The notes beneath the pieces are model-generated. The model was not told where the DNA came from. It searched no databases and saw only the letters and a list, made by a program, of their open reading frames with translations. From the NCBI GenBank assembly GCA_021737275.1, contig JAIPEE010000017.1:1-64000 (forward strand): 64,000 nt of DNA. The letters run 5' to 3'. This stretch comes from Desulfobacterales bacterium. Its GTDB lineage: Bacteria > Desulfobacterota > Desulfobacteria > Desulfobacterales > JAIPEE01. The translations under genes and the position numbers were made by a program. Shown here piece after piece: positions 1 to 64,000 of this stretch (its first letter is position 1; each line of letters begins with the position of its first letter).

Positions 1-2
1 AG

Positions 3-36
3 GCCGCGCCTTAATAACAATTAATAAAGGCGCGGC
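3..36. repeat. 10-bp GC-rich inverted repeat at window edge
   Basis: GCCGCGCCTT at 3-12 and AAGGCGCGGC at 27-36 are perfect reverse complements separated by an AT-rich 14-base loop. No T-run follows, so it is not a classic intrinsic terminator. It sits just upstream of a truncated epimerase tail and could be a terminator stem, a REP-like element or a rearrangement scar. Confidence 0.5.
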
Positions 37-127
37 GCGCGAATCCGCTATGATGTCAAGTACTTTCTACAATATTTTTTACATTTCTTGTAATTTTTCA
101 AAGAGCAAATGTGTTATGAAACTCTAA

Positions 128-256
128 ACTATAGTTATAGTTGATAAGCTTCTTGAAGATATGGCCGTGAATGGAGATAAAATTCAAAAACAATTAAATT
201 TTAAACCGGAATTAGATCTAAATAAAGGATGGAATGATACAGTCCGATATTTATAG
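128..256 (+). pseudogene. Truncated C-terminal remnant of an NAD-dependent sugar epimerase (WbpV/GalE-like)
   Basis: Reading from just after the stop at 125-127 gives an open frame of about 42 residues ending at TAG 254-256. It contains KLLEDMAVNGDKIQ and LNFKPELDLNKGW, which fits the C-terminal signature of extended-SDR sugar epimerases (KLL, V-D/N, K-I, L-F/W-x-P, L-x-x-G-W). Nothing upstream encodes the Rossmann fold or the catalytic YxxxK, and the frame is closed on the 5' side, so only the last part of a gene survives. Its end overlaps the start of the next gene by 23 bases, as expected of an operon that once carried the full epimerase. In the Pseudomonas O-antigen locus the order wbpV-wbpL-wbpM is known, and the two following genes match wbpL and wbpM. 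The family assignment comes from motif reading only. Confidence 0.5.
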
Positions 257-1253
257 GATGTGCAACTCTTTTTTATTTATAGCGATTCTCTCTTTTTCTT
301 TTGCTTCAGCGGGGGCCTGGTTAATCGGCAGATATGGTTATATGCTTGGATTAATGGATAATCCAAATAAAAGAAGCTCACATAATATCAGTACGCCAAA
401 AGGCGGAGGGATCGGTATTCTTTTCGCCTTTGTATTTTGTTCAATATTTCAGGGAATCTCATATAGTTTCTGGATTTCGGCTTCAATTTTATCCATTATC
501 AGCTTTATTGGTGACCGGTATGATATTTCTCCTAAGATCAGATTGATTATCCAGTTTATAATTTCAAGTATTTTTATCTATAGTATTGTTCTTTACCATC
601 CTGGATTATCAATTAACTTTGTCATACTGTTTATCCCGCTTGTCATTTATATTATAGGTACAGCCAATTATTATAATTTTATGGATGGAATTAATGGTCT
701 TGCTGCAATAACGGGATTTCTGGCATTTCTATTTCTGGCTATTTATGCATATCATATTGAATTTATTGATATTTCTATTCTTTCTATCTCAATATCCTCT
801 GCCTGCCTGGGTTTTTTGCCTTTTAACTTTCCCAAAGCTCGTGTCTTTATGGGAGATGCCGGGAGTATCTTTTTAGGATTGCTTTTTGCCGGTATTGTTA
901 TTTTGCTTTCAAGCAGTCTTTCCGATTTTATTTGCCTTTCAGCATTTCTTTTTCCTTTTTATGCGGATGAGTTTTTCACATTAATTGTCAGAATAAAGGA
1001 CGGAGATTCTATTGTTAAGGCACATAGACGGCATATGTACCAGCTTCTTGCCAACGAAATGGGGATTGCACATTGGAAAGTGACACTATTTTATTCCGGC
1101 CTTCAATTAATGATTGCTTTAAGCGTTGTTTTTGTTAAAAACATTGGACTCCCTGTACTTATATCGACACTTTGTTTTTATGTTATTGTTTTCGGCATTG
1201 TATACAGGGTTGTTTTTCAATATTGTAAAAAGATGCCCGATAAAAAAAAATAA
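234..1253 (+). CDS. Undecaprenyl-phosphate sugar-1-phosphate transferase (WecA/WbpL/MraY family)
   Basis: Integral membrane glycosyltransferase family 4 enzyme that would move a HexNAc-1-phosphate from its UDP-sugar to undecaprenyl phosphate, starting O-antigen or exopolysaccharide synthesis. The 339 residues are about ten hydrophobic segments with family motifs: DNPNKRSSH (42-50) followed by TPKGGG, NFMDGINGL (148-156), GDAGS (207-211) and the cytoplasmic HRRHMYQ loop (264-270). The conserved Asp-Asp pair after the third membrane segment reads GDRYD (93-97), so one Asp is replaced by Gly. ATG 234 follows AAGGATGG and overlaps the epimerase remnant. The following WbpM-like gene supports a WbpL-type role rather than peptidoglycan MraY. 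Confidence 0.85.
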   Translation: MIQSDIYRMCNSFLFIAILSFSFASAGAWLIGRYGYMLGLMDNPNKRSSHNISTPKGGGIGILFAFVFCSIFQGISYSFWISASILSIISFIGDRYDISPKIRLIIQFIISSIFIYSIVLYHPGLSINFVILFIPLVIYIIGTANYYNFMDGINGLAAITGFLAFLFLAIYAYHIEFIDISILSISISSACLGFLPFNFPKARVFMGDAGSIFLGLLFAGIVILLSSSLSDFICLSAFLFPFYADEFFTLIVRIKDGDSIVKAHRRHMYQLLANEMGIAHWKVTLFYSGLQLMIALSVVFVKNIGLPVLISTLCFYVIVFGIVYRVVFQYCKKMPDKKK

Positions 1254-1279
1254 GTGAAATGCATTTTATTTAATTAAAT

Positions 1280-3190
1280 ATGAAAAAAAGAATTCTTTAT
1301 AAAAATTTTATCATCGTTTTTATCGTTGATGTTCTTCTGCTGTTTCTCGCGCTTTATCTTTCTCACTTAATCCGTTTTGATTTCGATATTCCACGACCAC
1401 AAATAAGACTGTTTATCCGTACCCTGCCTTATATTCTTTTGGCAAAGTTGATAATTTTATACTTCTTTGACCTCTATACAGGAATGTGGCGATATACAAG
1501 CGTTACCGATCTGTTAAATATTGTTAAAGCAAGTACATTTGCATCACTTGTTATAATTTGTACAATCTTGTTTACAAAAACCCGGTTCACCGGATTTTCA
1601 AGGTCTGTTTTTTTTATAGACTGGTGTTTGACCGTTCTTTTTATTTCAGGTTTCCGGTTGAGTCTCAGGCTTTACTTTGAACATTTTGAAGAAAAAAAAG
1701 GAATAATTAACACCATCAGGCATATCAAACATTTGATCTTTAATATGGACAAGAAAGCTGAAAAATATCTGATTATAATCGGTGCCGGTGATTGTGGTGA
1801 AAAGATATTCAGGGCGATTAAAAATAAGCCGGATACCGGTTATTGTGTAGTTGGGTTTCTTGATGATATGCCGGTCAAAGTCGGTAAAAAAATTCATGGT
1901 ATTACCGTTTTAGGGGCAACCGATTTTCTTCCTGAGGTTGCCCGCAAAACCAGAATCGATGAAGCGATAATTGCCATACCCTCTGCAAGCACTTCAGAAA
2001 TGCGAAAAATTGTTGATCTGTGTAAAAAGAGCGGTGTCTCTTATAAAACAGTTCCGAGTTACAGCGAATTAATAAATGGGGATGTTTCTATAAATTCGAT
2101 CAGGGATGTGGCATATCGTGATCTTTTAGGTAGAGAAGTGATAAAGCTGGACCAGGAAAAAATTGGTGAATATCTCAGGGGTAAAAAAATTTTGGTTACC
2201 GGTGCCGGTGGTTCCATTGGTTCCGAATTATGCCGGCAGATTTGCCGCTATAACCCGAAATCAATATTATTGTATGAAATTTCAGAAACGCCTTTATATG
2301 AAATTGAGCTTGAGTTAAGGGAAAAATTTGAATCAATCGAGATAATACCGCTACTGGGCGATATCACCAATAAACAACACCTGGATGATACCTTTTCCTT
2401 TTTTAAACCTCAGACGGTATTTCATGCAGCCGCCTACAAGCAGGTTCCGGTCCTTGAGCTTCAGCCGGGAAAAGCTATTTTAAACAATATACTGGGTACA
2501 TCCAACCTTGCGAAAGTTTCACAAAAATATGATGTTAAACGATTTGTTTTTGTCTCTACAGATAAAGCTGTTCGTCCTACGAATGTCATGGGTGCATCCA
2601 AAAGAGTTTCTGAAATGCTCATTCAGGGCAAAAATGCAAAGAAAGAGTTTAATACAAGGTTTATGATCGTTCGATTTGGTAATGTTGTGGGTAGCGTCGG
2701 CAGTGTTGTTCCCCGTTTTAAAAAACAGATTGAGTCTGGAGGCCCGGTTACCGTAACCCATCCTGAAATGACACGTTTTTTTATGACCATACCTGAAGCC
2801 TCTCAACTGATTCTTCAGGCCGGCTCTCTCGGTAATGGTGATGGTGGAGAAATATTTCTGTTGGATATGGGAACACCTGTAAAAATTGATGAGATGGCCA
2901 GAGATCTCATCAGGTTGTCCGGATTTGAACCGGATGTTGATATAAAAATTGAATATATCGGTCTTCGTCCAGGCGAAAAGCTTTATGAAGAATTAATTAC
3001 TGAAGGTGAGAACATCGTCCCGACATCTCATGAAAAAATAATGGTTCTTAAAGGCTCTGCCTGTGATATTGTTCAACTGAATGGCTGTATTGAAGAGTTG
3101 GCCACGTTGGCAGCGGCTTATGAATCAGATAAAATAAAAGCCAAGCTCAAAGAAATTGTGCCGGAATACACACCATATAGATCAGGATAA
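1280..3190 (+). CDS. Membrane-bound UDP-N-acetylhexosamine 4,6-dehydratase (WbpM/PglF/CapD family)
   Basis: Nucleotide-sugar dehydratase that probably makes the 4-keto-6-deoxy intermediate of UDP-GlcNAc for polysaccharide synthesis. At 636 residues it has the full-length WbpM plan: four membrane segments (about 8-30, 48-66, 80-98, 108-127), a first Rossmann-like domain with GAGDCG (168-173) and an extended-SDR domain with TGAGGSIG (307-314). The active site carries STDK (426-429) and M437...K441 where ordinary SDRs have Tyr-x3-Lys; this substitution is typical of the family. It follows the phosphosugar transferase by 26 bases and precedes the beta-helix gene by three bases, so the genes appear co-transcribed. 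Confidence 0.88.
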   Translation: MKKRILYKNFIIVFIVDVLLLFLALYLSHLIRFDFDIPRPQIRLFIRTLPYILLAKLIILYFFDLYTGMWRYTSVTDLLNIVKASTFASLVIICTILFTKTRFTGFSRSVFFIDWCLTVLFISGFRLSLRLYFEHFEEKKGIINTIRHIKHLIFNMDKKAEKYLIIIGAGDCGEKIFRAIKNKPDTGYCVVGFLDDMPVKVGKKIHGITVLGATDFLPEVARKTRIDEAIIAIPSASTSEMRKIVDLCKKSGVSYKTVPSYSELINGDVSINSIRDVAYRDLLGREVIKLDQEKIGEYLRGKKILVTGAGGSIGSELCRQICRYNPKSILLYEISETPLYEIELELREKFESIEIIPLLGDITNKQHLDDTFSFFKPQTVFHAAAYKQVPVLELQPGKAILNNILGTSNLAKVSQKYDVKRFVFVSTDKAVRPTNVMGASKRVSEMLIQGKNAKKEFNTRFMIVRFGNVVGSVGSVVPRFKKQIESGGPVTVTHPEMTRFFMTIPEASQLILQAGSLGNGDGGEIFLLDMGTPVKIDEMARDLIRLSGFEPDVDIKIEYIGLRPGEKLYEELITEGENIVPTSHEKIMVLKGSACDIVQLNGCIEELATLAAAYESDKIKAKLKEIVPEYTPYRSG

Positions 3191-3193
3191 TAA

Positions 3194-4426
3194 ATGCTCG
3201 CTCAAAAACAGACAAAAATCAATTTGCTTTTAAATAAGGGTGTTAAAATTTCTAACCCTCAATCCGTTGATATTTCTGATGATGTTAAATCTGAAAACAT
3301 ATCAGGGTATAATGTTTCAATTTATTCAGGCTGCAAAATATTTGGCAATACAACGGTTATTATGCCGGGTGCTAAAATCGGGTATGAAGGTCCTGTAACT
3401 ATTGAGAATTGTCAGATAGGACCCGATGTAGAACTCAAAGCCGGATTTTTCAAAGATACCGTTTTTTTAAAAGGTGCTAAAGCCGGATCAGGCTCACATG
3501 TCAGGGAAGGATCAATTTTTGAAGAGGAGGCCGGCATTGCCCAGAGCGTTGGGTTGAAGCAGACCATATTATTTCCATTTGTGACATTAGGGAGCCTGAT
3601 TAACTTTTGCGATTGTTTGATGGCAGGCGGCACAAGCAGAAAAAATCATAGTGAAGTCGGTAGTTCCTATATTCATTTTAATTTTACACCGGATCAGGAT
3701 AAAGCGACACCATCTCTTATCGGGGATGTGCCCAATGGGGTTATGTTAAATCAAAAGCCGATTTTTTTAGGAGGGCAGGGCGGCCTTGTGGGGCCATGCC
3801 GCCTGAACTTTGGAACTGTAACGGCTGCAGGTACGATCTGTAGAAAAGATGTGCTTGAAGCTGACCGTTTAATATTCGGCGGAAATCTGAAAAGCGGAAA
3901 CGTTTCTGTAACGGCAAGTATTTTTAAAGGTATTAAACGGAAATTACAAAATAATATAATTTATATTGCTAACCTCTTTGCCCTGAAGCAGTGGTATGAT
4001 CATGTCAGACCTTTGTTTATTAGTGATGAGTTTCCTGAAGCACTTTCAGACGGTCTTAAAGATAAGCTTGAAATGGCGATTGTTGAACGAATAAAGCGAC
4101 TTGGGGCTTTTGTTGCAGCGCTTGAAGATAATTTACAAAACGCCAATTCATCAGAAAAGAGGCATGCCGGCTATAAGGAGGTTGTGATTAACCGGGATCT
4201 TTTCAGTTCAACACTTGATGATTTACAAAAGGATACCGGCGATATCTCAATGCGAGATTATTTTCTTGAGCGGATATTAAAGATAATCACTGCACACGGG
4301 AAAGATTATATAAGGGTTATTCAGTCTCTTGATGAAGTTGATTCAAAAAAAGGCTCTTTATGGCTTCAGAGACATGTGGACAGTGTTTCTGACCGGCTAC
4401 TTTCAGTTCTCCCTTCTTTTAAATAA
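3194..4426 (+). CDS. GlmU-like left-handed beta-helix protein without a nucleotidyltransferase domain
   Basis: This 410-residue protein has an N-terminal half (about 20-250) of hexapeptide-like turns such as GAKIGYEGPVTIENCQIGPD, the pattern of left-handed beta-helix acyl- and nucleotidyl-transferases. An asparagine- and glycine-rich stretch around 145-215 includes GGTSRKNHSEVGSSYIHFN and GGQGGLVGP and resembles the C-terminal part of bacterial UDP-GlcNAc pyrophosphorylases. There is no N-terminal Rossmann nucleotidyltransferase domain as in GlmU. The last 150 residues are predicted helical and unfamiliar. It lies 25 bases before glmM, which suggests a role in UDP-GlcNAc supply, possibly acetyl transfer or a structural or regulatory function. 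The exact reaction cannot be told from sequence. Confidence 0.6.
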   Translation: MLAQKQTKINLLLNKGVKISNPQSVDISDDVKSENISGYNVSIYSGCKIFGNTTVIMPGAKIGYEGPVTIENCQIGPDVELKAGFFKDTVFLKGAKAGSGSHVREGSIFEEEAGIAQSVGLKQTILFPFVTLGSLINFCDCLMAGGTSRKNHSEVGSSYIHFNFTPDQDKATPSLIGDVPNGVMLNQKPIFLGGQGGLVGPCRLNFGTVTAAGTICRKDVLEADRLIFGGNLKSGNVSVTASIFKGIKRKLQNNIIYIANLFALKQWYDHVRPLFISDEFPEALSDGLKDKLEMAIVERIKRLGAFVAALEDNLQNANSSEKRHAGYKEVVINRDLFSSTLDDLQKDTGDISMRDYFLERILKIITAHGKDYIRVIQSLDEVDSKKGSLWLQRHVDSVSDRLLSVLPSFK

Positions 4427-4450
4427 TTTTCACGTCAAGGTACAGTTTAT

Positions 4451-5800
4451 ATGGGCAAACTATTCGGAACAGATGGTATTCGTGGCAAGGCAAACATTTA
4501 CCCTATGGATGCTGAAACGGCATTAACGGTTGGTCGTGCATTCACTTTGTTTTTGAAAAATAAAGTGGATAAGCCTCAGATTATCATAGGTATGGATACC
4601 CGGATCTCCGGTCAGATGATTGCCGCCTCAGTGGCAGCCGGTGTCTGCTCAGTTGGTGGAGATGTTATTTTAACAGGCATATTGCCAACACCTGCAGTAG
4701 CCCGCCTGACAATATCTTTAAATGCAGATGCAGGGATTGTGATTTCGGCTTCGCATAATACTTTTTTTGATAACGGCATAAAACTTTTTTTATCTGACGG
4801 AACGAAACTATCGGACAAACAGGAAGCTGCTATCGAAGAGATGGTTTTTAATAAAAATTTCGAAGCGGAATGCAGCTCAATTCAGGAAACCGGTATTATT
4901 CAATATCAAGCCGGCCCAGATGTTGAATATAAAGAATTTCTAAAAAAGGCGATAGGTTCGGACTTTAATCTCGACGGCATGAAGGTTGTTTTGGACTGTT
5001 CCAATGGTGCCGCATCAGCTATTGCCCCTGATTTGTTCAGAGAATTTGGAGCAGATGTCCATTCTATTTTTGATACCCCTGATGGAAGAAATATTAATCA
5101 TCAATGCGGTTCACAGCACCCTGAGGTACTTTCAGCGGTTGTGAAAGAGAAACATGCCGATATAGGCCTTGCATTTGATGGAGACGCGGACAGACTCATC
5201 GCTGTTGATGAGCGTGGACAAATTCTGACAGGTGATCAACTTGTCGTTATTGGTGCAAAATTCCTGAAGGACAATGGAAAGCTTATAAATAATACTGTTG
5301 CAACAACTATTATGAGTAACCTTGGCCTTTCTGAAGCTTTAGAAAAGATGGGCATTCAGCACAAAGTATCCGGTGTTGGTGACCGGAAAGTGATGCAGGA
5401 AATGCTTTCTGCCGGCGCTGTTTTGGGTGGTGAGGATTCAGGGCATATAATTTATTTGAATGAACATACAACCGGCGATGGTATTTTTGCCGGCCTGAAA
5501 CTTTTAGCTGCAATAAATTCTGAAAAAAAACCGCTTTCCGAATTAAAAAAAATTATGACCGTTTATCCACAAGTTCTTATAAATGTTGATATTAAAAAAA
5601 AGATTGATGTCAATGATGTGCCGGAAATAAAAAATAAAATTAATACCATTGAAAAGAATCTGGGAAAAAGGGGCAGGGTGCTGGTGCGTTATTCAGGTAC
5701 GCAGCCTGTTTGCCGCATTATGGTTGAAGGTCCTACCATAGAAGAGACTCAAAAATATTGTCAGCAGATTGCGGATTGTGTAAAAAATAATATCGGATAA
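4451..5800 (+). CDS. glmM: Phosphoglucosamine mutase
   Basis: Converts glucosamine-6-phosphate to glucosamine-1-phosphate on the way to UDP-GlcNAc. The 449 residues match the family length. MGKLFGTDGIRG opens the protein. The active-site phosphoserine is S101 within ISASHN (99-103), the metal loop is DGDADR (243-248), the sugar loop is GGEDSGH, and the C-terminal phosphate-binding RYSGTQP is present. ATG 4451 follows an AAGG motif. As the last plus-strand gene of the surface-sugar cluster, it is closed by the hairpin at 5804-5833. Together with the beta-helix gene it would provide precursor for peptidoglycan, LPS and the polysaccharide genes upstream. Confidence 0.95.
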   Translation: MGKLFGTDGIRGKANIYPMDAETALTVGRAFTLFLKNKVDKPQIIIGMDTRISGQMIAASVAAGVCSVGGDVILTGILPTPAVARLTISLNADAGIVISASHNTFFDNGIKLFLSDGTKLSDKQEAAIEEMVFNKNFEAECSSIQETGIIQYQAGPDVEYKEFLKKAIGSDFNLDGMKVVLDCSNGAASAIAPDLFREFGADVHSIFDTPDGRNINHQCGSQHPEVLSAVVKEKHADIGLAFDGDADRLIAVDERGQILTGDQLVVIGAKFLKDNGKLINNTVATTIMSNLGLSEALEKMGIQHKVSGVGDRKVMQEMLSAGAVLGGEDSGHIIYLNEHTTGDGIFAGLKLLAAINSEKKPLSELKKIMTVYPQVLINVDIKKKIDVNDVPEIKNKINTIEKNLGKRGRVLVRYSGTQPVCRIMVEGPTIEETQKYCQQIADCVKNNIG

Positions 5801-5803
5801 GCA

Positions 5804-5833
5804 AACCTCCTGTAATATTAATTACAGGAGGTT
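5804..5833. terminator. Bidirectional hairpin terminator between glmM and the BI-1 gene
   Basis: A perfect 13-bp stem (AACCTCCTGTAAT at 5804-5816, ATTACAGGAGGTT at 5821-5833) closes a four-base loop between the convergent ends of glmM and the Bax-inhibitor-1 gene. T-rich sequence flanks it only weakly. Confidence 0.7.
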
Positions 5834-5856
5834 GTATTGATTATTATATCAAATCG

Positions 5857-6564
5857 TTAGTCTCTGTTTCCTAATATTCTGAGTAACATAAGAAAAAGAT
5901 TAATAAAGTCAAGATAAAGGGTTAATGCGCCCAGGATTGCACCTTTTCTGACTACACCCGCATCAAGGCCTGCAGGTTGAGAAAGTGCCATGGCCTTTAA
6001 TTTCTGTGTGTCATACGCTGTCAGGCCGACAAATACAATAACGCCGATGTAGCTGATAATCATTTGCATGCCGGAGCTCTGCAGGAAAATATTAACAATT
6101 GTTGCGATAATAATACCAAAAAGACCCATCATCATAAAATTACCCATTGATGTCAGATCCCGTTTCGTGGTCATTCCATAAATACTGCAAGAGATAAAGG
6201 TTGCGGCACATACAAAAAAAGTTGAAGTGATTGAAGCTTTTGTATAAATCAGAAAGATGACTGATAAGGTAACACCATTTAAGACGGCATAAAGTGTGTA
6301 TAGAGCCGTCGCAGTAGCCGGCTGGAGCTTGTTGACACGGGCACTGATTGTAAAAACAAGCGCAAGTTCTACTATAATAAGCCCAAAGAAGATTATCCGG
6401 TTGCCAAAAATGAGTTGCAAAAGTGCAGTGGAACTAGAAACATAGAAAGCAGTACCGCCGGTAAGGGCTAACCCTATAGCCATCCAGTTATAAACACTTC
6501 GAATAAAACTGTTGACGCGGACCTGAGCCTGTGTATTTTGAAAAGGAACCGTTTGTTGCATCAT
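5857..6564 (-). CDS. Bax inhibitor-1/YccA-YbhL family membrane protein
   Basis: Inner-membrane protein of 235 residues with seven hydrophobic helices. The family is linked to pH-sensitive calcium leak and, for YccA, to restraint of the FtsH protease. Recognisable features are the N-terminal FIRSVYNWMAIGLALTGG, the central NGVTLSVIFLIY and the C-terminal AYDTQKLKAMA, where the conserved Asp lies in the pore region. Two adjacent ATG codons begin the frame; GGAGG lies about 10 bases before the first. It stands alone between glmM and a divergent small gene. Bacterial function is poorly defined, so only the family is assigned. Confidence 0.88.
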   Translation of the reverse strand: MMQQTVPFQNTQAQVRVNSFIRSVYNWMAIGLALTGGTAFYVSSSTALLQLIFGNRIIFFGLIIVELALVFTISARVNKLQPATATALYTLYAVLNGVTLSVIFLIYTKASITSTFFVCAATFISCSIYGMTTKRDLTSMGNFMMMGLFGIIIATIVNIFLQSSGMQMIISYIGVIVFVGLTAYDTQKLKAMALSQPAGLDAGVVRKGAILGALTLYLDFINLFLMLLRILGNRD

Positions 6565-6656
6565 ATAATTATAACCTCCGTTTGAATTTAGGATAATATA
6601 GCATTGATTTTCATGTTTTCAAGGATTAATCACAAAAAAAAGAGATTGATAGTATT

Positions 6657-6941
6657 ATGAAAGCAGATGAACTGTACCGGCTTTTAACTGAACTGTCTGA
6701 AAAGCTCAACATCCCGGTTGAAGAGCATAATTTTAAAAATGCCGGTATCAAAGTTAAAAGCGGATTTTGTAATGTAAAAGGTAAAGATCTTTTTATTTTA
6801 AATAAACATCTGCCTTTAAAAAAGAAAAACGAAATACTTCTTGAGTTCATTGCTATGCAAAATCTTGATAATGTTTATGTGGCGCCAGCGGTAAGGGAGA
6901 AACTTGGCCTGATTATTATAAACAGAAGCGGCGCAAATTAA
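6657..6941 (+). CDS. Small conserved-looking protein of unknown function (94 aa)
   Basis: A 94-residue soluble protein, basic in the middle, with no membrane segment or Cys cluster. The N-terminal 25 residues look helical (MKADELYRLLTELSEKLNIP), followed by alternating strands (GIKVKSGFCNVKGKDLFIL) and a second helix, with ENI-like LLEFIAMQNLDNVYV near the end. Codon use and phase match the neighbours, and it starts 92 bases from the divergent BI-1 gene, so it appears genuine. I do not recognise a family. It lies upstream of xseA across a 118-base gap and may not share its transcript. Confidence 0.65.
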   Translation: MKADELYRLLTELSEKLNIPVEEHNFKNAGIKVKSGFCNVKGKDLFILNKHLPLKKKNEILLEFIAMQNLDNVYVAPAVREKLGLIIINRSGAN

Positions 6942-6988
6942 GGGTATGCTATAAAGTTTACATAATATATCTTATCAGACGTTATGAT

Positions 6989-7032
6989 TATGGCTTGCAT
7001 GCGGGCCATCTAAGTCCCTTTTTTTTAAATAA
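6989..7032 (+). terminator. Possible weak hairpin terminator
   Basis: ATGGC and GCCAT flank a loop containing the GCATGC palindrome, followed within a few bases by a run of eight T residues. The stem is only five pairs, so this is tentative. It would end the 94-residue gene before xseA. Confidence 0.3.
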
Positions 7033-7059
7033 CCATATATCTCAACTCAGACTGTTAAT

Positions 7060-8409
7060 ATGATAAATATCAACAATAATCAGGAACGATATGTTTTTAC
7101 GGTTTCCGAATTAAATAATGATATTAAAGGTATTCTTGAAGAAAGATACCCTTTCATATGGATATCCGGAGAAATATCAAATCTGAGCAAACCTGCATCC
7201 GGTCATGTGTATTTTACGCTCAAAGACAATAAATCCCAGATAAGTGCGGTCATGTTCAAGGGTCAAGCTCGTAATTTATCATTTGACCTTGAAAACGGTA
7301 TCAATGTGACAGGTCTCGGCCGTATCGGTGTTTATGAACCCAGAGGTAACTACCAGATAATTTTTGAATTTATAGAACCAAAAGGCACAGGCGCACTGCA
7401 ACTGGCTTTTGAACAGCTTAAACAAAAATTAGCCGAAGAAGGACTTTTTGACGACAAACTAAAGCAACCTATTCCCGAACTTCCTCAAAAAATTTCTGTT
7501 ATAACCTCACCTACCGGCGCTGTAATTCATGATATTGTTACGGTGCTGGCCAGGCGATTTCCCAATATTCATATTGAAATTTTACCGGTAAAAGTTCAGG
7601 GTTCGGGTGCTGACCGCGAAATTGCAGAGGCATTTTCAATTATTAATGCTCGGAAAAATTCAGATGTGATTATTCTTGCACGCGGTGGTGGCTCTCTTGA
7701 AGATTTTCAGCCATTTAATTCCGAACTGACAGCAAGATCCATATTTAATTCGGAAATCCCGGTTATTTCCGCTATAGGCCATGAAACTGATTTTACAATC
7801 GCTGATTTTGCAGCTGATTTGCGTGCACCGACGCCCTCTGCTGCTGCAGAGCTTGTAATACCGCAGAAATCTGAATTAAAGGAAAAATGCCGCAGACTTA
7901 TCAAAGAGCTTGTTTCAGTGTTTTCCACTCATTTAAAAAATAACAAAAGGGTTCTTGATTCGATTTGCAGCAGGCTTATAGATCCTAAACGTAAAATACA
8001 GGATTTCAGACTAAAACTTGATGATTTTACATGCCGGTTATCCAGATTATTACAGAGTCTTATTTTGCATAAAAAAGAATATCTTGAATGGAACAGAATA
8101 AATCTTTTATCATATAGCCCGAATAAAAAGCTTACCATGCACCGGAATCTACTTGAACAATACAACAATAATTTACTGAATTTAATGAATAATATAGCTT
8201 CAGAAAGCAAATATCAATTTAATGTCCTGACTGAAAAGTTAGGCACTTTGAACCCCAGGTCAATTCTGTCCCGGGGCTACAGTATTACCCGTACTATTCC
8301 GGAAGCTTTTATCGTAACCGATTCACAAAACATGGAAATTGATCAGCAAATCGAAGTCTTACTGGCTAAGGGCTCACTAACCTGTACGATTAAAGGAAAA
8401 AAAGAATAA
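7060..8409 (+). CDS. xseA: Exodeoxyribonuclease VII large subunit
   Basis: Catalytic subunit of exonuclease VII, which degrades single-stranded DNA to acid-soluble oligonucleotides in both directions. The 449 residues carry the N-terminal OB-fold (FTVSELNNDIKGILEERY, then WISGEISNLSKPASGHVYFTL). The nuclease core includes ITSPTGAVIHDI and ARGGGSLEDFQPFN, followed by SAIGHETDFTIADFAADLRAPTPSAAAE. A long coiled-coil occupies the C-terminal third, and RGYSITR near the end is typical. The stop overlaps the xseB ATG by one base (TAATG), so the subunits are translationally coupled. No clear Shine-Dalgarno sequence precedes ATG 7060. Confidence 0.95.
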   Translation: MININNNQERYVFTVSELNNDIKGILEERYPFIWISGEISNLSKPASGHVYFTLKDNKSQISAVMFKGQARNLSFDLENGINVTGLGRIGVYEPRGNYQIIFEFIEPKGTGALQLAFEQLKQKLAEEGLFDDKLKQPIPELPQKISVITSPTGAVIHDIVTVLARRFPNIHIEILPVKVQGSGADREIAEAFSIINARKNSDVIILARGGGSLEDFQPFNSELTARSIFNSEIPVISAIGHETDFTIADFAADLRAPTPSAAAELVIPQKSELKEKCRRLIKELVSVFSTHLKNNKRVLDSICSRLIDPKRKIQDFRLKLDDFTCRLSRLLQSLILHKKEYLEWNRINLLSYSPNKKLTMHRNLLEQYNNNLLNLMNNIASESKYQFNVLTEKLGTLNPRSILSRGYSITRTIPEAFIVTDSQNMEIDQQIEVLLAKGSLTCTIKGKKE

Positions 8410-8639
8410 TGGCAAAAAAATCATTTGAAACATCAATTAAACAGCTTGAAAATATCGTTCAAAATATGGAATCCGGTGATTTGCCTCTTGAAAAAGCGTT
8501 AAAAATGTTTGAAGAAGGGATGAAATTATCAAAACAGTGTTCTGCACTTCTGGATGAAACTGAAAAGCGGATCACTATATTATTGAAGGACCATGAAGGT
8601 AATATTACAGAATCTGATTTTAATTCTGAAAAAGAATGA
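8409..8639 (+). CDS. xseB: Exodeoxyribonuclease VII small subunit
   Basis: Small helical subunit of exonuclease VII. The 76 residues contain the family core SFETSIKQLENIVQNMESGD followed by LPLEKALKMFEEGMKL and a C-terminal acidic tail. It overlaps xseA by one base at its start and ispA by four bases (ATGA) at its end, placing it in the middle of a tightly coupled operon. Confidence 0.95.
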   Translation: MAKKSFETSIKQLENIVQNMESGDLPLEKALKMFEEGMKLSKQCSALLDETEKRITILLKDHEGNITESDFNSEKE

Positions 8640-9538
8640 TAAACAAGATGTTTGAACTGAGTATTTATCTTGAAACCAGACGTGTTGAGATTGACAGAGC
8701 ACTTCAAAAATTTTTTGAAAAAGGTTCGATGCTTGAAAAAGCAATGAGATACTCTTTAATGGCAGGTGGAAAAAGAGTTCGCCCTATTCTATGCCTGGCC
8801 GCATTTGATGCTGTTAACGGCGACCCGGCGCATTTTGATATGGCCTTGAATACGGCATGTGCGCTTGAAATGATACATACGTATTCACTTATCCATGACG
8901 ATTTGCCGGCTATGGACAATGATGATGTGAGGCGCGGTAAACCCACATGCCATAAAGCCTTTAATGATGCGACAGCCATTCTTGCCGGTGATGCCCTTTT
9001 AACAACTGCATTTGAGGTGCTTGCAAGCGAAAGCAGCTTGGATGGCAATACGCTTTTTACTCAATTAGAGGTTATACGTGCTATTTCAAGGGCTGCAGGT
9101 TTTCAGGGCATGATAGAGGGGCAGATGATTGATATTTCATCGGAAAAAAAGATTTTAACGTCAGATGAACTTAAAAATTTACACGCCCTGAAAACAGGTG
9201 CACTGATAAAAGTATCGCTATACACCGGTGCTATTATTGGTAATGCCAACAAAGATCAGATTGAAAACCTTTGCGAATATGGTGCTAATATCGGTCTGGC
9301 ATTTCAACTTGCTGATGATATATTAAATATTGAAGGTGATCCTGAAGTGATGGGAAAAGCTGTGGGTACTGACAGCGCACTCAAAAAGAGCACATATCCC
9401 TCAATTCTGGGTATCGACAAATCTCGGGCGTTAGCCGTTAAACTCATTGATTCAGCCTTGCATGCCATTGATAATTTTGATAACAAATCTGACCCGCTGC
9501 GATCAATTGCACGCTATATAATTAGCAGAAAGAAATAA
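8636..9538 (+). CDS. ispA: Polyprenyl (farnesyl/geranylgeranyl) diphosphate synthase
   Basis: Condenses isopentenyl diphosphate with allylic diphosphates to make C15 or C20 prenyl diphosphate. The 300 residues carry the first aspartate-rich motif DDLPAMD (88-94), MAGGKRVRP before it, GxKTG as LKTGAL, and the second aspartate-rich motif as LADDILN (226-231), where the last Asp of DDxxD is Asn. This is seen in some bacterial members, so activity need not be lost. It starts inside the xseB stop (ATGA overlap) and precedes dxs, so chain-making and the first MEP-pathway enzyme are co-expressed. Confidence 0.92.
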   Translation: MINKMFELSIYLETRRVEIDRALQKFFEKGSMLEKAMRYSLMAGGKRVRPILCLAAFDAVNGDPAHFDMALNTACALEMIHTYSLIHDDLPAMDNDDVRRGKPTCHKAFNDATAILAGDALLTTAFEVLASESSLDGNTLFTQLEVIRAISRAAGFQGMIEGQMIDISSEKKILTSDELKNLHALKTGALIKVSLYTGAIIGNANKDQIENLCEYGANIGLAFQLADDILNIEGDPEVMGKAVGTDSALKKSTYPSILGIDKSRALAVKLIDSALHAIDNFDNKSDPLRSIARYIISRKK

Positions 9539-9578
9539 TCCAACACTTGATGTTGTATGAACTGAAAGTAAATATATA

Positions 9579-11459
9579 TTGGAAATATTAAATAAAATAA
9601 ATTCGCCGTCAGATTTAAAGAAATTACCAAAGTCAGAGTTGACTCAGCTTGCCGTGGAGATTCGGGAGACTATTGTTGATGTGGTATCCAAAAACGGCGG
9701 TCATCTGGCATCCAGTCTCGGCGCAGTTGAGTTGGCCATTGCCATTCATTATGTTTTTGATACGCCTGAGGATAAAGTGGTGTGGGATGTCGGCCATCAG
9801 TCCTATGCACATAAGCTTTTAACCGGTCGGAGAGATAAATTTCATACTATCCGCAAGCATGAAGGGTTGTGTGGTTTTACAAAGATAAGTGAAAGTCCCT
9901 ACGATGCCTTTACAACAGGACACAGCAGCACTTCTATTTCCGCCGGCCTTGGTATCGCATCTGCAAAATCACTACAAAAGGATGATTCCAAAGTTATAGC
10001 CGTTATCGGAGACGGTTCAATGACATCCGGTCTCGCCTATGAAGGTTTGAATCAGGCAGGCCACATCCATAAAAACCTGATTGTCATTTTAAATGACAAT
10101 GATATGTCCATTTCACCAAATGTGGGTGCCCTATCCTCTTTTTTAAGCCGCGCATTTTCAAAAAAATATCTTCAGTCATTTAAAAAAGAACTGGGTGATT
10201 TTCTGAAATCGGTGCCCAGGTTTGGGGATGATATTTATAAGCTTGCCAAACGTTCGGAAGATTCTTTTAAAACATTTATAACACCGGGTATGTTGTTTGA
10301 AGCGTTTAACTTTGACTATTTTGGGCCCATAGATGGTCATAATCTGGATCACCTTATTAATATTCTTACAAATATCAAACAACTTGAAGAGCCGGTTTTA
10401 CTGCATATCACTACTAAAAAGGGTAAGGGGTACCCACCGGCTGAAAAAAATCCGGTATATTTTCACGGTGTCGGATGTTTTGAAGTTAAAACCGGTGTCT
10501 CAACAAAATGCAGTGGTGCCCCCTCATATACCCAGATTTTTGGCCATACAATGATAGAGCTTGCTGAAAAAGATAAAAAAATTGTTGCTGTTACGGCGGC
10601 CATGCCTGAAGGAACCGGGCTTGTAAAATTTTCTGAAACTTTTCCGGACCGTTTTTATGATGTCGGTATTGCTGAACAGCATGGTGTTACCTTTGCAGCC
10701 GGTATGGCAACCCAGGGCTTGAAGCCGGTTGTTGCCATATATTCCACTTTTTTGCAACGTGCATATGATCAGATTCTTCACGATGTCTGTATTGAATCCA
10801 TTCCGGTAACATTTGCACTGGACAGAGGCGGTATTGTTGGTGAAGACGGTGCAACACATCATGGTTTGTTTGATTATTCTTATCTGCGCAGTATGCCTAA
10901 TATGGTTGTAATGGCCCCAAAAGATGAAAACGAGCTCCGCCGGATGATGGTTACAGCGATAAATCATGATGGCCCGGCTGCATTCCGCTACCCGAGGGGA
11001 ACGGTTGCCGGCGTTACCATTGATGAAGATATTTTACCAATTTCTATTGGAAAAGGTGAAATTCTGAAGGAAGGAAAAGACATACTGATTCTGGCCATAG
11101 GCCAGTCCGTTCAGGATGCCCTGATTGCATATGACCGGCTGACTGAATCCGGTATTTCAGCAACGGTTGTAAATGCCAGATTCGTAAAGCCGCTTGATGT
11201 CGAAATGATAACATCTTTGGTAAAAAAGATTCCCAGAATAATTACCGTAGAAGAGCATGTACGTCAGGGTGGCTTTGGAAGTGCGGTTCTGGAGTCTTTG
11301 TTTGATAGCGGCATAACAGGCTTTACTCTTGAACGTATTGGTATTTATGACCTGTTTGTCGAGCATGGTGATCAGAAAATTCTTCGTTCAAAATATGGTG
11401 TTGACGCTGATGCAATTATTAAAACCGCTCACAAAATATTAGATAACCCGGATGTCTGA
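9579..11459 (+). CDS. dxs: 1-deoxy-D-xylulose-5-phosphate synthase
   Basis: Thiamine-diphosphate enzyme joining pyruvate and glyceraldehyde-3-phosphate in the first step of the MEP isoprenoid pathway. At 626 residues it is full length: HLASSLGAVELAIAIHYVF, TGHSSTSIS, the TPP motif GDGSMTSG (144-151) closed by NDNDMSIS, the pyrimidine domain (YDVGIAEQHGVTFAAGMA) and a C-terminal transketolase domain. The start is a TTG at 9579; no in-frame ATG lies in the 40 bases upstream and the N-terminus then aligns with family members. The end overlaps tlyA by eight bases. Confidence 0.95.
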   Translation: MEILNKINSPSDLKKLPKSELTQLAVEIRETIVDVVSKNGGHLASSLGAVELAIAIHYVFDTPEDKVVWDVGHQSYAHKLLTGRRDKFHTIRKHEGLCGFTKISESPYDAFTTGHSSTSISAGLGIASAKSLQKDDSKVIAVIGDGSMTSGLAYEGLNQAGHIHKNLIVILNDNDMSISPNVGALSSFLSRAFSKKYLQSFKKELGDFLKSVPRFGDDIYKLAKRSEDSFKTFITPGMLFEAFNFDYFGPIDGHNLDHLINILTNIKQLEEPVLLHITTKKGKGYPPAEKNPVYFHGVGCFEVKTGVSTKCSGAPSYTQIFGHTMIELAEKDKKIVAVTAAMPEGTGLVKFSETFPDRFYDVGIAEQHGVTFAAGMATQGLKPVVAIYSTFLQRAYDQILHDVCIESIPVTFALDRGGIVGEDGATHHGLFDYSYLRSMPNMVVMAPKDENELRRMMVTAINHDGPAAFRYPRGTVAGVTIDEDILPISIGKGEILKEGKDILILAIGQSVQDALIAYDRLTESGISATVVNARFVKPLDVEMITSLVKKIPRIITVEEHVRQGGFGSAVLESLFDSGITGFTLERIGIYDLFVEHGDQKILRSKYGVDADAIIKTAHKILDNPDV

Positions 11460-12222
11460 AAAAAAAAGACTGGATATCCTTGTTGTTGAAAAAGGCCTTG
11501 CTCAAAGCCGCCGGCGTGCCCAGGCACTTATTATGGCGGGTAAGGTTTTTATAAATAATGAACCGGTAACAAAACCGGGCACATCTTTTTTAACAGATGC
11601 GGAAATTGACCTGAAACAGGATGATATCCCCTATGTCAGTCGAGGTGGCCTTAAGCTCGAAGGCGCTTTAAATAATCTTGATATTAATATTTCCGGCTGT
11701 GTCTGTATGGATGTCGGTGCATCAACCGGTGGCTTTACCGACTGTCTCCTTCAAAACGGCGCTTCAAAAGTTTATGCCGTTGATGTAGGATATGGCCAGC
11801 TTGCCTGGAAACTCAGGCAGGATGAACGTGTTGTTACCATTGAAAGAACTAACATCCGGCATATGCCGCCTGAAAAGATTCATGAACCGATCGATCTTAT
11901 AACCATAGATGTGTCGTTCATTTCTCTCAAAATTGTAGTTCCTGTGATTTTACAATATTTAAAAACGGACAGCAGGATTCTGGCACTGATTAAACCTCAG
12001 TTTGAGGTTGGAAAGGGAAAAGTTGGAAAAGGTGGTGTTGTGAAGGATCCTTCCCTTCATGAGGCTGTTATTGAAGATCTAAAACTTTTTTTTTCAGGGC
12101 TTCAACTGGTTGCTGAAAAGATAATTCCATCTCCAATACTGGGGCCGAAGGGCAACAGGGAATTTATTATTTCCTTATTATATAACGCTGATACGGCATC
12201 GGTATGTTCCGGGAAAATATAA
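11452..12222 (+). CDS. tlyA: TlyA family rRNA (cytidine-2'-O)-methyltransferase
   Basis: S-adenosylmethionine-dependent 2'-O-methyltransferase of 16S/23S rRNA. An S4 RNA-binding domain fills residues 5-65 (RLDILVVEKGLAQSRRRAQA), then an FtsJ-type Rossmann fold begins with DVGASTGGFTD (87-97). ITIDVSFISL and ALIKPQFEVG follow, as in the family. The 256 residues match the usual length. The gene overlaps dxs by eight bases; the xseAB-ispA-dxs-tlyA order is widespread in bacteria, and the link to isoprenoid synthesis is positional rather than biochemical. Confidence 0.93.
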   Translation: MSEKKRLDILVVEKGLAQSRRRAQALIMAGKVFINNEPVTKPGTSFLTDAEIDLKQDDIPYVSRGGLKLEGALNNLDINISGCVCMDVGASTGGFTDCLLQNGASKVYAVDVGYGQLAWKLRQDERVVTIERTNIRHMPPEKIHEPIDLITIDVSFISLKIVVPVILQYLKTDSRILALIKPQFEVGKGKVGKGGVVKDPSLHEAVIEDLKLFFSGLQLVAEKIIPSPILGPKGNREFIISLLYNADTASVCSGKI

Positions 12223-12381
12223 TTACCATCATTTGCTTTTTTTTGAAATAATCCGTATCTTTTCGACAACACTGATTTTGCACTTGATTTTTATCAGGTT
12301 ATTTTTGTAAAAGAGTAAGATTCTCAACGTTTTGTTAATAAAATGCTAAATTTTATATATAAATAGAGAGGAGTTTATTAC

Positions 12382-14448
12382 ATGATTGAAAAGGTAAAAA
12401 AATCAAGAAACATTGCGCTTGTTGCTCACAGTGGAGCCGGCAAAACATCTCTGGCTGAAAATATATTGTTTAAAGCCGGTGTAACGACTCGCCTGGGTAA
12501 GGTTGAAGAAGGCAACACTGCGATGGATTTTGAGCCTGAAGAGCTGAAACGGCAATCCAGTATCAGTAGTAGTTTTCACAAACTGGACTGGAAGAAGCAT
12601 CATATTACCCTGATTGATACCCCTGGTGATCAGAATTTCTTTTCTGATACAAAATCATGTATGCAGGCCGGGGATTCTGCTGTGGTAATGATTGATGGTG
12701 TGGACGGTGTTAAAGTCCAGACCGAACTTGCCTGGAAGTATGCAGAAGATTTCAATATGCCCTGCATCATCTTCATTAACAAATTAGATCGGGAACGGGC
12801 TGATTTTATGCGCACATTTAATGATGCACATGAAATTTTTGATCCCAAGCCGATTATGATTCAGCTTCCGATCGGTTCAGAAAATAATTTTAAAGGTGTT
12901 GTTGATCTGGTAGCAATGAAAGCGGTTACTTATGACGCCGGCAAGGCCACAGTTGGCGATATCCCTTCGGATATGATGGATGAAGCAGAAAGCCGGAGAG
13001 AGGCGATGATTGAAAATATTGCCGAAGCTGATGATGCACTTATTGAGAAATATCTTGAAGGTGAAACGCTTACCGATGATGAGATTAAAGCTGCTTTAAA
13101 AAAGGGAACAATGGAAAGAATATTTGCACCCGTTCTTTGTGGTTCTGTTTTAAATGATATTGGAACGGACCTTCTCCTGGATTGCGTTGTCAGCTGCCTG
13201 CCCTCTCCTGCCGAACGCAGTGCATGGAAGTGTGTTGATGCTGTTTCCGGTGATGAGATCGAATGTGAGCCGGATCCGGAGGCACCATTTGCAGCATTTG
13301 TTTTTAAAACTGTTGCAGACCCGTATGCAGGCCAGCTTTCTATCTTCCGTATTGTTTCAGGTAAACTGGGAAGCGACGGCACATTTTATAATGTAAATAA
13401 AGAAACGAAAGAAAGATTTAACCAGATTCTTGGAATTGCCGGAAAGGAACAGAAACAGATATCTGAAGCCGGCCCCGGATCAATAGTTGCTGTAGCAAAA
13501 CTGAAGGATACCAAAACAGGTGATACCCTGTGTGATGATAGCAGAAAGATTAAAATCGCCTGTACCGAGCCAATGCCGACATTGATATCTTTTGCAATTC
13601 AGGCAAAAAATCAAGGTGACGAAGATAAAATATTTTCATCGCTGTCAAAACTGATTGAAGAAGATCAGGCTTTAAAGCTTGACCGTAATGCTGAAACAAA
13701 AGAGATTCTTCTTTTAGGGCGTGGACAAGTCCATATAGAAGCAACGGTTGAAAAACTTAAAAGAAAATTCAATGTGGATGTTCTTCTGAACACACCTAAA
13801 GTGCCTTATCGGGAAACCATTAAAAAGAAAGTCCGCGTTCAGGGTAAACATAAGAAACAGTCCGGTGGGCATGGGCAGTTCGGTGACTGCTGGATTAAAA
13901 TGGAACCGATGCCAAGAGGTGGCGGATTTGAATTTGTTGACGCGATTGTCGGTGGTTCCATTCCTAAAACCTATATACCTGCAGTTGAAAAAGGTATTGT
14001 GGAAGCTGCCGTAAAGGGCGTGCTTGCCGGCTTTCCGACAGTAGATTTCAGGGTTATACTTGATGACGGCTCTTTCCATGCGGTTGACTCATCAGAAATG
14101 GCCTTCAAGATTGCCGGTTCACTGGCATTCAAAAAAGCAATTGAAGAGGCAAAACCGGTTCTACTTGAACCTATAATGAAAGTAGCTGTAACTGTTCCGG
14201 ATGATTTTATGGGCGATATTATGGGTGACCTTAACAGTCGTCGCGGCCGTGTTCTGGGTATGGACAGTGAGGGTAAAAATCAGGTGGTTAATGCCAATGT
14301 GCCGCTTTCAGAGTTTTTGACATATGCACCGGATCTTACTTCAATGACGGGTGGACGCGGTATTTTTACAATGGAATTTTCCCATTATGATGAGGTCCCT
14401 GCACAAATATCACAAAAGCTTGTAGAAGAACTCAATAAAGAAAAGTAA
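12382..14448 (+). CDS. Elongation factor G-like protein (EF-G II subfamily)
   Basis: Translational GTPase of 688 residues with five EF-G domains but a divergent G domain. The P-loop is AHSGAGKT (15-22), DTPGD stands in place of DTPGH, and NKLD is intact. The G2/switch I segment, normally RGITI, reads QSSIS within ELKRQSSIS. Domain IV retains KKQSGGHGQFGD and domain V ends with YDEVPAQI. These traits match the EF-G II/EF-G-2 group (for example Thermus EF-G-2), whose role is unclear, rather than the main translocase. RBS GAGAGGAG lies eight or nine bases before ATG 12382. It is a single-gene unit ended by a strong terminator. A second, mitochondrial-type EF-G is at 37059. Confidence 0.88.
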   Translation: MIEKVKKSRNIALVAHSGAGKTSLAENILFKAGVTTRLGKVEEGNTAMDFEPEELKRQSSISSSFHKLDWKKHHITLIDTPGDQNFFSDTKSCMQAGDSAVVMIDGVDGVKVQTELAWKYAEDFNMPCIIFINKLDRERADFMRTFNDAHEIFDPKPIMIQLPIGSENNFKGVVDLVAMKAVTYDAGKATVGDIPSDMMDEAESRREAMIENIAEADDALIEKYLEGETLTDDEIKAALKKGTMERIFAPVLCGSVLNDIGTDLLLDCVVSCLPSPAERSAWKCVDAVSGDEIECEPDPEAPFAAFVFKTVADPYAGQLSIFRIVSGKLGSDGTFYNVNKETKERFNQILGIAGKEQKQISEAGPGSIVAVAKLKDTKTGDTLCDDSRKIKIACTEPMPTLISFAIQAKNQGDEDKIFSSLSKLIEEDQALKLDRNAETKEILLLGRGQVHIEATVEKLKRKFNVDVLLNTPKVPYRETIKKKVRVQGKHKKQSGGHGQFGDCWIKMEPMPRGGGFEFVDAIVGGSIPKTYIPAVEKGIVEAAVKGVLAGFPTVDFRVILDDGSFHAVDSSEMAFKIAGSLAFKKAIEEAKPVLLEPIMKVAVTVPDDFMGDIMGDLNSRRGRVLGMDSEGKNQVVNANVPLSEFLTYAPDLTSMTGGRGIFTMEFSHYDEVPAQISQKLVEELNKEK

Positions 14449-14460
14449 TCATGTAAATTA

Positions 14461-14497
14461 ATCGGGAGATCACATTTTTTGATCTCCCGATTTTTTA
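14461..14497 (+). terminator. Rho-independent terminator after the EF-G II gene
   Basis: ATCGGGAGATCA (14461-14472) pairs perfectly with TGATCTCCCGAT (14480-14491) and runs straight into six T residues. This is a textbook intrinsic terminator. Confidence 0.9.
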
Positions 14498-14567
14498 ATT
14501 TCTCGCCAAAACTCATTTTTTTTCAGTATTTCATTTATAATTAATTCAGTATATATTGGATAGAATT

Positions 14568-14990
14568 GTGGACGAAAAAATCAAAAAGTCAATATTTGAT
14601 GCCGTTGAAAAAGAACCCCTTGCACGCACGTTGGGAATCCGTCTCGTAGCGCTTGATACCGGCTATTCTTTTGTTGAGATGAAATATGACCCGGCAAAAA
14701 TGGACAATATTTATTCAATGGCTCATGGCGGTGCTGTGTATGCACTTATTGATGAAGCTTTTGAAACTGCCGGCCAGACCCATGGTACTGTTGCGGTTGC
14801 TTTGAATGTAAATGTTACATATGCGGCCAGTCCGACAAAAGGTGTCATACTGAAAGCTGTTGCCAAAGAGATTAATAAAACCGGAAAAACAGCCAGTTAT
14901 GACATCAGCGTTACAGAAGATAACGGCAAGCTGATCGCTACCTGCCATGCACTTGCTTACAGAACCGGAAAGCCGATTCCATTTTTATAA
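14568..14990 (+). CDS. PaaI family hotdog-fold thioesterase
   Basis: Small acyl-CoA thioesterase of the hotdog fold, probably hydrolysing phenylacetyl- or other aromatic or medium-chain acyl-CoA. Features are the HGGAVYALIDEAFE active-site region, where the Asp/Glu after the helix is catalytic in PaaI, then VALNVNVTYAASPTKG and ISVTEDNGKLIATCHALAYR. I choose GTG 14568 because a GGA motif lies seven bases upstream and the resulting MDEKIKKSIFDAVEKEP aligns with typical N-termini. An in-frame TTG at 14556 would add four residues and has no Shine-Dalgarno sequence. Neighbours give no substrate clue. Confidence 0.85.
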   Translation: MDEKIKKSIFDAVEKEPLARTLGIRLVALDTGYSFVEMKYDPAKMDNIYSMAHGGAVYALIDEAFETAGQTHGTVAVALNVNVTYAASPTKGVILKAVAKEINKTGKTASYDISVTEDNGKLIATCHALAYRTGKPIPFL

Positions 14991-15121
14991 AAAGAGAAAG
15001 CTCAATAAGTTTGAAATGCCTTAAATTCCGGAACCTGACAAGTTGACATCCAGATAAATCCGGATTAAATACCACCATTAAAATATTTGATTGTTTTATT
15101 AAAAAAAATCGGAGGTCAATT

Positions 15122-15550
15122 TTGCATTCAAAAATTCTTGTATTTCATTTTCCGATAACAAAATCACAAACACCGCTGGTTTGCATGCTGGCTAAAGATT
15201 TTGACCTTACTTTTAATATATTGAACGCTACCATACTTCCCCGCAAGGAAGGCGTTATGGTCCTTGAGTTGTCCGGATCAAGAAAAAACTTCAATGAAGG
15301 TGTTCAGTTTTTAAAAGATCATGGCGTAATTGTTCAGAATGCCTCACAGGAAGTTAAGCGTATAAGAAAGAAATGCACTCACTGTGGCGCTTGTACTGCC
15401 GTCTGCCCTACCGGCGCATTGGCGGTTGAACGACCTGAGATGAGAGTTGTTTTTGATCAGCAAAAATGCAGTGTCTGTAAACTTTGTATTCCCACTTGTC
15501 CAACCAGGGCAATGGAAGTTCGATTGTTAAGCGATGAAATTCTTGAATGA
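15122..15550 (+). CDS. NIL domain plus 2x[4Fe-4S] ferredoxin protein
   Basis: A 142-residue protein with an N-terminal NIL domain (1-75; ligand-binding ACT-like fold also found at the C-terminus of MetN) and a bacterial-type ferredoxin. The two clusters are ligated by C85, C88, C91, C95 and C116, C119, C122, C126 (CTHCGACTAVCP and CSVCKLCIPTCP). The start is TTG 15122, set by GGAGGT five bases upstream. The stop overlaps the mnmA start (ATGA), so the two are coupled. In methanogens a NIL-ferredoxin takes part in sulfide incorporation into homocysteine. A sulfur or electron supply role for the adjacent tRNA thiolase is my inference. Confidence 0.88.
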   Translation: MHSKILVFHFPITKSQTPLVCMLAKDFDLTFNILNATILPRKEGVMVLELSGSRKNFNEGVQFLKDHGVIVQNASQEVKRIRKKCTHCGACTAVCPTGALAVERPEMRVVFDQQKCSVCKLCIPTCPTRAMEVRLLSDEILE

Positions 15551-16608
15551 AGCATAAAGTTGCCATTGCGTTAAGTGGCGGGGTTGATTCTCTTGTCGCT
15601 GCACATATTCTGAAATCAAAGGGATATGAAGTTTTTGGAGTTCATTTTTTAACAGGATACACTCCCTACCCTAATCTCTCTTTAAACAATCGTTATACAG
15701 ATCAGCTCATATCATACCTGAAATCATCTCTTGGAATCGAGGTATATGTCTATGATTACAGAAAAGAGTTTCAGAAACAGGTAATTGATTACTTTGTTGA
15801 TACGTATCAGGCCGGCAAAACACCCAATCCGTGTATTCAATGTAATGCGACAATAAAATTTGGCATTATGATGGATAAAGCCATGCAACTTGATTCAGAT
15901 CATCTTGCGACAGGCCACTATGCAAATATAAATAAGGATAAATCAGGTACTTGCCATTTATTAAAAGGTTTTGATTTAGGAAAAGATCAGTCGTACTTTT
16001 TAAGTCGTTTATCTCAGAGGCAGCTCTCTTATGCCCTCTTTCCACTTTCAGGTTATACAAAAGATCAAACGAGACAATATGCCGAAAAAAAAGGGTTAAC
16101 CCCTTTTACTAAAGCTGAAAGTCAGGACATCTGTTTTATCCCGAGCAATAATTATTCAGCCTTTTTGGAAAAACAGAAAGGTTTTGATATTACGGGCGGC
16201 CCCATTAAAGATACTGATGGAAATATTATTGGCCGGCATACCGGCTTATACCATTACACAATTGGCCAGAGGCGTGGTATTAATTGCCCGGCTCCGGAAG
16301 CATATTATGTTGTTAAGCTTGATGTGGAGAGAAACTGTCTTGTTGTCGGCTTTAAAGATGCACTTTTAAAACAAACATGCCTGGTAAAAAATATTAACTG
16401 GATACATACTATTCCTGAAAAACCCGTTAAACTTCATATCCGGATCAGATATCATCACACGGAAGTGCCCTCAACAGTTATTCCTGTTGATAATCAGACC
16501 GCCAGGATAGAATTTGAAACACCCCAATCTGCGGTAACACCGGGTCAGGGTGCAGTCTTTTATAAAGGTGATGAAATTCTTGGCGGTGGCTGGATCGATT
16601 TTGAGTAA
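15547..16608 (+). CDS. mnmA: tRNA 2-thiouridine(34) synthase MnmA, NPCxxC variant
   Basis: ATP-dependent tRNA-uridine thiolase acting on U34 of Lys, Glu and Gln tRNAs. The PP-loop SGGVDS is at 10-15, the first Cys region is NPCIQCN (94-100) and the second is SQDICFIP (192-199). TGHYA, DQSYFL and the C-terminal YTIGQRRGI beta-barrel are typical. At 353 residues it is near family length. In E. coli MnmA the position of C96 is Asp99; here C96, C99 and C196 form a three-Cys set that could ligate a [4Fe-4S] cluster. The gene is coupled to a NIL-ferredoxin and followed by another tRNA modification enzyme, mtaB. Confidence 0.9.
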   Translation: MKHKVAIALSGGVDSLVAAHILKSKGYEVFGVHFLTGYTPYPNLSLNNRYTDQLISYLKSSLGIEVYVYDYRKEFQKQVIDYFVDTYQAGKTPNPCIQCNATIKFGIMMDKAMQLDSDHLATGHYANINKDKSGTCHLLKGFDLGKDQSYFLSRLSQRQLSYALFPLSGYTKDQTRQYAEKKGLTPFTKAESQDICFIPSNNYSAFLEKQKGFDITGGPIKDTDGNIIGRHTGLYHYTIGQRRGINCPAPEAYYVVKLDVERNCLVVGFKDALLKQTCLVKNINWIHTIPEKPVKLHIRIRYHHTEVPSTVIPVDNQTARIEFETPQSAVTPGQGAVFYKGDEILGGGWIDFE

Positions 16609-16617
16609 ACTATAGAT

Positions 16618-17955
16618 ATGGCAACGTATAAAATTACAACTTTTGGCTGTAAGGTCAATCAGTGTGAGTCTGATTCAATCTGTTCCTGTATGAACTTACC
16701 GGGATGGTCATCGGCAGATAAAAATGAAACGGCGGATATCTTTATTATTAATACATGTACGGTTACACAGAAAGCTTCAATGCAGTCCCGGCAGGCTATC
16801 AGGCAGGCTATTCGTGAAAATCCGGATGCAAAAGTAATTGTTACCGGTTGCTACGCTCAGGTAAATCCTGAAGAAATTGAAGCTATTAAGGGTGTGGATG
16901 TTGTAATTGGCCAGTCTGATAAACATACAATTCCGGAAATACTTGCTGCTTTGGAAGAATCAGGTTCTGAAATTAAAAAACACAATATTACATCAATTGA
17001 AAACGAAACGGCATTCAGCCCGCTAACCATAAGCCGAACAGGAAACCGGACACGGTTTTTTCTTAAAGTTCAGGACGGCTGTAACTCTTTTTGTACTTAC
17101 TGTATTGTTCCCTATGCACGAGGCAGAGTCCGTAGCATGATGCCTGAAGAAGTAATGCGTAACCTGGAGATACTTGATAGTGAAGGTTTTAACGAAGTTG
17201 TTTTAACGGGTGTTCATCTTGGGCGTTATGGATCGGACCTGGAACCCCAAAAGAGCTTATTAGACCTCTTAAAAGAAATTGATGCGCTGTCAGGTATACA
17301 CCGATTCAGGCTGAGCTCAATAGAGCCAAAGGAACTTAGCGAAGAAATTATTGAACTGGTAAGCCTTTCAAACAAGTTTTGCCGCCATTTTCATATTCCC
17401 CTGCAAAGTGGTGATAACCATATTCTCAAACAGATGAAGCGGCCATATTCAAGAGATTATTTTAAAAAACTTGTCCTCAATATTGATAAAAAAATACCTG
17501 ACATAGCAATAGGTGCGGATGTTCTTGTCGGTTTTCCCGGTGAAACGGATACCGAATTTAACAACACATATGCGCTGATTGAATCACTTCCCGTTTCCTA
17601 CCTCCATGTTTTCCCCTTTTCCCCAAGGAAAGGAACGCCCGCCGCGAGCTTCCCGGGCCAGGTTCATTCAAAAACAATTAAGGAAAGATGCCGACTGATA
17701 CGCAGGCTTGGTTTGAAAAAGAAAGAACGGTTTTACAGCCGCTTCATTGGTAAAACCCTGAATGTTTTGGTTGAGGGAGCTGTAAAATCCTCTCCGGGCA
17801 TGATGAAGGGTTTGACTTCAAACTATCTCACTGTTTATATTGAAACAAATAAGTTTATTAAAAACACTGTTGTCCCTGTAAAAATAACACAAAAACTGAA
17901 TCCGCACACATTATTGGGAGAACTCCCTGCTAATGGAAAAGGAACAAATTTATAA
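16618..17955 (+). CDS. mtaB: tRNA t6A37 methylthiotransferase (MtaB family radical SAM enzyme)
   Basis: Adds a methylthio group to N6-threonylcarbamoyladenosine 37. The N-terminal UPF0004 domain holds the auxiliary cluster Cys C11, C47 and C78 (TFGCKVNQCE, NTCTVT, TGCYAQ); FGCKVNQ distinguishes MtaB from MiaB. The radical SAM motif is CNSFCTYC with C155, C159 and C162. The TIM barrel contains LTGVHLGRYG, HFHIPLQSGD and DVLVGFPGETD, and a short TRAM-like domain ends the 445 residues. It follows mnmA by nine bases, giving a tRNA sulfur-modification unit. Its end overlaps the HAD gene by 23 bases. Confidence 0.93.
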   Translation: MATYKITTFGCKVNQCESDSICSCMNLPGWSSADKNETADIFIINTCTVTQKASMQSRQAIRQAIRENPDAKVIVTGCYAQVNPEEIEAIKGVDVVIGQSDKHTIPEILAALEESGSEIKKHNITSIENETAFSPLTISRTGNRTRFFLKVQDGCNSFCTYCIVPYARGRVRSMMPEEVMRNLEILDSEGFNEVVLTGVHLGRYGSDLEPQKSLLDLLKEIDALSGIHRFRLSSIEPKELSEEIIELVSLSNKFCRHFHIPLQSGDNHILKQMKRPYSRDYFKKLVLNIDKKIPDIAIGADVLVGFPGETDTEFNNTYALIESLPVSYLHVFPFSPRKGTPAASFPGQVHSKTIKERCRLIRRLGLKKKERFYSRFIGKTLNVLVEGAVKSSPGMMKGLTSNYLTVYIETNKFIKNTVVPVKITQKLNPHTLLGELPANGKGTNL

Positions 17956-18781
17956 ACACATTACGCCCCTTATCCCGATCCCTACGTCAGTTTTACCCCG
18001 CGGGAGAATTTTAAAATCTATCAAATGTTTATTGTTTGATATCTATGGGACACTTTTTATCAGCGACTCGGGCGATATCGGTAATATTCAGATATCAGCC
18101 TTTACCTCAAACAAGCTTCAAAATCTCTTCAGGCGGTATGGAATTAAAGAATCTCCGGAAGTAGTAAAAAATACGCTTCTACATGAGATAATGAACACAC
18201 ATGAATTGTTAAAAAAAAGGGGTATCGATTTTCCCGAAATTCAAATTGAGAAGATATGGAAAACTGTTCTGAGCTTAGATAATGATGAGCGGATAAGACA
18301 ATTTGCCATAGAGTATGAAATGATCACTAACCGTGTATACCCCATGCCAAATCTTCAGGAAGTGCTCTATTTCTTTAGCGCCGCTGATCTTTTAATGGGC
18401 CTTGTCTCCAATGCACAGTTTTTTACACCCATGCTTTTTAAATGGTTTTTTAAAAAGAACATTTTAGATTTTGGGTTTCACAGGGACCTGTTATTTTTTT
18501 CATATGAAATCGGTTATGCAAAGCCGTCAATGAAATTGTATGATCTGGCGTCCGAAACACTTAAAAAACGAAATATAACTCCTGAAGAGGTGCTTTACAT
18601 TGGTAATGATATACTCAATGATGTTTATCCGGCTCAAAAAACCGGATTTAAAACAGCACTTTTTGCCGGAGATAAAAGGTCATTGCATTTAAGAGAAGAT
18701 GATAGAAGATGTAGTAACACTAAACCGGATTTAATCATAACCAATCTCATTCAACTGAAAAAATATCTGATAATTTCTTAA
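17933..18781 (+). CDS. HAD superfamily hydrolase
   Basis: Haloacid dehalogenase-like phosphatase of 282 residues. Motif I is LFDIYGTLF with nucleophile D36; the second Asp of DxD is Tyr, as in many DxYGT members. Motif II is LVSNAQ, motif III the Lys in YAKPS, and motif IV YIGNDILNDVYPAQKTG. A helical cap lies between residues 50 and 150. ATG 17933 lies within the end of mtaB, so it is translationally coupled. The substrate is unknown; the operon context (tRNA modification, then the DUF89-like phosphatase-fold protein) does not define it. Confidence 0.85.
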   Translation: MEKEQIYKHITPLIPIPTSVLPRGRILKSIKCLLFDIYGTLFISDSGDIGNIQISAFTSNKLQNLFRRYGIKESPEVVKNTLLHEIMNTHELLKKRGIDFPEIQIEKIWKTVLSLDNDERIRQFAIEYEMITNRVYPMPNLQEVLYFFSAADLLMGLVSNAQFFTPMLFKWFFKKNILDFGFHRDLLFFSYEIGYAKPSMKLYDLASETLKKRNITPEEVLYIGNDILNDVYPAQKTGFKTALFAGDKRSLHLREDDRRCSNTKPDLIITNLIQLKKYLIIS

Positions 18782-18808
18782 TAATAATCTAATTTTGGAG
18801 AAATCAAG

Positions 18809-20635
18809 ATGAGTGATCAGAACAGTACATCAGAAGAAAAAGTAAATCCCGGAAAGAAAAAACTGGCTATGGCAGCAAAAAACCCGGAAATGCATGCCTG
18901 GCTTACAGCATTTTATATTGAAAATCATCTTGATTACTACACCTACCCTTCACAGGTGGCGACACCCGAGCAGGTCAGATTTATGGTAAGCCTTGGTGAA
19001 TACGAGCGTTATTATCCCTGTTCAGACCTTATGTTTGACGAGATTATGAAAAAAGGGGGGTCAGAATATCTTAAGAAACAATACAAAGTGGTTCTTGATA
19101 AAATTTTAGCACTTATCGAAAAAAAGATCGAAAAATTCGATGAAAAAAAATATCTTTCAGAACTTATCAGAATAAAACACAAACATGAAACCCGGGACGG
19201 GCTTATGATACCTTCCCGGCTTGAAAAGCGCCTGTTAAAAATATTCATAAACCGGACACAAATAGAAGACCCTCATCTTTATGAAAAAGCAACCCGTAAT
19301 TGGCGAGCGAGCCAGGCGCTGAATTCTCAAGCATTCAGAGATGCATTTAACCATCTCGAACCTTCCGATTTTTTAAATGCATCTGCAAATATCAGCGGTA
19401 TCCGCAAACTGGTAGGCGTGCTAGAACTGAAAAGACTTTTTTCGCTTTGCCATGAAAGATCTTTATGGGAAACCGATGTTGCGGAAACATTTACAAAAGC
19501 AAATTATTATACCCTCTTTGAAAGAGATATAACAGGAAATGGTCTTGAGCCCCTTCTGGAAACGTTTGGTATTGTTGAAAGCAATAATTCAATAAAAAAT
19601 GGAAACAAAAAAAAGATTTTATGGTTAGCCAATGAAGCCGGAGAGATTATGGTTGATTTCATGATAATCCGTTACCTGGCAAACCTTGGACACAAGATTA
19701 TTATCGCATTCAAAGATGGTCCCTTTTATACAAAAGTTGATTTTTATGATGCTCAGACTGATGACGCCTTAACTGAAGCATTGGAAGATGCATTAATTAT
19801 CAAAGAAAATAATTTAAGCAAAAATGACCTTATTAAAATGCTGAGACATTATAACAGTACGATTGCCATAAATGACGGGACGCGTGAAACAATCAATTTG
19901 CTCCTCGCAACTAAAACATTTTCAAGGGTCTTCAAAGAGGTGGACTGTGTGATTTCACGAGGTGTGGAACAAAAACATCGCTTTTTTGATACTCATTTTC
20001 AGTTTACACAAGATATTTATAATATCTCTGAAGGAGAAAATAATACTGTTGAAATAGCCTATAAGCCGAAAGATCCGAAAGTTATAAAATTTTCTCATAA
20101 GAACCTTGAAGATAAAGCAAATCTGATTATAAAAGAGATGAAAGATGCCCGCAATAATGGTATGTCCGTTACTTTCTACAGCGGTATTATTGGCTCCATA
20201 CCCGGAAAAATAAAGATAGCCAAAAAAATTATGTCCGTATTTATTCAGCATTTAAAGAAACAGTTTGATGAGGCCTATATTATTAACCCCTCCGAGTATT
20301 ATGAGCCTGGTATGGATGCAGATGACCTTATGTACATGTGGGAAATTGTACAGAGAAGTGGATATATCGATATATGGCGCTTTCAAAGCTATGAGGACAT
20401 TGTTGAATCATTTCAGTTGATGGGTGAAAAGGTGCCGCCTGAATGGGTTGGCAAAGATGCTACATTCAGTACCGGTTGCACAAAGGAAATCAAAATTGCG
20501 GTAGAAGTACAGGAATTACATCCTGAGATGCAAATTAGCGGGCCATCTGTTGAAAAGTTTATGCGGCGAAATGAATACGGCATCGGAAAAATGTTTGATA
20601 AAAAACTTATCCAGATACACTCTCAAATCAAGTAA
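18809..20635 (+). CDS. Large protein with a DUF89/ARMT1-like C-terminal region
   Basis: A 608-residue soluble protein. The first 250 residues are helical and unfamiliar. From about 265 the pattern resembles DUF89 metal-dependent phosphatases: WLANEAGEIMVDFMIIRYLA (272-291) parallels the DNAGE motif, FKDGPFYTKVDFYDA (301-315) the second motif, and CVISRGVEQ (about 385) the third. The usual metal-binding Asp-Asn of DNAGE is Asn-Glu here, so metal binding may be altered or lost. Shine-Dalgarno GGAG lies ahead of ATG 18809, 27 bases after the HAD gene. I am moderately sure of the fold and not of any activity. Confidence 0.5.
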   Translation: MSDQNSTSEEKVNPGKKKLAMAAKNPEMHAWLTAFYIENHLDYYTYPSQVATPEQVRFMVSLGEYERYYPCSDLMFDEIMKKGGSEYLKKQYKVVLDKILALIEKKIEKFDEKKYLSELIRIKHKHETRDGLMIPSRLEKRLLKIFINRTQIEDPHLYEKATRNWRASQALNSQAFRDAFNHLEPSDFLNASANISGIRKLVGVLELKRLFSLCHERSLWETDVAETFTKANYYTLFERDITGNGLEPLLETFGIVESNNSIKNGNKKKILWLANEAGEIMVDFMIIRYLANLGHKIIIAFKDGPFYTKVDFYDAQTDDALTEALEDALIIKENNLSKNDLIKMLRHYNSTIAINDGTRETINLLLATKTFSRVFKEVDCVISRGVEQKHRFFDTHFQFTQDIYNISEGENNTVEIAYKPKDPKVIKFSHKNLEDKANLIIKEMKDARNNGMSVTFYSGIIGSIPGKIKIAKKIMSVFIQHLKKQFDEAYIINPSEYYEPGMDADDLMYMWEIVQRSGYIDIWRFQSYEDIVESFQLMGEKVPPEWVGKDATFSTGCTKEIKIAVEVQELHPEMQISGPSVEKFMRRNEYGIGKMFDKKLIQIHSQIK

Positions 20636-20737
20636 AATATTTTCAATGTAAGCAAACGGTCAAATACCTGATAAAAGGGTGTTTTAATGATGTTTTTTTT
20701 GCAAAATCATACACAGCAAGTGTTTATTTGTTGACTT

Positions 20738-20767
20738 TTGACTTTTCATATTGTAATGACTTAAAAT
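20738..20767 (+). promoter_or_regulatory. Predicted sigma-70 promoter of the HU gene
   Basis: TTGACT at 20738-20743 and TAAAAT at 20762-20767 are separated by 18 bases. A second overlapping TTGACT lies at 20731. This is 54 bases before the HU start. Confidence 0.6.
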
Positions 20768-20821
20768 TAATAGGAATTTTGGGTTACGATTAACAATTTA
20801 CAGGAAAAAAAGGAGTAGCAG

Positions 20822-21094
20822 ATGACAAAAGCAGAATTGGTAGAAAATATGGCAACAGATGCAAAGGTCACCAAAACTGCGGCCGCAGCCGCTCTCGAGT
20901 CTTTCATCGCTAATGTAACAAAGGCTCTGAAGAAAAAAGAAGGTAAAGTTACCTTGGTCGGTTTTGGTACATTTCAGAAAATGCGCCGCAAAGCTCGTAA
21001 AGGTCGTAACCCTCAGACAGGTGAACAGATTAAAATTAAAGCTTGTAACGTTGTAAAATTTAAACCAGGTAAAAAGCTTAAAGAAGCTATCTGA
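20822..21094 (+). CDS. hup: HU family DNA-binding protein
   Basis: Histone-like nucleoid protein of 90 residues that bends DNA as a dimer. The N-terminal helices (MTKAELVENMATDAKVTKTA) are followed by VTLVGFGTFQKMRRKARKGRNP with the conserved Gly-Phe-Gly-Thr-Phe, and the DNA-intercalating Arg-Asn-Pro arm RNPQTG. AGGAG lies seven bases before the ATG, a sigma-70-like promoter lies upstream and a terminator follows, so it is a strong monocistronic gene. The long A-rich leader fits high expression. HU versus IHF cannot be fully separated, but length and arm sequence favour HU. Confidence 0.93.
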   Translation: MTKAELVENMATDAKVTKTAAAAALESFIANVTKALKKKEGKVTLVGFGTFQKMRRKARKGRNPQTGEQIKIKACNVVKFKPGKKLKEAI

Positions 21095-21120
21095 TATTTC
21101 TCTATGACTATGAGATTTTA

Positions 21121-21157
21121 AAAGGGCAACCTGTTTTAACAGGCTGCCCTTTTTTTG
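21121..21157 (+). terminator. Rho-independent terminator of the HU gene
   Basis: AAAGGGCA and TGCCCTTT bracket an inner CCTGTT/AACAGG stem, followed by a run of seven T residues. It could also serve the convergent helicase gene. Confidence 0.85.
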
Positions 21158-21181
21158 ATCTTACACCATGCGGCAATCTGA

Positions 21182-24082
21182 TCAGTTAATATCTAAAGGA
21201 ACTCGTACGATATTGCCGGCTTTGTTTTTAAAAAGCAGAAAGCCATTCGCTTTGGCATACAGGTAAAGGTCCCTGGTTATTTTTACATCTTTTTGGCAGT
21301 ATTCAACTATCTCCTTTACTTTACCCTGTTTCCACCAGCGCAGTGCCTGAAGGCCGTCTGCGTTTTTTTGCACACCAAGAGTCACATTGGCCAAATGGTC
21401 CAGCCCAAGGCGATATCCCAGCCGTTTATGTACCAGTTCAAGAAGATCAAGCGTGGGGAGTGCTTTGAAATTAAAATTTCGATATCCCTGAAGTACCCGG
21501 TAATCAAAACGTTTGATATTAAATCCGATTATCAGGTCAAAATTTCCAAGTTGATCAATGAGATCATGAACCTGATGTTCAAGAAAGGTTTCATAGGATT
21601 TTTTTTTTGAATCATAAATGACGACACAACTGACAAGCATTAAATCAGCCCTGTGCCATCCGCCGACTTCCCGGGCTGATTTCTGGGTTTCAATATCCAG
21701 CACAATGTAGTGCAGATCCTGTATCTTTTTTTGGGATACGACATCGTTTGTTTCAGTTTTAGCGTGTTTAAGCGTTTCGATTTTTTGTTTTGATTTTGTC
21801 TGTTCAGGCGGTACGGATTTTAATGCTTTTAGCAAAAATAATGCAGCGGCTTTATCAATTGGCCGGTTTCCTGAACCGCATTTGGGAGAATGGACACATC
21901 CCGGACAACCTGTTTCACATGGGCAATGTTCAATTATATCCATTGTTTTTTCAAAAAGAGTTTGAGCTCTTGAATAAGCCTGTCGGCTTAAACCGGCACC
22001 TCCCGGAATTCCGTCATAAATAAAAACCGCAGCACAACCCAGTTGCGGATGAAACGGAATGGAAATACCGCCGATATCGTTTCTGTCCGCCAGCACAAGT
22101 AGTGGAAAGATCCCGATTGCAGCATGTTCAATAGCGTGAATTCCACCCATAAAATGCATAAATTCCGATTCGATTTCCTGCTGGATATGCGGTGGTATTT
22201 CAAACCAGATACCCTCGGTTTCAAATATCTGCGGCGGCAGATCCAGTGCTTCTCTTAATAATCGTTTGTGATGCTGAATCCGCCGGCGTTCATAGCCTGT
22301 TACCTGGTCGGTCACCTTCAGTATTCCAAAATAAACATTGGTGTTCCACACGTTTTTGCGATGAAGAATATTAATGATCTCGGTGTCCTTCTGAGCCATA
22401 ACTTTGGTATAGTAGTTAACATCCGCTTCAATGGCATATACGGTTTGGGTTTCCGGATCAATACGTTCCACCAGATAAGTTGTACCCTTATGTATATAAA
22501 TGGCACCCGGATGGGTTTCATGATAAACTCTGATACCGTCAATTTCCCCGATATTTTCTTCCGTTTCTGAACAGATAATATTAAACCGATCACCTGAGCC
22601 GCGCAGATTTACATGGCGGTGAGGCATTTTCAGTTTTGAAAAAAGAGTTTTCCCGTCAGCACTTCGTAAAAGGTCGCCGCTATTTTCAAGGTCCCTGATA
22701 GCAGATATCTCTTCGGGGCCTGAATAAATATTTTCTGATGATTTGATAGGTATTTCAGCAGCCGCACAAACAAGGTGCTTTTTTAAAATGGCAGGATTAT
22801 ACGGGTTTATAACAGCAGACTCGGGTTCTGTTTTTAAAAGTGCTTCAGGGTGGTGCAGAAAGTACTGATCCAGCGCATCTTCACCTGCTACCAATATCAG
22901 TGCCGAATCCTGACCACTTCGTCCAACCCGTCCGCTCCTTTGCCATGTGGCAACAATAGAACCCGGATATCCCACCAGGATACAAAGATCCAGATCTCCA
23001 ATATCAATACCCAGTTCCAGTGCGCTGGTTGAAATTACAGCCAGTAGTTCTCCACTGGAAAGTTTTGCTTCAATTTCACGTCTCTCTTCAGGCAAAAAAC
23101 CGGAACGATATGCGCTGATTCTATCTGTATATTCCCCGGTCTGATTACTAACCCACATTGAAATTAATTCTGTCAGCCTTCTGGACTGAGTATAAACAAT
23201 GGTTCTTAATTCACGGTGAAGTGCCGCTTTTAATAATAAAATGGCTGTCTGTGCCGTTCCTTGAGCCGGATCAATAAACAAAATATGTTTTTTCCCCCGG
23301 GGCGCACCACTTTGATCTACCAGTTCCGGTTTGTTACCCGTCAGAGTTTCTACCAGTTCAACAGGATTTCCAATGGTTGCCGAGCTGAAGATAAAATCAG
23401 GGTTGACATTGTAGTGATGAAATATTCTTTTAAATCTTCTGAACACATGTGCCATATGCGAGCCCATGACGCCCCTGAAAGTGTGAACTTCATCGATGAC
23501 AACCGTTTTGAGACCGGTTAGAAATGAAGCCCATTTATCGTGATACGGCAGGATGGATAGATGGAGCATCTCCGGATTGGTTATTAACACATTGGGTGGA
23601 AACTCACGGATTTTCCGTCGATGATAAGATGTTGTGTCACCGTCATAAATTTTTACAGTTGGTTTTTTACCTTCCCATTCAGTAACCATGTTTTCAAACA
23701 CACGCATCTGATCCTGTTCAAGCGCCTTCATGGGGAAAAGATAAAGCGCTTTAGAGCTTGGATCATTATGGATGTTTTCAAGTACAGGGAAATTGTAAAT
23801 AAACGTTTTTCCGCTGGCTGTCGGTGTGGCAACAATAACATCTTTGTTATCTCGAACAAGATTAATGGCCCTGGCCTGATGTGAATAAAAATCATGAAGG
23901 CCGATTTTTGTCATTACCGCTTTAATGCTTTTTGCCCATGCCTTATCAGGCTTCTCCCAAACAGGGTTTTGGCCGGAAATTACTTCGTGAAACACTACCT
24001 GATGCCCCATGCGTGGAGAGGTTTTTAGAGAATTTATATATTCATTGATGGTTGATATAATCATTATATAATCTTTAATCAT
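21182..24082 (-). CDS. MrfA/YprA-like DEAH helicase fused to a MrfB/YprB-like DEDD exonuclease
   Basis: A 966-residue two-part repair enzyme. Residues about 1-780 are a superfamily 2 helicase of the MrfA/Hrq1 type: motif I ATPTASGKT (85-93), DEVH (197-200), SATIGNP, QRSGRVGRSG, and the DUF1998-type Zn region with CPCETGCPGC...CGSGNRP. After a Lys/Thr-rich linker, residues about 784-966 form an RNase H-like exonuclease with LDIET (D796, E798), FDY (D860) and YCQKD (Y928-D932), a DEDDy-like set. In Bacillus subtilis mrfA and mrfB are separate adjacent genes repairing mitomycin C damage; here they appear joined. ATG 24082 has AGG seven bases upstream. It is convergent with HU and divergent from the CNNM operon. 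Confidence 0.82.
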   Translation of the reverse strand: MIKDYIMIISTINEYINSLKTSPRMGHQVVFHEVISGQNPVWEKPDKAWAKSIKAVMTKIGLHDFYSHQARAINLVRDNKDVIVATPTASGKTFIYNFPVLENIHNDPSSKALYLFPMKALEQDQMRVFENMVTEWEGKKPTVKIYDGDTTSYHRRKIREFPPNVLITNPEMLHLSILPYHDKWASFLTGLKTVVIDEVHTFRGVMGSHMAHVFRRFKRIFHHYNVNPDFIFSSATIGNPVELVETLTGNKPELVDQSGAPRGKKHILFIDPAQGTAQTAILLLKAALHRELRTIVYTQSRRLTELISMWVSNQTGEYTDRISAYRSGFLPEERREIEAKLSSGELLAVISTSALELGIDIGDLDLCILVGYPGSIVATWQRSGRVGRSGQDSALILVAGEDALDQYFLHHPEALLKTEPESAVINPYNPAILKKHLVCAAAEIPIKSSENIYSGPEEISAIRDLENSGDLLRSADGKTLFSKLKMPHRHVNLRGSGDRFNIICSETEENIGEIDGIRVYHETHPGAIYIHKGTTYLVERIDPETQTVYAIEADVNYYTKVMAQKDTEIINILHRKNVWNTNVYFGILKVTDQVTGYERRRIQHHKRLLREALDLPPQIFETEGIWFEIPPHIQQEIESEFMHFMGGIHAIEHAAIGIFPLLVLADRNDIGGISIPFHPQLGCAAVFIYDGIPGGAGLSRQAYSRAQTLFEKTMDIIEHCPCETGCPGCVHSPKCGSGNRPIDKAAALFLLKALKSVPPEQTKSKQKIETLKHAKTETNDVVSQKKIQDLHYIVLDIETQKSAREVGGWHRADLMLVSCVVIYDSKKKSYETFLEHQVHDLIDQLGNFDLIIGFNIKRFDYRVLQGYRNFNFKALPTLDLLELVHKRLGYRLGLDHLANVTLGVQKNADGLQALRWWKQGKVKEIVEYCQKDVKITRDLYLYAKANGFLLFKNKAGNIVRVPLDIN

Positions 24083-24148
24083 GTAAGCCTGCCAATTACA
24101 AATTATATGTCCATTTGTTAAAAACAGGAATTTAGATCATTTAGGGAC

Positions 24149-24176
24149 TTGAAAAAAATAAATTCTCATATATAAT
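24149..24176 (+). promoter_or_regulatory. Predicted sigma-70 promoter of the CNNM operon
   Basis: TTGAAA (24149-24154), a 16-base spacer and a perfect TATAAT (24171-24176). An 8-bp hairpin (AATCAACT 24196-24203, AGTTGATT 24210-24217) falls in the short leader before the TTG start and could affect translation. Confidence 0.65.
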
Positions 24177-24240
24177 ATTTATTACAAGTCAAAATAATCA
24201 ACTATCAACAGTTGATTGTTTATTAACAGGATAAAATATT

Positions 24241-25275
24241 TTGGACGTTCCCTTATATGAGATCGGCTTAATCGTTTTTCTGCTTTGTTTTTCGGGATTT
24301 TTTTCCGGGTCTGAAACCGCCCTCTTTTCCCTTTCACTGATACAACGCGAAAGAATAAAAAAAAGCGGCCATAAAAAAGCAGCATTAATTGACAAGCTTT
24401 TAATGCGCCCCAGACGGCTTATCGTTACTATTCTGGTTGGTAATGACCTGGTAAATATTGCTGCATCTGTTGTTGCCACCTTCTTTTTCGTCTCTCTGAT
24501 CGGTTCAAACGGGAAATGGCTTACGATAGCGATTATGACACCGCTGACATTGATTTTTGCCGAAATTATTCCCAAAACCTTTTCAATTAATCATAATGAA
24601 CGCATCGCACCTGTTGTTGCATCTCCGCTTAATTTATTTGCTACAATTATAACGCCTCTTCGATGGGTATTTGATAAGACGGCTGAAATTCTGATTCGAC
24701 TTATGGGCTTTAAACGCCAAACTCGTTCCAGTACACTTATGGAAGATGATTTTAAGGAAATGGTTGATCTGAGTCATCGGAACGGTGAGCTTGAGGGTGT
24801 TGAAAGAGACATTATTCACAATGTGTTTGAATTTTATGATGCATTTGTTCAGGAAGTTATGACTCCGATTGAAGATGTATTCAGCCTTCCGGAGAATATG
24901 CCGATTTCAGAGGTCATTGTGCAGGTTAAGGAGAACAATTTTTCCAGAATCCCGGTATATGGAAACACGCCGGAAAATATTATCGGTATCCTGTACGCAA
25001 AGGATTTGCTGAAAATTGACATGCGAAAAGTTCAGGCACAATCCCGCATATTACCACAGATTTGCCGAAAACCTTTTTTTATCATGCAAAACAGTAAGGT
25101 TGATGTCCTTTTTAACACATTAAAGCAACACCGGATTCATATGGCCATCTGTCTTGATGATCAGGCCGGTGTATCCGGTCTGGTTTCGATGGAAGATCTT
25201 TTAGAAGAGTTGTTTGGTGAAATATATGATGAGTATGATGACGAAGATGATAACCGGGAAGAGGAAAATAAATGA
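24241..25275 (+). CDS. CNNM/CorC-type membrane protein with CBS domains (first of pair)
   Basis: 344-residue membrane protein of the DUF21-CBS family, proposed to export Mg2+ or other divalent cations. The N-terminal DUF21 domain (1-150) has four hydrophobic segments with GFFSGSETALFSLS at the start and the conserved FAEIIPKT. A CBS pair follows (about 190-320; VMTPIEDVFSL, SRIPVYG, ILYAKDL, GLVSMEDLLEELFGEIYDE). The tail is strongly acidic. No CorC_HlyC transporter-associated domain follows. The TTG start at 24241 is chosen because AGGA lies nine bases upstream and it gives MDVPLYEIG. The stop overlaps the next gene (ATGA). Confidence 0.85.
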   Translation: MDVPLYEIGLIVFLLCFSGFFSGSETALFSLSLIQRERIKKSGHKKAALIDKLLMRPRRLIVTILVGNDLVNIAASVVATFFFVSLIGSNGKWLTIAIMTPLTLIFAEIIPKTFSINHNERIAPVVASPLNLFATIITPLRWVFDKTAEILIRLMGFKRQTRSSTLMEDDFKEMVDLSHRNGELEGVERDIIHNVFEFYDAFVQEVMTPIEDVFSLPENMPISEVIVQVKENNFSRIPVYGNTPENIIGILYAKDLLKIDMRKVQAQSRILPQICRKPFFIMQNSKVDVLFNTLKQHRIHMAICLDDQAGVSGLVSMEDLLEELFGEIYDEYDDEDDNREEENK

Positions 25276-26564
25276 CCGGCCTGAATATTTCCATCATTGC
25301 CTGCTGCGTCATTTTACAGGGATTTTTCTCCGGATCTGAAATGGTGATTCTGGCAACAAATAAAATAAGATTGACCAGAGAAGTGGCTAAAGGATCCAAA
25401 GGCGCCAAGCTTGCCCTGAAAATTATCAATAACCAGCGCTGGGCACTGGCTACCACCACAACCGGCACAAACATGTTTGTCATTATATCTTCAGTTGTAA
25501 CATCTATATGGTTTGAACATCTTTTTGGCAGAACATATGGTGAGGTTATGACAATCCTGATTCTCTCCCCTGTTCTGCTCATGTTCGGTGAAATTATACC
25601 CCGTACCGTTTTTCAGCAGCGGGCAACCCAGCTTGCACCCAAAATTGCTTATATTCTCTGGATTGCATCAAAAGTCATTTCTCCTTTAACCGGTCTCGTA
25701 TACCTCATCAGCAAGCTCTTTTACAGACGTGTTGGAACTCAGGATATCTCAAAACTGCCTTCAATCACAAAGGATGAGCTCTCAATGGTTCTGAATGTTC
25801 CGGGTGAAGGCAGTGATATGCACAAAAAAGAGAAATTTCTTATTCGTAAAGTATTCCAACTGGCCAATTCACTGGTAAACGACATGATGGTACCGCTGGT
25901 AAACGTAACGGCATTACAGGATACTTCTACGGTTGCTGATGCCATAAAAATCATCAGCCGTACCGGTTTTTCAAGATTGCCGATTTATAAGGACAGGATC
26001 GACAACCTTGTTGGCGTTATTTATGCACTGGATCTTATTGATTTAAAAGACCGGACCCTGAGTATTGAACAATTTGTCCGGGAGGTTCCATTTGTTCCGG
26101 AACTTAAACAGGCAAGCGATCTTCTGAAAGAGTTTCAGAAAGATCATAATTCAATTGCCATTGTACTGGATGAGTATGGCGGTGGTGTCGGAATTATAAC
26201 GTTTGAAGATATTCTGGAAGAAGTTGTCGGTGAGATTCGGGATGAATATGATAGTGAAGTTCGTCAGTATATTGAATTGGGACCTCATAAATACCAGGTT
26301 AAGGCTGGCCTTGAAATTGAACAGGCTAATGAAATGCTTGGCCTTTTACTACCCAAAGAAGATTATGAAACACTGGCCGGTTTTCTTTTAAAACAGATGG
26401 GGAAAATCCCCAAAAAAGGCGATATTTATATATACAATAATATAAAATTTGTCATTATTTCATCCAGTAAAAGACTTATCCGTGAAGTAGTCATTGAAAT
26501 ATTTGAACCTGAACCGGAAGCACCGGAATCCTCCGTCACATCAAATTTTTCTCCAGGAGAATAA
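25272..26564 (+). CDS. CNNM/CorC-type membrane protein with CBS and CorC_HlyC domains (second of pair)
   Basis: 430-residue paralogue of the preceding gene. DUF21 (1-165) begins with CVILQGFFSGSEMVILATNKI and includes FGEIIPRTVFQQ. The CBS pair spans about 205-330 (MMVPLVNVTAL, FSRLPIYKDRI, VLDEYGGGVGIITFEDILEEVVGEIRDEYD), and a C-terminal CorC_HlyC domain (about 345-415) is present, unlike the first copy. The four-base overlap suggests coordinated synthesis and perhaps a heteromeric transporter. The cation is not deducible from sequence. Confidence 0.87.
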   Translation: MTGLNISIIACCVILQGFFSGSEMVILATNKIRLTREVAKGSKGAKLALKIINNQRWALATTTTGTNMFVIISSVVTSIWFEHLFGRTYGEVMTILILSPVLLMFGEIIPRTVFQQRATQLAPKIAYILWIASKVISPLTGLVYLISKLFYRRVGTQDISKLPSITKDELSMVLNVPGEGSDMHKKEKFLIRKVFQLANSLVNDMMVPLVNVTALQDTSTVADAIKIISRTGFSRLPIYKDRIDNLVGVIYALDLIDLKDRTLSIEQFVREVPFVPELKQASDLLKEFQKDHNSIAIVLDEYGGGVGIITFEDILEEVVGEIRDEYDSEVRQYIELGPHKYQVKAGLEIEQANEMLGLLLPKEDYETLAGFLLKQMGKIPKKGDIYIYNNIKFVIISSSKRLIREVVIEIFEPEPEAPESSVTSNFSPGE

Positions 26565-26593
26565 CATATCCTCCTCATGAAAACTCTGGATGT

Positions 26594-27352
26594 GTGGCAA
26601 AAAAAATGAAGATATTTAACGGGACATATTTTTTTTACCTTCTTGCAGTTTTGACAATTTTGTTTATTCCGGAACCCGGCTATTGTGAATCATTTCTTGA
26701 GGTCGGCCACTTCTCAAAATATTCCTCTGCAGACGACCTGCTCAGAGATTGGGAACCGTTAATATTCAGTAAAATTGAAAAACATACGCAATACAACATC
26801 ATAAAAGATAATAGTATTTTTGTTATTAAAGCTGAAAGCAGTGCCTCTGCCTCAGGTCTGATGAGGCGTATTCGAATTGACCCTAAAGAATATCCGATTA
26901 TTGAATGGCGCTGGAAGGTTGAAAACATATACAATAAAGGTGATGTCTCAAAAAAATCCGGAGATGATTTTCCGGCAAGACTTTATATAGCCTTTGAATA
27001 TGATAAATCCAGAGTCAACCTGATGGAACGTGTAAAATATAAGCTTGTCAAATTGGTCCGGGATGAAACACCACCGCTGTGTGCTGTAAACTATATATGG
27101 GGTAGCAAAGCACCCGTCGGGTTAGTTGCACCCAATCCATATACGGAAAAAGTTGTTATGATTGCACTTGAGTCAGGATCATCCAAACTTGGTCAATGGG
27201 TTGATGAGAGACAAAATATTTATAAGGATTTTAACAATATTTTTGGATACGATCCGCCATTTATTAACTGTGTGGCGATTATGACAGACAGTGATAATAC
27301 GGGAGAATCAGCAACCGCATATTATGGAGATATCAGGTTTTTGAAAGAATAA
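26594..27352 (+). CDS. DUF3047 domain protein, exported
   Basis: 252-residue protein with an N-terminal signal sequence (FFYLLAVLTILFIPEPGYCES), where GYC|ES could be an ordinary or lipobox-like cleavage site. The mature part matches DUF3047: YPIIEWRWKVEN, DDFPARLYIAFEYD, AVNYIWGSKAP and VAIMTDSDNTGESATAYYGDI. The pattern looks like a beta-sandwich carbohydrate- or lipid-binding fold, but the function is unknown. The frame opens with GTG 26594; ATG 26606 (MKIFNGTYFF) is an equally good start and gives a cleaner signal peptide. It follows the CorC pair by 29 bases. Confidence 0.8.
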   Translation: MAKKMKIFNGTYFFYLLAVLTILFIPEPGYCESFLEVGHFSKYSSADDLLRDWEPLIFSKIEKHTQYNIIKDNSIFVIKAESSASASGLMRRIRIDPKEYPIIEWRWKVENIYNKGDVSKKSGDDFPARLYIAFEYDKSRVNLMERVKYKLVKLVRDETPPLCAVNYIWGSKAPVGLVAPNPYTEKVVMIALESGSSKLGQWVDERQNIYKDFNNIFGYDPPFINCVAIMTDSDNTGESATAYYGDIRFLKE

Positions 27353-27356
27353 AAAA

Positions 27357-27385
27357 GGCACTATCCCTAAAAAGAAAGTGCCCTT
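27357..27385 (-). terminator. Terminator for efp (minus) shared with the DUF3047 gene
   Basis: GGCACT (27357-27362) and AGTGCC (27377-27382) form a stem. Read on the minus strand it is followed by six T residues, so it suits the end of efp better than the plus-strand gene. Confidence 0.65.
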
Positions 27386-27406
27386 ATAACATCTTATCCG
27401 TACAAG

Positions 27407-27970
27407 CTATTTTTTTACGCGTTCCACATATTCATTGGTTCGGGTATCAACTTTAATAAATTCACCCTCTTCAACAAATGGCGGAACCTGTAGTTCAAAT
27501 CCGGTTTCAAGGGTAGCCGGTTTGGTACTTCCTGAAGCCGTATCTCCTTTAACCCAAGGGTCAGCATTTGTAACTTCAAGTTCAATAAAATTCGGCAGTG
27601 TAACTCCAATCGCCCTGCCATCAAATAAAAGAACATTACAGACTATATTTTCTTTAAGAAGGCCAAGTGCATCGCCTAACTGCTCTTTGGTAATAAACTC
27701 CTGCTCATATGTTGATGTATTCATAAAACAATAAGTGTCGCCATCTGCATAAAGATACTCCATCTCGACCTCTTCAAGATTGGCTTCATCGAATTTTTCA
27801 CCGGATCGGTATGTTCGCTCAAACTGGGCACCTGAAACCATATTTTTAAGCTTGCACTTATAGAGGGCCTGCCCTTTTCCCGGTTTTGAAAACTCAAAAT
27901 TAACAATTACATACGGATCGCCGTCTATCTGGAATTTAAGTCCTTTTTTTAAATCACTGCTATCATACAT
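27407..27970 (-). CDS. efp: Translation elongation factor P
   Basis: Rescues ribosomes stalled on polyproline stretches by binding between the P and E sites. The 187 residues form KOW, OB and C-terminal OB domains. The functional loop is SKPGKGQAL, with Lys32 at the position of E. coli Lys34, which is post-translationally modified. Conserved FERTYRSGEKF, MEYLYADGD and LPPFVEEGE-like (QVPPFVEEGEFIKVDT) segments are seen. No modification enzyme (EpmA/EpmB, EarP) is in the window. AGGAC lies upstream of the ATG. It is transcribed divergently from guaA. Confidence 0.95.
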   Translation of the reverse strand: MYDSSDLKKGLKFQIDGDPYVIVNFEFSKPGKGQALYKCKLKNMVSGAQFERTYRSGEKFDEANLEEVEMEYLYADGDTYCFMNTSTYEQEFITKEQLGDALGLLKENIVCNVLLFDGRAIGVTLPNFIELEVTNADPWVKGDTASGSTKPATLETGFELQVPPFVEEGEFIKVDTRTNEYVERVKK

Positions 27971-28070
27971 TCTGTTTTATGTCCTTTCACTTTCATTTAA
28001 AAATCACACTCAGTATTTTTTTTAAGGCAGATTTGTTTTATAACAATATTTATTTATAAAAATAAAGTGT

Positions 28071-28139
28071 TTATTTAAATAGTTTTTTATCGGCCCGGAT
28101 GGTTTCATCCACAAACTGTTTGATCTTTTCATTATCAAT
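28071..28139 (-). other. Short coding-like tail in the efp-guaA gap (22 codons, no start)
   Basis: Within the 318-base gap one minus-strand frame reads IDNEKIKQFVDETIRADKKL and ends FK-stop, with protein-like amphipathic composition, but it is closed upstream by TGA and has no start codon. The repeat GATAATGAA occurs twice just before it. It may be the eroded 3' end of a lost gene or chance. Apart from this and the guaA promoter the gap is AT-rich and I see nothing else. Confidence 0.2.
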
Positions 28140-28188
28140 AGTTCATTATCTATATAACGATTAATTGGATTATCTTAATAAAATAAAG

Positions 28189-28217
28189 TTGACAATTGGC
28201 GTCGTCTTTAACATATT
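28189..28217 (+). promoter_or_regulatory. Predicted sigma-70 promoter of guaA
   Basis: A perfect TTGACA at 28189-28194 is followed after 17 bases by CATATT at 28212-28217, four of six matches to the -10 consensus. It lies about 70 bases before the guaA ATG. Confidence 0.5.
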
Positions 28218-28288
28218 CATGCTGATTTGGCAAACAGTCACAAACAACATCCGATCAATCGTTAACGCACAATAAAGAGGTTTTTTTA

Positions 28289-29818
28289 ATGATACTTATA
28301 ATTGATTTTGGTTCTCAGTTTAACCAGCTTATTGCACGCCGCGTTAGAGAATGCCATGTATTTTGCCAGATTATGCCGCCATCAATTTCAATTAAGGAGA
28401 TTCAAGCGTTAAAGCCTGAAGGCATTGTCCTTTCCGGTGGTCCTTCAAGTATATATGAACAAAAAAGCCCAAAAACAGATAAGGGGATCTTTGACCTGGG
28501 TATTCCTGTCCTGGGAATCTGTTATGGTATGCAGTTTATGATTGATGCATTGGGCGGCGTTGTTAAAAAAGCTAAAAAACGGGAGTACGGTTTCGCTGAG
28601 GTTAACGTTAAAAGCCATAAAGATCTCTTTTATGAACTTGGGGAAAAAGAAACCTCCTGGATGAGCCACGGAGATTCTATCGACAAACTGCCTTCCGGTT
28701 TTATCAGCACCGCATCAACCGAAAATACAAAATTTGCGGCGGTGGCCGATAGAAAAAAGAAATTTTACGGACTTCAGTTTCACCCGGAGGTTGAACATAC
28801 ACCCAAGGGTAAAAAAATGCTCAAAAATTTTCTTTTTAATATTTGTAAGTGTAAGTGTTCCTGGAGTATGAAATCTTTTGCTAAACTCTCAATTGAGCAA
28901 ATACAGGAAAAGGTTGGCGATAAAAAGGTGATACTCGGTCTCAGCGGTGGTGTTGATTCTTCTGTAGCTGCCCTTCTCATTCATAAGGCTATTGGTAAGA
29001 ACCTGACATGTATTTTTGTTGATAATGGCCTGCTTCGCAAAGATGAGTCTTTAAAACTAAAGAAAAAGTTCAAGAAACACTTTAACATCAATATCAAATT
29101 TGTAAATGCGGCAACCAAATTTCTCGGCGCACTTAAAAATGTGACCGACCCTGAAAAGAAACGTAAAATTATCGGCAAACTCTTTATTGATGTTTTTGAT
29201 GCTGAAGCAAAAAAGATAAAGGGCGCTGATTTTCTTGCACAGGGAACGTTGTATCCCGATGTTATTGAATCCGAATCCGCATTCGGGGGGCCAACTTCCG
29301 TTATCAAGTCACATCATAATGTAGGCGGTCTTCCAGCCAGAATGAAACTTAAAATAGTAGAACCTTTAAGATATCTGTTTAAAGATGAAGTCCGCCAACT
29401 TGGAAAAGCACTTGGCCTTGATGATGAGATGGTCTGGAGACAACCGTTTCCCGGCCCCGGTCTTTCAATTCGTATCATTGGTGATATCACAAAAAAACGG
29501 CTTGATATATTGAGGGAAGTGGATGCCTTGCTTCTGGATGAAATCAGAACCGGTGGATATTATAGAAAACTTTGGCAGTCATTTGCTGTGTTGTTGCCAT
29601 TAAAAAGCGTCGGGATAATGGGAGATAAACGCACATATGAAAATATTATTGCTATCCGTGCAGTAACCAGTAAGGATGCGATGACTGCAGACTGGGCAAA
29701 GCTGCCCCATAAACTGCTGGGTAGAATATCAAACCGTATTATTAACGAAGTTAACGGGGTTAATCGCGTTGTTTATGATATCAGTTCCAAACCGCCCAGC
29801 ACTATTGAATGGGAGTAA
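28289..29818 (+). CDS. guaA: GMP synthase (glutamine-hydrolysing)
   Basis: Converts XMP to GMP using glutamine and ATP. The class I amidotransferase domain has C78 in GICYGMQ, H165 and E167 in FHPEVEHT. The ATP-pyrophosphatase domain begins SGGVDSS (219-225), and the C-terminal dimerisation domain ends KPPSTIEWE, the invariant finish. The 509 residues match the family. The ATG follows AGAGG. guaB is not adjacent. The next gene starts six bases after the stop and may share the transcript. Confidence 0.96.
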
Positions 29819-29824
29819 CATTGA

Positions 29825-30694
29825 ATGACAACACACAGAAGTAAATTTACATTCAGACCTGATGATGAACCGCCTGTTGATACAAGCTCGCATGAAGATG
29901 AACTGAATCTGAAAATTATAAAAATGTCCGACAAAATAACAAGGTTGACGATTCTTCTTCTTTGTCTTATCGGTATTACGGCCGGCTATTTTTATTATTA
30001 TATCAATAATCGTATTGAATCGGCAGGTTCTTCTTATAATGCAGCCACAGAAACACTTCTTACCAACCTGGCGGCACAGTATTCGTCTGTTGAACAGTCA
30101 TTTTCCAAACAGATCGGTGATATTAATCAGGAAACTGTCAAAATAAAAAATGACTTGCTAAAAATAGATAAAACCCTTGCCGTTCTGAGCAAAAACAAAC
30201 CGGAATTAAAAGATCTGCATAATGCTGTTTCTGATTTTGATAAATCTAAAAATGAGCTTTCTGCCTCTATAGCTAAAATTGACAAAGCCCTTTTTACACT
30301 CAAGAATGATGTTAAAACATTAAGTGTTAACCTTGACAAAAAAATAACCGATACGGCTGATAAAACAAAACAGTATTCAGAGAAAACCACAAAGGAACTT
30401 GGAACTATAAATAAACATATTGCTGAACTTGTTGCGGCAAACAAACATATTGCTGAACTTGATTTTAAAGACACTGTCAATAAAGAGACACTTGATATTG
30501 AACTTAAAAAACAACAGGAAAATATTTATTCATCCATTGATGCTCAACTGAGCAACATTATGATAAAGCTTAAAAAACTTGAAACCACTATGCTTTACCT
30601 TGAACAGAATAAGGATCTTTTTCCTGCAAACACACCGTTAAACGGTAGTGCCCATTTGCCGGACAACACAATAGTTGAAGATGATATCAATTAA
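29825..30694 (+). CDS. Single-pass membrane protein with long coiled coil, function unknown
   Basis: 289 residues: a cytoplasmic head of about 38 residues, one transmembrane helix (about 40-60, LTILLLCLIGITAGYFYYYI) and a long extracytoplasmic coiled coil from 75 to 270 rich in Lys, Glu, Asp and Leu. A local duplication gives NKHIAEL twice (about 197-213). The layout resembles chemoreceptor-like or septum-associated scaffold proteins, but no catalytic motif is seen. It lies six bases after guaA; its stop is directly followed by the palindromic repeat. Role unknown. Confidence 0.7.
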   Translation: MTTHRSKFTFRPDDEPPVDTSSHEDELNLKIIKMSDKITRLTILLLCLIGITAGYFYYYINNRIESAGSSYNAATETLLTNLAAQYSSVEQSFSKQIGDINQETVKIKNDLLKIDKTLAVLSKNKPELKDLHNAVSDFDKSKNELSASIAKIDKALFTLKNDVKTLSVNLDKKITDTADKTKQYSEKTTKELGTINKHIAELVAANKHIAELDFKDTVNKETLDIELKKQQENIYSSIDAQLSNIMIKLKKLETTMLYLEQNKDLFPANTPLNGSAHLPDNTIVEDDIN

Positions 30695-30838
30695 GGGTAT
30701 CTCTAAAAATTAGAATTTTGGTACAAGTACAAGGCATATTAAAATTTTAACCGAAGTAATATATTATATATTTCGAGGATTTAAATTTTAATATAACGCA
30801 GTAATCGGTGCCAAAAGGCAATTTTTATAGATACACTT
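30693..30838. repeat. Palindromic (MITE-like) repeat of about 145 bp
   Basis: The left end (AAGGGTATCTCTAAAAATT, then TTTTGG) and the reverse complement of the right end (AAGTGTATCTATAAAAATT, then TTTTGG) match for about 60 bases with some mismatches, including a shared ATATTAAAATTT block. The centre is an AT-rich stretch, so the whole can fold as one long hairpin. It begins at the stop codon of the coiled-coil gene. The right arm reappears as a half copy at 60202-60263. There is no transposase, so it resembles a non-autonomous element or a REP-type repeat. Confidence 0.65.
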
Positions 30839-30853
30839 AAATACCACCATAGA

Positions 30854-31273
30854 TTAATAAAAAGACTTTAAAGAGCCTGAATCAATTTCCTTTAATTTTT
30901 GAGCATCCTTTTTTTTATCAACCTGCTGAATTTTAACAGCCACAATATTATCATCAGGAAGTAGAAGCACATCAACTGTTACTTTTTGTTTTCGATTAAA
31001 ATCATTAAATGCAATTATGTTTCCTTTACTATCAAGGAATTCTGTAAATTCCTTTACGGATATTTGTTTTTCAAGAACATAAATAGAAGATTCTTCTAAA
31101 TCTATTTGTTGAATTCTAACATCCTCATACCTTTCAGCTATTCCGGCGACATCATTATTAAAATAATCTAACTCCTGGCTATTCACTATATTAATATTTG
31201 CAAATACCGTAAACATAACAGCAAGTATAATTATAAAAAAAGTATTCTTTTGAATTCGTTTTTCAAAATACAT
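30854..31273 (-). CDS. Small exported protein at the end of the pilin operon (PilY2-like position)
   Basis: 139 residues with an N-terminal signal/anchor (FFIIILAVMFTVFANINIVNS) and a mature domain of alternating strands (SSIYVLEKQISV, VTVDVLLLPDDNIVAVKIQQV), suggesting a small beta-barrel. A strong GGAGGAGG Shine-Dalgarno sequence lies in the 23-base gap after pilY1. In Pseudomonas the gene after pilY1 is the small pilY2, so it is a positional analogue; sequence homology is not established. The C-terminal tail is Lys-rich. Probably periplasmic or pilus-associated. Confidence 0.65.
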   Translation of the reverse strand: MYFEKRIQKNTFFIIILAVMFTVFANINIVNSQELDYFNNDVAGIAERYEDVRIQQIDLEESSIYVLEKQISVKEFTEFLDSKGNIIAFNDFNRKQKVTVDVLLLPDDNIVAVKIQQVDKKKDAQKLKEIDSGSLKSFY

Positions 31274-31296
31274 AGTATTTTACCTCCTCCTTTTGA

Positions 31297-34200
31297 TCAT
31301 TCAATAATCTGACGCCAGTAAAATGGGATTAGTGTGTCTGACAACTCGGTACCGCCTTCAGTTAAACCGCCTTCTACACCTACTAATAGTTTTGCGCCAG
31401 TCGACGTTACAGAAATTGAAACGCCGGATGGAATACCGGAACCGATATTAATTGATCTGTCAGATTTTCCAAAGATGTCACCATCACTATCAAAATCAAA
31501 AGCAGGAGTACCGGCTTTAGAAATATCAATATTTACTGCATAAAGCCTGGCCGTTCCACGAACAGGTGAATTGCATGATATAATAGTTGAATCTATCTCT
31601 TCTCCCGGCGTAAAGGTTGTAAAAAAAGCAACACCTTTGTACACAACAGGTGACGAAACAATCTTCTCACCAATATCTTCAAGTTCAATATACCACCCAT
31701 TACTGTTGACAAGGTTTGTTCTGACAGTATCTATCTGTTCTTGTGAAGCGCCGACACTACTGTTATTTTCATCTTGCTGTATTTCGTTTCCTGTAACATC
31801 TACAAAAAGATCTTCCTCAACGTCCATTGTCCATGGTGTACCTGTGTTATTATCCCAGCGGTTTTTAACTGCTATAAAATAGTTGTCTATATCAGTTCGT
31901 GTGGGATTTGTACGATCGCCGGTTCCAAAAAACAGATACTCAAATCCGGATTCTCTGACAACATCCGGCGCATAAAATATTTTCCTCTGTGTACCGTCAT
32001 GAGATGCATCAAAGAGGTTATAAGAATCCCAGATACCGTCTTCAACATAAGCTGTTTCAGCGTTATTTAAATCATCATCTTTAAAGCCGAACAAATTGCC
32101 GCCCGTATCTCCGGCATAAATCCTGCTAACAACGCCGTTTCCATTGTGGTCAATTCCTACCGAATCCACAATAGAGTGAGTCATACCAAGCAAATTATTA
32201 TCAACTGCATTAAAATTAATGTTGGTTATAAGTGAACCGTCATCAACATCCACGGCAAATACTGCACGGCCCATCGTATCAGATACTTCCGGAGTTTCAA
32301 GATCCTGATTCGTATCATATCCGCCTGTTAACAGAAAAACATCATTTTCGATAGGCATATCATCAGAATCAAGACCCGTAGAAATAGTAATCGGCCTGGG
32401 TTGGCTCCATGACTGGCCAAGCGGTTCATTTAAAATACCATCATTAATACCAAAGTGCCACTTCGGTTCAGTTGGAGATGTTATATCTAACGCGGAATAG
32501 CTGCTTCCACCTCGTCGTTCACCTACAATCAGATACCGTGTATTAAGGTTATCCCCTTTGTAATATATAGACGGTGAACCGTCTACAAAATAATCATGTA
32601 CATCATCCGTCAGGGTTTGGAGTGTAGCAAGCTGATCAGGCAGAACAAAGGCCCACGTCTCGGTGCCGTCATCATCGTCAAAACAGTGAAGAAGTCCCTC
32701 ATTACTGCCGACAAATATATAGGATTTTGTAGTATTGTCGGATGAATAATGTACAATTGCAGGTTCTGAGTGAATAATATCACCCATATTTTGATTTCGA
32801 ACCAGGTTAATCAACGTATCCGTATCCGGAACACCAAGAACTGTACTGTCTAAATCGGCATTTTCTGTCGAGAATGAACTTAAACTGGCACCACTGCCGT
32901 TATATGTGTATACGGTTCGGTTAATACCTGTAACCAGATTATCACGAACACCGCCGATCAGGACATCAGGACCATCCTTCTGGCTTGACCAGAAAGACCA
33001 AGCCTCACTACTAATAGCGCCCGTTGTCGGATCTGTAGCAAGGACTCCATTTGCACCGACAATTTCACCATAATTTTCTTTTGAGGGATCAGTTTCAAAT
33101 TTATATTTTTTAAGATTGCCATCCCAATTACCGGGTGTCTTTTCAGAAGGTCTGAAAAAACCGATATATATATTATCACCGGCATAAACACTATTCATCC
33201 TGCTGACCGGTACTGCCGGAGCAACAAAGACGGCATTTGCGGCAGTAATGGAATCGATTGCCGCTCTCAGAGCATCTTCCAGTGCCGAATAACTGCTGGC
33301 TGTAAAATAATCACCATGTCCATTTACAGCAGCATCACTCAATATATCAATATCGGTTTTAAAACCGATGGTATAAGTCAATACATTTTGCACTTCGTAT
33401 TTGCCGTCAGCACCGATGAGGTCTGACAGGTCATTATCATACAAAAATTTAGCGACATCATCCAGGTAATCCGTTCCATCACTGCCATAATATTTTTCAC
33501 TGGCACCGCCAGGTTCATGCCCGTCGTTATCGTTGTCTTCAATTTTTAAACCGTTGAGATAAATTTCCGTAAAAACATTCCCATTGCCTGCAAGAGAACT
33601 AACCGAAGGTACACCTTCATCTTTGGTAGGTTCACCATCCGTAACAATAATTACATAATTTTTCTGGCACTCATATTCAATCGGGCTAGTATAGTTTGTA
33701 TCGGTAAACCATCCCTTTTCACCTGCATAATAGAGACCTATTTCAGCAAGTGTTTCTGCAAGGGGTGTCCAGGTTTCAGCGTCAAGATTGTCAACTGCAG
33801 TTTTCAGATCATCTTTTGAGGTTCCGATTGTCTTTAAAATTCTACCGCCGTTATGATCGTAACCCGCTGTCTGAAAAACAGCCAACCCAAAATTTACATC
33901 ATCATAGTATTCTTCGATCAGATTCGTTACAACTCTTTTAGCAACAACAATTCGTTTTTCTTTTCCATCATTATCACTATCAAATATTTGTGCATCATAG
34001 TTTAAAAAGTTTCCGAGACGAAGATATTTAGTGGTACCACCGCATGCATAATTATCAGACCTCACTCTGCTGTTTGAAGTACCGGAAGTTTTTAAACTAT
34101 TCACCGATGTGGCACAATTCAGATCACTTATATCATCGGCAAATTCAAGAAGTCTCCATCTGTAATTGATGTATACCCAGTGATAAACTTTGTTTGTCGT

Positions 34201-34404
34201 ATAACTGCCGGAATAAGTCTGGTCCGGATCATATGCATCGACCGGCACATCATCAGTATCCATACTACCTGAGTTATCGAACAGTATCACTACATTTGGT
34301 TTAACACCGACATTAACGGCACCGTAAATTTCCGTATCATCGGCGGCAAGAATATTCGGCAATGCAAATAGAAGGATCAAAATAATAGCTATGTATTTTT
34401 TCAT
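31297..34404 (-). CDS. pilY1: PilY1-like type IV pilus tip adhesin/assembly protein
   Basis: 1035-residue secreted protein with a signal peptide (MKKYIAIILILLFALPNILA). The N-terminal half is a von Willebrand A-like domain with MIDAS DNSGS (43-47). Asp-rich Ca2+-like loops include DSDNDGKE, DNDNDGHEPGG and FDFDSDGD. The C-terminal half is the PilC/PilY1 beta-propeller (YIFVGSNEGLLHCFDDDDG, YLIVGERRGGSSYSALDI, RIYAGDTGGNLFGF). PilY1 proteins prime pilus assembly with minor pilins, and in some species sense surfaces and bind Ca2+. It follows pilX by 22 bases in the order fimT-pilV-pilW-pilX-pilY1. Confidence 0.9.
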   Translation of the reverse strand: MKKYIAIILILLFALPNILAADDTEIYGAVNVGVKPNVVILFDNSGSMDTDDVPVDAYDPDQTYSGSYTTNKVYHWVYINYRWRLLEFADDISDLNCATSVNSLKTSGTSNSRVRSDNYACGGTTKYLRLGNFLNYDAQIFDSDNDGKEKRIVVAKRVVTNLIEEYYDDVNFGLAVFQTAGYDHNGGRILKTIGTSKDDLKTAVDNLDAETWTPLAETLAEIGLYYAGEKGWFTDTNYTSPIEYECQKNYVIIVTDGEPTKDEGVPSVSSLAGNGNVFTEIYLNGLKIEDNDNDGHEPGGASEKYYGSDGTDYLDDVAKFLYDNDLSDLIGADGKYEVQNVLTYTIGFKTDIDILSDAAVNGHGDYFTASSYSALEDALRAAIDSITAANAVFVAPAVPVSRMNSVYAGDNIYIGFFRPSEKTPGNWDGNLKKYKFETDPSKENYGEIVGANGVLATDPTTGAISSEAWSFWSSQKDGPDVLIGGVRDNLVTGINRTVYTYNGSGASLSSFSTENADLDSTVLGVPDTDTLINLVRNQNMGDIIHSEPAIVHYSSDNTTKSYIFVGSNEGLLHCFDDDDGTETWAFVLPDQLATLQTLTDDVHDYFVDGSPSIYYKGDNLNTRYLIVGERRGGSSYSALDITSPTEPKWHFGINDGILNEPLGQSWSQPRPITISTGLDSDDMPIENDVFLLTGGYDTNQDLETPEVSDTMGRAVFAVDVDDGSLITNINFNAVDNNLLGMTHSIVDSVGIDHNGNGVVSRIYAGDTGGNLFGFKDDDLNNAETAYVEDGIWDSYNLFDASHDGTQRKIFYAPDVVRESGFEYLFFGTGDRTNPTRTDIDNYFIAVKNRWDNNTGTPWTMDVEEDLFVDVTGNEIQQDENNSSVGASQEQIDTVRTNLVNSNGWYIELEDIGEKIVSSPVVYKGVAFFTTFTPGEEIDSTIISCNSPVRGTARLYAVNIDISKAGTPAFDFDSDGDIFGKSDRSINIGSGIPSGVSISVTSTGAKLLVGVEGGLTEGGTELSDTLIPFYWRQIIE

Positions 34405-34426
34405 AATATTATCTCCAGGCCTGTTT

Positions 34427-34957
34427 TTAAAATTTGTTAAATACTTTATAAGCTCCGGTCTGTATCTTTGAATTGCTGTCAGGAGCTGTAGAGGTTATTG
34501 CATATCTTCTGGCATCAAATTCAACCATACTGAAACCGGACTCTGATGGCGGCGGCGCTATGTGCTCCTGAAATGGGAAATCATCAGCAGGGTCATCCGA
34601 ACCAAAAACATCATTCACCGCACTGTCCGGATCATATATATTCCGAATCTGAACATGGGCTAAAACTTCATTATCCATGTTTTCAACATCGTCCTCGAAG
34701 CTGGCGGCATCAATACTTTCAAGCAGATAATCATTATCCAACCAGACAGCGTAATTATCCATTGCTTCAATAATACCGGCTTCAGCATTATAAAAATCCA
34801 TTGCAATGACCTGTTCACTTCTTGAGGTCTTTACCTCTGTTGATGACATTTGGACAATAGCAAGGCCGGCTATTAACAAAATAGCCATGATGAAAATGGC
34901 GCTTACCAATAAAAAACCACTTTTATTATTAATTGTATTTTCAAAATCATATTTCAT
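34427..34957 (-). CDS. pilX: PilX-like minor pilin
   Basis: 176-residue prepilin-like protein. A short basic leader ends at G14, followed by FLLVSAIFIMAILLIAGLAI; the usual Glu at +5 is Ser19, which is common in PilX. The conserved FYNAEAGIIEAMDN segment and a C-terminal disordered, acidic region are present. Minor pilins PilV, PilW and PilX with PilY1 form the tip complex that starts pilus polymerisation. Confidence 0.8.
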   Translation of the reverse strand: MKYDFENTINNKSGFLLVSAIFIMAILLIAGLAIVQMSSTEVKTSRSEQVIAMDFYNAEAGIIEAMDNYAVWLDNDYLLESIDAASFEDDVENMDNEVLAHVQIRNIYDPDSAVNDVFGSDDPADDFPFQEHIAPPPSESGFSMVEFDARRYAITSTAPDSNSKIQTGAYKVFNKF

Positions 34958-34976
34958 AATTAATTTCCTGACATTA

Positions 34977-35624
34977 TTAATATTCGTTTCGAATATTTAC
35001 CCGTGTAGCCAGTGTTCGTGAAACTTCAGGTCCGGAACCGGCTTGTTGATCTAATGTGATTGAAACTTCTACTGTATTTACCTCATTTTCATCTGTTGTT
35101 AGATCACCTTCATCGTCATAATATGTAAAACTCAAGTTATCGACGTTATTCATTACAATAAGGTCGGAAGCTCCTGATGCATCACCATTAACACGTTGAA
35201 TGATGTTATCGCCTGATAAAAAGTAACTGATCTCTTCAAAGCCTGTGTTATCAACATCTGTGGTATTGACACTGTCATCTAAATTCTTATCTGAAACCAA
35301 TGAAATAGTACCTGTTTCCGCTTTGGTAATACCATAAGGTCTTGAATCAAGATCCCCGGTATCATCAACCCGAAACGGGTCAAGGCCGGCATGGCGTATG
35401 TCATATATCATAATATTCAACCCGGAGCGGATTTCCTGTTGAAGGCCGGCCCGGACACTTTCAGTCGTTGACGATTTACTGAAAGTAATAAAAGAACCGG
35501 ATAAAACAGCCATGATAATGACAAAGGCGCTCATTGATATCAACATTTCAAGAAGCGTAAGTCCTTGATCGGAATGGATGTTCCAACGGTTACATGGTTT
35601 ATTGTTTAACATAAAATTTAACAT
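34977..35624 (-). CDS. pilW: PilW-like minor pilin
   Basis: 215 residues from ATG 35624. The leader MLNFMLNNK...HSDQG is cleaved after G21, giving LTLLEMLISMSAFVIIMAVL with Glu at +5. The C-terminal region (DNLSFTYYDDEGDLTTDENEV, then VEVSITLDQQ) matches PilW. The open frame extends upstream to 35702, but those codons overlap pilV; ATG 35624 lies two bases after the pilV stop and gives a normal class III prepilin leader, so I choose it. Confidence 0.8.
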   Translation of the reverse strand: MLNFMLNNKPCNRWNIHSDQGLTLLEMLISMSAFVIIMAVLSGSFITFSKSSTTESVRAGLQQEIRSGLNIMIYDIRHAGLDPFRVDDTGDLDSRPYGITKAETGTISLVSDKNLDDSVNTTDVDNTGFEEISYFLSGDNIIQRVNGDASGASDLIVMNNVDNLSFTYYDDEGDLTTDENEVNTVEVSITLDQQAGSGPEVSRTLATRVNIRNEY

Positions 35625-35626
35625 GA

Positions 35627-36067
35627 TTAAAATCCACTTCCTCTTGTAAGTGATGTTAATGTTACGTTTCGTGTCTCTCCGCCAAAGCCGTGTCTCGTCC
35701 ATTCAACAGTAACCGTAACCAGCCTGCTCTCATCAGTACGGTATTCATCTACTTCCCAATATCGCGTAAAAGAGCCACCGGATCCTCCATTTTCATTAAT
35801 CGGATTATTTGAGTCAAACACTGTGGCAGGAAATGAAGACGGGTTAAGTAAACTGTCAGAATCATTGACATTTTCTGCCTTCAATACCTCCATTTGATCC
35901 TGGGCCAATTTAGTGGCAATCGTTTGTTCATTACCGGCTTTATTGTTTCGAACGCTTGATATTTGCATAGTAGAAATACCCAGAATGGATATTGCAATAA
36001 TAGAAATGGCAATCATAAATTCAATAATTGTAAACCCTTTATTATCTGAAATTTTTTTTATATTCAT
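35627..36067 (-). CDS. pilV: PilV-like minor pilin
   Basis: 146 residues with a ten-residue leader ending at G11 and FTIIEFMIAISIIAISILG with Glu at +5. The following LAQDQMEVLKAENVND region, a helix carrying Met/Leu, and the C-terminal YWEVDE...VTVEWTRHG fit PilV/type IV modification proteins. It starts 23 bases after fimT and ends two bases before the pilW ATG. Confidence 0.82.
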   Translation of the reverse strand: MNIKKISDNKGFTIIEFMIAISIIAISILGISTMQISSVRNNKAGNEQTIATKLAQDQMEVLKAENVNDSDSLLNPSSFPATVFDSNNPINENGGSGGSFTRYWEVDEYRTDESRLVTVTVEWTRHGFGGETRNVTLTSLTRGSGF

Positions 36068-36090
36068 AGTATTTACCTGATTTTAAATAT

Positions 36091-36537
36091 TTATTCCGGA
36101 AAGCTGATATGGCCCAATCGATTAACAATAATTTTTTTTTCATCATTTCTCGAATTTACAATTGTAACGGTTTGTGTTGTTGCAATATCAGCCGATAAAC
36201 CTCTCCCGTTAAACTGAATAGTATCAGAAAGGGCGGCAGGAAGCGTATTAACTTTAACGCCACCCGTCATACTGACTTTCTGAATTGTGTTTCCACCATT
36301 AATCCTAACTTCGTACCCTCTATAATTATTATCAAAAATAAGCGATACAGAGGTGTTCTCCTGCATAGCTCTTAGTTTAGCCAGTTCGAGATCAGCTTTC
36401 AAATTGTTTGCATTTCCACGTAAAGATGCGTTATTACGCCAATGAATGAATGCCGGTGTGCCGATTGTTGCAAAAATAGCAAAAATAGCAACAACGATGA
36501 GAAGTTCAATTAGTGTAAAACCTGATTTGCAGCGCAT
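36091..36537 (-). CDS. fimT: FimT/GspH-like prepilin
   Basis: First gene of the minor pilin operon, 148 residues from ATG 36537. The leader MRCKSG is followed by FTLIELLIVVAIFAIFATIG with Glu at +5. LRGNANNLKADLELAKLRAMQ and VSLIFDNNYRGYEV match GspH/FimT. A frame extending to 36582 would add 15 residues, but AGGAGG lies eight bases before 36537 and gives a proper prepilin leader. A sigma-54-like element is 27 bases upstream. Confidence 0.85.
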   Translation of the reverse strand: MRCKSGFTLIELLIVVAIFAIFATIGTPAFIHWRNNASLRGNANNLKADLELAKLRAMQENTSVSLIFDNNYRGYEVRINGGNTIQKVSMTGGVKVNTLPAALSDTIQFNGRGLSADIATTQTVTIVNSRNDEKKIIVNRLGHISFPE

Positions 36538-36563
36538 TTTAATATCCTCCTGCAGCAAATATA

Positions 36564-36579
36564 TACAAATTTTATGCCA
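36564..36579 (-). promoter_or_regulatory. Possible sigma-54 promoter for the minor pilin operon
   Basis: On the minus strand the sequence reads TGGCATAAAATTTGTA, close to TGGCACG-N4-TTGCW: GG and GT are separated by ten bases and the TTG element is present, but the -12 GC is GT. Pilin genes in related bacteria are often sigma-54-dependent. The leader to the fimT ATG would be short. Confidence 0.35.
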
Positions 36580-36804
36580 CAAAAATTATTTATAGATTGA
36601 AAATAATAAAATAAGACCATATTACATTTATAAACATTTAAATTCAATACTTTAGCGTAGTTATAATTTAAATAAATTTATTTTTTTTAATATATTTCTA
36701 AATTTTAAATATAAAAAATTTAAAACTATTAAACTATTTAATAGTCATTCGCAATAAATTTAATACCCATAAATCTCTATAATTTTTATTATGATAAAAT
36801 CATG

Positions 36805-37010
36805 TTGACAATTAGAAAATTAAACGCTAATGGGGATAAAAATTCATTAAGCGTATCCAACCACCCGCTTGGCGGGTGGATTTATTTTATGGAAAACTCA
36901 TAAAATAACATATACTTAAGTGCTTTCTGGTTTCTGTTTGTATTCCCGTGAAGATCATGGTTTTTATTCAAACGATTTAACCCTTCGTTTAGAGGGGTTT
37001 TTTATTTAAT
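36805..37010 (+). ncRNA. Candidate small RNA gene upstream of EF-G
   Basis: In the 476-base gene-free stretch between fimT and EF-G, a perfect -35 TTGACA (36805-36810) is followed by three structures: an 8-bp GC stem CCACCCGC/GCGGGTGG (36861-36879), a 10-bp AT stem TTATTTTATG/CATAAAATAA (36882-36908), and an intrinsic terminator AACCCTT/AGGGGTT followed by T-rich sequence (36979-37010). No open frame or good ribosome site spans it. This could be an independent sRNA or an attenuated leader; the -10 box is poor. The remainder (36583-36800) is very AT-rich with nothing else recognisable. Confidence 0.4.
36979..37010 (+). terminator. Intrinsic terminator between candidate sRNA and EF-G
   Basis: AACCCTT pairs with AGGGGTT (one wobble) around a seven-base loop and is followed by TTTTTATTT. 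It lies 49 bases before the EF-G ATG. Confidence 0.7.
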
Positions 37011-37058
37011 AGTGTCGGGTGACGTTAAAATATTGCACCTGAAGCAGAAGGATTAAAA

Positions 37059-39140
37059 ATGAAGACTGACATTAATAAAGTTAGAAATATCGGTATCAGC
37101 GCACACATTGACTCCGGCAAGACCACGCTTACAGAGCGGATTCTTTTTTATACACAGAGAATTCATGCTATCCATGATGTAAAAGGGAAAGACGGTGTCG
37201 GTGCAACGATGGATTCCATGGAATTGGAAAAAGAGCGAGGCATTACAATCGCTTCCGCAGCAACATTCTGTGAGTGGAAAAAACATGAAATCAACATTAT
37301 TGATACCCCCGGCCATGTAGATTTTACAATTGAAGTTGAACGATCGTTAAGGGTTCTGGACGGTGCCATTCTTGTCCTTTGTTCTGTGGGCGGCGTTCAG
37401 TCCCAGTCAATCACCGTTGATCAGCAAATGAAGCGATATAAGGTACCGTGTGTTGCATTTATCAATAAATGCGACAGGAGCGGCGCTAACCCGTTTAAAG
37501 TTATTAATCAACTCAGAGATAAACTTGGACATAATGCAGTTGCCATGCAGATTCCGATTGGTCTTGAAGAAAAACTTGAAGGTGTTGTGGATCTTATTGA
37601 GATGAAAGCGATCTATTTCGATGGCGATAATGGTGAAATTCTCAGAAAAGAAGATATTCCTGAAAATCTTGCAGCAGAAGCTGCTGAAAAAAGGGAAGCA
37701 CTTCTTGAATCCGCATCTATGTTTTCTGATGAACTGATGGAAGCCATTCTTGAAGAAGGTGAGATATCCGCTGATTTAATAATTGATGCTGTCCGTAAAG
37801 GTACCCTTTTACGGGAGATCACGCCTGTCTATATGGGATCTGCTTATAAAAATAAAGGTGTGCAGCCCTTGCTTGATGCGGTTAACAACATTCTCCCCTG
37901 CCCTTCGGAAATTGAAAATCAGGCACTTGATCTTGATAATGAGGAAGAGCCCGTTGTGCTTTCAAGCAGCATTGATGATCCGATTGTAGCGTTGGCATTT
38001 AAACTTGAGGAAGGTCAATACGGCCAGCTTACTTATATTCGGGTTTATCAGGGTGCATTAAAAAAAGGCGATACGGTTGTAAATGTCAGAACAGGAAGAA
38101 AAATAAAAATCGGACGTCTGGCGCGTATGCACGCAGCCCAGATGGAAGATATTGAAATGGTACCGGCCGGGTATATCGGTGCACTTTTTGGAGTAGACTG
38201 CGCCTCAGGAGATACATTTGTTCATCCTGATATAAACCTGACCATGACCTCCATGTTTGTTCCCGAACCGGTAATTTCTCTGGCAATTGTTCCTGTAGAC
38301 AAAAAATCGGAAGTAAATATTTCCAAGGCCCTGTCAAGGTTTACTAAAGAAGATCCGACATTCACAACATATGTCAGTGATGAGACCGGTGATACGATCA
38401 TCTCTGGAATGGGCGAACTTCACCTTGAGGTTTATGTTGAGCGTATGCGCCGGGAATACAAAGCTGAAGTCGAGACAGGTAAACCTCGTGTCGCATACAG
38501 AGAAACCATCACACAGCGGGCCGAATTTAATTATACTCATAAAAAACAGACCGGTGGATCCGGTCAGTATGGTCGTATTGCGGGTTTTATTGAGCCTTTT
38601 TCAGAGGGTGATTTCGAATTTGAAAACAAGATAACCGGTGGCTCTATTCCGACGCAGTATATTTCATCATGTGAAAAGGGCTTTCAAAGCTGTCTTAAAA
38701 AAGGTCCCAAGATGGAGTTTCCGGTAACCGGTGTTAAAATTCAGATTAATGATGGTGCATCGCATTCAGTTGATTCATCTGAAATGGCATTTCAGGCGGC
38801 TGCAAGGGGTGCCTTTATGGAAGGTTACCTTAAAGCAAAGCCGGTCATTCATGAACCGATAATGAAAGTGGTGGTTGAAACCCCTACAGAGTTTCAGGGC
38901 GGCGTTATGGGTTCCCTTAATCAGCGCAGAGGTATTATCGTAGGTACACAGGATGAAGGTGCCATATGCGTTGTTGAAGCCCAGGTACCCCTTTCTGAAA
39001 TGTTTGGCTATTCTACCAATTTAAGATCCTTGACCCAGGGAAAAGCTCAGTTTACAATGGAGTTTCTGACATACCGACAGGTACCCCAAAGTATAGCTGA
39101 AGAAATTGTGAAAGCTGCAGCTGAAGAAAAAAAGAAATAA
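37059..39140 (+). CDS. fusA: Elongation factor G, spd/mitochondrial-type (spdEFG1)
   Basis: Translocation GTPase of 693 residues with intact motifs: AHIDSGKTT in the P-loop, [10 protein letters not shown] (G2), DTPGHVDF (G3), NKCD (G4). Long stretches such as [19 protein letters not shown] and [20 protein letters not shown], plus IYFDGDNG, closely resemble human mitochondrial EF-G1. This marks the spdEFG1 group found in spirochaetes, planctomycetes and deltaproteobacteria. It is not in a str operon (no rpsL, rpsG or tuf nearby). With EF-G II at 12382 it gives two EF-Gs in this window. GCAGAAGGA lies upstream of the ATG. Confidence 0.92.
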
Positions 39141-39182
39141 AATTATTTATAATAGTTTTTTAAAATATGAGAGGTATTAACT

Positions 39183-39866
39183 ATGTTGAAACATTTGCTT
39201 AATCCATTAAGTGTTTCTGAAGGTGGATCCACCGGAATTCTTTCAAATAACGGTTTAGGTGCGGTATTATCACGGGCCGGTGTTGGGAAGACATCACTTC
39301 TGGTCCAATTTGCCATACATTCATTATTTAATAACAGAAAAGTTCTCCATATCAGTCTGGATGACTCTGTAAAAAAAATTCATGTCTGGCATAAAGAGAT
39401 ATTCAGAAGCATGGCAACAGATATCGATCTGCCTGAGAATGTCTGGGAAAAAATCTTATCAAATCGTTTTATTATGACATTCAGAGTTGAAGGTTTCAGT
39501 GTGCCAAAACTTGAAGAGAGACTTTCCGACCTTATAGAACAGAAAATATTCAAGCCTGATATGATGATAATTGATGGCTTGCCTTTTGATGAGAATATTT
39601 CCGGTTCTCTTGAAGCAATTAAAAAATTGTCTGAAAAAATAAACTCAAAAGTATGGTTTACAGTTCGAACACACCGTCATGAAGAGATTGCGCCGAACGG
39701 CCTTCCAACACAAATTGCTGATTTTTCCGATATGTTTGAATATATTATTAATCTGAATCCCCAGGAAAAAGAAATCAAGGTTGAAGTATTAAAAGGCAGA
39801 GATGATGAGGTAAATGAAGAATCATTATATCTTGACCCTTCTTCATTGCTGCTATTTGAAAAATAA
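39183..39866 (+). CDS. Small RecA-fold ATPase-like protein of unknown function
   Basis: 227-residue soluble protein with a P-loop SRAGVGKTS (30-38) and a Walker B-like strand MMIIDG (127-132). The strand-helix order resembles a single RecA/KaiC-type core without other domains. LHISLDDS after the P-loop helix and WFTVRTHRHEE late in the fold are plausible sensor segments. It follows EF-G by 42 bases, with GAGAGG before ATG 39183, and shares the terminator at 39884. No named family recognised; the partner may be translation-linked only by position. Confidence 0.65.
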   Translation: MLKHLLNPLSVSEGGSTGILSNNGLGAVLSRAGVGKTSLLVQFAIHSLFNNRKVLHISLDDSVKKIHVWHKEIFRSMATDIDLPENVWEKILSNRFIMTFRVEGFSVPKLEERLSDLIEQKIFKPDMMIIDGLPFDENISGSLEAIKKLSEKINSKVWFTVRTHRHEEIAPNGLPTQIADFSDMFEYIINLNPQEKEIKVEVLKGRDDEVNEESLYLDPSSLLLFEK

Positions 39867-39883
39867 TTTATCTGAATAAAAAT

Positions 39884-39923
39884 AAAAGGCTGTGAGATAG
39901 TTGAAATATTCTCACAGTCTTTT
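39884..39923. terminator. Bidirectional terminator
   Basis: AAAAGGCTGTGAGA (39884-39897) pairs with TCTCACAGTCTTTT (39910-39923), one wobble, with A- and T-rich flanks on both sides. It separates the convergent ATPase and HDOD genes. Confidence 0.8.
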
Positions 39924-39946
39924 ATTTTCTTGAAGAATAAAAGCGA

Positions 39947-40843
39947 TCAGGATTCAAAAAAAGTCATCATATTTTCACTTTCCTTTGCAATAAACTCCCG
40001 GATATGCACAACAAGCTGCTCCAGTCGATTGGCATCAAGATCAAATCCATTTTTAACAACGTAATCCATAAAATTGGAATGTGCAAAATCAGATATTTCA
40101 ATTCGTTGCTCTTGTGATGAACAGTAAAACCCTGCCATTTTTGAAAGCATATTTGCCAGGTAAACAATGGTTGATCCTGTACCATTGCCACTATTCTGCC
40201 AGGGAGCATGGTGGTAGAATACTTGCAGAATTACCTCTTTGGGAAAATTCCACTTTTGCAGAAGTTTGGCTGCAACCTGATAGTGTGTAATACCGATAAC
40301 TTCTTTTTCTGCCTTACTGAATGTCGTATTATGTTTTTCAACATACTGATGTATTTCCATAAACTCATCGTGAAAGTACTGATCAAATACAATTTTACCC
40401 ATATCGTGAATAAGTCCGGATATGAACAGTGAATCATTTTGTGGTATTTCGAAATACTGTGACAAATATCTGGCAACCTGGCTGCAAACAATAGAGTGTT
40501 TCCAGAATTGTGACCTGTCAATTGTGTCTTCGGTTGTTTTTGGAAAAAAGTTGTAGATAGAAAAAGCATAAAGAATTGATCTCACTTCTCCTAAACCAAT
40601 AACAACAAGGGCATGGTCAATTGAGCTGACTTTTGAAAGCGTACCGTAAAAAGCAGAGTTTGCAACTTTAAGAATTTTAACAGTTAAGGAAACATCTTTC
40701 TCAATAAGATCAACTATTTTATTTAATGAAGCATCAGGATCTTTCAACAAATCCATTATCTGCTTGGAAACAATCGGAAGTGTCGGGATCTGGTCTATTT
40801 TCTTAATGAGATTATTTATATTTGTATTTGAAGCCAAAATCAA
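39947..40843 (-). CDS. HDOD domain signalling protein
   Basis: 298 residues filled by an HDOD domain, a non-catalytic relative of HD-GYP phosphodiesterases that often links second messengers to motility. PTLPIVSKQIMDLLKDPDAS opens it; VANSAFYG, VIGLGEVRSILYA and FISGLIHDMGKIVFDQYF follow, the last retaining the HD pair. LLQKWNFPKEVILQVFYHHAPW is typical. There is no GYP motif or extra sensor domain. It overlaps the upstream MinD-like gene by four bases and is the last gene of the long minus-strand run. Confidence 0.88.
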   Translation of the reverse strand: MILASNTNINNLIKKIDQIPTLPIVSKQIMDLLKDPDASLNKIVDLIEKDVSLTVKILKVANSAFYGTLSKVSSIDHALVVIGLGEVRSILYAFSIYNFFPKTTEDTIDRSQFWKHSIVCSQVARYLSQYFEIPQNDSLFISGLIHDMGKIVFDQYFHDEFMEIHQYVEKHNTTFSKAEKEVIGITHYQVAAKLLQKWNFPKEVILQVFYHHAPWQNSGNGTGSTIVYLANMLSKMAGFYCSSQEQRIEISDFAHSNFMDYVVKNGFDLDANRLEQLVVHIREFIAKESENMMTFFES

Positions 40844-41988
40844 GATTCCTTTCTGCTTTCAATACCTTTGCTTTTCAACATACCTTCAACATCAATCTTT
40901 ATCGGTTCGAGTTTTTTACCCTTACCATTTTTGGAAGTACGGGTTAATTCGAGTTCCTTTGAAACAGACATAATACTTTCAATCAGTTTTTCCATCATCG
41001 GAACCATAAGATTATCAGGTCCCTGTCCGGCAGGTACAGAAGAAATTCCGGATGGTTTTGTCAGTGGCATCGCCTTTTTTTCTACCGGTTTTTCTTCATG
41101 TGTTGAAGGCATACTAACTTTTTCAGGCGGATGCGTATCAGCTGATAGTAATGGAATATCTTTAGTGGTTTGCTCTTTCTTTTTTGAACTTGTAAAGAAT
41201 CCAAGACACTTGTTCCAGAAAGATTTAATATCTGTCTCTTCAAGATTATCCGGTTTATTGGCTATGATTTTTTCAGCAATTTTCCCCATGCATCTGGAAG
41301 CATTTGATTCAGGATAGAGTCTAAGCAGCGGTTTTTGCTGACTTACAGCATCTGTAACTTTTTCATCAAGATAAATCATACCCAGTGACAAAATCTGGAG
41401 ACCAAGATGTTTTTCTACCGCATTTTTGAATTTTGAATATACAAGCTTCGCAACAGCGACCGTTTTGCACTGATTGATGATAACTTTGACATCACCCCTG
41501 TAGTTATTCAGGGCAAGGGTTTTAACTAGCGCATACGCATCCGTCAAAGAGGTTGGTTCGGGCGTGATAACCACCACCACCTCTTCAGAAGCCATACAGA
41601 AAGACATAACGTTTGTGTGAATACCGGCAGACGTGTCAAATATTATAAAATCATATAAGGATAGTTTTGAAAAATCTTCAATAAGCGGTTTTATTTGATC
41701 AGTACTCAGGTTTGCAATCTCTTCAACGCCTGAACTGCCCGGCAGTATATCAATACCGTTAAAATCTTTGATGAGAATATCATCAATACTTTTGTCACCC
41801 AGTACCACGTCTTTAAGATTAAGCTCCGGCCGCAACCCTAAAAGAATATTAATATTGGCAAGCCCCAGATCTGCATCAAACAGACATGTCTTATACCCTT
41901 GTTCTGCAAGATGAAGCGCAACATTAACACTGACATTGGTTTTTCCGACGCCGCCTTTACCGCTTGTAATTGTAACAATTCTCGTCAT
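40840..41988 (-). CDS. MinD/FlhG-family ATPase with C-terminal extension
   Basis: 382-residue P-loop ATPase. The deviant Walker A SGKGGVGKTN (9-18) and DADLGLANINILLGL are the FlhG/YlxH signature; FIIFDTSAGI is the second motif. FlhG-type proteins set the number and position of polar flagella or other polar machines. The usual body ends near residue 260; the remaining 120 residues are Lys/Glu/Pro-rich and probably disordered, ending in a basic helix. No flhF or flagellar gene is nearby; instead it lies between the PilB/GspE-like ATPase and the HDOD gene, so its target may be that ATPase. Confidence 0.85.
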   Translation of the reverse strand: MTRIVTITSGKGGVGKTNVSVNVALHLAEQGYKTCLFDADLGLANINILLGLRPELNLKDVVLGDKSIDDILIKDFNGIDILPGSSGVEEIANLSTDQIKPLIEDFSKLSLYDFIIFDTSAGIHTNVMSFCMASEEVVVVITPEPTSLTDAYALVKTLALNNYRGDVKVIINQCKTVAVAKLVYSKFKNAVEKHLGLQILSLGMIYLDEKVTDAVSQQKPLLRLYPESNASRCMGKIAEKIIANKPDNLEETDIKSFWNKCLGFFTSSKKKEQTTKDIPLLSADTHPPEKVSMPSTHEEKPVEKKAMPLTKPSGISSVPAGQGPDNLMVPMMEKLIESIMSVSKELELTRTSKNGKGKKLEPIKIDVEGMLKSKGIESRKES

Positions 41989-42040
41989 GAGTTTTGCCCT
42001 GATTTATATCAATTAGTAAGCAAACATCTTATAGTAATTG

Positions 42041-44698
42041 TTAGGGAACAGGGATAGCGGATATTTCCGCCCTGTCGTCCTTATCCTCAATGGTAAACTT
42101 AACATTACTGCATTTGTACTGTTCACAGATATTTTGAAAACTTTCAGTAATAATCTCCTGAAAAACGGATGCATCTATTGTTGCGAGATTACTGTCAAGC
42201 GCAGATCTCAAGTTATTATACTTCTCAAGCATTGTGTTGACCAGATCATTTTCTCCGCCTGGGTCTGAAACCATATATGATGACGGTTCAAAAACTTTTG
42301 GATCCGGGTCTGCGGTTGCACCACCCATCAACTGATCAATAAGATCATCAGCCTGTTGCTGGGCTTGACGTCTGCTTCTGAAGACCTCTATCATTTCATG
42401 GGGTATAACCCTCAGGATCTCTCCAAGTGTTGTATCCTCAAGTTTCATAAGGCCGTCATCCAGCATCGTCTTCATACCGGATTCAATCGCCATTTTCTTT
42501 ATCTGGGGAATTGAAGCACCCTGTGTAATTGACATCGCCAGCTCTTTATCCATGACAAAAACTTCTGAAAGCAGAACCCTGCCCTTGAATCCGGTGTAGT
42601 TACACATTTTACACCCCTCTCCGGTATAAAATGTGTACTGGGATGGATAGTTATTGAATAAAATACCCCACTCATCTTCGCCGGGCACATGCTCTTTTTT
42701 ACAGAAAGGGCAAAGCTTTCTTATAAGGCGCTGGGCAAGTATGGCCAGAATACAGGATGCAACCTGGGTTTTGTCAATTTTTAGATCCATAAGGCGTTGA
42801 ATTGCGCCAATAGAATCATTGGTGTGAAGTGTGCTTAATAAAAGATGACCTGTCTGGGCGGCATCAAAAGAAATAGAAGCTGTTTCATTATCCCGGATTT
42901 CACCAACCAGAATCACATCAGGATCACATCTTAAAAACGATCTGAGAAGTTTTGAAAAAGTAAGATTAATTTTTGTGTGTATCTGTGTCTGCATGATCCC
43001 TGGAAAACTATATTCAACCGGGTCTTCCGCTGTAATAATTTTGATGGTCGGATCATAAACATATCTTAATGCGCCATAAAGGGTTGATGATTTTCCACTT
43101 CCAGTGGGGCCTGTAACAAGGATCATGCCTGCAGAGCTTTTAAGCAGGCGTTTGAAAGGTGCAACCACATGGTTGGAGTGATTCAGATTTTCAAGTTCAA
43201 CATTAACACTTCTGGAATCAAGAATTCGAATAATAACATTTTCACCGGTGAGTGCACGGCAAGTTGCGACACGAAAATCAAGATCAAATTTGCTATTTGT
43301 CTCCTTGTCAAAATAATTCAGGCGAAAAACACCATCCTGGGGAACCCGTCTTTCTGCAATATCAAGGTTGGACATAACCTTGATGCGGGAAACAATGGCA
43401 TTGACTTTTTCTTCAACCTTCTGTTTTAACCAAGCGACATCGGGTTCCTGGAGCATGCCGTCAATTCGGTATCTCAGTTTTACGCCGCCGCGGTCCTGTT
43501 CGACGTGGATATCACTGGCACCGTTTAAAATTCCGTATTTAATAATAAAATTAACAATCTCTTCCGCTTCAATATCTTTTGTGGCATAGGCCGGTCCGCC
43601 ATCTTCATCAAGCTCTTCATTGAGATTAAGCTCCATAAAGTCGACACCTTCGTCCACTTCATCTACATCATTTTCAACATCCGTTCCAATTTTTGTGCTG
43701 TATAAAACCTCAAAGAGTTCTGAAAATTTGGCTTGTGTTGTGATAATGCACTCAATCTCAAGTTCAGGATATAACCCTCTTAAATCTGTTATAATACGTG
43801 TTTCACGGGGGTTATAAATTGCTACAGCCAGTTTTTTGCCTTTCATGCGAAGTGCAAGAACCAGGTTTTTTTCAGCATATTTTTTACTGATAAGAGTTGA
43901 CAGGCGTTTTTTTTCTTCAGCCGAATAGACAAATTTTTCAAGAGAATCAAAAGTAAGATTATACTGTTTGGCCAGTGCACATTGAAGCTGATCTTTAGTT
44001 ACGATATTTTTTTTGATCAGCATCTCTTCAATAGAGTCCTGAGATTTTTCTGCCTCTCTTCTGGTTTCGTTGAGTTGATCCTGATCAATAAAACCAAGTT
44101 TAAAGAGAAATTCCTCTACACCTATCTGCTTGTTGTATTTTGTCAGAACATGGTTAAGTTCACTGGCACGAATCAGATTCAGATCAACAAGAATTTCGCC
44201 AAGGTTCCGTGGTGATTTCTGAATTTTGATGGCTTCACGAAGATGAGCATCTGTAATGAGTTTCTGCTCAATCAGCAACTCTCCTAACTTTGGAGAATTG
44301 ATCTGGCTTTTTAGAACTTTCTCAATTTCATCGGTCTGAAGTAACCCATTGGCAATAAGAACATCACCAATATACTGGCCCGGTTTCTGAACTTTCAGAC
44401 AGGCAATAAGTTCCTCTTTTGTAATAAAACCTTCTTCAACCGCATGAGAGCCAAGGTTTTTTTTGAGTTTGGTATTCTGAAGCGCCGATTCAAGATCATC
44501 CTCAGAAAGAATACCCATATTTACAAGAATTTTGCCAAGCGGAACCCGCGTGAGATCTTTTTCCTTTTGCTGAATGGAGAGCGCATTTTTGACATCTTCA
44601 AGGGTAACAAAACCTTCCTGTACCAGAATATCCCCAATACGCAATTGTGGTTTGGCCGGTTTTTCCTTTTTTAAACTTTGTTCCTGTGGAGTTTCCAT
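42041..44698 (-). CDS. PilB/GspE-like secretion ATPase with eight N-terminal MshEN-like repeats
   Basis: 885 residues. The N-terminal 20-245 contain eight repeats of the form LGxxLxxxGxITxxxLxxAL starting near 21, 54, 82, 110, 138, 166, 194 and 223, a period of 28-29 residues. This equals four MshEN-like (c-di-GMP-binding) units; normal PilB/MshE has one. A second N domain (about 245-340) precedes the ATPase core: Walker A GPTGSGKS (530-537), Walker B DVILVGEIRD (594-603), HTND, and a Zn-type CPFC...CKMC. An unusual 120-residue C-terminal tail follows. No GspF/PilC partner is adjacent, so it may serve the minor pilins upstream or another machine. Confidence 0.85.
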   Translation of the reverse strand: METPQEQSLKKEKPAKPQLRIGDILVQEGFVTLEDVKNALSIQQKEKDLTRVPLGKILVNMGILSEDDLESALQNTKLKKNLGSHAVEEGFITKEELIACLKVQKPGQYIGDVLIANGLLQTDEIEKVLKSQINSPKLGELLIEQKLITDAHLREAIKIQKSPRNLGEILVDLNLIRASELNHVLTKYNKQIGVEEFLFKLGFIDQDQLNETRREAEKSQDSIEEMLIKKNIVTKDQLQCALAKQYNLTFDSLEKFVYSAEEKKRLSTLISKKYAEKNLVLALRMKGKKLAVAIYNPRETRIITDLRGLYPELEIECIITTQAKFSELFEVLYSTKIGTDVENDVDEVDEGVDFMELNLNEELDEDGGPAYATKDIEAEEIVNFIIKYGILNGASDIHVEQDRGGVKLRYRIDGMLQEPDVAWLKQKVEEKVNAIVSRIKVMSNLDIAERRVPQDGVFRLNYFDKETNSKFDLDFRVATCRALTGENVIIRILDSRSVNVELENLNHSNHVVAPFKRLLKSSAGMILVTGPTGSGKSSTLYGALRYVYDPTIKIITAEDPVEYSFPGIMQTQIHTKINLTFSKLLRSFLRCDPDVILVGEIRDNETASISFDAAQTGHLLLSTLHTNDSIGAIQRLMDLKIDKTQVASCILAILAQRLIRKLCPFCKKEHVPGEDEWGILFNNYPSQYTFYTGEGCKMCNYTGFKGRVLLSEVFVMDKELAMSITQGASIPQIKKMAIESGMKTMLDDGLMKLEDTTLGEILRVIPHEMIEVFRSRRQAQQQADDLIDQLMGGATADPDPKVFEPSSYMVSDPGGENDLVNTMLEKYNNLRSALDSNLATIDASVFQEIITESFQNICEQYKCSNVKFTIEDKDDRAEISAIPVP

Positions 44699-44818
44699 TT
44701 GCTCTGTTCCATCATTAACGTTATTAAAAAATCAACACAAAGCTATTATAAAATATTTCAATGTTATTTTAGTCAGTTAATGTAACAATATATAGTATAT
44801 TCGTCAATATATAAAAAC

Positions 44819-45919
44819 TTAGATTCTTAAACCGCAGTGAGTGGCGGCGCTTTTATCAAGCATCCTAGGAAGTCCGCCGAATTCAGCCGGTAAAAAGCCA
44901 AGCGATTTTTTCCAGACCTCATCATCTTCCATGCAAAAATAAACCATTACATCAGGCGCTATCTCTTTAATCAGGGAAGCAATTTTTTGATACAATTTTA
45001 TTCGTAACGGTTTAAAATATCGCATTTTATTATCGAGTCCGGAAACAAACTCACCATATACAATTTTTGATCTGTCAAACCGTTGCTGAATGATCGGTTT
45101 GAGATCCGGCATAAATCGGAAACTGCCCAGACTTATCCAGACAATGTTTTCAGCAGAAACATGCTTAAAAATTTGTTGAACAACATCGCCATATTCATCT
45201 TCACATCCAGGATAGATAAACATGGGATCAAAATGAAATGAAACCGGATATCCCCATTTTTCACATTTTGAGGCAGACTTCAGGCGGGCGGAAAGAGAAG
45301 ATGTTCCTCTCTCTTCAGAATGAATAATGGCTTCAGTATTAAGAGACCATGAAATAACCGTTTTTCTGTTATGATTCAGTCCCTCAAGGCCGTTTATTGA
45401 AATTGTTTTAGTTTTGATTTCGAGCATGGAACTGTTTTGAACGGCAAACTTTTCAATAAGCATAGGAGATAGACCGGTCCATTGTTCCCATATCAGACTA
45501 TCCGTATACTCCCCGGTTCCGATACGATTAATGGTATCGGACTTGAATTTTTTTTCCAGTTCCCGAAAAAGCCGGTCGTGGTTTACAAAAAACTGAAGAA
45601 CCGGAGGGTGGAAATAGGCCTGCAGAATGCAGTAGGAACAATCCATTGTACAAAATGTTCCTATATGAAGAATCTGATAGTCACAACATGTATACGATTT
45701 TGTACCGGGACACTGCTTTATGAAAGCACCGTTATTATCTAAAAGGTATAGACTCTTTTTGCCTTCAGAAACAAAGTTGTCCGAAGATGACACAATGTCA
45801 AAAACATTTTTTGAGCTTTCTACATATTGTTTGGGTACATCCGGAAGTCGCAAACATATTTGTTCTACCAGAGGGTTGGCAGCCACTTCATTATTTATAT
45901 ATATTTTATCTAAACTCAA
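44819..45919 (-). CDS. Spore photoproduct lyase-like radical SAM protein
   Basis: 366 residues of the SPL family (COG1533-like). The radical SAM cluster motif CTMDCSYC places Cys at 90, 94 and 97, as in true SPL. TYTxCDYQ-type residues before it and EERGTSSLSARLKSASKCEKWGYPVSFHFDPM are family-like. True SPL has a hydrogen-donating Cys about 43 residues after the cluster (Cys-Thr-Ser-Asp); here the segment is GEYTDSL with no Cys. With no spore genes nearby it is unlikely to be a spore photoproduct lyase and may act on other DNA or be of unknown function. It lies ten bases after the kinase-like gene. Confidence 0.75.
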   Translation of the reverse strand: MSLDKIYINNEVAANPLVEQICLRLPDVPKQYVESSKNVFDIVSSSDNFVSEGKKSLYLLDNNGAFIKQCPGTKSYTCCDYQILHIGTFCTMDCSYCILQAYFHPPVLQFFVNHDRLFRELEKKFKSDTINRIGTGEYTDSLIWEQWTGLSPMLIEKFAVQNSSMLEIKTKTISINGLEGLNHNRKTVISWSLNTEAIIHSEERGTSSLSARLKSASKCEKWGYPVSFHFDPMFIYPGCEDEYGDVVQQIFKHVSAENIVWISLGSFRFMPDLKPIIQQRFDRSKIVYGEFVSGLDNKMRYFKPLRIKLYQKIASLIKEIAPDVMVYFCMEDDEVWKKSLGFLPAEFGGLPRMLDKSAATHCGLRI

Positions 45920-45929
45920 TATTTCAAAA

Positions 45930-46541
45930 TTACGATTTTACCAGGTTTTCAACCAGCATTGCTGAATCTTCAAGTGTAACTCTGCTTGTATTTATTACAA
46001 TATGATAGAGTTCAGGGCTTTCGTAATTATCCTTTCCAAACTTTTTATAAAGATTAACTCGTTTTTTTTCCTGCTTGTTGATACTTAAGATGGCCTGTTC
46101 ACGGGATAGTTTATAATGCTGCTCCATAAATTTAATCCGATCATCCATATCTGCAACAAGCAGCACATGAAAGGCATCCAAATGTTTTCTTAACACGTAC
46201 TGTCCGCCCCTGCCAAGAATTACGGCGTTGCCCTCGTCGGCAATTTGAGAAATTACCTTGTGAAGCGTATCCACATAAATTTCTTCATCAATATATCCAC
46301 GTTCATCATCAAGGATTTTATCGATAAAGCTTTTACTGACGATACCTGAAATAAACTTGAGCAGAAGTCCCCCGGCTTCCTTTTCAATAGACTCCACCCA
46401 ACTCGGTGAGACATTGGCTTTGGTGGCAATCATTTGAATGATGTCATCTTCAACAAGAGAATATGCCAGTCGTTTTGAAACCATACCGCCCAGTGTTCTG
46501 CCACCGGCACCAAATTGACGGGAAATAGTAATAACAGCCAT
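45930..46541 (-). CDS. Cytidylate kinase-like family protein
   Basis: 203 residues. The nucleotide-binding loop SRQFGAGGRTLGGMV (7-21) and LGRGGQYVLR (about 113-122) with lid and NMP-binding helices match the cytidylate-kinase-like group. A true Cmk is usually near 225 residues with GTVAGPSGSGKG, so this is the second, less characterised type. It sits between the ParB-like gene and the SPL-like gene. Substrate unknown. AAGGAG lies just upstream of the ATG. Confidence 0.8.
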   Translation of the reverse strand: MAVITISRQFGAGGRTLGGMVSKRLAYSLVEDDIIQMIATKANVSPSWVESIEKEAGGLLLKFISGIVSKSFIDKILDDERGYIDEEIYVDTLHKVISQIADEGNAVILGRGGQYVLRKHLDAFHVLLVADMDDRIKFMEQHYKLSREQAILSINKQEKKRVNLYKKFGKDNYESPELYHIVINTSRVTLEDSAMLVENLVKS

Positions 46542-46652
46542 ACAGTATCTCCTTTTATCGGGTTTCCGTAAATATGCTTTTATGGCATTCAGTTAAAACG
46601 TTAATGAATCTGTGCCATAATGTAAAACTGAATAATGTACAATATCAGATTT

Positions 46653-47606
46653 TCAATCTAAAATATTTTTAAGACAGGGCTTATTTAAAAGTTTAATTAT
46701 CTCATCAGATTGACCGGCAAGCTCTTTGATACTTTTAAAATTAAGACTAAGTGAGTAGTTCGCCCCTTCAAATCCATGAGGTGGTATTAATTTTATACTG
46801 TTTGGTAACTGTAACTCTTTTACGTTAAAAAGAAAAGCATTTTCAGCATCTGTTATGGACGGAAATCTTAGTTTTTTTAAACATTGACGAATACGGGAAA
46901 CTTTTAAATTACCATCAAGTTCGGAATTATCCATAATGCCGGTAATCTCATCACAATTTAAAACCTGAATAATTGTGGTGTCATCCCGTCGTGCAATTTC
47001 ATTAAGCAGCCCCAGAATCTCTTTTTGTTTGCTGAAACTCATTTTATACGTATTAAAAAAGCTGGAAAGCGCTCTGCTTGTATCCGGTGAAAGTTTCCCA
47101 AGTTCAAGCGCCATATAATGGGAAATATGTTCAGAGATAAAGGACTGCCGGATATGTTTCGAAAGCTGACATAAGGGTTTAATCCTTTTTACATCGGAAA
47201 AGGTTACCGGCAGGTTAAGCAGTTCAGCCAGAACGGGGTAATTTTCATCATCCACGCCTGCATTACTCAATAGATTTATTGCCCGCGACTGTTCAAGAAG
47301 ATTCAACGCTCTTTGGAAACTATTATCGGAAATTGCAAGTTTTGTACGTTCTATTATATTTTCATTCGAACCGATTACGTTGACCGCAATCTTTTTACAG
47401 CCGATCATTTTAGAGGCCATAACTCTTTTAAAGCCGCATATAATCCTGTATCCGGATTCAGTACGTTCCAAAAACGGCATATTTATTAAGCCTATGGCTT
47501 TAATGGATCGTGCAAGTGTATCAATATCATTGCCTGTTGAAATACGATAAAAAACATCTGCCGTATCTATTTCAGAAAGATTAACCGATGTTGCATTAAA
47601 AGTCAT
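46653..47606 (-). CDS. ParB/Srx-fold N-terminal domain protein (orphan)
   Basis: 317 residues. The N-terminal 100 residues resemble the ParB NTPase domain: [18 protein letters not shown], then [17 protein letters not shown] in place of the GERRxRAxK box. This replacement means the canonical CTP-binding motif is not intact. A helix-turn-helix-like segment may lie at 140-200; the rest is helical. No ParA partner or parS-like site is visible. Its start overlaps the end of purC by 11 bases, so it is translationally coupled to purine synthesis. Role uncertain: DNA or nucleotide binding. Confidence 0.7.
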
Positions 47607-48492
47607 ACTGCCTGCCGGTAAGAAGCGTCAACGCTTCCATATATTTTTTTCTGGTATTAACAATAACCTCTTCGGGCAGATTTGGACCCGGAGGCGTTTT
47701 ACCCCAGTCCAGCGAAAGGAGGTAATCTCTGAGATACTGCTTATCAAAACTTTTCTGGGCGCCACCCGGTGCATAAGTGTCTTGTGGCCAGAATCGTGAT
47801 GAATCCGGTGTCAGAACCTCATCGATAAGAATAATTTCATTTCTTACAAGACCGAATTCAAACTTGGTATCAGCAATAATAATACCTTTTTCAGCGGCAA
47901 GTTCAACACCTCTATTGTAAATCTGAAGACTGAAATCTCTCAGTTTTTCAGCAAGCGGCAACCCTACTATTTTAGCAGCACCATCAAAATCGATATTAAT
48001 ATCATGCTCACCGACCTCTTCTTTTGTAGAAGGGGTAAAGATCGGCTCCGGTAACCTGTCGGATTCCTTTAAGCCTTCAGAAAGTTTAATGCCGCAGATT
48101 TCACCGGATTCCTGATAAGATTTCCAGCCTGAGCCGGAAATGTAGCCACGAACCACACACTCTATCATTGCCGGTTCTGCTTTTTTAACGAGCATACTCC
48201 TGTCACGAAGAATTTCCGCATAAGGTTTGCACGCTTTCGGAAAGTCATCAACATCAGCTGATACAATATGGTTAGGTACGATATCTTTAACAGCATCAAA
48301 CCAGAAAAGAGAAATCTGTGTTAATATTTTACCTTTATCCGGCACAGGATCCGGCATAATCACATCAAAAGCAGAGATACGATCCGATGTAACTAAAAGA
48401 AGATGCTCACCAAGATCATAAATATCACGTACCTTCCCTCTCTTAAGCAGATTCAGTCCCGGCATTTCAGTTTCATGTACAGCTGTGCTCAT
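47596..48492 (-). CDS. purC: Phosphoribosylaminoimidazole-succinocarboxamide synthase
   Basis: SAICAR synthetase, the seventh committed step of purine synthesis. The 298 residues (long eukaryote-like form) begin [20 protein letters not shown] with [24 protein letters not shown] and contain [15 protein letters not shown] and the closing DTKFEFG...DSSRFWP. Start at ATG 48492 has AAGGA nine bases upstream; an in-frame TTG at 48510 would add six residues with weaker support. It lies in a minus-strand run with no other pur genes, coupled to the ParB-like gene. Confidence 0.92.
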
Positions 48493-48534
48493 TATCTCAG
48501 TCCTTTCCAAAGATTTTAAATATATAGTTTATGG

Positions 48535-49017
48535 TTATATCTGTATTATTTCACCACTAATTTTATCCCCAACAGTTAATATTCCTACACTCCCTGATAT
48601 TCCTGCTGAAGAGTATGATCCGGAAAATGAACCGGGATTAAACATCAATATTCCATTTTTGATATGGTTCGCCGGGCGGTGAGAATGTCCATATACGATT
48701 GCGTGAACATTTTCAAAACTTTTTATAATCCGCTCTTCAATACCGTTTCGAGATCCCCAGCCGTGTATCAGCCCAATGCGAAAATTCCCTATACGTATTA
48801 CCCGTTTATCCGGAAGGGTTGCAGAGATATCATAGTCATCCATATTGCCGCAAACAGCAAACACCTCTTTTTCTGCAAAAGCATCCAACACAAGGATATT
48901 GGTCAGATCACCGGCATGCAGTATCATCTGAACGTCAGCAAACACATTAGATGTCAGCTTACAAAGCGATTCAGACGGGTAAGGCAAATGAGTATCAGAA
49001 ATTACACCGATTTTCAT
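48535..49017 (-). CDS. YfcE/MJ0936-type metallophosphodiesterase
   Basis: 160-residue calcineurin-like phosphoesterase. GVISDTHLPY gives the Asp-x-His metal site, HAGD the third motif, VCGNMDDYD the GNxD motif and YGHSHRPA the C-terminal histidines. All the metal ligands are present. MJ0936-like enzymes hydrolyse model phosphodiesters; activity on cyclic nucleotides has been proposed. It is next to the gene with cyclic-nucleotide-binding-like domains (11 bases apart), which invites, without proving, a ligand-tuning role. Confidence 0.88.
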   Translation of the reverse strand: MKIGVISDTHLPYPSESLCKLTSNVFADVQMILHAGDLTNILVLDAFAEKEVFAVCGNMDDYDISATLPDKRVIRIGNFRIGLIHGWGSRNGIEERIIKSFENVHAIVYGHSHRPANHIKNGILMFNPGSFSGSYSSAGISGSVGILTVGDKISGEIIQI

Positions 49018-49027
49018 AGGATAAGAA

Positions 49028-50209
49028 TTAAAAATTTACCGCATCTGTTTCAGTTAAATAAATGCCGGCCAGCATACTTGTAACGGACACACCATTTGCC
49101 ACGTTTGAAATAACATTTCTAAACGTTACCGTTGCATGGCGATATTCTTTTTCAAGCTTAATATGGTCTATGGGCTCCGACTCAAGATCACTTGAAACAT
49201 AAACGGATGCATCATATGGTTCATGCCCGATTTTGATAAATGGCAATGGTCCGAAAAAGTCACCTTCACGAAGAATGGCAAGCGGCACATCACCCTTCGG
49301 GGTATGCCTGACAACACAAGCCTCACCTTTTGTAATGGTTGATGCCCGATTAGTCATATCATTTTGTCTGATGACAAGCTCTTTATCTTTGATGTAATCA
49401 TCAATTTTATTTTCGCCCATCAAAACTTCGATTGATCTGTCGGAAACCTGTTTTAATCGTCTGTCAAGGCTTAATATGACCTCACGAAACTCCGGTGAAA
49501 ACCGTGTAAACTCTGTTGACAGACGCTGGATATCCAGCACACCCAGATGAACGTTGCCGGCAGCATAGCAGGAGGCACTTCGCATATTGCCCTGAAACAA
49601 AAAAGATGCAACGCTTCCAATAAAAGCACCTTCTCCCAGTCTGAGAAGTTTTATTGTGCCGGATTCAGTCTCCTTGAAAATATCAACTTCACCTTCAAGA
49701 ATAATCCAGAGCCATCCCCCATGTTTACCCTGCTCGACAATTTTTTCACCGGCAAGAAAGTCCTCTTCTTCAACAACATAGAGATAGTCAACCAAGGGGC
49801 CGCGAATGATCGGCAAGAAAGCTTTCTTTGGGGAATTGCTTTCAGAACCTTTTTCAAAACTTACAGGGCCGATCTTTTCAATCTCCCCATCATCAAGCAT
49901 CCTCAAACCATCAAGGATTAATTGCATCCTGTTTTTATTTATCATATTTTCATCAGTGATCTCTTCGCCGGAAAAGGTGAAATCACCTTCAGTCCACCCG
50001 AAAAAGGAATAAAGAACACCAATGCCTTTTTCCATTCCGCAAGAAGCACTAACAGGGTCACCATCCTTAAAATAGATTAAACCGGGTTCATTTTTATATT
50101 CGGATTTTAAACGCAGAATACCGGAGCTGCCGTTATTACCAAGCAGTTGTAAGATTTCACCTAAACAGAGGAATTCAAGGTTACCTGAAAGTACGGTATA
50201 TTCAGCCAT
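49028..50209 (-). CDS. PATAN (DUF4388) protein with one or two cyclic-nucleotide-binding-like domains
   Basis: 393 residues. The PATAN/DUF4388 domain fills 1-110 (FLCLGEILQLLGNNGSSGIL, then YFKDGDPVSA and FGWTEGDFTF). Residues about 130-250 form a cyclic-nucleotide-binding-type barrel (EKIVEQGKHGGWLWIILEGE, LGEGAFIGSVASF), and about 265-370 a second, degenerate one (VIRQNDMTNRASTITKGEA, LREGDFFGPLPFI). PATAN modules often interact with Mgl-type GTPases and signalling partners in motility control. It is 11 bases from the MglA gene. The key Arg of a canonical phosphate-binding cassette is not obvious, so ligand binding is uncertain. Confidence 0.78.
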   Translation of the reverse strand: MAEYTVLSGNLEFLCLGEILQLLGNNGSSGILRLKSEYKNEPGLIYFKDGDPVSASCGMEKGIGVLYSFFGWTEGDFTFSGEEITDENMINKNRMQLILDGLRMLDDGEIEKIGPVSFEKGSESNSPKKAFLPIIRGPLVDYLYVVEEEDFLAGEKIVEQGKHGGWLWIILEGEVDIFKETESGTIKLLRLGEGAFIGSVASFLFQGNMRSASCYAAGNVHLGVLDIQRLSTEFTRFSPEFREVILSLDRRLKQVSDRSIEVLMGENKIDDYIKDKELVIRQNDMTNRASTITKGEACVVRHTPKGDVPLAILREGDFFGPLPFIKIGHEPYDASVYVSSDLESEPIDHIKLEKEYRHATVTFRNVISNVANGVSVTSMLAGIYLTETDAVNF

Positions 50210-50219
50210 TTATGTTATC

Positions 50220-50834
50220 TCAACTGCTCCACTTCAGCTCTTTTTGAAGATTTTTTAATGTCAGTTTCAAACACTCTTTAAGCGTATCTCCTACACCGGC
50301 ACCTTTTAATGCGCTTCCTGTATAGGTAGGTACCTTTAGTTGCCTGTTAAGGTCTCGTTCCATTTGATCAACAGACATAAGTGGAATGCCCTGTTCGGCA
50401 AGATCCCTTTTATTAAATTGCATGACAAGAGGAACCTTAAAAATACTGAGACCATATTCTTTGAGATTTCTCTGAAGATCCTTGAGTGAGAGCATATTTT
50501 TTTCACGTCTGATCTCAAGAGAATCAGCGACAAATACAAGGCCGTCAACACCTTTTAAAACCAGTTTTCGGGTAGAACTGTACTGTACCTGTCCTGGGAC
50601 TGTATATAATTGAACACGTACATCACAGCCCCTAATTTTACCAAGGCCCATTGGAAGAAAATCAAAAAACAGCGTCCGGTCCCCTTCGGTATTAATAGAA
50701 ACCATTTCACCGGCAATCTGTTTTTTATAAGCCTTGAATATATATTCAAGGTTTGTTGTTTTTCCACAACGTCCAGGTCCGTAATATACAACCTTGCACT
50801 CTATTTCACGTTTTTGAAGATTGAAAATTGCCAT
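50220..50834 (-). CDS. MglA-like small GTPase
   Basis: 204-residue Ras-like GTPase of the MglA group: P-loop GPGRCGKT (19-26), TEGDRTLFFDFLP in switch I, TVPGQ (78-82) in place of DxxGQ, and NKRD (141-144). MglA sets the leading pole for type IV pili and gliding in Myxococcus and other bacteria. No MglB (Roadblock) gene is immediately visible, but the adjacent 306-residue protein and the PATAN-cNMP protein could be partners. It lies in the minus-strand run between those two genes. Confidence 0.9.
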   Translation of the reverse strand: MAIFNLQKREIECKVVYYGPGRCGKTTNLEYIFKAYKKQIAGEMVSINTEGDRTLFFDFLPMGLGKIRGCDVRVQLYTVPGQVQYSSTRKLVLKGVDGLVFVADSLEIRREKNMLSLKDLQRNLKEYGLSIFKVPLVMQFNKRDLAEQGIPLMSVDQMERDLNRQLKVPTYTGSALKGAGVGDTLKECLKLTLKNLQKELKWSS

Positions 50835-50912
50835 TATATTTAATGTCTTTTAAGTGGTTAAAACTGTTATTAATTCTCTTTTTCAAACTGATCTTTATTG
50901 AAAATATGAAGA

Positions 50913-51833
50913 TTAACCGCTTATTACTTTAATATCAAGACTGAAATCACCTTTTTTGGGTCCGGCAGCAATCTCTGCCAGTTGGGCTATCAGGCCCTTT
51001 CCGGAAAAAAGAGCGATAGGTGAAAAGTACTGAACGTTATCCATGACAGTACCAACTGATAACGACTCAATAGTTAATTTTTCTTTAGACGGAATCAGCA
51101 TCGTTATAATATTACCATTTTGGAAACTGACATCAAGTTCAACATTTTGCCCGGCAAGAGGACCTTCTACAAAAGCAATGGAAATTGCGTTTATATCGAT
51201 TACATCTTCTTCTTCCTCTACTTCCGGAAATACGGATTCCGGCAGTATGTCCGGTTCAGGCTCGTCAAAAAAGGCGTGCTTCATCCCTTTTTTTTCTAAA
51301 ATTTCCCTGGTAAACTTTTTAAGTTTTTCAAACTGATCTACTTTGAAAAAACTGGCCGCATCCCAGTCTTCAAAATTAGCAACAATTCCTTCTGAATCAG
51401 AAACTTCAGACATACAACGAATAATATTTTTTGCCGCTTCAAATCTTAATGATTCATTAGCCAGCAATTGTTTGAACTCTTTGACAGCTCTTTCAAACTG
51501 ACCGAATTTTGCAAGGGCAATGGCGCCTTCAAGAGGTGCTCTTTCATCATTGCCGGATTCCGGAATGGAAAAAAGCTGTTTGATCAGGTCCTGAACTTTT
51601 GCATCAACTTCAGGAGAAGATGTCGCACCATTTATCTTATCAATCTCAAGCTCCAAAGCTTTAACCTTATTATTAACACCGTTTAGAAGTAGGTCTCGGT
51701 TTTTAAGATCATCAGCCCCGGTTAAGAGATCCGAGGCAGAAAGATACTTACGCCTGGCTTCGGTTAAAAGGCTTTGCGAACGGTATAACTCAGCTTCCTG
51801 AAGGAGTAATTTGATCTTCTTTAACAAACTCAT
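50913..51833 (-). CDS. TPR-like protein with unfamiliar C-terminal beta domain, first gene of the signalling run
   Basis: 306 residues. Residues 5-160 are helical and TPR-like (LYRSQSLLTEARRKYLSA, IALAKFGQFERAVKEFKQLL). An acidic linker (about 205-225, EEEEDV) leads to a beta-rich domain (about 225-306, FVEGPLAGQNVELDVSF and FSGKGLIAQLAEIA) that I do not recognise. It precedes mglA by 78 bases and is the first gene after a good promoter, so it may be a scaffold or effector of the GTPase. Function unknown. Confidence 0.65.
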   Translation of the reverse strand: MSLLKKIKLLLQEAELYRSQSLLTEARRKYLSASDLLTGADDLKNRDLLLNGVNNKVKALELEIDKINGATSSPEVDAKVQDLIKQLFSIPESGNDERAPLEGAIALAKFGQFERAVKEFKQLLANESLRFEAAKNIIRCMSEVSDSEGIVANFEDWDAASFFKVDQFEKLKKFTREILEKKGMKHAFFDEPEPDILPESVFPEVEEEEDVIDINAISIAFVEGPLAGQNVELDVSFQNGNIITMLIPSKEKLTIESLSVGTVMDNVQYFSPIALFSGKGLIAQLAEIAAGPKKGDFSLDIKVISG

Positions 51834-51897
51834 CCTGCTCTTTATGTTTTATAAATTAATCAGATGATTTTTTTGTTTTTAAAATTAACAACTTGTA

Positions 51898-51927
51898 ATA
51901 ATTAGCGTATTTTAGGAGTATTGTCAA
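51898..51927 (-). promoter_or_regulatory. Predicted sigma-70 promoter of the minus-strand signalling run
   Basis: On the minus strand TTGACA (complement of 51922-51927) and AATTAT (complement of 51898-51903) are 18 bases apart. TCAACA-AA-TGTTGA (51924-51937) is a small inverted repeat overlapping the -35 box and might be an operator. The rest of the 348-base gap to mdh holds no gene that I can see. Confidence 0.55.
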
Positions 51928-52151
51928 CAAATGTTGAGCGGGTAAAAACACACCTTTGTGAATACATCCGGTAAACGGCTTTAATTCCAAAAAGCCTTAA
52001 GAATTATATCTGAATCTGATGACCTGATAATTGAAATGCCTGCTTAATATATAAAAAATAACTTTTTTCAGGAAAAATATTGACAGAGATGGAGTTAATG
52101 TATCAAAAGTATATGTTTTCATATGATGAAACAGTAATATCTTTCAGATAA

Positions 52152-53114
<963 letters not shown>

Positions 53115-53155
53115 TTAGTACTTTCTCATATAGTAATCAAGAGATCTTAATCAAA

Positions 53156-53210
53156 AAAACGCAGATGGGCGAACGCCGTAAACGGTGTTCGCCCATCTGC
53201 GTTTTCATAT
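53156..53210. terminator. Strong hairpin terminator after mdh
   Basis: A 23-bp stem (ACGCAGATGGGCGAAC and its complement, with one wobble) closes a TAAA loop and ends in TTTT. It is the strongest hairpin in the window. Confidence 0.9.
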
Positions 53211-53281
53211 TATTTGTTTGACATTTCGTTGTTTATTAAGCATACTCGAAAACCAAATTTCACACGCTAAAATATTGTAAC

Positions 53282-53314
53282 TATTAGTTAAAAACCTTTA
53301 TATTTTAACTAATA
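53282..53314. promoter_or_regulatory. 12-bp inverted repeat upstream of the chemoreceptor gene
   Basis: TATTAGTTAAAA (53282-53293) and TTTTAACTAATA (53303-53314) are perfect complements with a nine-base spacer, 55 bases before the ATG. The position suits an operator for a dimeric regulator; a weak AT hairpin is the alternative. Confidence 0.4.
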
Positions 53315-53368
53315 ATTTAAACAACCGTACCACAGGTTAACGGTTTGCTCATACAGAGGAGGATCATA

Positions 53369-54862
53369 ATGGCGGGAAAATCTTTTTCAAAAGTTCTTAC
53401 AGGCAGTGTCCAGTCGCGAATCATTTTAATTCTGGTTGCCGTAACAATTTTAACGCTGGCCTGTTTTAATATTTTTAGTTTTTTTTCGACAAAAGCTAAA
53501 ATGAAAGAAGACCTTGTTCTCCTTAAAGACATGACAACAATGCGCCTGGCTAAAAATCTTGTGGGGCCGATGTGGGAAACTGAAGCCGAACAGGTGGATG
53601 AAATTTTTAAGTCGGAAATGCATGACCCGCGTATTTTCGGAATTGTTGTCAAGGAGGCCGATGGCAGCACAATCTACATGGGTAAAAAAAGGGATTCCAA
53701 TGATGCGCCCATGGACATTAAAGAAAATATATCCGGCAATTTCATCCAAAGTAGTGCGGAAATCAAATATGGGGATGATCTGCTGGGAACAGTGGAACTC
53801 TTTATTACTGAAAAATATATGAAAAAAGAGCTATCCGGCGAATTAAGAGGTATGGCGTTTACAACGCTTATTTTAGTCTCCCTGTTGATCGGTGCTTTAT
53901 TGATTAGTATTAAATATATTCTGATTAAACCAATTAACGTGATTGTTAAAGGGCTCCATCAAAGCGCTGAACAGGTTACCGGTTCTTCAAGTGAAGTTTC
54001 TTCCGTTAGCCAGGATATGGCTGAAGGATCTTCAAACCAGGCTGCATCCCTTGAAGAGACCTCATCATCCCTTGAAGAAATGTCTTCGATGACTCGTCAG
54101 AATGCTGACAATGCAAATGAAGCCAACAACCTTATGAAGGAATCCAATCAGGTTGTCGGGCAGGCAAATAAATCCATGGTTGAGCTGACACATTCAATGG
54201 AAGAGATATCAAAAGCCAGTGAAGAGACATCCAAAATTATCAAAACGATTGATGAGATAGCATTCCAGACCAACCTTCTTGCGCTTAATGCTGCAGTTGA
54301 AGCAGCCAGGGCCGGTGAAGCCGGTGCCGGTTTTGCTGTTGTTGCAGACGAAGTTAGAAATCTGGCCATGCGTGCCGCAGATGCCGCAAAGAATACGGCT
54401 ACGTTAATAGAAGAAACGGTAAAACGTATTCAGGGCGGTTCGGAACTTGTTAAAAAAACAAATTCCGCTTTTAGTGAAGTTGCACAAAGCTCTTCCAAAG
54501 TTGGAGAACTGGTAGGAGAAATTGCCGCGGCATCAACTGAGCAGGCTCAGGGTATTGATCAGATAAACAGGGCTGTAGCAGATATGGACAAGGTAACCCA
54601 GTCCAATGCAGCCAGCGCTGAAGAATCTGCTTCCGCTGCACAGGAGATGAACTCACAGGCCGGTTATATGAAAAAGCTTGTTATACAGTTGAATGATCTT
54701 TTCGGTGGTGCATCTCAATCGGTTAAAGTAAAAAAAAAGGGATATGCTGCAAACACGCCGACAAAGATGACCAGGCTAAAAACGCTTCCAAGACAAACAG
54801 GAAAACCCAAACAGGAGTTAAAGGCGGAAAGTTTGATCCCTTTTGATGATGATGAATTTTAA
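53369..54862 (+). CDS. Methyl-accepting chemotaxis protein
   Basis: Chemoreceptor of 497 residues. TM1 is about 15-37, a small periplasmic sensor of about 130 residues follows ([19 protein letters not shown], single Cache-like), TM2 is about 160-180, then a HAMP-like linker and a long signalling coiled coil whose tip is [23 protein letters not shown] 53369 is chosen because AGGAGG ends six bases upstream; an in-frame TTG at 53345 lies before it. The tail IPFDDDEF lacks a CheR-tethering pentapeptide. No che genes are nearby. The ligand is unknown. Confidence 0.92.
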
Positions 54863-54888
54863 AAAAAATAATTTAGAAGTGGCCTCTA

Positions 54889-56703
54889 TTATCTTAGCGC
54901 TTTGACAATCTTTTGTGCCGTAACGTAATTTATTCCGGGCAGCTTTTGGATATCTTCAACAGAAGCTGCCCGGATTTTTTTTATACTGCCAAAGTGTTTC
55001 AAAAGCAATTTTTTTCTACCCGGCCCAACACCCTGGATATCATCAAGTATCGAATGTATGGCCTTTTTATTTCGACGTTGCCGATGAAAGGTAATGGCAA
55101 ACCGGTGGGCCTCATCCCTTATTCGCTGAAGAAAAAGAAGCAGATCTTCATCTTTTCCAAATTTCACAGGATTTGATCTTTGGGGTTGAAATATTTTGTC
55201 TTTTGTTTCACCTCTGGTCGTATCTTTCTTTGCAATTCCAAACAGGTAAAACCGGTTTTTCATTCCAAGTGCGGATAAAACAGCAACAGCAATATTCAGC
55301 TGACCTTTTCCACCGTCAACTATCAAAATATCCGGTAATGATTCTTCAGCATTGGCTCCTGTAAACCGCCGCTTTAAAATTTCAGCCATATAGGCATAGT
55401 CATCCTGCCCTTTAACCGTTTTTATTTTAAATCTGCGATATGCCCGTTTAGCGGGTTTGCCATTTTCAAAAACCACCATACCGGCAACCGGAGAGGTGCC
55501 GGAAATATTGGAGTTGTCAAAGCATTCGATACGTTTAGGTAAACGGTTCAGCCTGAGTCTTTTTTGAAGTCTGAGCAGGAGGTCTTTTTCGCTGTCTTTT
55601 GAGGCTATCTTCTCTTGCAGGGCCTGATTCGCGTTTTTTGTTGCCATGTTGACAAGCCGAAGCTTTTCACCTCTTTGAGGCGTGAGCAGGTGTACTTTTT
55701 TTAATTTTAATGAAGAGATCCACCCTTCCAGTATTTTTTTATCATAAATCGTTGAAGGCAGTAAAATCTCAGAAGGAATAAAACGGCCTTTTTCATAATA
55801 TTGTCGAATAAATGAAAAGAGAAGTTCCGAATCAGAAACCAAAATGTCTTTAAAAAAGTAGTGGCGGGCACCCATCATATAGCCGCTTCTCACCGGCAGA
55901 ACCGTAATAACTGAAAATTCATCCTGTCCCTTAACCGCAAGAATATCCCTGTCGGAAAGATCAGATGAAACAACCACCTGTTTTTCCATTGTTCGTTCCA
56001 ACGCAAAGGCCCTGTCTCGAAGCTGTGCCGCATATTCGAACTCCTGCATATCAGAAGCGAGGTACATTTCATTTTTTATCTTCCTGATCAGTTCAGGTGC
56101 CCGTCCCTTCAGGAGCATGATAACTTCATTAATAATTTTTTTGTACTCATCCACATCCACATCAATGCAACAAGGTGCCAGACAGGTACCCATCTGGTAA
56201 TTAAGACATGGCCGTTTCCTGCTCATAAAATTTCCGGTTCTGCATTTTCTCAGTTTAAACGCTTTGTTTATAATATTAATCGTCTGCTTAACTGCATATG
56301 CTGAAGCATAGGGGCCAAAATAGAGTGCATTATCTTTTTTTATTTTTCTTATAACTTCAATAGTGGGATAAGGCTGACTGATATCCAGCCGAATAGACGG
56401 ATAACGCTTATCATCTTTTAAAATGACGTTATAACGGGGCCTGTGCTTTTTAATTAAAGTGGATTCAAGGATAAGGGCTTCATTTTCTGTTGCCGTTATC
56501 GTTGTTTCAAAATTATGAATTTTTTTAACCAGGACGCCGGTCTTAATATCAAGCTGTTCAATGGGTTTAAAATAAGAGGAAATTCTTTTTTTCAGGTTAC
56601 CGGCCTTACCCACGTATATCACCCTGCCCCGTTCATTTTTCATGAGGTATACACCGGGTTTTGAAGAAATATGTTTAAGTTTTTCCTTAAGGCTGTCTTT
56701 CAT
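54889..56703 (-). CDS. uvrC: Excinuclease ABC subunit C
   Basis: Nuclease of nucleotide excision repair that cuts on both sides of a lesion. The 604 residues contain the GIY-YIG domain (SKPGVYLMKNERGRVIYVGK), a UVR motif (about 200-235), the RNase H-like 5'-nuclease with DNSNISGTSPVAGMVVF and LPDILIVDGGKGQL, and C-terminal helix-hairpin-helix repeats (IQGVGPGRKKLL). The ATG directly follows the uvrB stop (TAAATG), so the two are coupled. Confidence 0.95.
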   Translation of the reverse strand: MKDSLKEKLKHISSKPGVYLMKNERGRVIYVGKAGNLKKRISSYFKPIEQLDIKTGVLVKKIHNFETTITATENEALILESTLIKKHRPRYNVILKDDKRYPSIRLDISQPYPTIEVIRKIKKDNALYFGPYASAYAVKQTINIINKAFKLRKCRTGNFMSRKRPCLNYQMGTCLAPCCIDVDVDEYKKIINEVIMLLKGRAPELIRKIKNEMYLASDMQEFEYAAQLRDRAFALERTMEKQVVVSSDLSDRDILAVKGQDEFSVITVLPVRSGYMMGARHYFFKDILVSDSELLFSFIRQYYEKGRFIPSEILLPSTIYDKKILEGWISSLKLKKVHLLTPQRGEKLRLVNMATKNANQALQEKIASKDSEKDLLLRLQKRLRLNRLPKRIECFDNSNISGTSPVAGMVVFENGKPAKRAYRRFKIKTVKGQDDYAYMAEILKRRFTGANAEESLPDILIVDGGKGQLNIAVAVLSALGMKNRFYLFGIAKKDTTRGETKDKIFQPQRSNPVKFGKDEDLLLFLQRIRDEAHRFAITFHRQRRNKKAIHSILDDIQGVGPGRKKLLLKHFGSIKKIRAASVEDIQKLPGINYVTAQKIVKALR

Positions 56704-58722
56704 TTAAAGCTCAAAAAGCATCAGTTTTTTAATGGAAGCAATCCGGTCTCTCAATGCAGCGGCACGTTCAAACGCCATCTCTTTTGCAGCGTCCTTCATT
56801 TCCTTCTCGAGCTTTCTGATATGGACATCTATATTATCCGTTTTCTCAAAAACGGATAAGGCTTCCGCTACCAAATGTTCTTCTTCATCGTCTTTTTCAT
56901 AAAACGTATCAAAAGCAGATGTCACCTTTTTAACTATTGTCTCCGGTACAATATTATGGTCTGAATTATATGCTGCCTGAATTTTTCTTCTGCGAAGTGT
57001 TTCATCAATAGCTGACTGCATGGATTTTGTTATGTTGTCTGCGTACATAATGACCACGCCTTTGACATTTCTGGCGGCACGCCCGCATGTCTGGATTAAT
57101 GACCGGGTTGACCTTAAAAAACCTTCTTTATCGGCATCAAGTATCGCCACAAGGGATACTTCGGGAATATCCAGCCCCTCCCTGAGTAGATTTATACCGA
57201 TCAGAACATCAAATTCTCCTGTCCTGAGATCTTTCAGGATCTCCATCCTCTCTATCGTTTTAATATCAGAATGAAGATAACGAACATTAATTCCCAGATC
57301 AGTATAATAATCTGTCAGATCCTCAGCCATCCGTTTGGTAAGCGTGGTTACAAGGACGCGTTCATTTCTGTCAATTCGATGCTTGATTTCATCCAGCAGA
57401 TCATCAACCTGGTTTACTGCGGGCCTTACGTCAATCTCAGGATCAAGCAAGCCTGTCGGTCGAACAATCTGTTCAAAAACGGCCTTGCCGGACTGCTCAA
57501 ACTCAAATTCCGAAGGTGTAGCAGATACATACAGAATTCGGTTAATACGTTCATAGAACTCATGAAACTGCAGAGGGCGGTTATCAAGTGCGGACGGCAA
57601 TCTAAACCCGAACTCTGCGAGTGTAGACTTTCTCGAACGATCTCCTTTATACATGGCCCGTACCTGTGGAACGGCAATATGACTCTCATCAACAAAGAGG
57701 AGATAATCATCCGGGAAATAATCCAGCAAGGTGGGTGGCGGTTCACCGGGGCGGCGCCCTGTGAGGTGCCGGGAGTAGTTCTCGATGCCGTTACAGTACC
57801 CCAGCTCAAGCATCATCTCAAGGTCAAAATTGGTTCTCTCCTCAATTCGCTGAGCTTCAATCAGTTTTTTTTCCTGCCTGAAAAACTCAATTCGTTCTTT
57901 TAACTCCTCAATTATTGTTTCTGTTGCCCTTTTCAGCGTACTTTTCCGGGTAACATAATGGCTGGCAGGAAATATAGTGCATTTTCTTAACGTTCGAGTA
58001 ACGGTACCTCTGAGTGGATCAATTTCAGCAATCGATTCAACATCATCTCCAAAGAACTCAACACGTACAGCACTGCTTTCTTCGTATGCCGGAAAGATTT
58101 CTACACGGTCTCCCCTTACCCTGAATGTGCCCCGATGAAAATCAAAATCATTTCGCTCATAATGCATGGAGACAAGGTCTTTTAACAACTTGTCTCTTGG
58201 TACTTGTGTACCGCTTTCAATTTTTACACGCATTGCCAGATAATCTTCAGGGTCGCCGATACCAAAAATACAGGAAACGCTGGCAACAACCAGCACGTCC
58301 CTGCGCGAAAGAACGGAACGTGTTGCAGAGTGCCGAAGTTTGTCTATCATCTCATTTATGGATGAATCTTTCTGGATATAGGTATCACTTGAGGGAATGT
58401 AGGCTTCCGGCTGATAGTAATCATAATAACTGACAAAATACTCAATCGCATTTTCAGGAAAAAGCTGCCTGAACTCATTATAAAGCTGTGCGGCAAGGGT
58501 TTTGTTAGGCGCTATAACCAGCGATGGGCGATTCAGTTTTTGAACAACATGTGCCATGGTAAATGTTTTACCGGATCCGGTAACACCAACCAGAACATTA
58601 TGCCGGTTTCCGGAGGAGATGCTTTTACAGATTGCATCGATTGCTCCGGGCTGATCGCCTTTTGGCGTAAAGGGGGAAACTAAATTAAATGATGACATCA
58701 GGTTACAACATATAAAAAACAT
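56704..58722 (-). CDS. uvrB: Excinuclease ABC subunit B
   Basis: Damage-recognition helicase of nucleotide excision repair. Walker [11 protein letters not shown], the damage-probing hairpin [24 protein letters not shown] and a C-terminal UVR motif ([11 protein letters not shown]) are all present. The 672 residues run from ATG 58722, just 18 bases from the cysS stop; ATG 58698 ([16 protein letters not shown]) would match the usual N-terminus better and is a good alternative. It is followed without gap by uvrC. Confidence 0.95.
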
Positions 58723-58739
58723 TTATATGATAAAATATC

Positions 58740-60176
58740 CTACTCTTTGATTCTCCAGATGGTACCTTCAGGCCTGTCTTCAATCACAATACCCATATCC
58801 GATAACCGGTCGCGTGCTTCATCCGCTTTTGCCCAGTTCTTGGCTTTTCTGGCTTCAATTCGTTCTTTGATAAGTTTTTCAATGGCTATTTCATCTATAT
58901 CAAGCTTACCAATTGCATTGGATTTTTTAGATTCAAAATATTTGACAGGATCAAGACAGAAAACACCAAGCACCTGCCCGGTACGGATTAAATCCGCATA
59001 CGCTATTTGGAGTATTTTGGTGATATCCGGTGTAATTGTTGTTTTCTGATCAAGCTGTTTGTTTAACTGTCGAACTGTATCAAAAATAATTCCTATACCT
59101 TTGGCCGTATTAAAATCATCATCCATTGCCTCACAGAAACGGTTCCAGCAGTCACCCGGCCTATTTCCATCTTTTCCGGAACAATCCGTATTATCAGAAA
59201 GTCGCTGAAGTAAAGCATAAATCTTATCCAGTCCAACAACGGCTTCATCCATTGCCTTGTCTGTAAAATCAATCGGGCTTCTATAGTGATTGGATAAAAG
59301 AAAAAACCGGACAACTTCCGGATGGTAACGCTTAATAACATCTTTAATCATCAAAAAGTTACCAAGCGACTTGGACATTTTCTCATGGTTAATATTTACA
59401 AAACCATTATGAACCCAGTATTTGGCAAAGGCCTTTCCGAAAGCCGCTTCAGACTGCGCTATTTCGTTTTCATGGTGCGGAAAGATAAGGTCCTTACCAC
59501 CGCCATGTATGTCAAATGTTTCGCCCAGATATTCGCAGCTCATGGCTGAACATTCAATATGCCAGCCGGGTCTGCCGTTTCCCCAGGGAGAGGGCCAGAA
59601 CGGTTCGCCGGGTTTTGTTGATTTCCACAATGCAAAATCAAAAGGGTTTTTCTTTCTCTTATCAATATCAATACGGGCACCGGCTTCCATATCTTCAAGT
59701 TTTCGACCGGACAGCTTACCGTAGCCCTTAAATTTATCTACAGAAAAATAGACATCACCATCAATTTCATAGGCGATATTTTTTTCAATGAGTCTGTTTA
59801 TCACATCAATAATTTGATTAATATGATCTGTTGCTTTGGGTTCATATGAAGGGCGCTCTACATAAAGGGCATCCATGTCTGTGTGAAACTCTTCGATATA
59901 CCTTGATGCAAGCCCGGCAGGTTTCTCATTGAGCTCATTGGCCCGATTAATTATTTTGTCATCAATATCCGTAAAGTTTCTGACATATTTTACTTCATAG
60001 CCCTGCGATTTCAAATACCGTGCAATGACATCAAAAACCACTACCGAACGTGCATGGCCGATATGGCATGAATCATACACTGTCGGCCCACAAACATACA
60101 TGCTCACTTTATCCGGTTTAATGGTTTCAAAATTTTCTTTTCTGCCGCTTAGCGTATTATAGATGCGTATTGCCAT
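58740..60176 (-). CDS. cysS: Cysteinyl-tRNA synthetase
   Basis: Class I aminoacyl-tRNA synthetase charging tRNA-Cys. The 478 residues include YVCGPTVYDSCHIGHARS, with zinc Cys and HIGH box; the remaining zinc ligands lie in IECSAMS and FPHHENEIAQSEA, and the KMSKSLGN loop follows. A C-terminal DALR-like anticodon region completes it. It precedes uvrB by 17 bases, and a repeat half-copy lies between it and ispF. Confidence 0.95.
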   Translation of the reverse strand: MAIRIYNTLSGRKENFETIKPDKVSMYVCGPTVYDSCHIGHARSVVVFDVIARYLKSQGYEVKYVRNFTDIDDKIINRANELNEKPAGLASRYIEEFHTDMDALYVERPSYEPKATDHINQIIDVINRLIEKNIAYEIDGDVYFSVDKFKGYGKLSGRKLEDMEAGARIDIDKRKKNPFDFALWKSTKPGEPFWPSPWGNGRPGWHIECSAMSCEYLGETFDIHGGGKDLIFPHHENEIAQSEAAFGKAFAKYWVHNGFVNINHEKMSKSLGNFLMIKDVIKRYHPEVVRFFLLSNHYRSPIDFTDKAMDEAVVGLDKIYALLQRLSDNTDCSGKDGNRPGDCWNRFCEAMDDDFNTAKGIGIIFDTVRQLNKQLDQKTTITPDITKILQIAYADLIRTGQVLGVFCLDPVKYFESKKSNAIGKLDIDEIAIEKLIKERIEARKAKNWAKADEARDRLSDMGIVIEDRPEGTIWRIKE

Positions 60177-60201
60177 TCTTTATTCCCAAACAGTTTAGGC
60201 C

Positions 60202-60263
60202 ACCTCTAAAAATTGCCCTTTGGTAGCGATTACTGCGTTATGTAGAAAATTAAAGCACTCAAA
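60202..60263. repeat. Half copy of the palindromic repeat seen at 30693
   Basis: CTCTAAAAATTGCC, TTTGG and the 15-base CGATTACTGCGTTAT (60227-60241) match one arm of the repeat at 30693-30838, followed by a related AT-rich stretch, about 60 bases in all. The second arm is missing. It abuts the ispF stop codon, as the first copy abuts a gene end. Confidence 0.6.
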
Positions 60264-60740
60264 TTAAGGCTTTGGTTTAAGTAATGCAACACACATAGCA
60301 CCGATACCTTCGCCCATTCCAATCATTCCAAGGCCTTCAGTCGTTGTCGCTTTGATATTTACATCGTCTGCCTTAATGCCGACTGCAACAGAAATACAAC
60401 ACTTCATATCTTCCCTGTATGGTGAAATTTTTGGCTTTTCTGCAAAAACAGTCGCGTCCAGATTTACAACACTCAACCCTTTTTCACTTACCTTATTACA
60501 GGTATCCTTTAGAAGCTTCATACTGTCAATATCTTTATATGCAGGATCGGTATCCGGATAATGCATTCCAATATCGCCAAGTCCTGCAGCACCAAGCAAA
60601 GCATCACAAACCGCATGAAGCAGAACATCGGCATCAGAATGTCCCATAAGCCCTTTATCAAAAGGGATCTCAACACCCCCTATGACAAGGCGCCGACCCT
60701 TTTCAAGTCGATGAACATCATATCCCATCCCTATTCGCAT
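60264..60740 (-). CDS. ispF: 2-C-methyl-D-erythritol 2,4-cyclodiphosphate synthase
   Basis: MEP-pathway enzyme closing the cyclodiphosphate ring with release of CMP. The 158 residues carry the zinc Asp and His in MGYDVHRL (D8, H10) and the His in GHSDADVLLHA, plus GLGDIGMHYPDTDP, FAEKPKISPY and the C-terminal ATTTEGLGMIGMGEGIGA. It completes the isoprenoid set with dxs and ispA elsewhere in the window. cysS follows in the same direction across an 87-base gap. Confidence 0.95.
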   Translation of the reverse strand: MRIGMGYDVHRLEKGRRLVIGGVEIPFDKGLMGHSDADVLLHAVCDALLGAAGLGDIGMHYPDTDPAYKDIDSMKLLKDTCNKVSEKGLSVVNLDATVFAEKPKISPYREDMKCCISVAVGIKADDVNIKATTTEGLGMIGMGEGIGAMCVALLKPKP

Positions 60741-60821
60741 TTATCCACCATATCCGTTTAAATAATTTCAAATCTATGTAGCATAAATGCAAAAAAGCGT
60801 AAAGCCCTGAAAATCATGCTT

Positions 60822-63608
60822 TTAATCATGAAGAATGAGGCCGTCCGGCAAAGATTCGCCAAACATGGTGTTTTCTTCCTGTCTTTCCACCTTAACCACT
60901 TCCTGAACAAACCGGGCATATGGTTTAAAGTTTTCATGTCTGTTAAGCCATTCAACAACACGAACAGCGATGGAATCTTCAATATCCCTTGACGGATCAC
61001 CTGTTTTCCGGGCTAACTGTGACAGGGCCACTGCAACCGGTTTCGGATTACGCCACTCTTCAGAAAGAAGTTTATCAATCCAGTTTATAATTTCACCGGC
61101 TGGAATAACCCGATCAACAGGCCCATATAATAATTCACGTGCACCTATTCTTGAAAGTGCCCAGAAAAGCTGCTGACTACAGCGTTTTGAATTCAGTTCT
61201 CCAAGGAGGTGCCGACCCCACTTAATTTTATCCTTAACCAGCAGCAGTTCGAGGTTAGCAATTGCCATCCAGATTTCAAAACGCTCCTGTTGAGTAAGTT
61301 TAACTTTAGCGGATTTTTTGGCCATTATCACCGGTGTCAGATCCTGCATAAACAGTCGCTGCTGGCCGGGTGTCAGACCGCCGGAAATTCGTCTCCAGAA
61401 AATCCACCATTCTGATTTTGTCTGTGCATTTTTATTGAAAATAACGCCCTGCTTATATATTTTCCATAACTGTTTGATCCGCATTGCATCAAACGCATCA
61501 CCAAATCCGGGTCGAAAACAAAATCCGGTCAGATTCAACCAGCGGCTCTCATAAACAGCCGTTGTCTTTCGTGCAGAAATGTTTTTTATAAGTTCATCTG
61601 TGATACTTCTTATCAGCCCGAGGGGCCATTTGTTCTTTGGTCTTTCAACAATTTCAGCAATTTCTTTTACAATTTTTTCAAGACGATCATTCCCTGTTTT
61701 ATTTGAAAAAACTTCATGAACCGCACTGACCGATTTTTCAATAATCGATTCATCAAATATATCATCATCGGCAATCTGTATGGGTGAATCGGAAGCTCTT
61801 AACTGGAACTGCAGCTGCCAGCGGTGTTTGCTGACAGTTGACCTGGCCCATAATGCCAGCGTGCCCATTTCAGTATAACCGGCTTCCATCTTAACAGGTA
61901 TTGTCGTCCGGGTACCTTTTTTGCCAAACTGTATCATTGTCTGAACGGGCGGCAAAATTGTAAATGAATCATCAACAGATACCACATCACCGGTCATATC
62001 ACCTGAGCGATAACTCGAGCTGTAGATATTGAAGGCAACAGGCTGGTTGGCAAGTACCTCGAACTTTTTATCTTCAATAATTATATCCGACCCCTCATCA
62101 AGTCCTCTTTCAACAAGACAGATCGCCTCTTTTTGGCCAACGACTTCACCCGGTTTTGATATACCCAGATAGTATGAACGGGGGCTTCCGCTGCCAACCT
62201 TAACACCGATGCCCGACTTTACAAGGCCATAATAAGCGGCACCAAGCGCAACAGCAGTATCAGGATTTGGATTTTCAAGAACACCTGGAACGGCGGTATC
62301 CGTCTCTCCAAACCATGACCGTATTGATTCTTTAATCCTCTCCTGAATAATAGCCGGTTTTAATGATCCGCCATTAAAAAGAATAAGATCCGGTGTATAA
62401 CGATCCGATTTAAGTACACGGCCGACATCTTCCTTGTGTCTTTCAAGAAACCATCCCAGATGGCGGGTTATGGCTGAATCAGATTCATAGGGCAAGCCAA
62501 ATTCCGTTACATTTCCATGGCTTTCACTTTTTCCGGGGTTCTCCCGGCTAATCACAGGAAGAAATTGCCTTAAAACTGCATCTTCAACATCCTTACGGGT
62601 GAGCTCTGCAGACATGGTTCCGGCAATAAGACTGCTTCCCTGTCCCATCAGTGTTATCTTTTTTGATTCGGCAATATTATCAAGTATAATCTCTTTGGCC
62701 TGCCTGCACTGGTGACAAAGTGTTTTCCAGCGATCACCGGTAATGGATTTACCCGGCATACCAAAACGCTCTTTTATGATTTCTGCCAGGGCGATATCAA
62801 CATTATCCCCCCCCAGAACAAGATGATCTCCAACTGCGATTCGTTCAAACCTGGGACTGCCGTCAACCTCTCGGAGCGTTATCAACGTAAAATCGGTTGT
62901 GCCGCCGCCGACATCACACACCAGAACAAGTTCATCAGGTTTAATATACCGATCCCATTTTTTTTCATGTTGAATCAGCCAACTGTAAAATGCTGCAAGT
63001 GGTTCTTCTATCAGGGTTACATTCGGCAACCCTGCTGTTTTGGCGGCTTCAAGCGTAAGATCACGTGCCACTTCATCAAAAGAAGCCGGTACCGTGATAA
63101 TAATCATCTGGTTTTCAAGGAAGCTTTCTACATCATCGCCCTTATAATGGTTCCATGATTTCTTGATATGTGAAAGATAAAATGCGGTTGCCTGAACAGG
63201 TGAAACCTTAAACACGTCATCACCGGATCCCCATGGCAATATCCTGGCATGCCGGTCGACATTATCATGACAGAGCCAGCTTTTTGCTGAAGAGACAAGC
63301 CTTGAGGGAACCTGTGATCCATGGTTCCTTGCATAAATACCGGCGAAATTCAATGTATCCGATTCCCATGGTGTTTCTATGGACTCTTTTGAGATATCAT
63401 ATGTGCCGGGAATATAGAGAAATGACGGCAGAACGGACTGACGTGTTATTTCACCGGGTCCGGTAAGCTGAGGTACTTTAAAAAGATTGATACGGGGTTT
63501 GCCGTCCGCCTTATTTTCCAGATCAACGTATGAAACAGCTGAGTTTGTCGTACCCAGGTCTATGCCAATAATATATCGTCTATCCGTCTGATCGAACAAA
63601 TTAACCAT
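60822..63608 (-). CDS. Hsp70/DnaK-family protein (large, DUF3731-like C-terminus)
   Basis: 928-residue relative of Hsp70. The ATPase domain has IIGIDLGTTNSAVSYVD (14-30) for phosphate binding, VPASFDEVARDLTLEAA, VTLIEEPLAAFYSW, CDVGGGTTDFTLI, LVLGGDNVDIAL, and GGSLKPAIIQERI for adenosine. A beta-rich substrate-binding-like region follows, and the last 350 residues are helical and unlike DnaK, matching a DUF3731-type extension. It lacks the classic DnaK lid and C-terminal EEVD-like end. It lies 29 bases from the DUF2760 gene; the pair often occurs together in proteobacteria. Clients are unknown. Confidence 0.85.
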   Translation of the reverse strand: MVNLFDQTDRRYIIGIDLGTTNSAVSYVDLENKADGKPRINLFKVPQLTGPGEITRQSVLPSFLYIPGTYDISKESIETPWESDTLNFAGIYARNHGSQVPSRLVSSAKSWLCHDNVDRHARILPWGSGDDVFKVSPVQATAFYLSHIKKSWNHYKGDDVESFLENQMIIITVPASFDEVARDLTLEAAKTAGLPNVTLIEEPLAAFYSWLIQHEKKWDRYIKPDELVLVCDVGGGTTDFTLITLREVDGSPRFERIAVGDHLVLGGDNVDIALAEIIKERFGMPGKSITGDRWKTLCHQCRQAKEIILDNIAESKKITLMGQGSSLIAGTMSAELTRKDVEDAVLRQFLPVISRENPGKSESHGNVTEFGLPYESDSAITRHLGWFLERHKEDVGRVLKSDRYTPDLILFNGGSLKPAIIQERIKESIRSWFGETDTAVPGVLENPNPDTAVALGAAYYGLVKSGIGVKVGSGSPRSYYLGISKPGEVVGQKEAICLVERGLDEGSDIIIEDKKFEVLANQPVAFNIYSSSYRSGDMTGDVVSVDDSFTILPPVQTMIQFGKKGTRTTIPVKMEAGYTEMGTLALWARSTVSKHRWQLQFQLRASDSPIQIADDDIFDESIIEKSVSAVHEVFSNKTGNDRLEKIVKEIAEIVERPKNKWPLGLIRSITDELIKNISARKTTAVYESRWLNLTGFCFRPGFGDAFDAMRIKQLWKIYKQGVIFNKNAQTKSEWWIFWRRISGGLTPGQQRLFMQDLTPVIMAKKSAKVKLTQQERFEIWMAIANLELLLVKDKIKWGRHLLGELNSKRCSQQLFWALSRIGARELLYGPVDRVIPAGEIINWIDKLLSEEWRNPKPVAVALSQLARKTGDPSRDIEDSIAVRVVEWLNRHENFKPYARFVQEVVKVERQEENTMFGESLPDGLILHD

Positions 63609-63637
63609 CCCAGCATGTAATTTTAAATAGTGTTAAC

Positions 63638-64000
63638 TCAGATAATTTCCACTTCAGCCGGTGCAATAATCTCAGCTTCAGTACCTGAAGAAAGTGTCGG
63701 GAGCTGAACTTTTCCAGCCATCCAGCCTTTATGTCTGATAACGCCCTTGAAAGGCGGTTCGCCGGCAACATTACCAATCAGTTTAACAGAATCCGGATCA
63801 AATCCTTTCTGAACGATAAATTCTTCACCCTCATTTATATCGACGATTGGTCTGGGGGAGAGTAATTTGTTGACGGTTTTTTTACAATTTTCATGGATGC
63901 TTCTAACCGCTGCACCGATCTGGGCATCTTCAAACGCATCAAGATTTTCAGCAAAGAAATCCATAAGGCGCCCCTCTCTTTGAAATACAGCCAGTATGTT
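63638..64000 (-). CDS. DUF2760 domain protein (partial, cut by window edge)
   Basis: C-terminal 120 residues of a protein that continues past the window. Reading the frame to the edge gives LAVFQREGRLMDFFAENLDA and then AQIGAAVRSIHENCKKTV, typical of DUF2760, so the ATG at 63964 is an internal Met rather than the start. VSLIGNV-like and GVIRHKGWMAGKVQLP segments close the domain. It probably acts with the Hsp70-family protein downstream; function unknown. Confidence 0.75.
   Translation of the reverse strand, partial: NILAVFQREGRLMDFFAENLDAFEDAQIGAAVRSIHENCKKTVNKLLSPRPIVDINEGEEFIVQKGFDPDSVKLIGNVAGEPPFKGVIRHKGWMAGKVQLPTLSSGTEAEIIAPAEVEII

Follow-up and report, generated by a model that had tools for sequence, protein, structure and literature searches.

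A NIL-ferredoxin gene overlapping mnmA in a Desulfobacterales genome: a possible shared sulfide supply for homocysteine synthesis and tRNA thiolation

A gene for a NIL-domain ferredoxin (NIL-Fd) overlaps mnmA, with mtaB close behind, in the 64,000-nucleotide stretch of a Desulfobacterales genome analysed here (the window). We suggest, at a probability of about one half, that NIL-Fd serves the homocysteine synthase HcyS (DUF39), that its operon with mnmA and mtaB reflects a shared sulfide supply, and that MnmA is fed with sulfide in a reaction free of redox chemistry. The pairing of NIL-Fd with mnmA is real, wide and far beyond chance, and the informative markers are the loss of an N-terminal CC motif from MnmA and the sulfide-assimilation neighbours of its gene, not the cysteine at the position of E. 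coli Asp99 or an electron feed from the ferredoxin. No description of a NIL-Fd/mnmA operon was found in the open-access literature that we searched.

Results

Organization of the locus

The three genes and the elements discussed below are as follows:

15122..15550, + strand: NIL-Fd gene, TTG start, 142 aa
15134..15337, + strand: NIL domain of NIL-Fd (Pfam PF09383, 53.5 bits)
15374..15406, + strand: first 4Fe-4S motif of NIL-Fd, C85-x2-C88-x2-C91-x3-C95 (from the sequence)
15467..15499, + strand: second 4Fe-4S motif of NIL-Fd, C116-x2-C119-x2-C122-x3-C126 (from the sequence)
15547..15550, + strand: ATGA overlap of the NIL-Fd stop and the mnmA start, 4 bases
15547..16608, + strand: mnmA, tRNA U34 2-thiouridylase, C-type (NPCxxCN) without the N-terminal CC, ATG start
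15574..15591, + strand: PP-loop SGGVDS of MnmA (from the sequence)
15652..15738, + strand: MnmA segment in place of the CC region of other C-type MnmAs, residues about 36-64, 0 Cys
15832..15834, + strand: MnmA C96, E. coli Asp99 position (alignment)
15841..15843, + strand: MnmA C99, E. coli Cys102 position (alignment)
16132..16134, + strand: MnmA C196, E. coli Cys199 position (alignment)
16618..17955, + strand: mtaB, t6A37 methylthiotransferase, radical SAM (NCBIfam TIGR01579, 460.8 bits, cut-off 357)

A first-pass annotation of the window had described a NIL plus 2x[4Fe-4S] ferredoxin overlapping mnmA by ATGA and C96, C99 and C196 in MnmA, and the open reading frames, their starts, Pfam and the alignment bear this description out. 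Both 4Fe-4S motifs are without variation across 10 aligned NIL-ferredoxins, and the closest NIL-ferredoxins in named records come from Desulfobacterales/Desulfobacteraceae. Only 9 bp separate mnmA and mtaB, a spacing by which the two are predicted to form one transcription unit. Searches of the window gave no riboswitch or other known RNA ahead of the operon at the gathering threshold, and a promoter scan of the window gave a site count no higher than in shuffles. Elsewhere, the window encodes a 608-aa protein without any Pfam match (18809-20635, +) and two elongation-factor-G-like proteins, one of them confirmed by Pfam (37059-39140, +) and the other judged from its sequence alone (12382-14448, +).

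MnmA is a CC-less member of the C-type class

The window MnmA contains all three MnmA domains of Pfam and reaches 390 bits against the NCBIfam MnmA equivalog (cut-off 284). Its AlphaFold model has a pLDDT of 90.9, with the loop carrying C196 as the least certain part, and its best fold matches are MnmA structures throughout (TM 0.86-0.92). C96, C99 and C196 align with the three cysteines of a solved C-type MnmA (9hln); the PDB also has a variant MnmA chain with Asp at the first of these positions (9hlv).

The cysteine at the Asp99 position had been taken for a special feature of the pair, and this proved mistaken. Among 118 evenly sampled genomes of the phylum, MnmA was found in 112 and its motif region was readable in 111, all of which have this cysteine (NPCxxCN or close Cys-first variants); the all-Cys site is ordinary for the phylum. 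The assignment to a class with a demonstrated [4Fe-4S] cluster stands: such a cluster has been demonstrated on the C-type MnmA of T. thermophilus (Shigi 2020, as reported in PMC8584467 and PMC11784392), with which the window protein shares the CxxC and third active-site cysteines, the PP-loop and the three domains, and to judge from these residues the window MnmA probably carries a cluster as well. For E. coli MnmA, the cluster requirement is contested (PMC11784392). The window MnmA differs from the full C type (CC-CxxC-C) in having 0 Cys from the PP-loop to NPCIQC, that is, the N-terminal CC is absent. CC-less variants of C-type MnmA were noted earlier in Campylobacter and Helicobacter (PMC11784392), and we therefore file the window protein under this variant.

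NIL-Fd tracks DUF39

The NIL/ferredoxin protein works with DUF39 (HcyS) to make homocysteine, and in D. vulgaris homocysteine synthesis requires each of NIL/ferredoxin, DUF39 and COG2122 (PMC5764234). The window NIL-Fd has the same domains as the NIL/ferredoxins of this pathway (MA1822 and DvMF_0262; NIL plus two 4Fe-4S, about 140 aa), and DUF39 is encoded in its genome on another contig (G000:C65, 530.6 bits); it differs from them in overlapping mnmA instead of adjoining DUF39. It is the sole NIL protein of the 4.26 Mb genome, in which no second full-length MnmA was found either; a further copy of one or the other that would free the window pair from household duty was considered and discarded.

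DUF39 is present in 84 of the 118 phylum genomes, 83 of which have a NIL match; in the one that does not (G046), a NIL-Fd missed by the domain search adjoins mnmA. NIL lies beside mnmA in 44 of the 84 genomes with DUF39 versus a single one of the 34 genomes lacking it, and this single genome is a draft; a sister genome from the same family, G056, carries pieces of DUF39 at contig ends. NIL and DUF39 are neighbours in 34 genomes, and in 11 of these NIL also adjoins mnmA; many NIL-Fd genes lie next to DUF39 at a distance from mnmA. Because NIL tracks DUF39 and not mnmA, it appears to be retained for homocysteine, which is the best-supported role of the window NIL-Fd. An O-acetylhomoserine sulfhydrylase-type gene was also found in the window's genome, and homocysteine may thus have a second source besides the DUF39 route.

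NIL-Fd and mnmA are paired in many families

Co-occurrence of NIL-Fd and mnmA, which the first-pass annotation had anticipated, is strong. In 45 of the 118 genomes, and in 22 of the 49 families that have both, NIL and mnmA are no more than 4 kb apart, and NIL-Fd and mnmA are in direct contact in 15 families. In the genome_contigs set of named genomes, NIL-Fd lies directly 5' of mnmA at 61 of 80 NIL-Fd loci, which come mostly from one order and hence do not amount to 61 independent cases; the exact 4-base overlap recurs in 21 of these 61 pairs.

The order of genes varies between families: DUF39-COG2122-NILFd-mnmA(-mtaB) in f13, CysK-DUF39-NILFd-mnmA in f8, mnmA-(Rrf2)-DUF39-NILFd in f16, COG2122-NILFd-Rrf2-IscS-mnmA-mtaB in f9, NILFd-Rrf2-IscS-mnmA in f14 and NILFd-IscS-mnmA in f20 and f23, while in f29 and f45 the genes are linked in divergent orientation. 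mtaB is located 3' of mnmA in many families, with or without NIL-Fd, and no mtaB was detected where NIL-Fd lies beside mnmA in f8, f16, f29 and f37.

One locus in f9 (L147:5661-10886) joins the persulfide and sulfide sides in a single operon, with COG2122, NIL-Fd, Rrf2, a cysteine desulfurase, mnmA and mtaB one after another; one in f8 (L156:5101-10634) is a sulfur-insertion cluster of CysK, DUF39, NIL-Fd, a CC-type mnmA, a LarE-like protein and another PP-loop protein. In two loci from Desulfobacterales/Deltaproteobacteria (L227:1930-3814 and L229:2865-4593) mtaB follows NIL-Fd directly and mnmA is gone from the operon, these genomes encoding an MnmA of a third type (see below) elsewhere. NIL-Fd is also near mtaB in L239, L241 and L252.

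Loss of the CC motif coincides with a change of neighbours

The 112 MnmAs of the phylum sample comprise 68 CC-less, 37 CC-type, 6 of the third type and 1 truncated protein. iscS lies within 1 kb of mnmA for 5 of the 68 CC-less versus 21 of the 37 CC-type proteins (p = 4.7e-8; this and the other p-values of this section are from Fisher tests, which ignore kinship) or, counted by family, for 2 of 32 versus 15 of 25 (p = 1.6e-5), and the clusters of all five CC-less cases also hold NIL-Fd. DUF39 is present in the genome for 60/68 CC-less versus 17/37 CC-type MnmAs. By itself, direct contact with NIL-Fd is a weak discriminator of the two types in the evenly drawn sample (23/68 CC-less versus 6/37 CC-type, p = 0.068; by family, p = 0.037); in the genome_contigs set, all 57 typable MnmAs directly 3' of NIL-Fd are CC-less. 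Exceptions occur in both directions, with NIL-Fd directly before a CC-type mnmA in f8, f21 and f27, and with iscS beside a CC-less mnmA in f9 and f14.

On MnmA trees computed without the CC region, the CC state switches some 8 times within the phylum, and some 13 times when Omnitrophota are included. Tests on independent pairs nearly always point in the expected direction, with few differing pairs and none of the tests significant. The coincidence of CC loss with sulfide-assimilation neighbours is new and suggestive, and we treat it as a lead and not as proof.

The third MnmA type keeps NPCxxCN and has lost the Cys199 equivalent (the site reads ESQDF); where other MnmAs have CC it has one conserved cysteine in an [AGS]C[YF]G motif. 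It is encoded at L113:6986-8059, L087:6167-7249, L093, L094, L120, L143, L259, L261 and L318. Judging from these motifs, its cysteine could stand in for Cys199, either as a ligand or as the carrier of sulfur, in which case the CC region would be close to the active site.

Omnitrophota offer a parallel. Among 58 typed genomes, MnmA is CC-type in 38 and CC-less in 2 of the 40 that lack DUF39, and CC-type in 11 and CC-less in 7 of the 18 that have it. DUF39 or COG2122 lies beside mnmA for 5 of 9 CC-less versus 0 of 49 CC-type proteins (p = 2.7e-5), many of the CC-type loci having flanks of 1.5 kb only, with DUF39, where present, on another contig. The orders are CysK-DUF39-mnmA in G174 and G148 and CysK-COG2122-mnmA in G136 and G139; in G131 DUF39 lies about 3 kb from a CC-less mnmA, and two further CC-less mnmA genes adjoin CysK (G133 and G142). 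The idea that having DUF39 suffices to bring about CC loss was rejected, given the 11 Omnitrophota that combine DUF39 with a CC-type MnmA.

Sulfur supply in the window's genome

Of the parts of an E. coli-type IscS/TusABCDE relay, the window's genome has a cysteine desulfurase, NifS, which is encoded beside NifU (contig C60), and four TusA-like genes; TusB/DsrH gave no match in this genome, so the Tus relay of E. coli looks incomplete. A bypass of persulfide, as implied by the first-pass proposal of a thiolation module that sidesteps the IscS/Tus relay, is not required, given the NifS-NifU and TusA-like genes here and iscS between NIL-Fd and mnmA elsewhere.

Discussion

We propose that the thiolation of wobble uridine and the synthesis of homocysteine may share one sulfide-based sulfur supply in these sulfide-rich anaerobes. 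NIL-Fd would be the reductive partner of the HcyS encoded on contig C65, and the dependence of both pathways on the same sulfide, with their joint production, would account for its place in the mnmA-mtaB operon. In the chemistry proposed for [4Fe-4S] tRNA thiolases, three residues hold the cluster and the free iron binds hydrosulfide with no change in redox state (PMC10067955). Following this scheme, MnmA would most likely (i) adenylate U34, (ii) take up hydrosulfide on a [4Fe-4S] cluster with C96, C99 and C196 as its ligands, and (iii) hand over the hydrosulfide without redox chemistry and without electrons from NIL-Fd. The archaeal NcsA and TtuA proteins, sulfide-using [4Fe-4S] tRNA thiolases, may resemble the window MnmA in this three-Cys PP-loop chemistry; both belong to another subfamily, of which the window MnmA is not a member, and the fold match to TtuA extends over only a portion of the chain (TMq about 0.35).

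With sulfide as the donor no electrons are needed, which would leave NIL-Fd without an obvious task on MnmA, and the first-pass suggestion that NIL-Fd feeds electrons to MnmA finds no support in the non-redox chemistry. Nor is NIL-Fd tied to mnmA as a thiolation module: it tracks DUF39, and it stays with mtaB in L227 and L229, where mnmA is gone. The sulfide chemistry and the genome content together lead us to favour the co-production of two enzymes on one sulfide supply, with NIL-Fd serving HcyS. A sulfide-fed MnmA is plausible. The pairing with NIL-Fd hints at free sulfide as the source, and the loss of CC and the sulfide-assimilation genes that stand in place of iscS back this part of the first-pass proposal in its direction, but they do not prove it. 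Given the cysteine desulfurase and the O-acetylhomoserine sulfhydrylase-type gene of the same genome, the data compel neither sulfide as the donor nor a role of NIL-Fd in homocysteine synthesis.

The linkage could also be passive. An ancestral array of NIL-Fd, IscR/Rrf2, IscS, mnmA and mtaB would have lost iscS, the CC motif would have drifted away, and persulfide from NifS would still feed MnmA. The window locus resembles iscS-mnmA operons in its mnmA-mtaB unit and in the sulfur-metabolism gene directly upstream, but has NIL-Fd in the place of iscS and a CC-less MnmA. The intermediate orders with Rrf2/IscS in f9, f14, f20 and f23, the NifS and TusA-like genes, the lack of significance in the tree-controlled tests and the persistence of NIL-Fd with mtaB after the departure of mnmA all agree with such a history. 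We nevertheless consider it rather improbable, since a single deletion can hardly have given rise to linkage orders as different as those of f16, of the divergent f29 and f45 and of the CysK-DUF39-mnmA and CysK-COG2122-mnmA arrays in Omnitrophota, and since the CC state, with its numerous changes on the joint tree, tracks the neighbours nearly always in the same direction in differing pairs.

Two other explanations assign NIL-Fd a partner within the operon. It might dock on MnmA as well as on HcyS and deliver electrons or sulfur, for instance by the reduction of cluster-bound sulfane sulfur to sulfide. The stop/start overlap in 21 of the 61 pairs would agree with equal and coupled synthesis, and the pair recurs in direct contact in 15 families. 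A dedicated MnmA/NIL-Fd complex would be marked by NIL-Fd retained with mnmA where DUF39 is absent, and this was seen in 1 of 34 such genomes; together with the many NIL-Fd genes beside DUF39 and far from mnmA, the persistence of NIL-Fd where mnmA has left the operon and the non-redox description of the cluster chemistry (PMC10067955), this makes a direct partnership unlikely. That NIL-Fd is mainly the electron donor of MtaB, the radical SAM enzyme encoded two genes downstream, with mnmA as a bystander, we regard as very unlikely: it would suit the loci in which NIL-Fd directly precedes mtaB (L227, L229) or is near it (L239, L241, L252), but many genomes have mtaB after mnmA with no NIL-Fd nearby, four families have NIL-Fd beside mnmA with no mtaB detected, and the presence of NIL-Fd tracks DUF39.

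Returning to the reading that we favour, in which MnmA and HcyS draw on one sulfide supply, a shift from desulfurase persulfide to sulfide would have left its trace in the missing N-terminal CC and the missing iscS neighbour. A tentative generalization, which we think may hold but would not expect to, is that CC-less C-type MnmAs are a class of sulfide-dependent bacterial U34 thiolases that work without desulfurase persulfide, and that the CC motif is an entry point for persulfide that was lost repeatedly as mnmA joined sulfide-assimilation operons (nil-fd, hcyS, COG2122, cysK), the window locus being one such case.

Whether MnmA works by a cluster and sulfide or by persulfide is disputed, and the case has so far been argued largely on E. 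coli. MnmAs that lack both the CC motif and an iscS neighbour and are encoded among sulfide-assimilation genes form a natural set for a direct test. A sulfide-fed MnmA, if true, would connect the fidelity of translation in sulfate reducers with their supply of sulfide.
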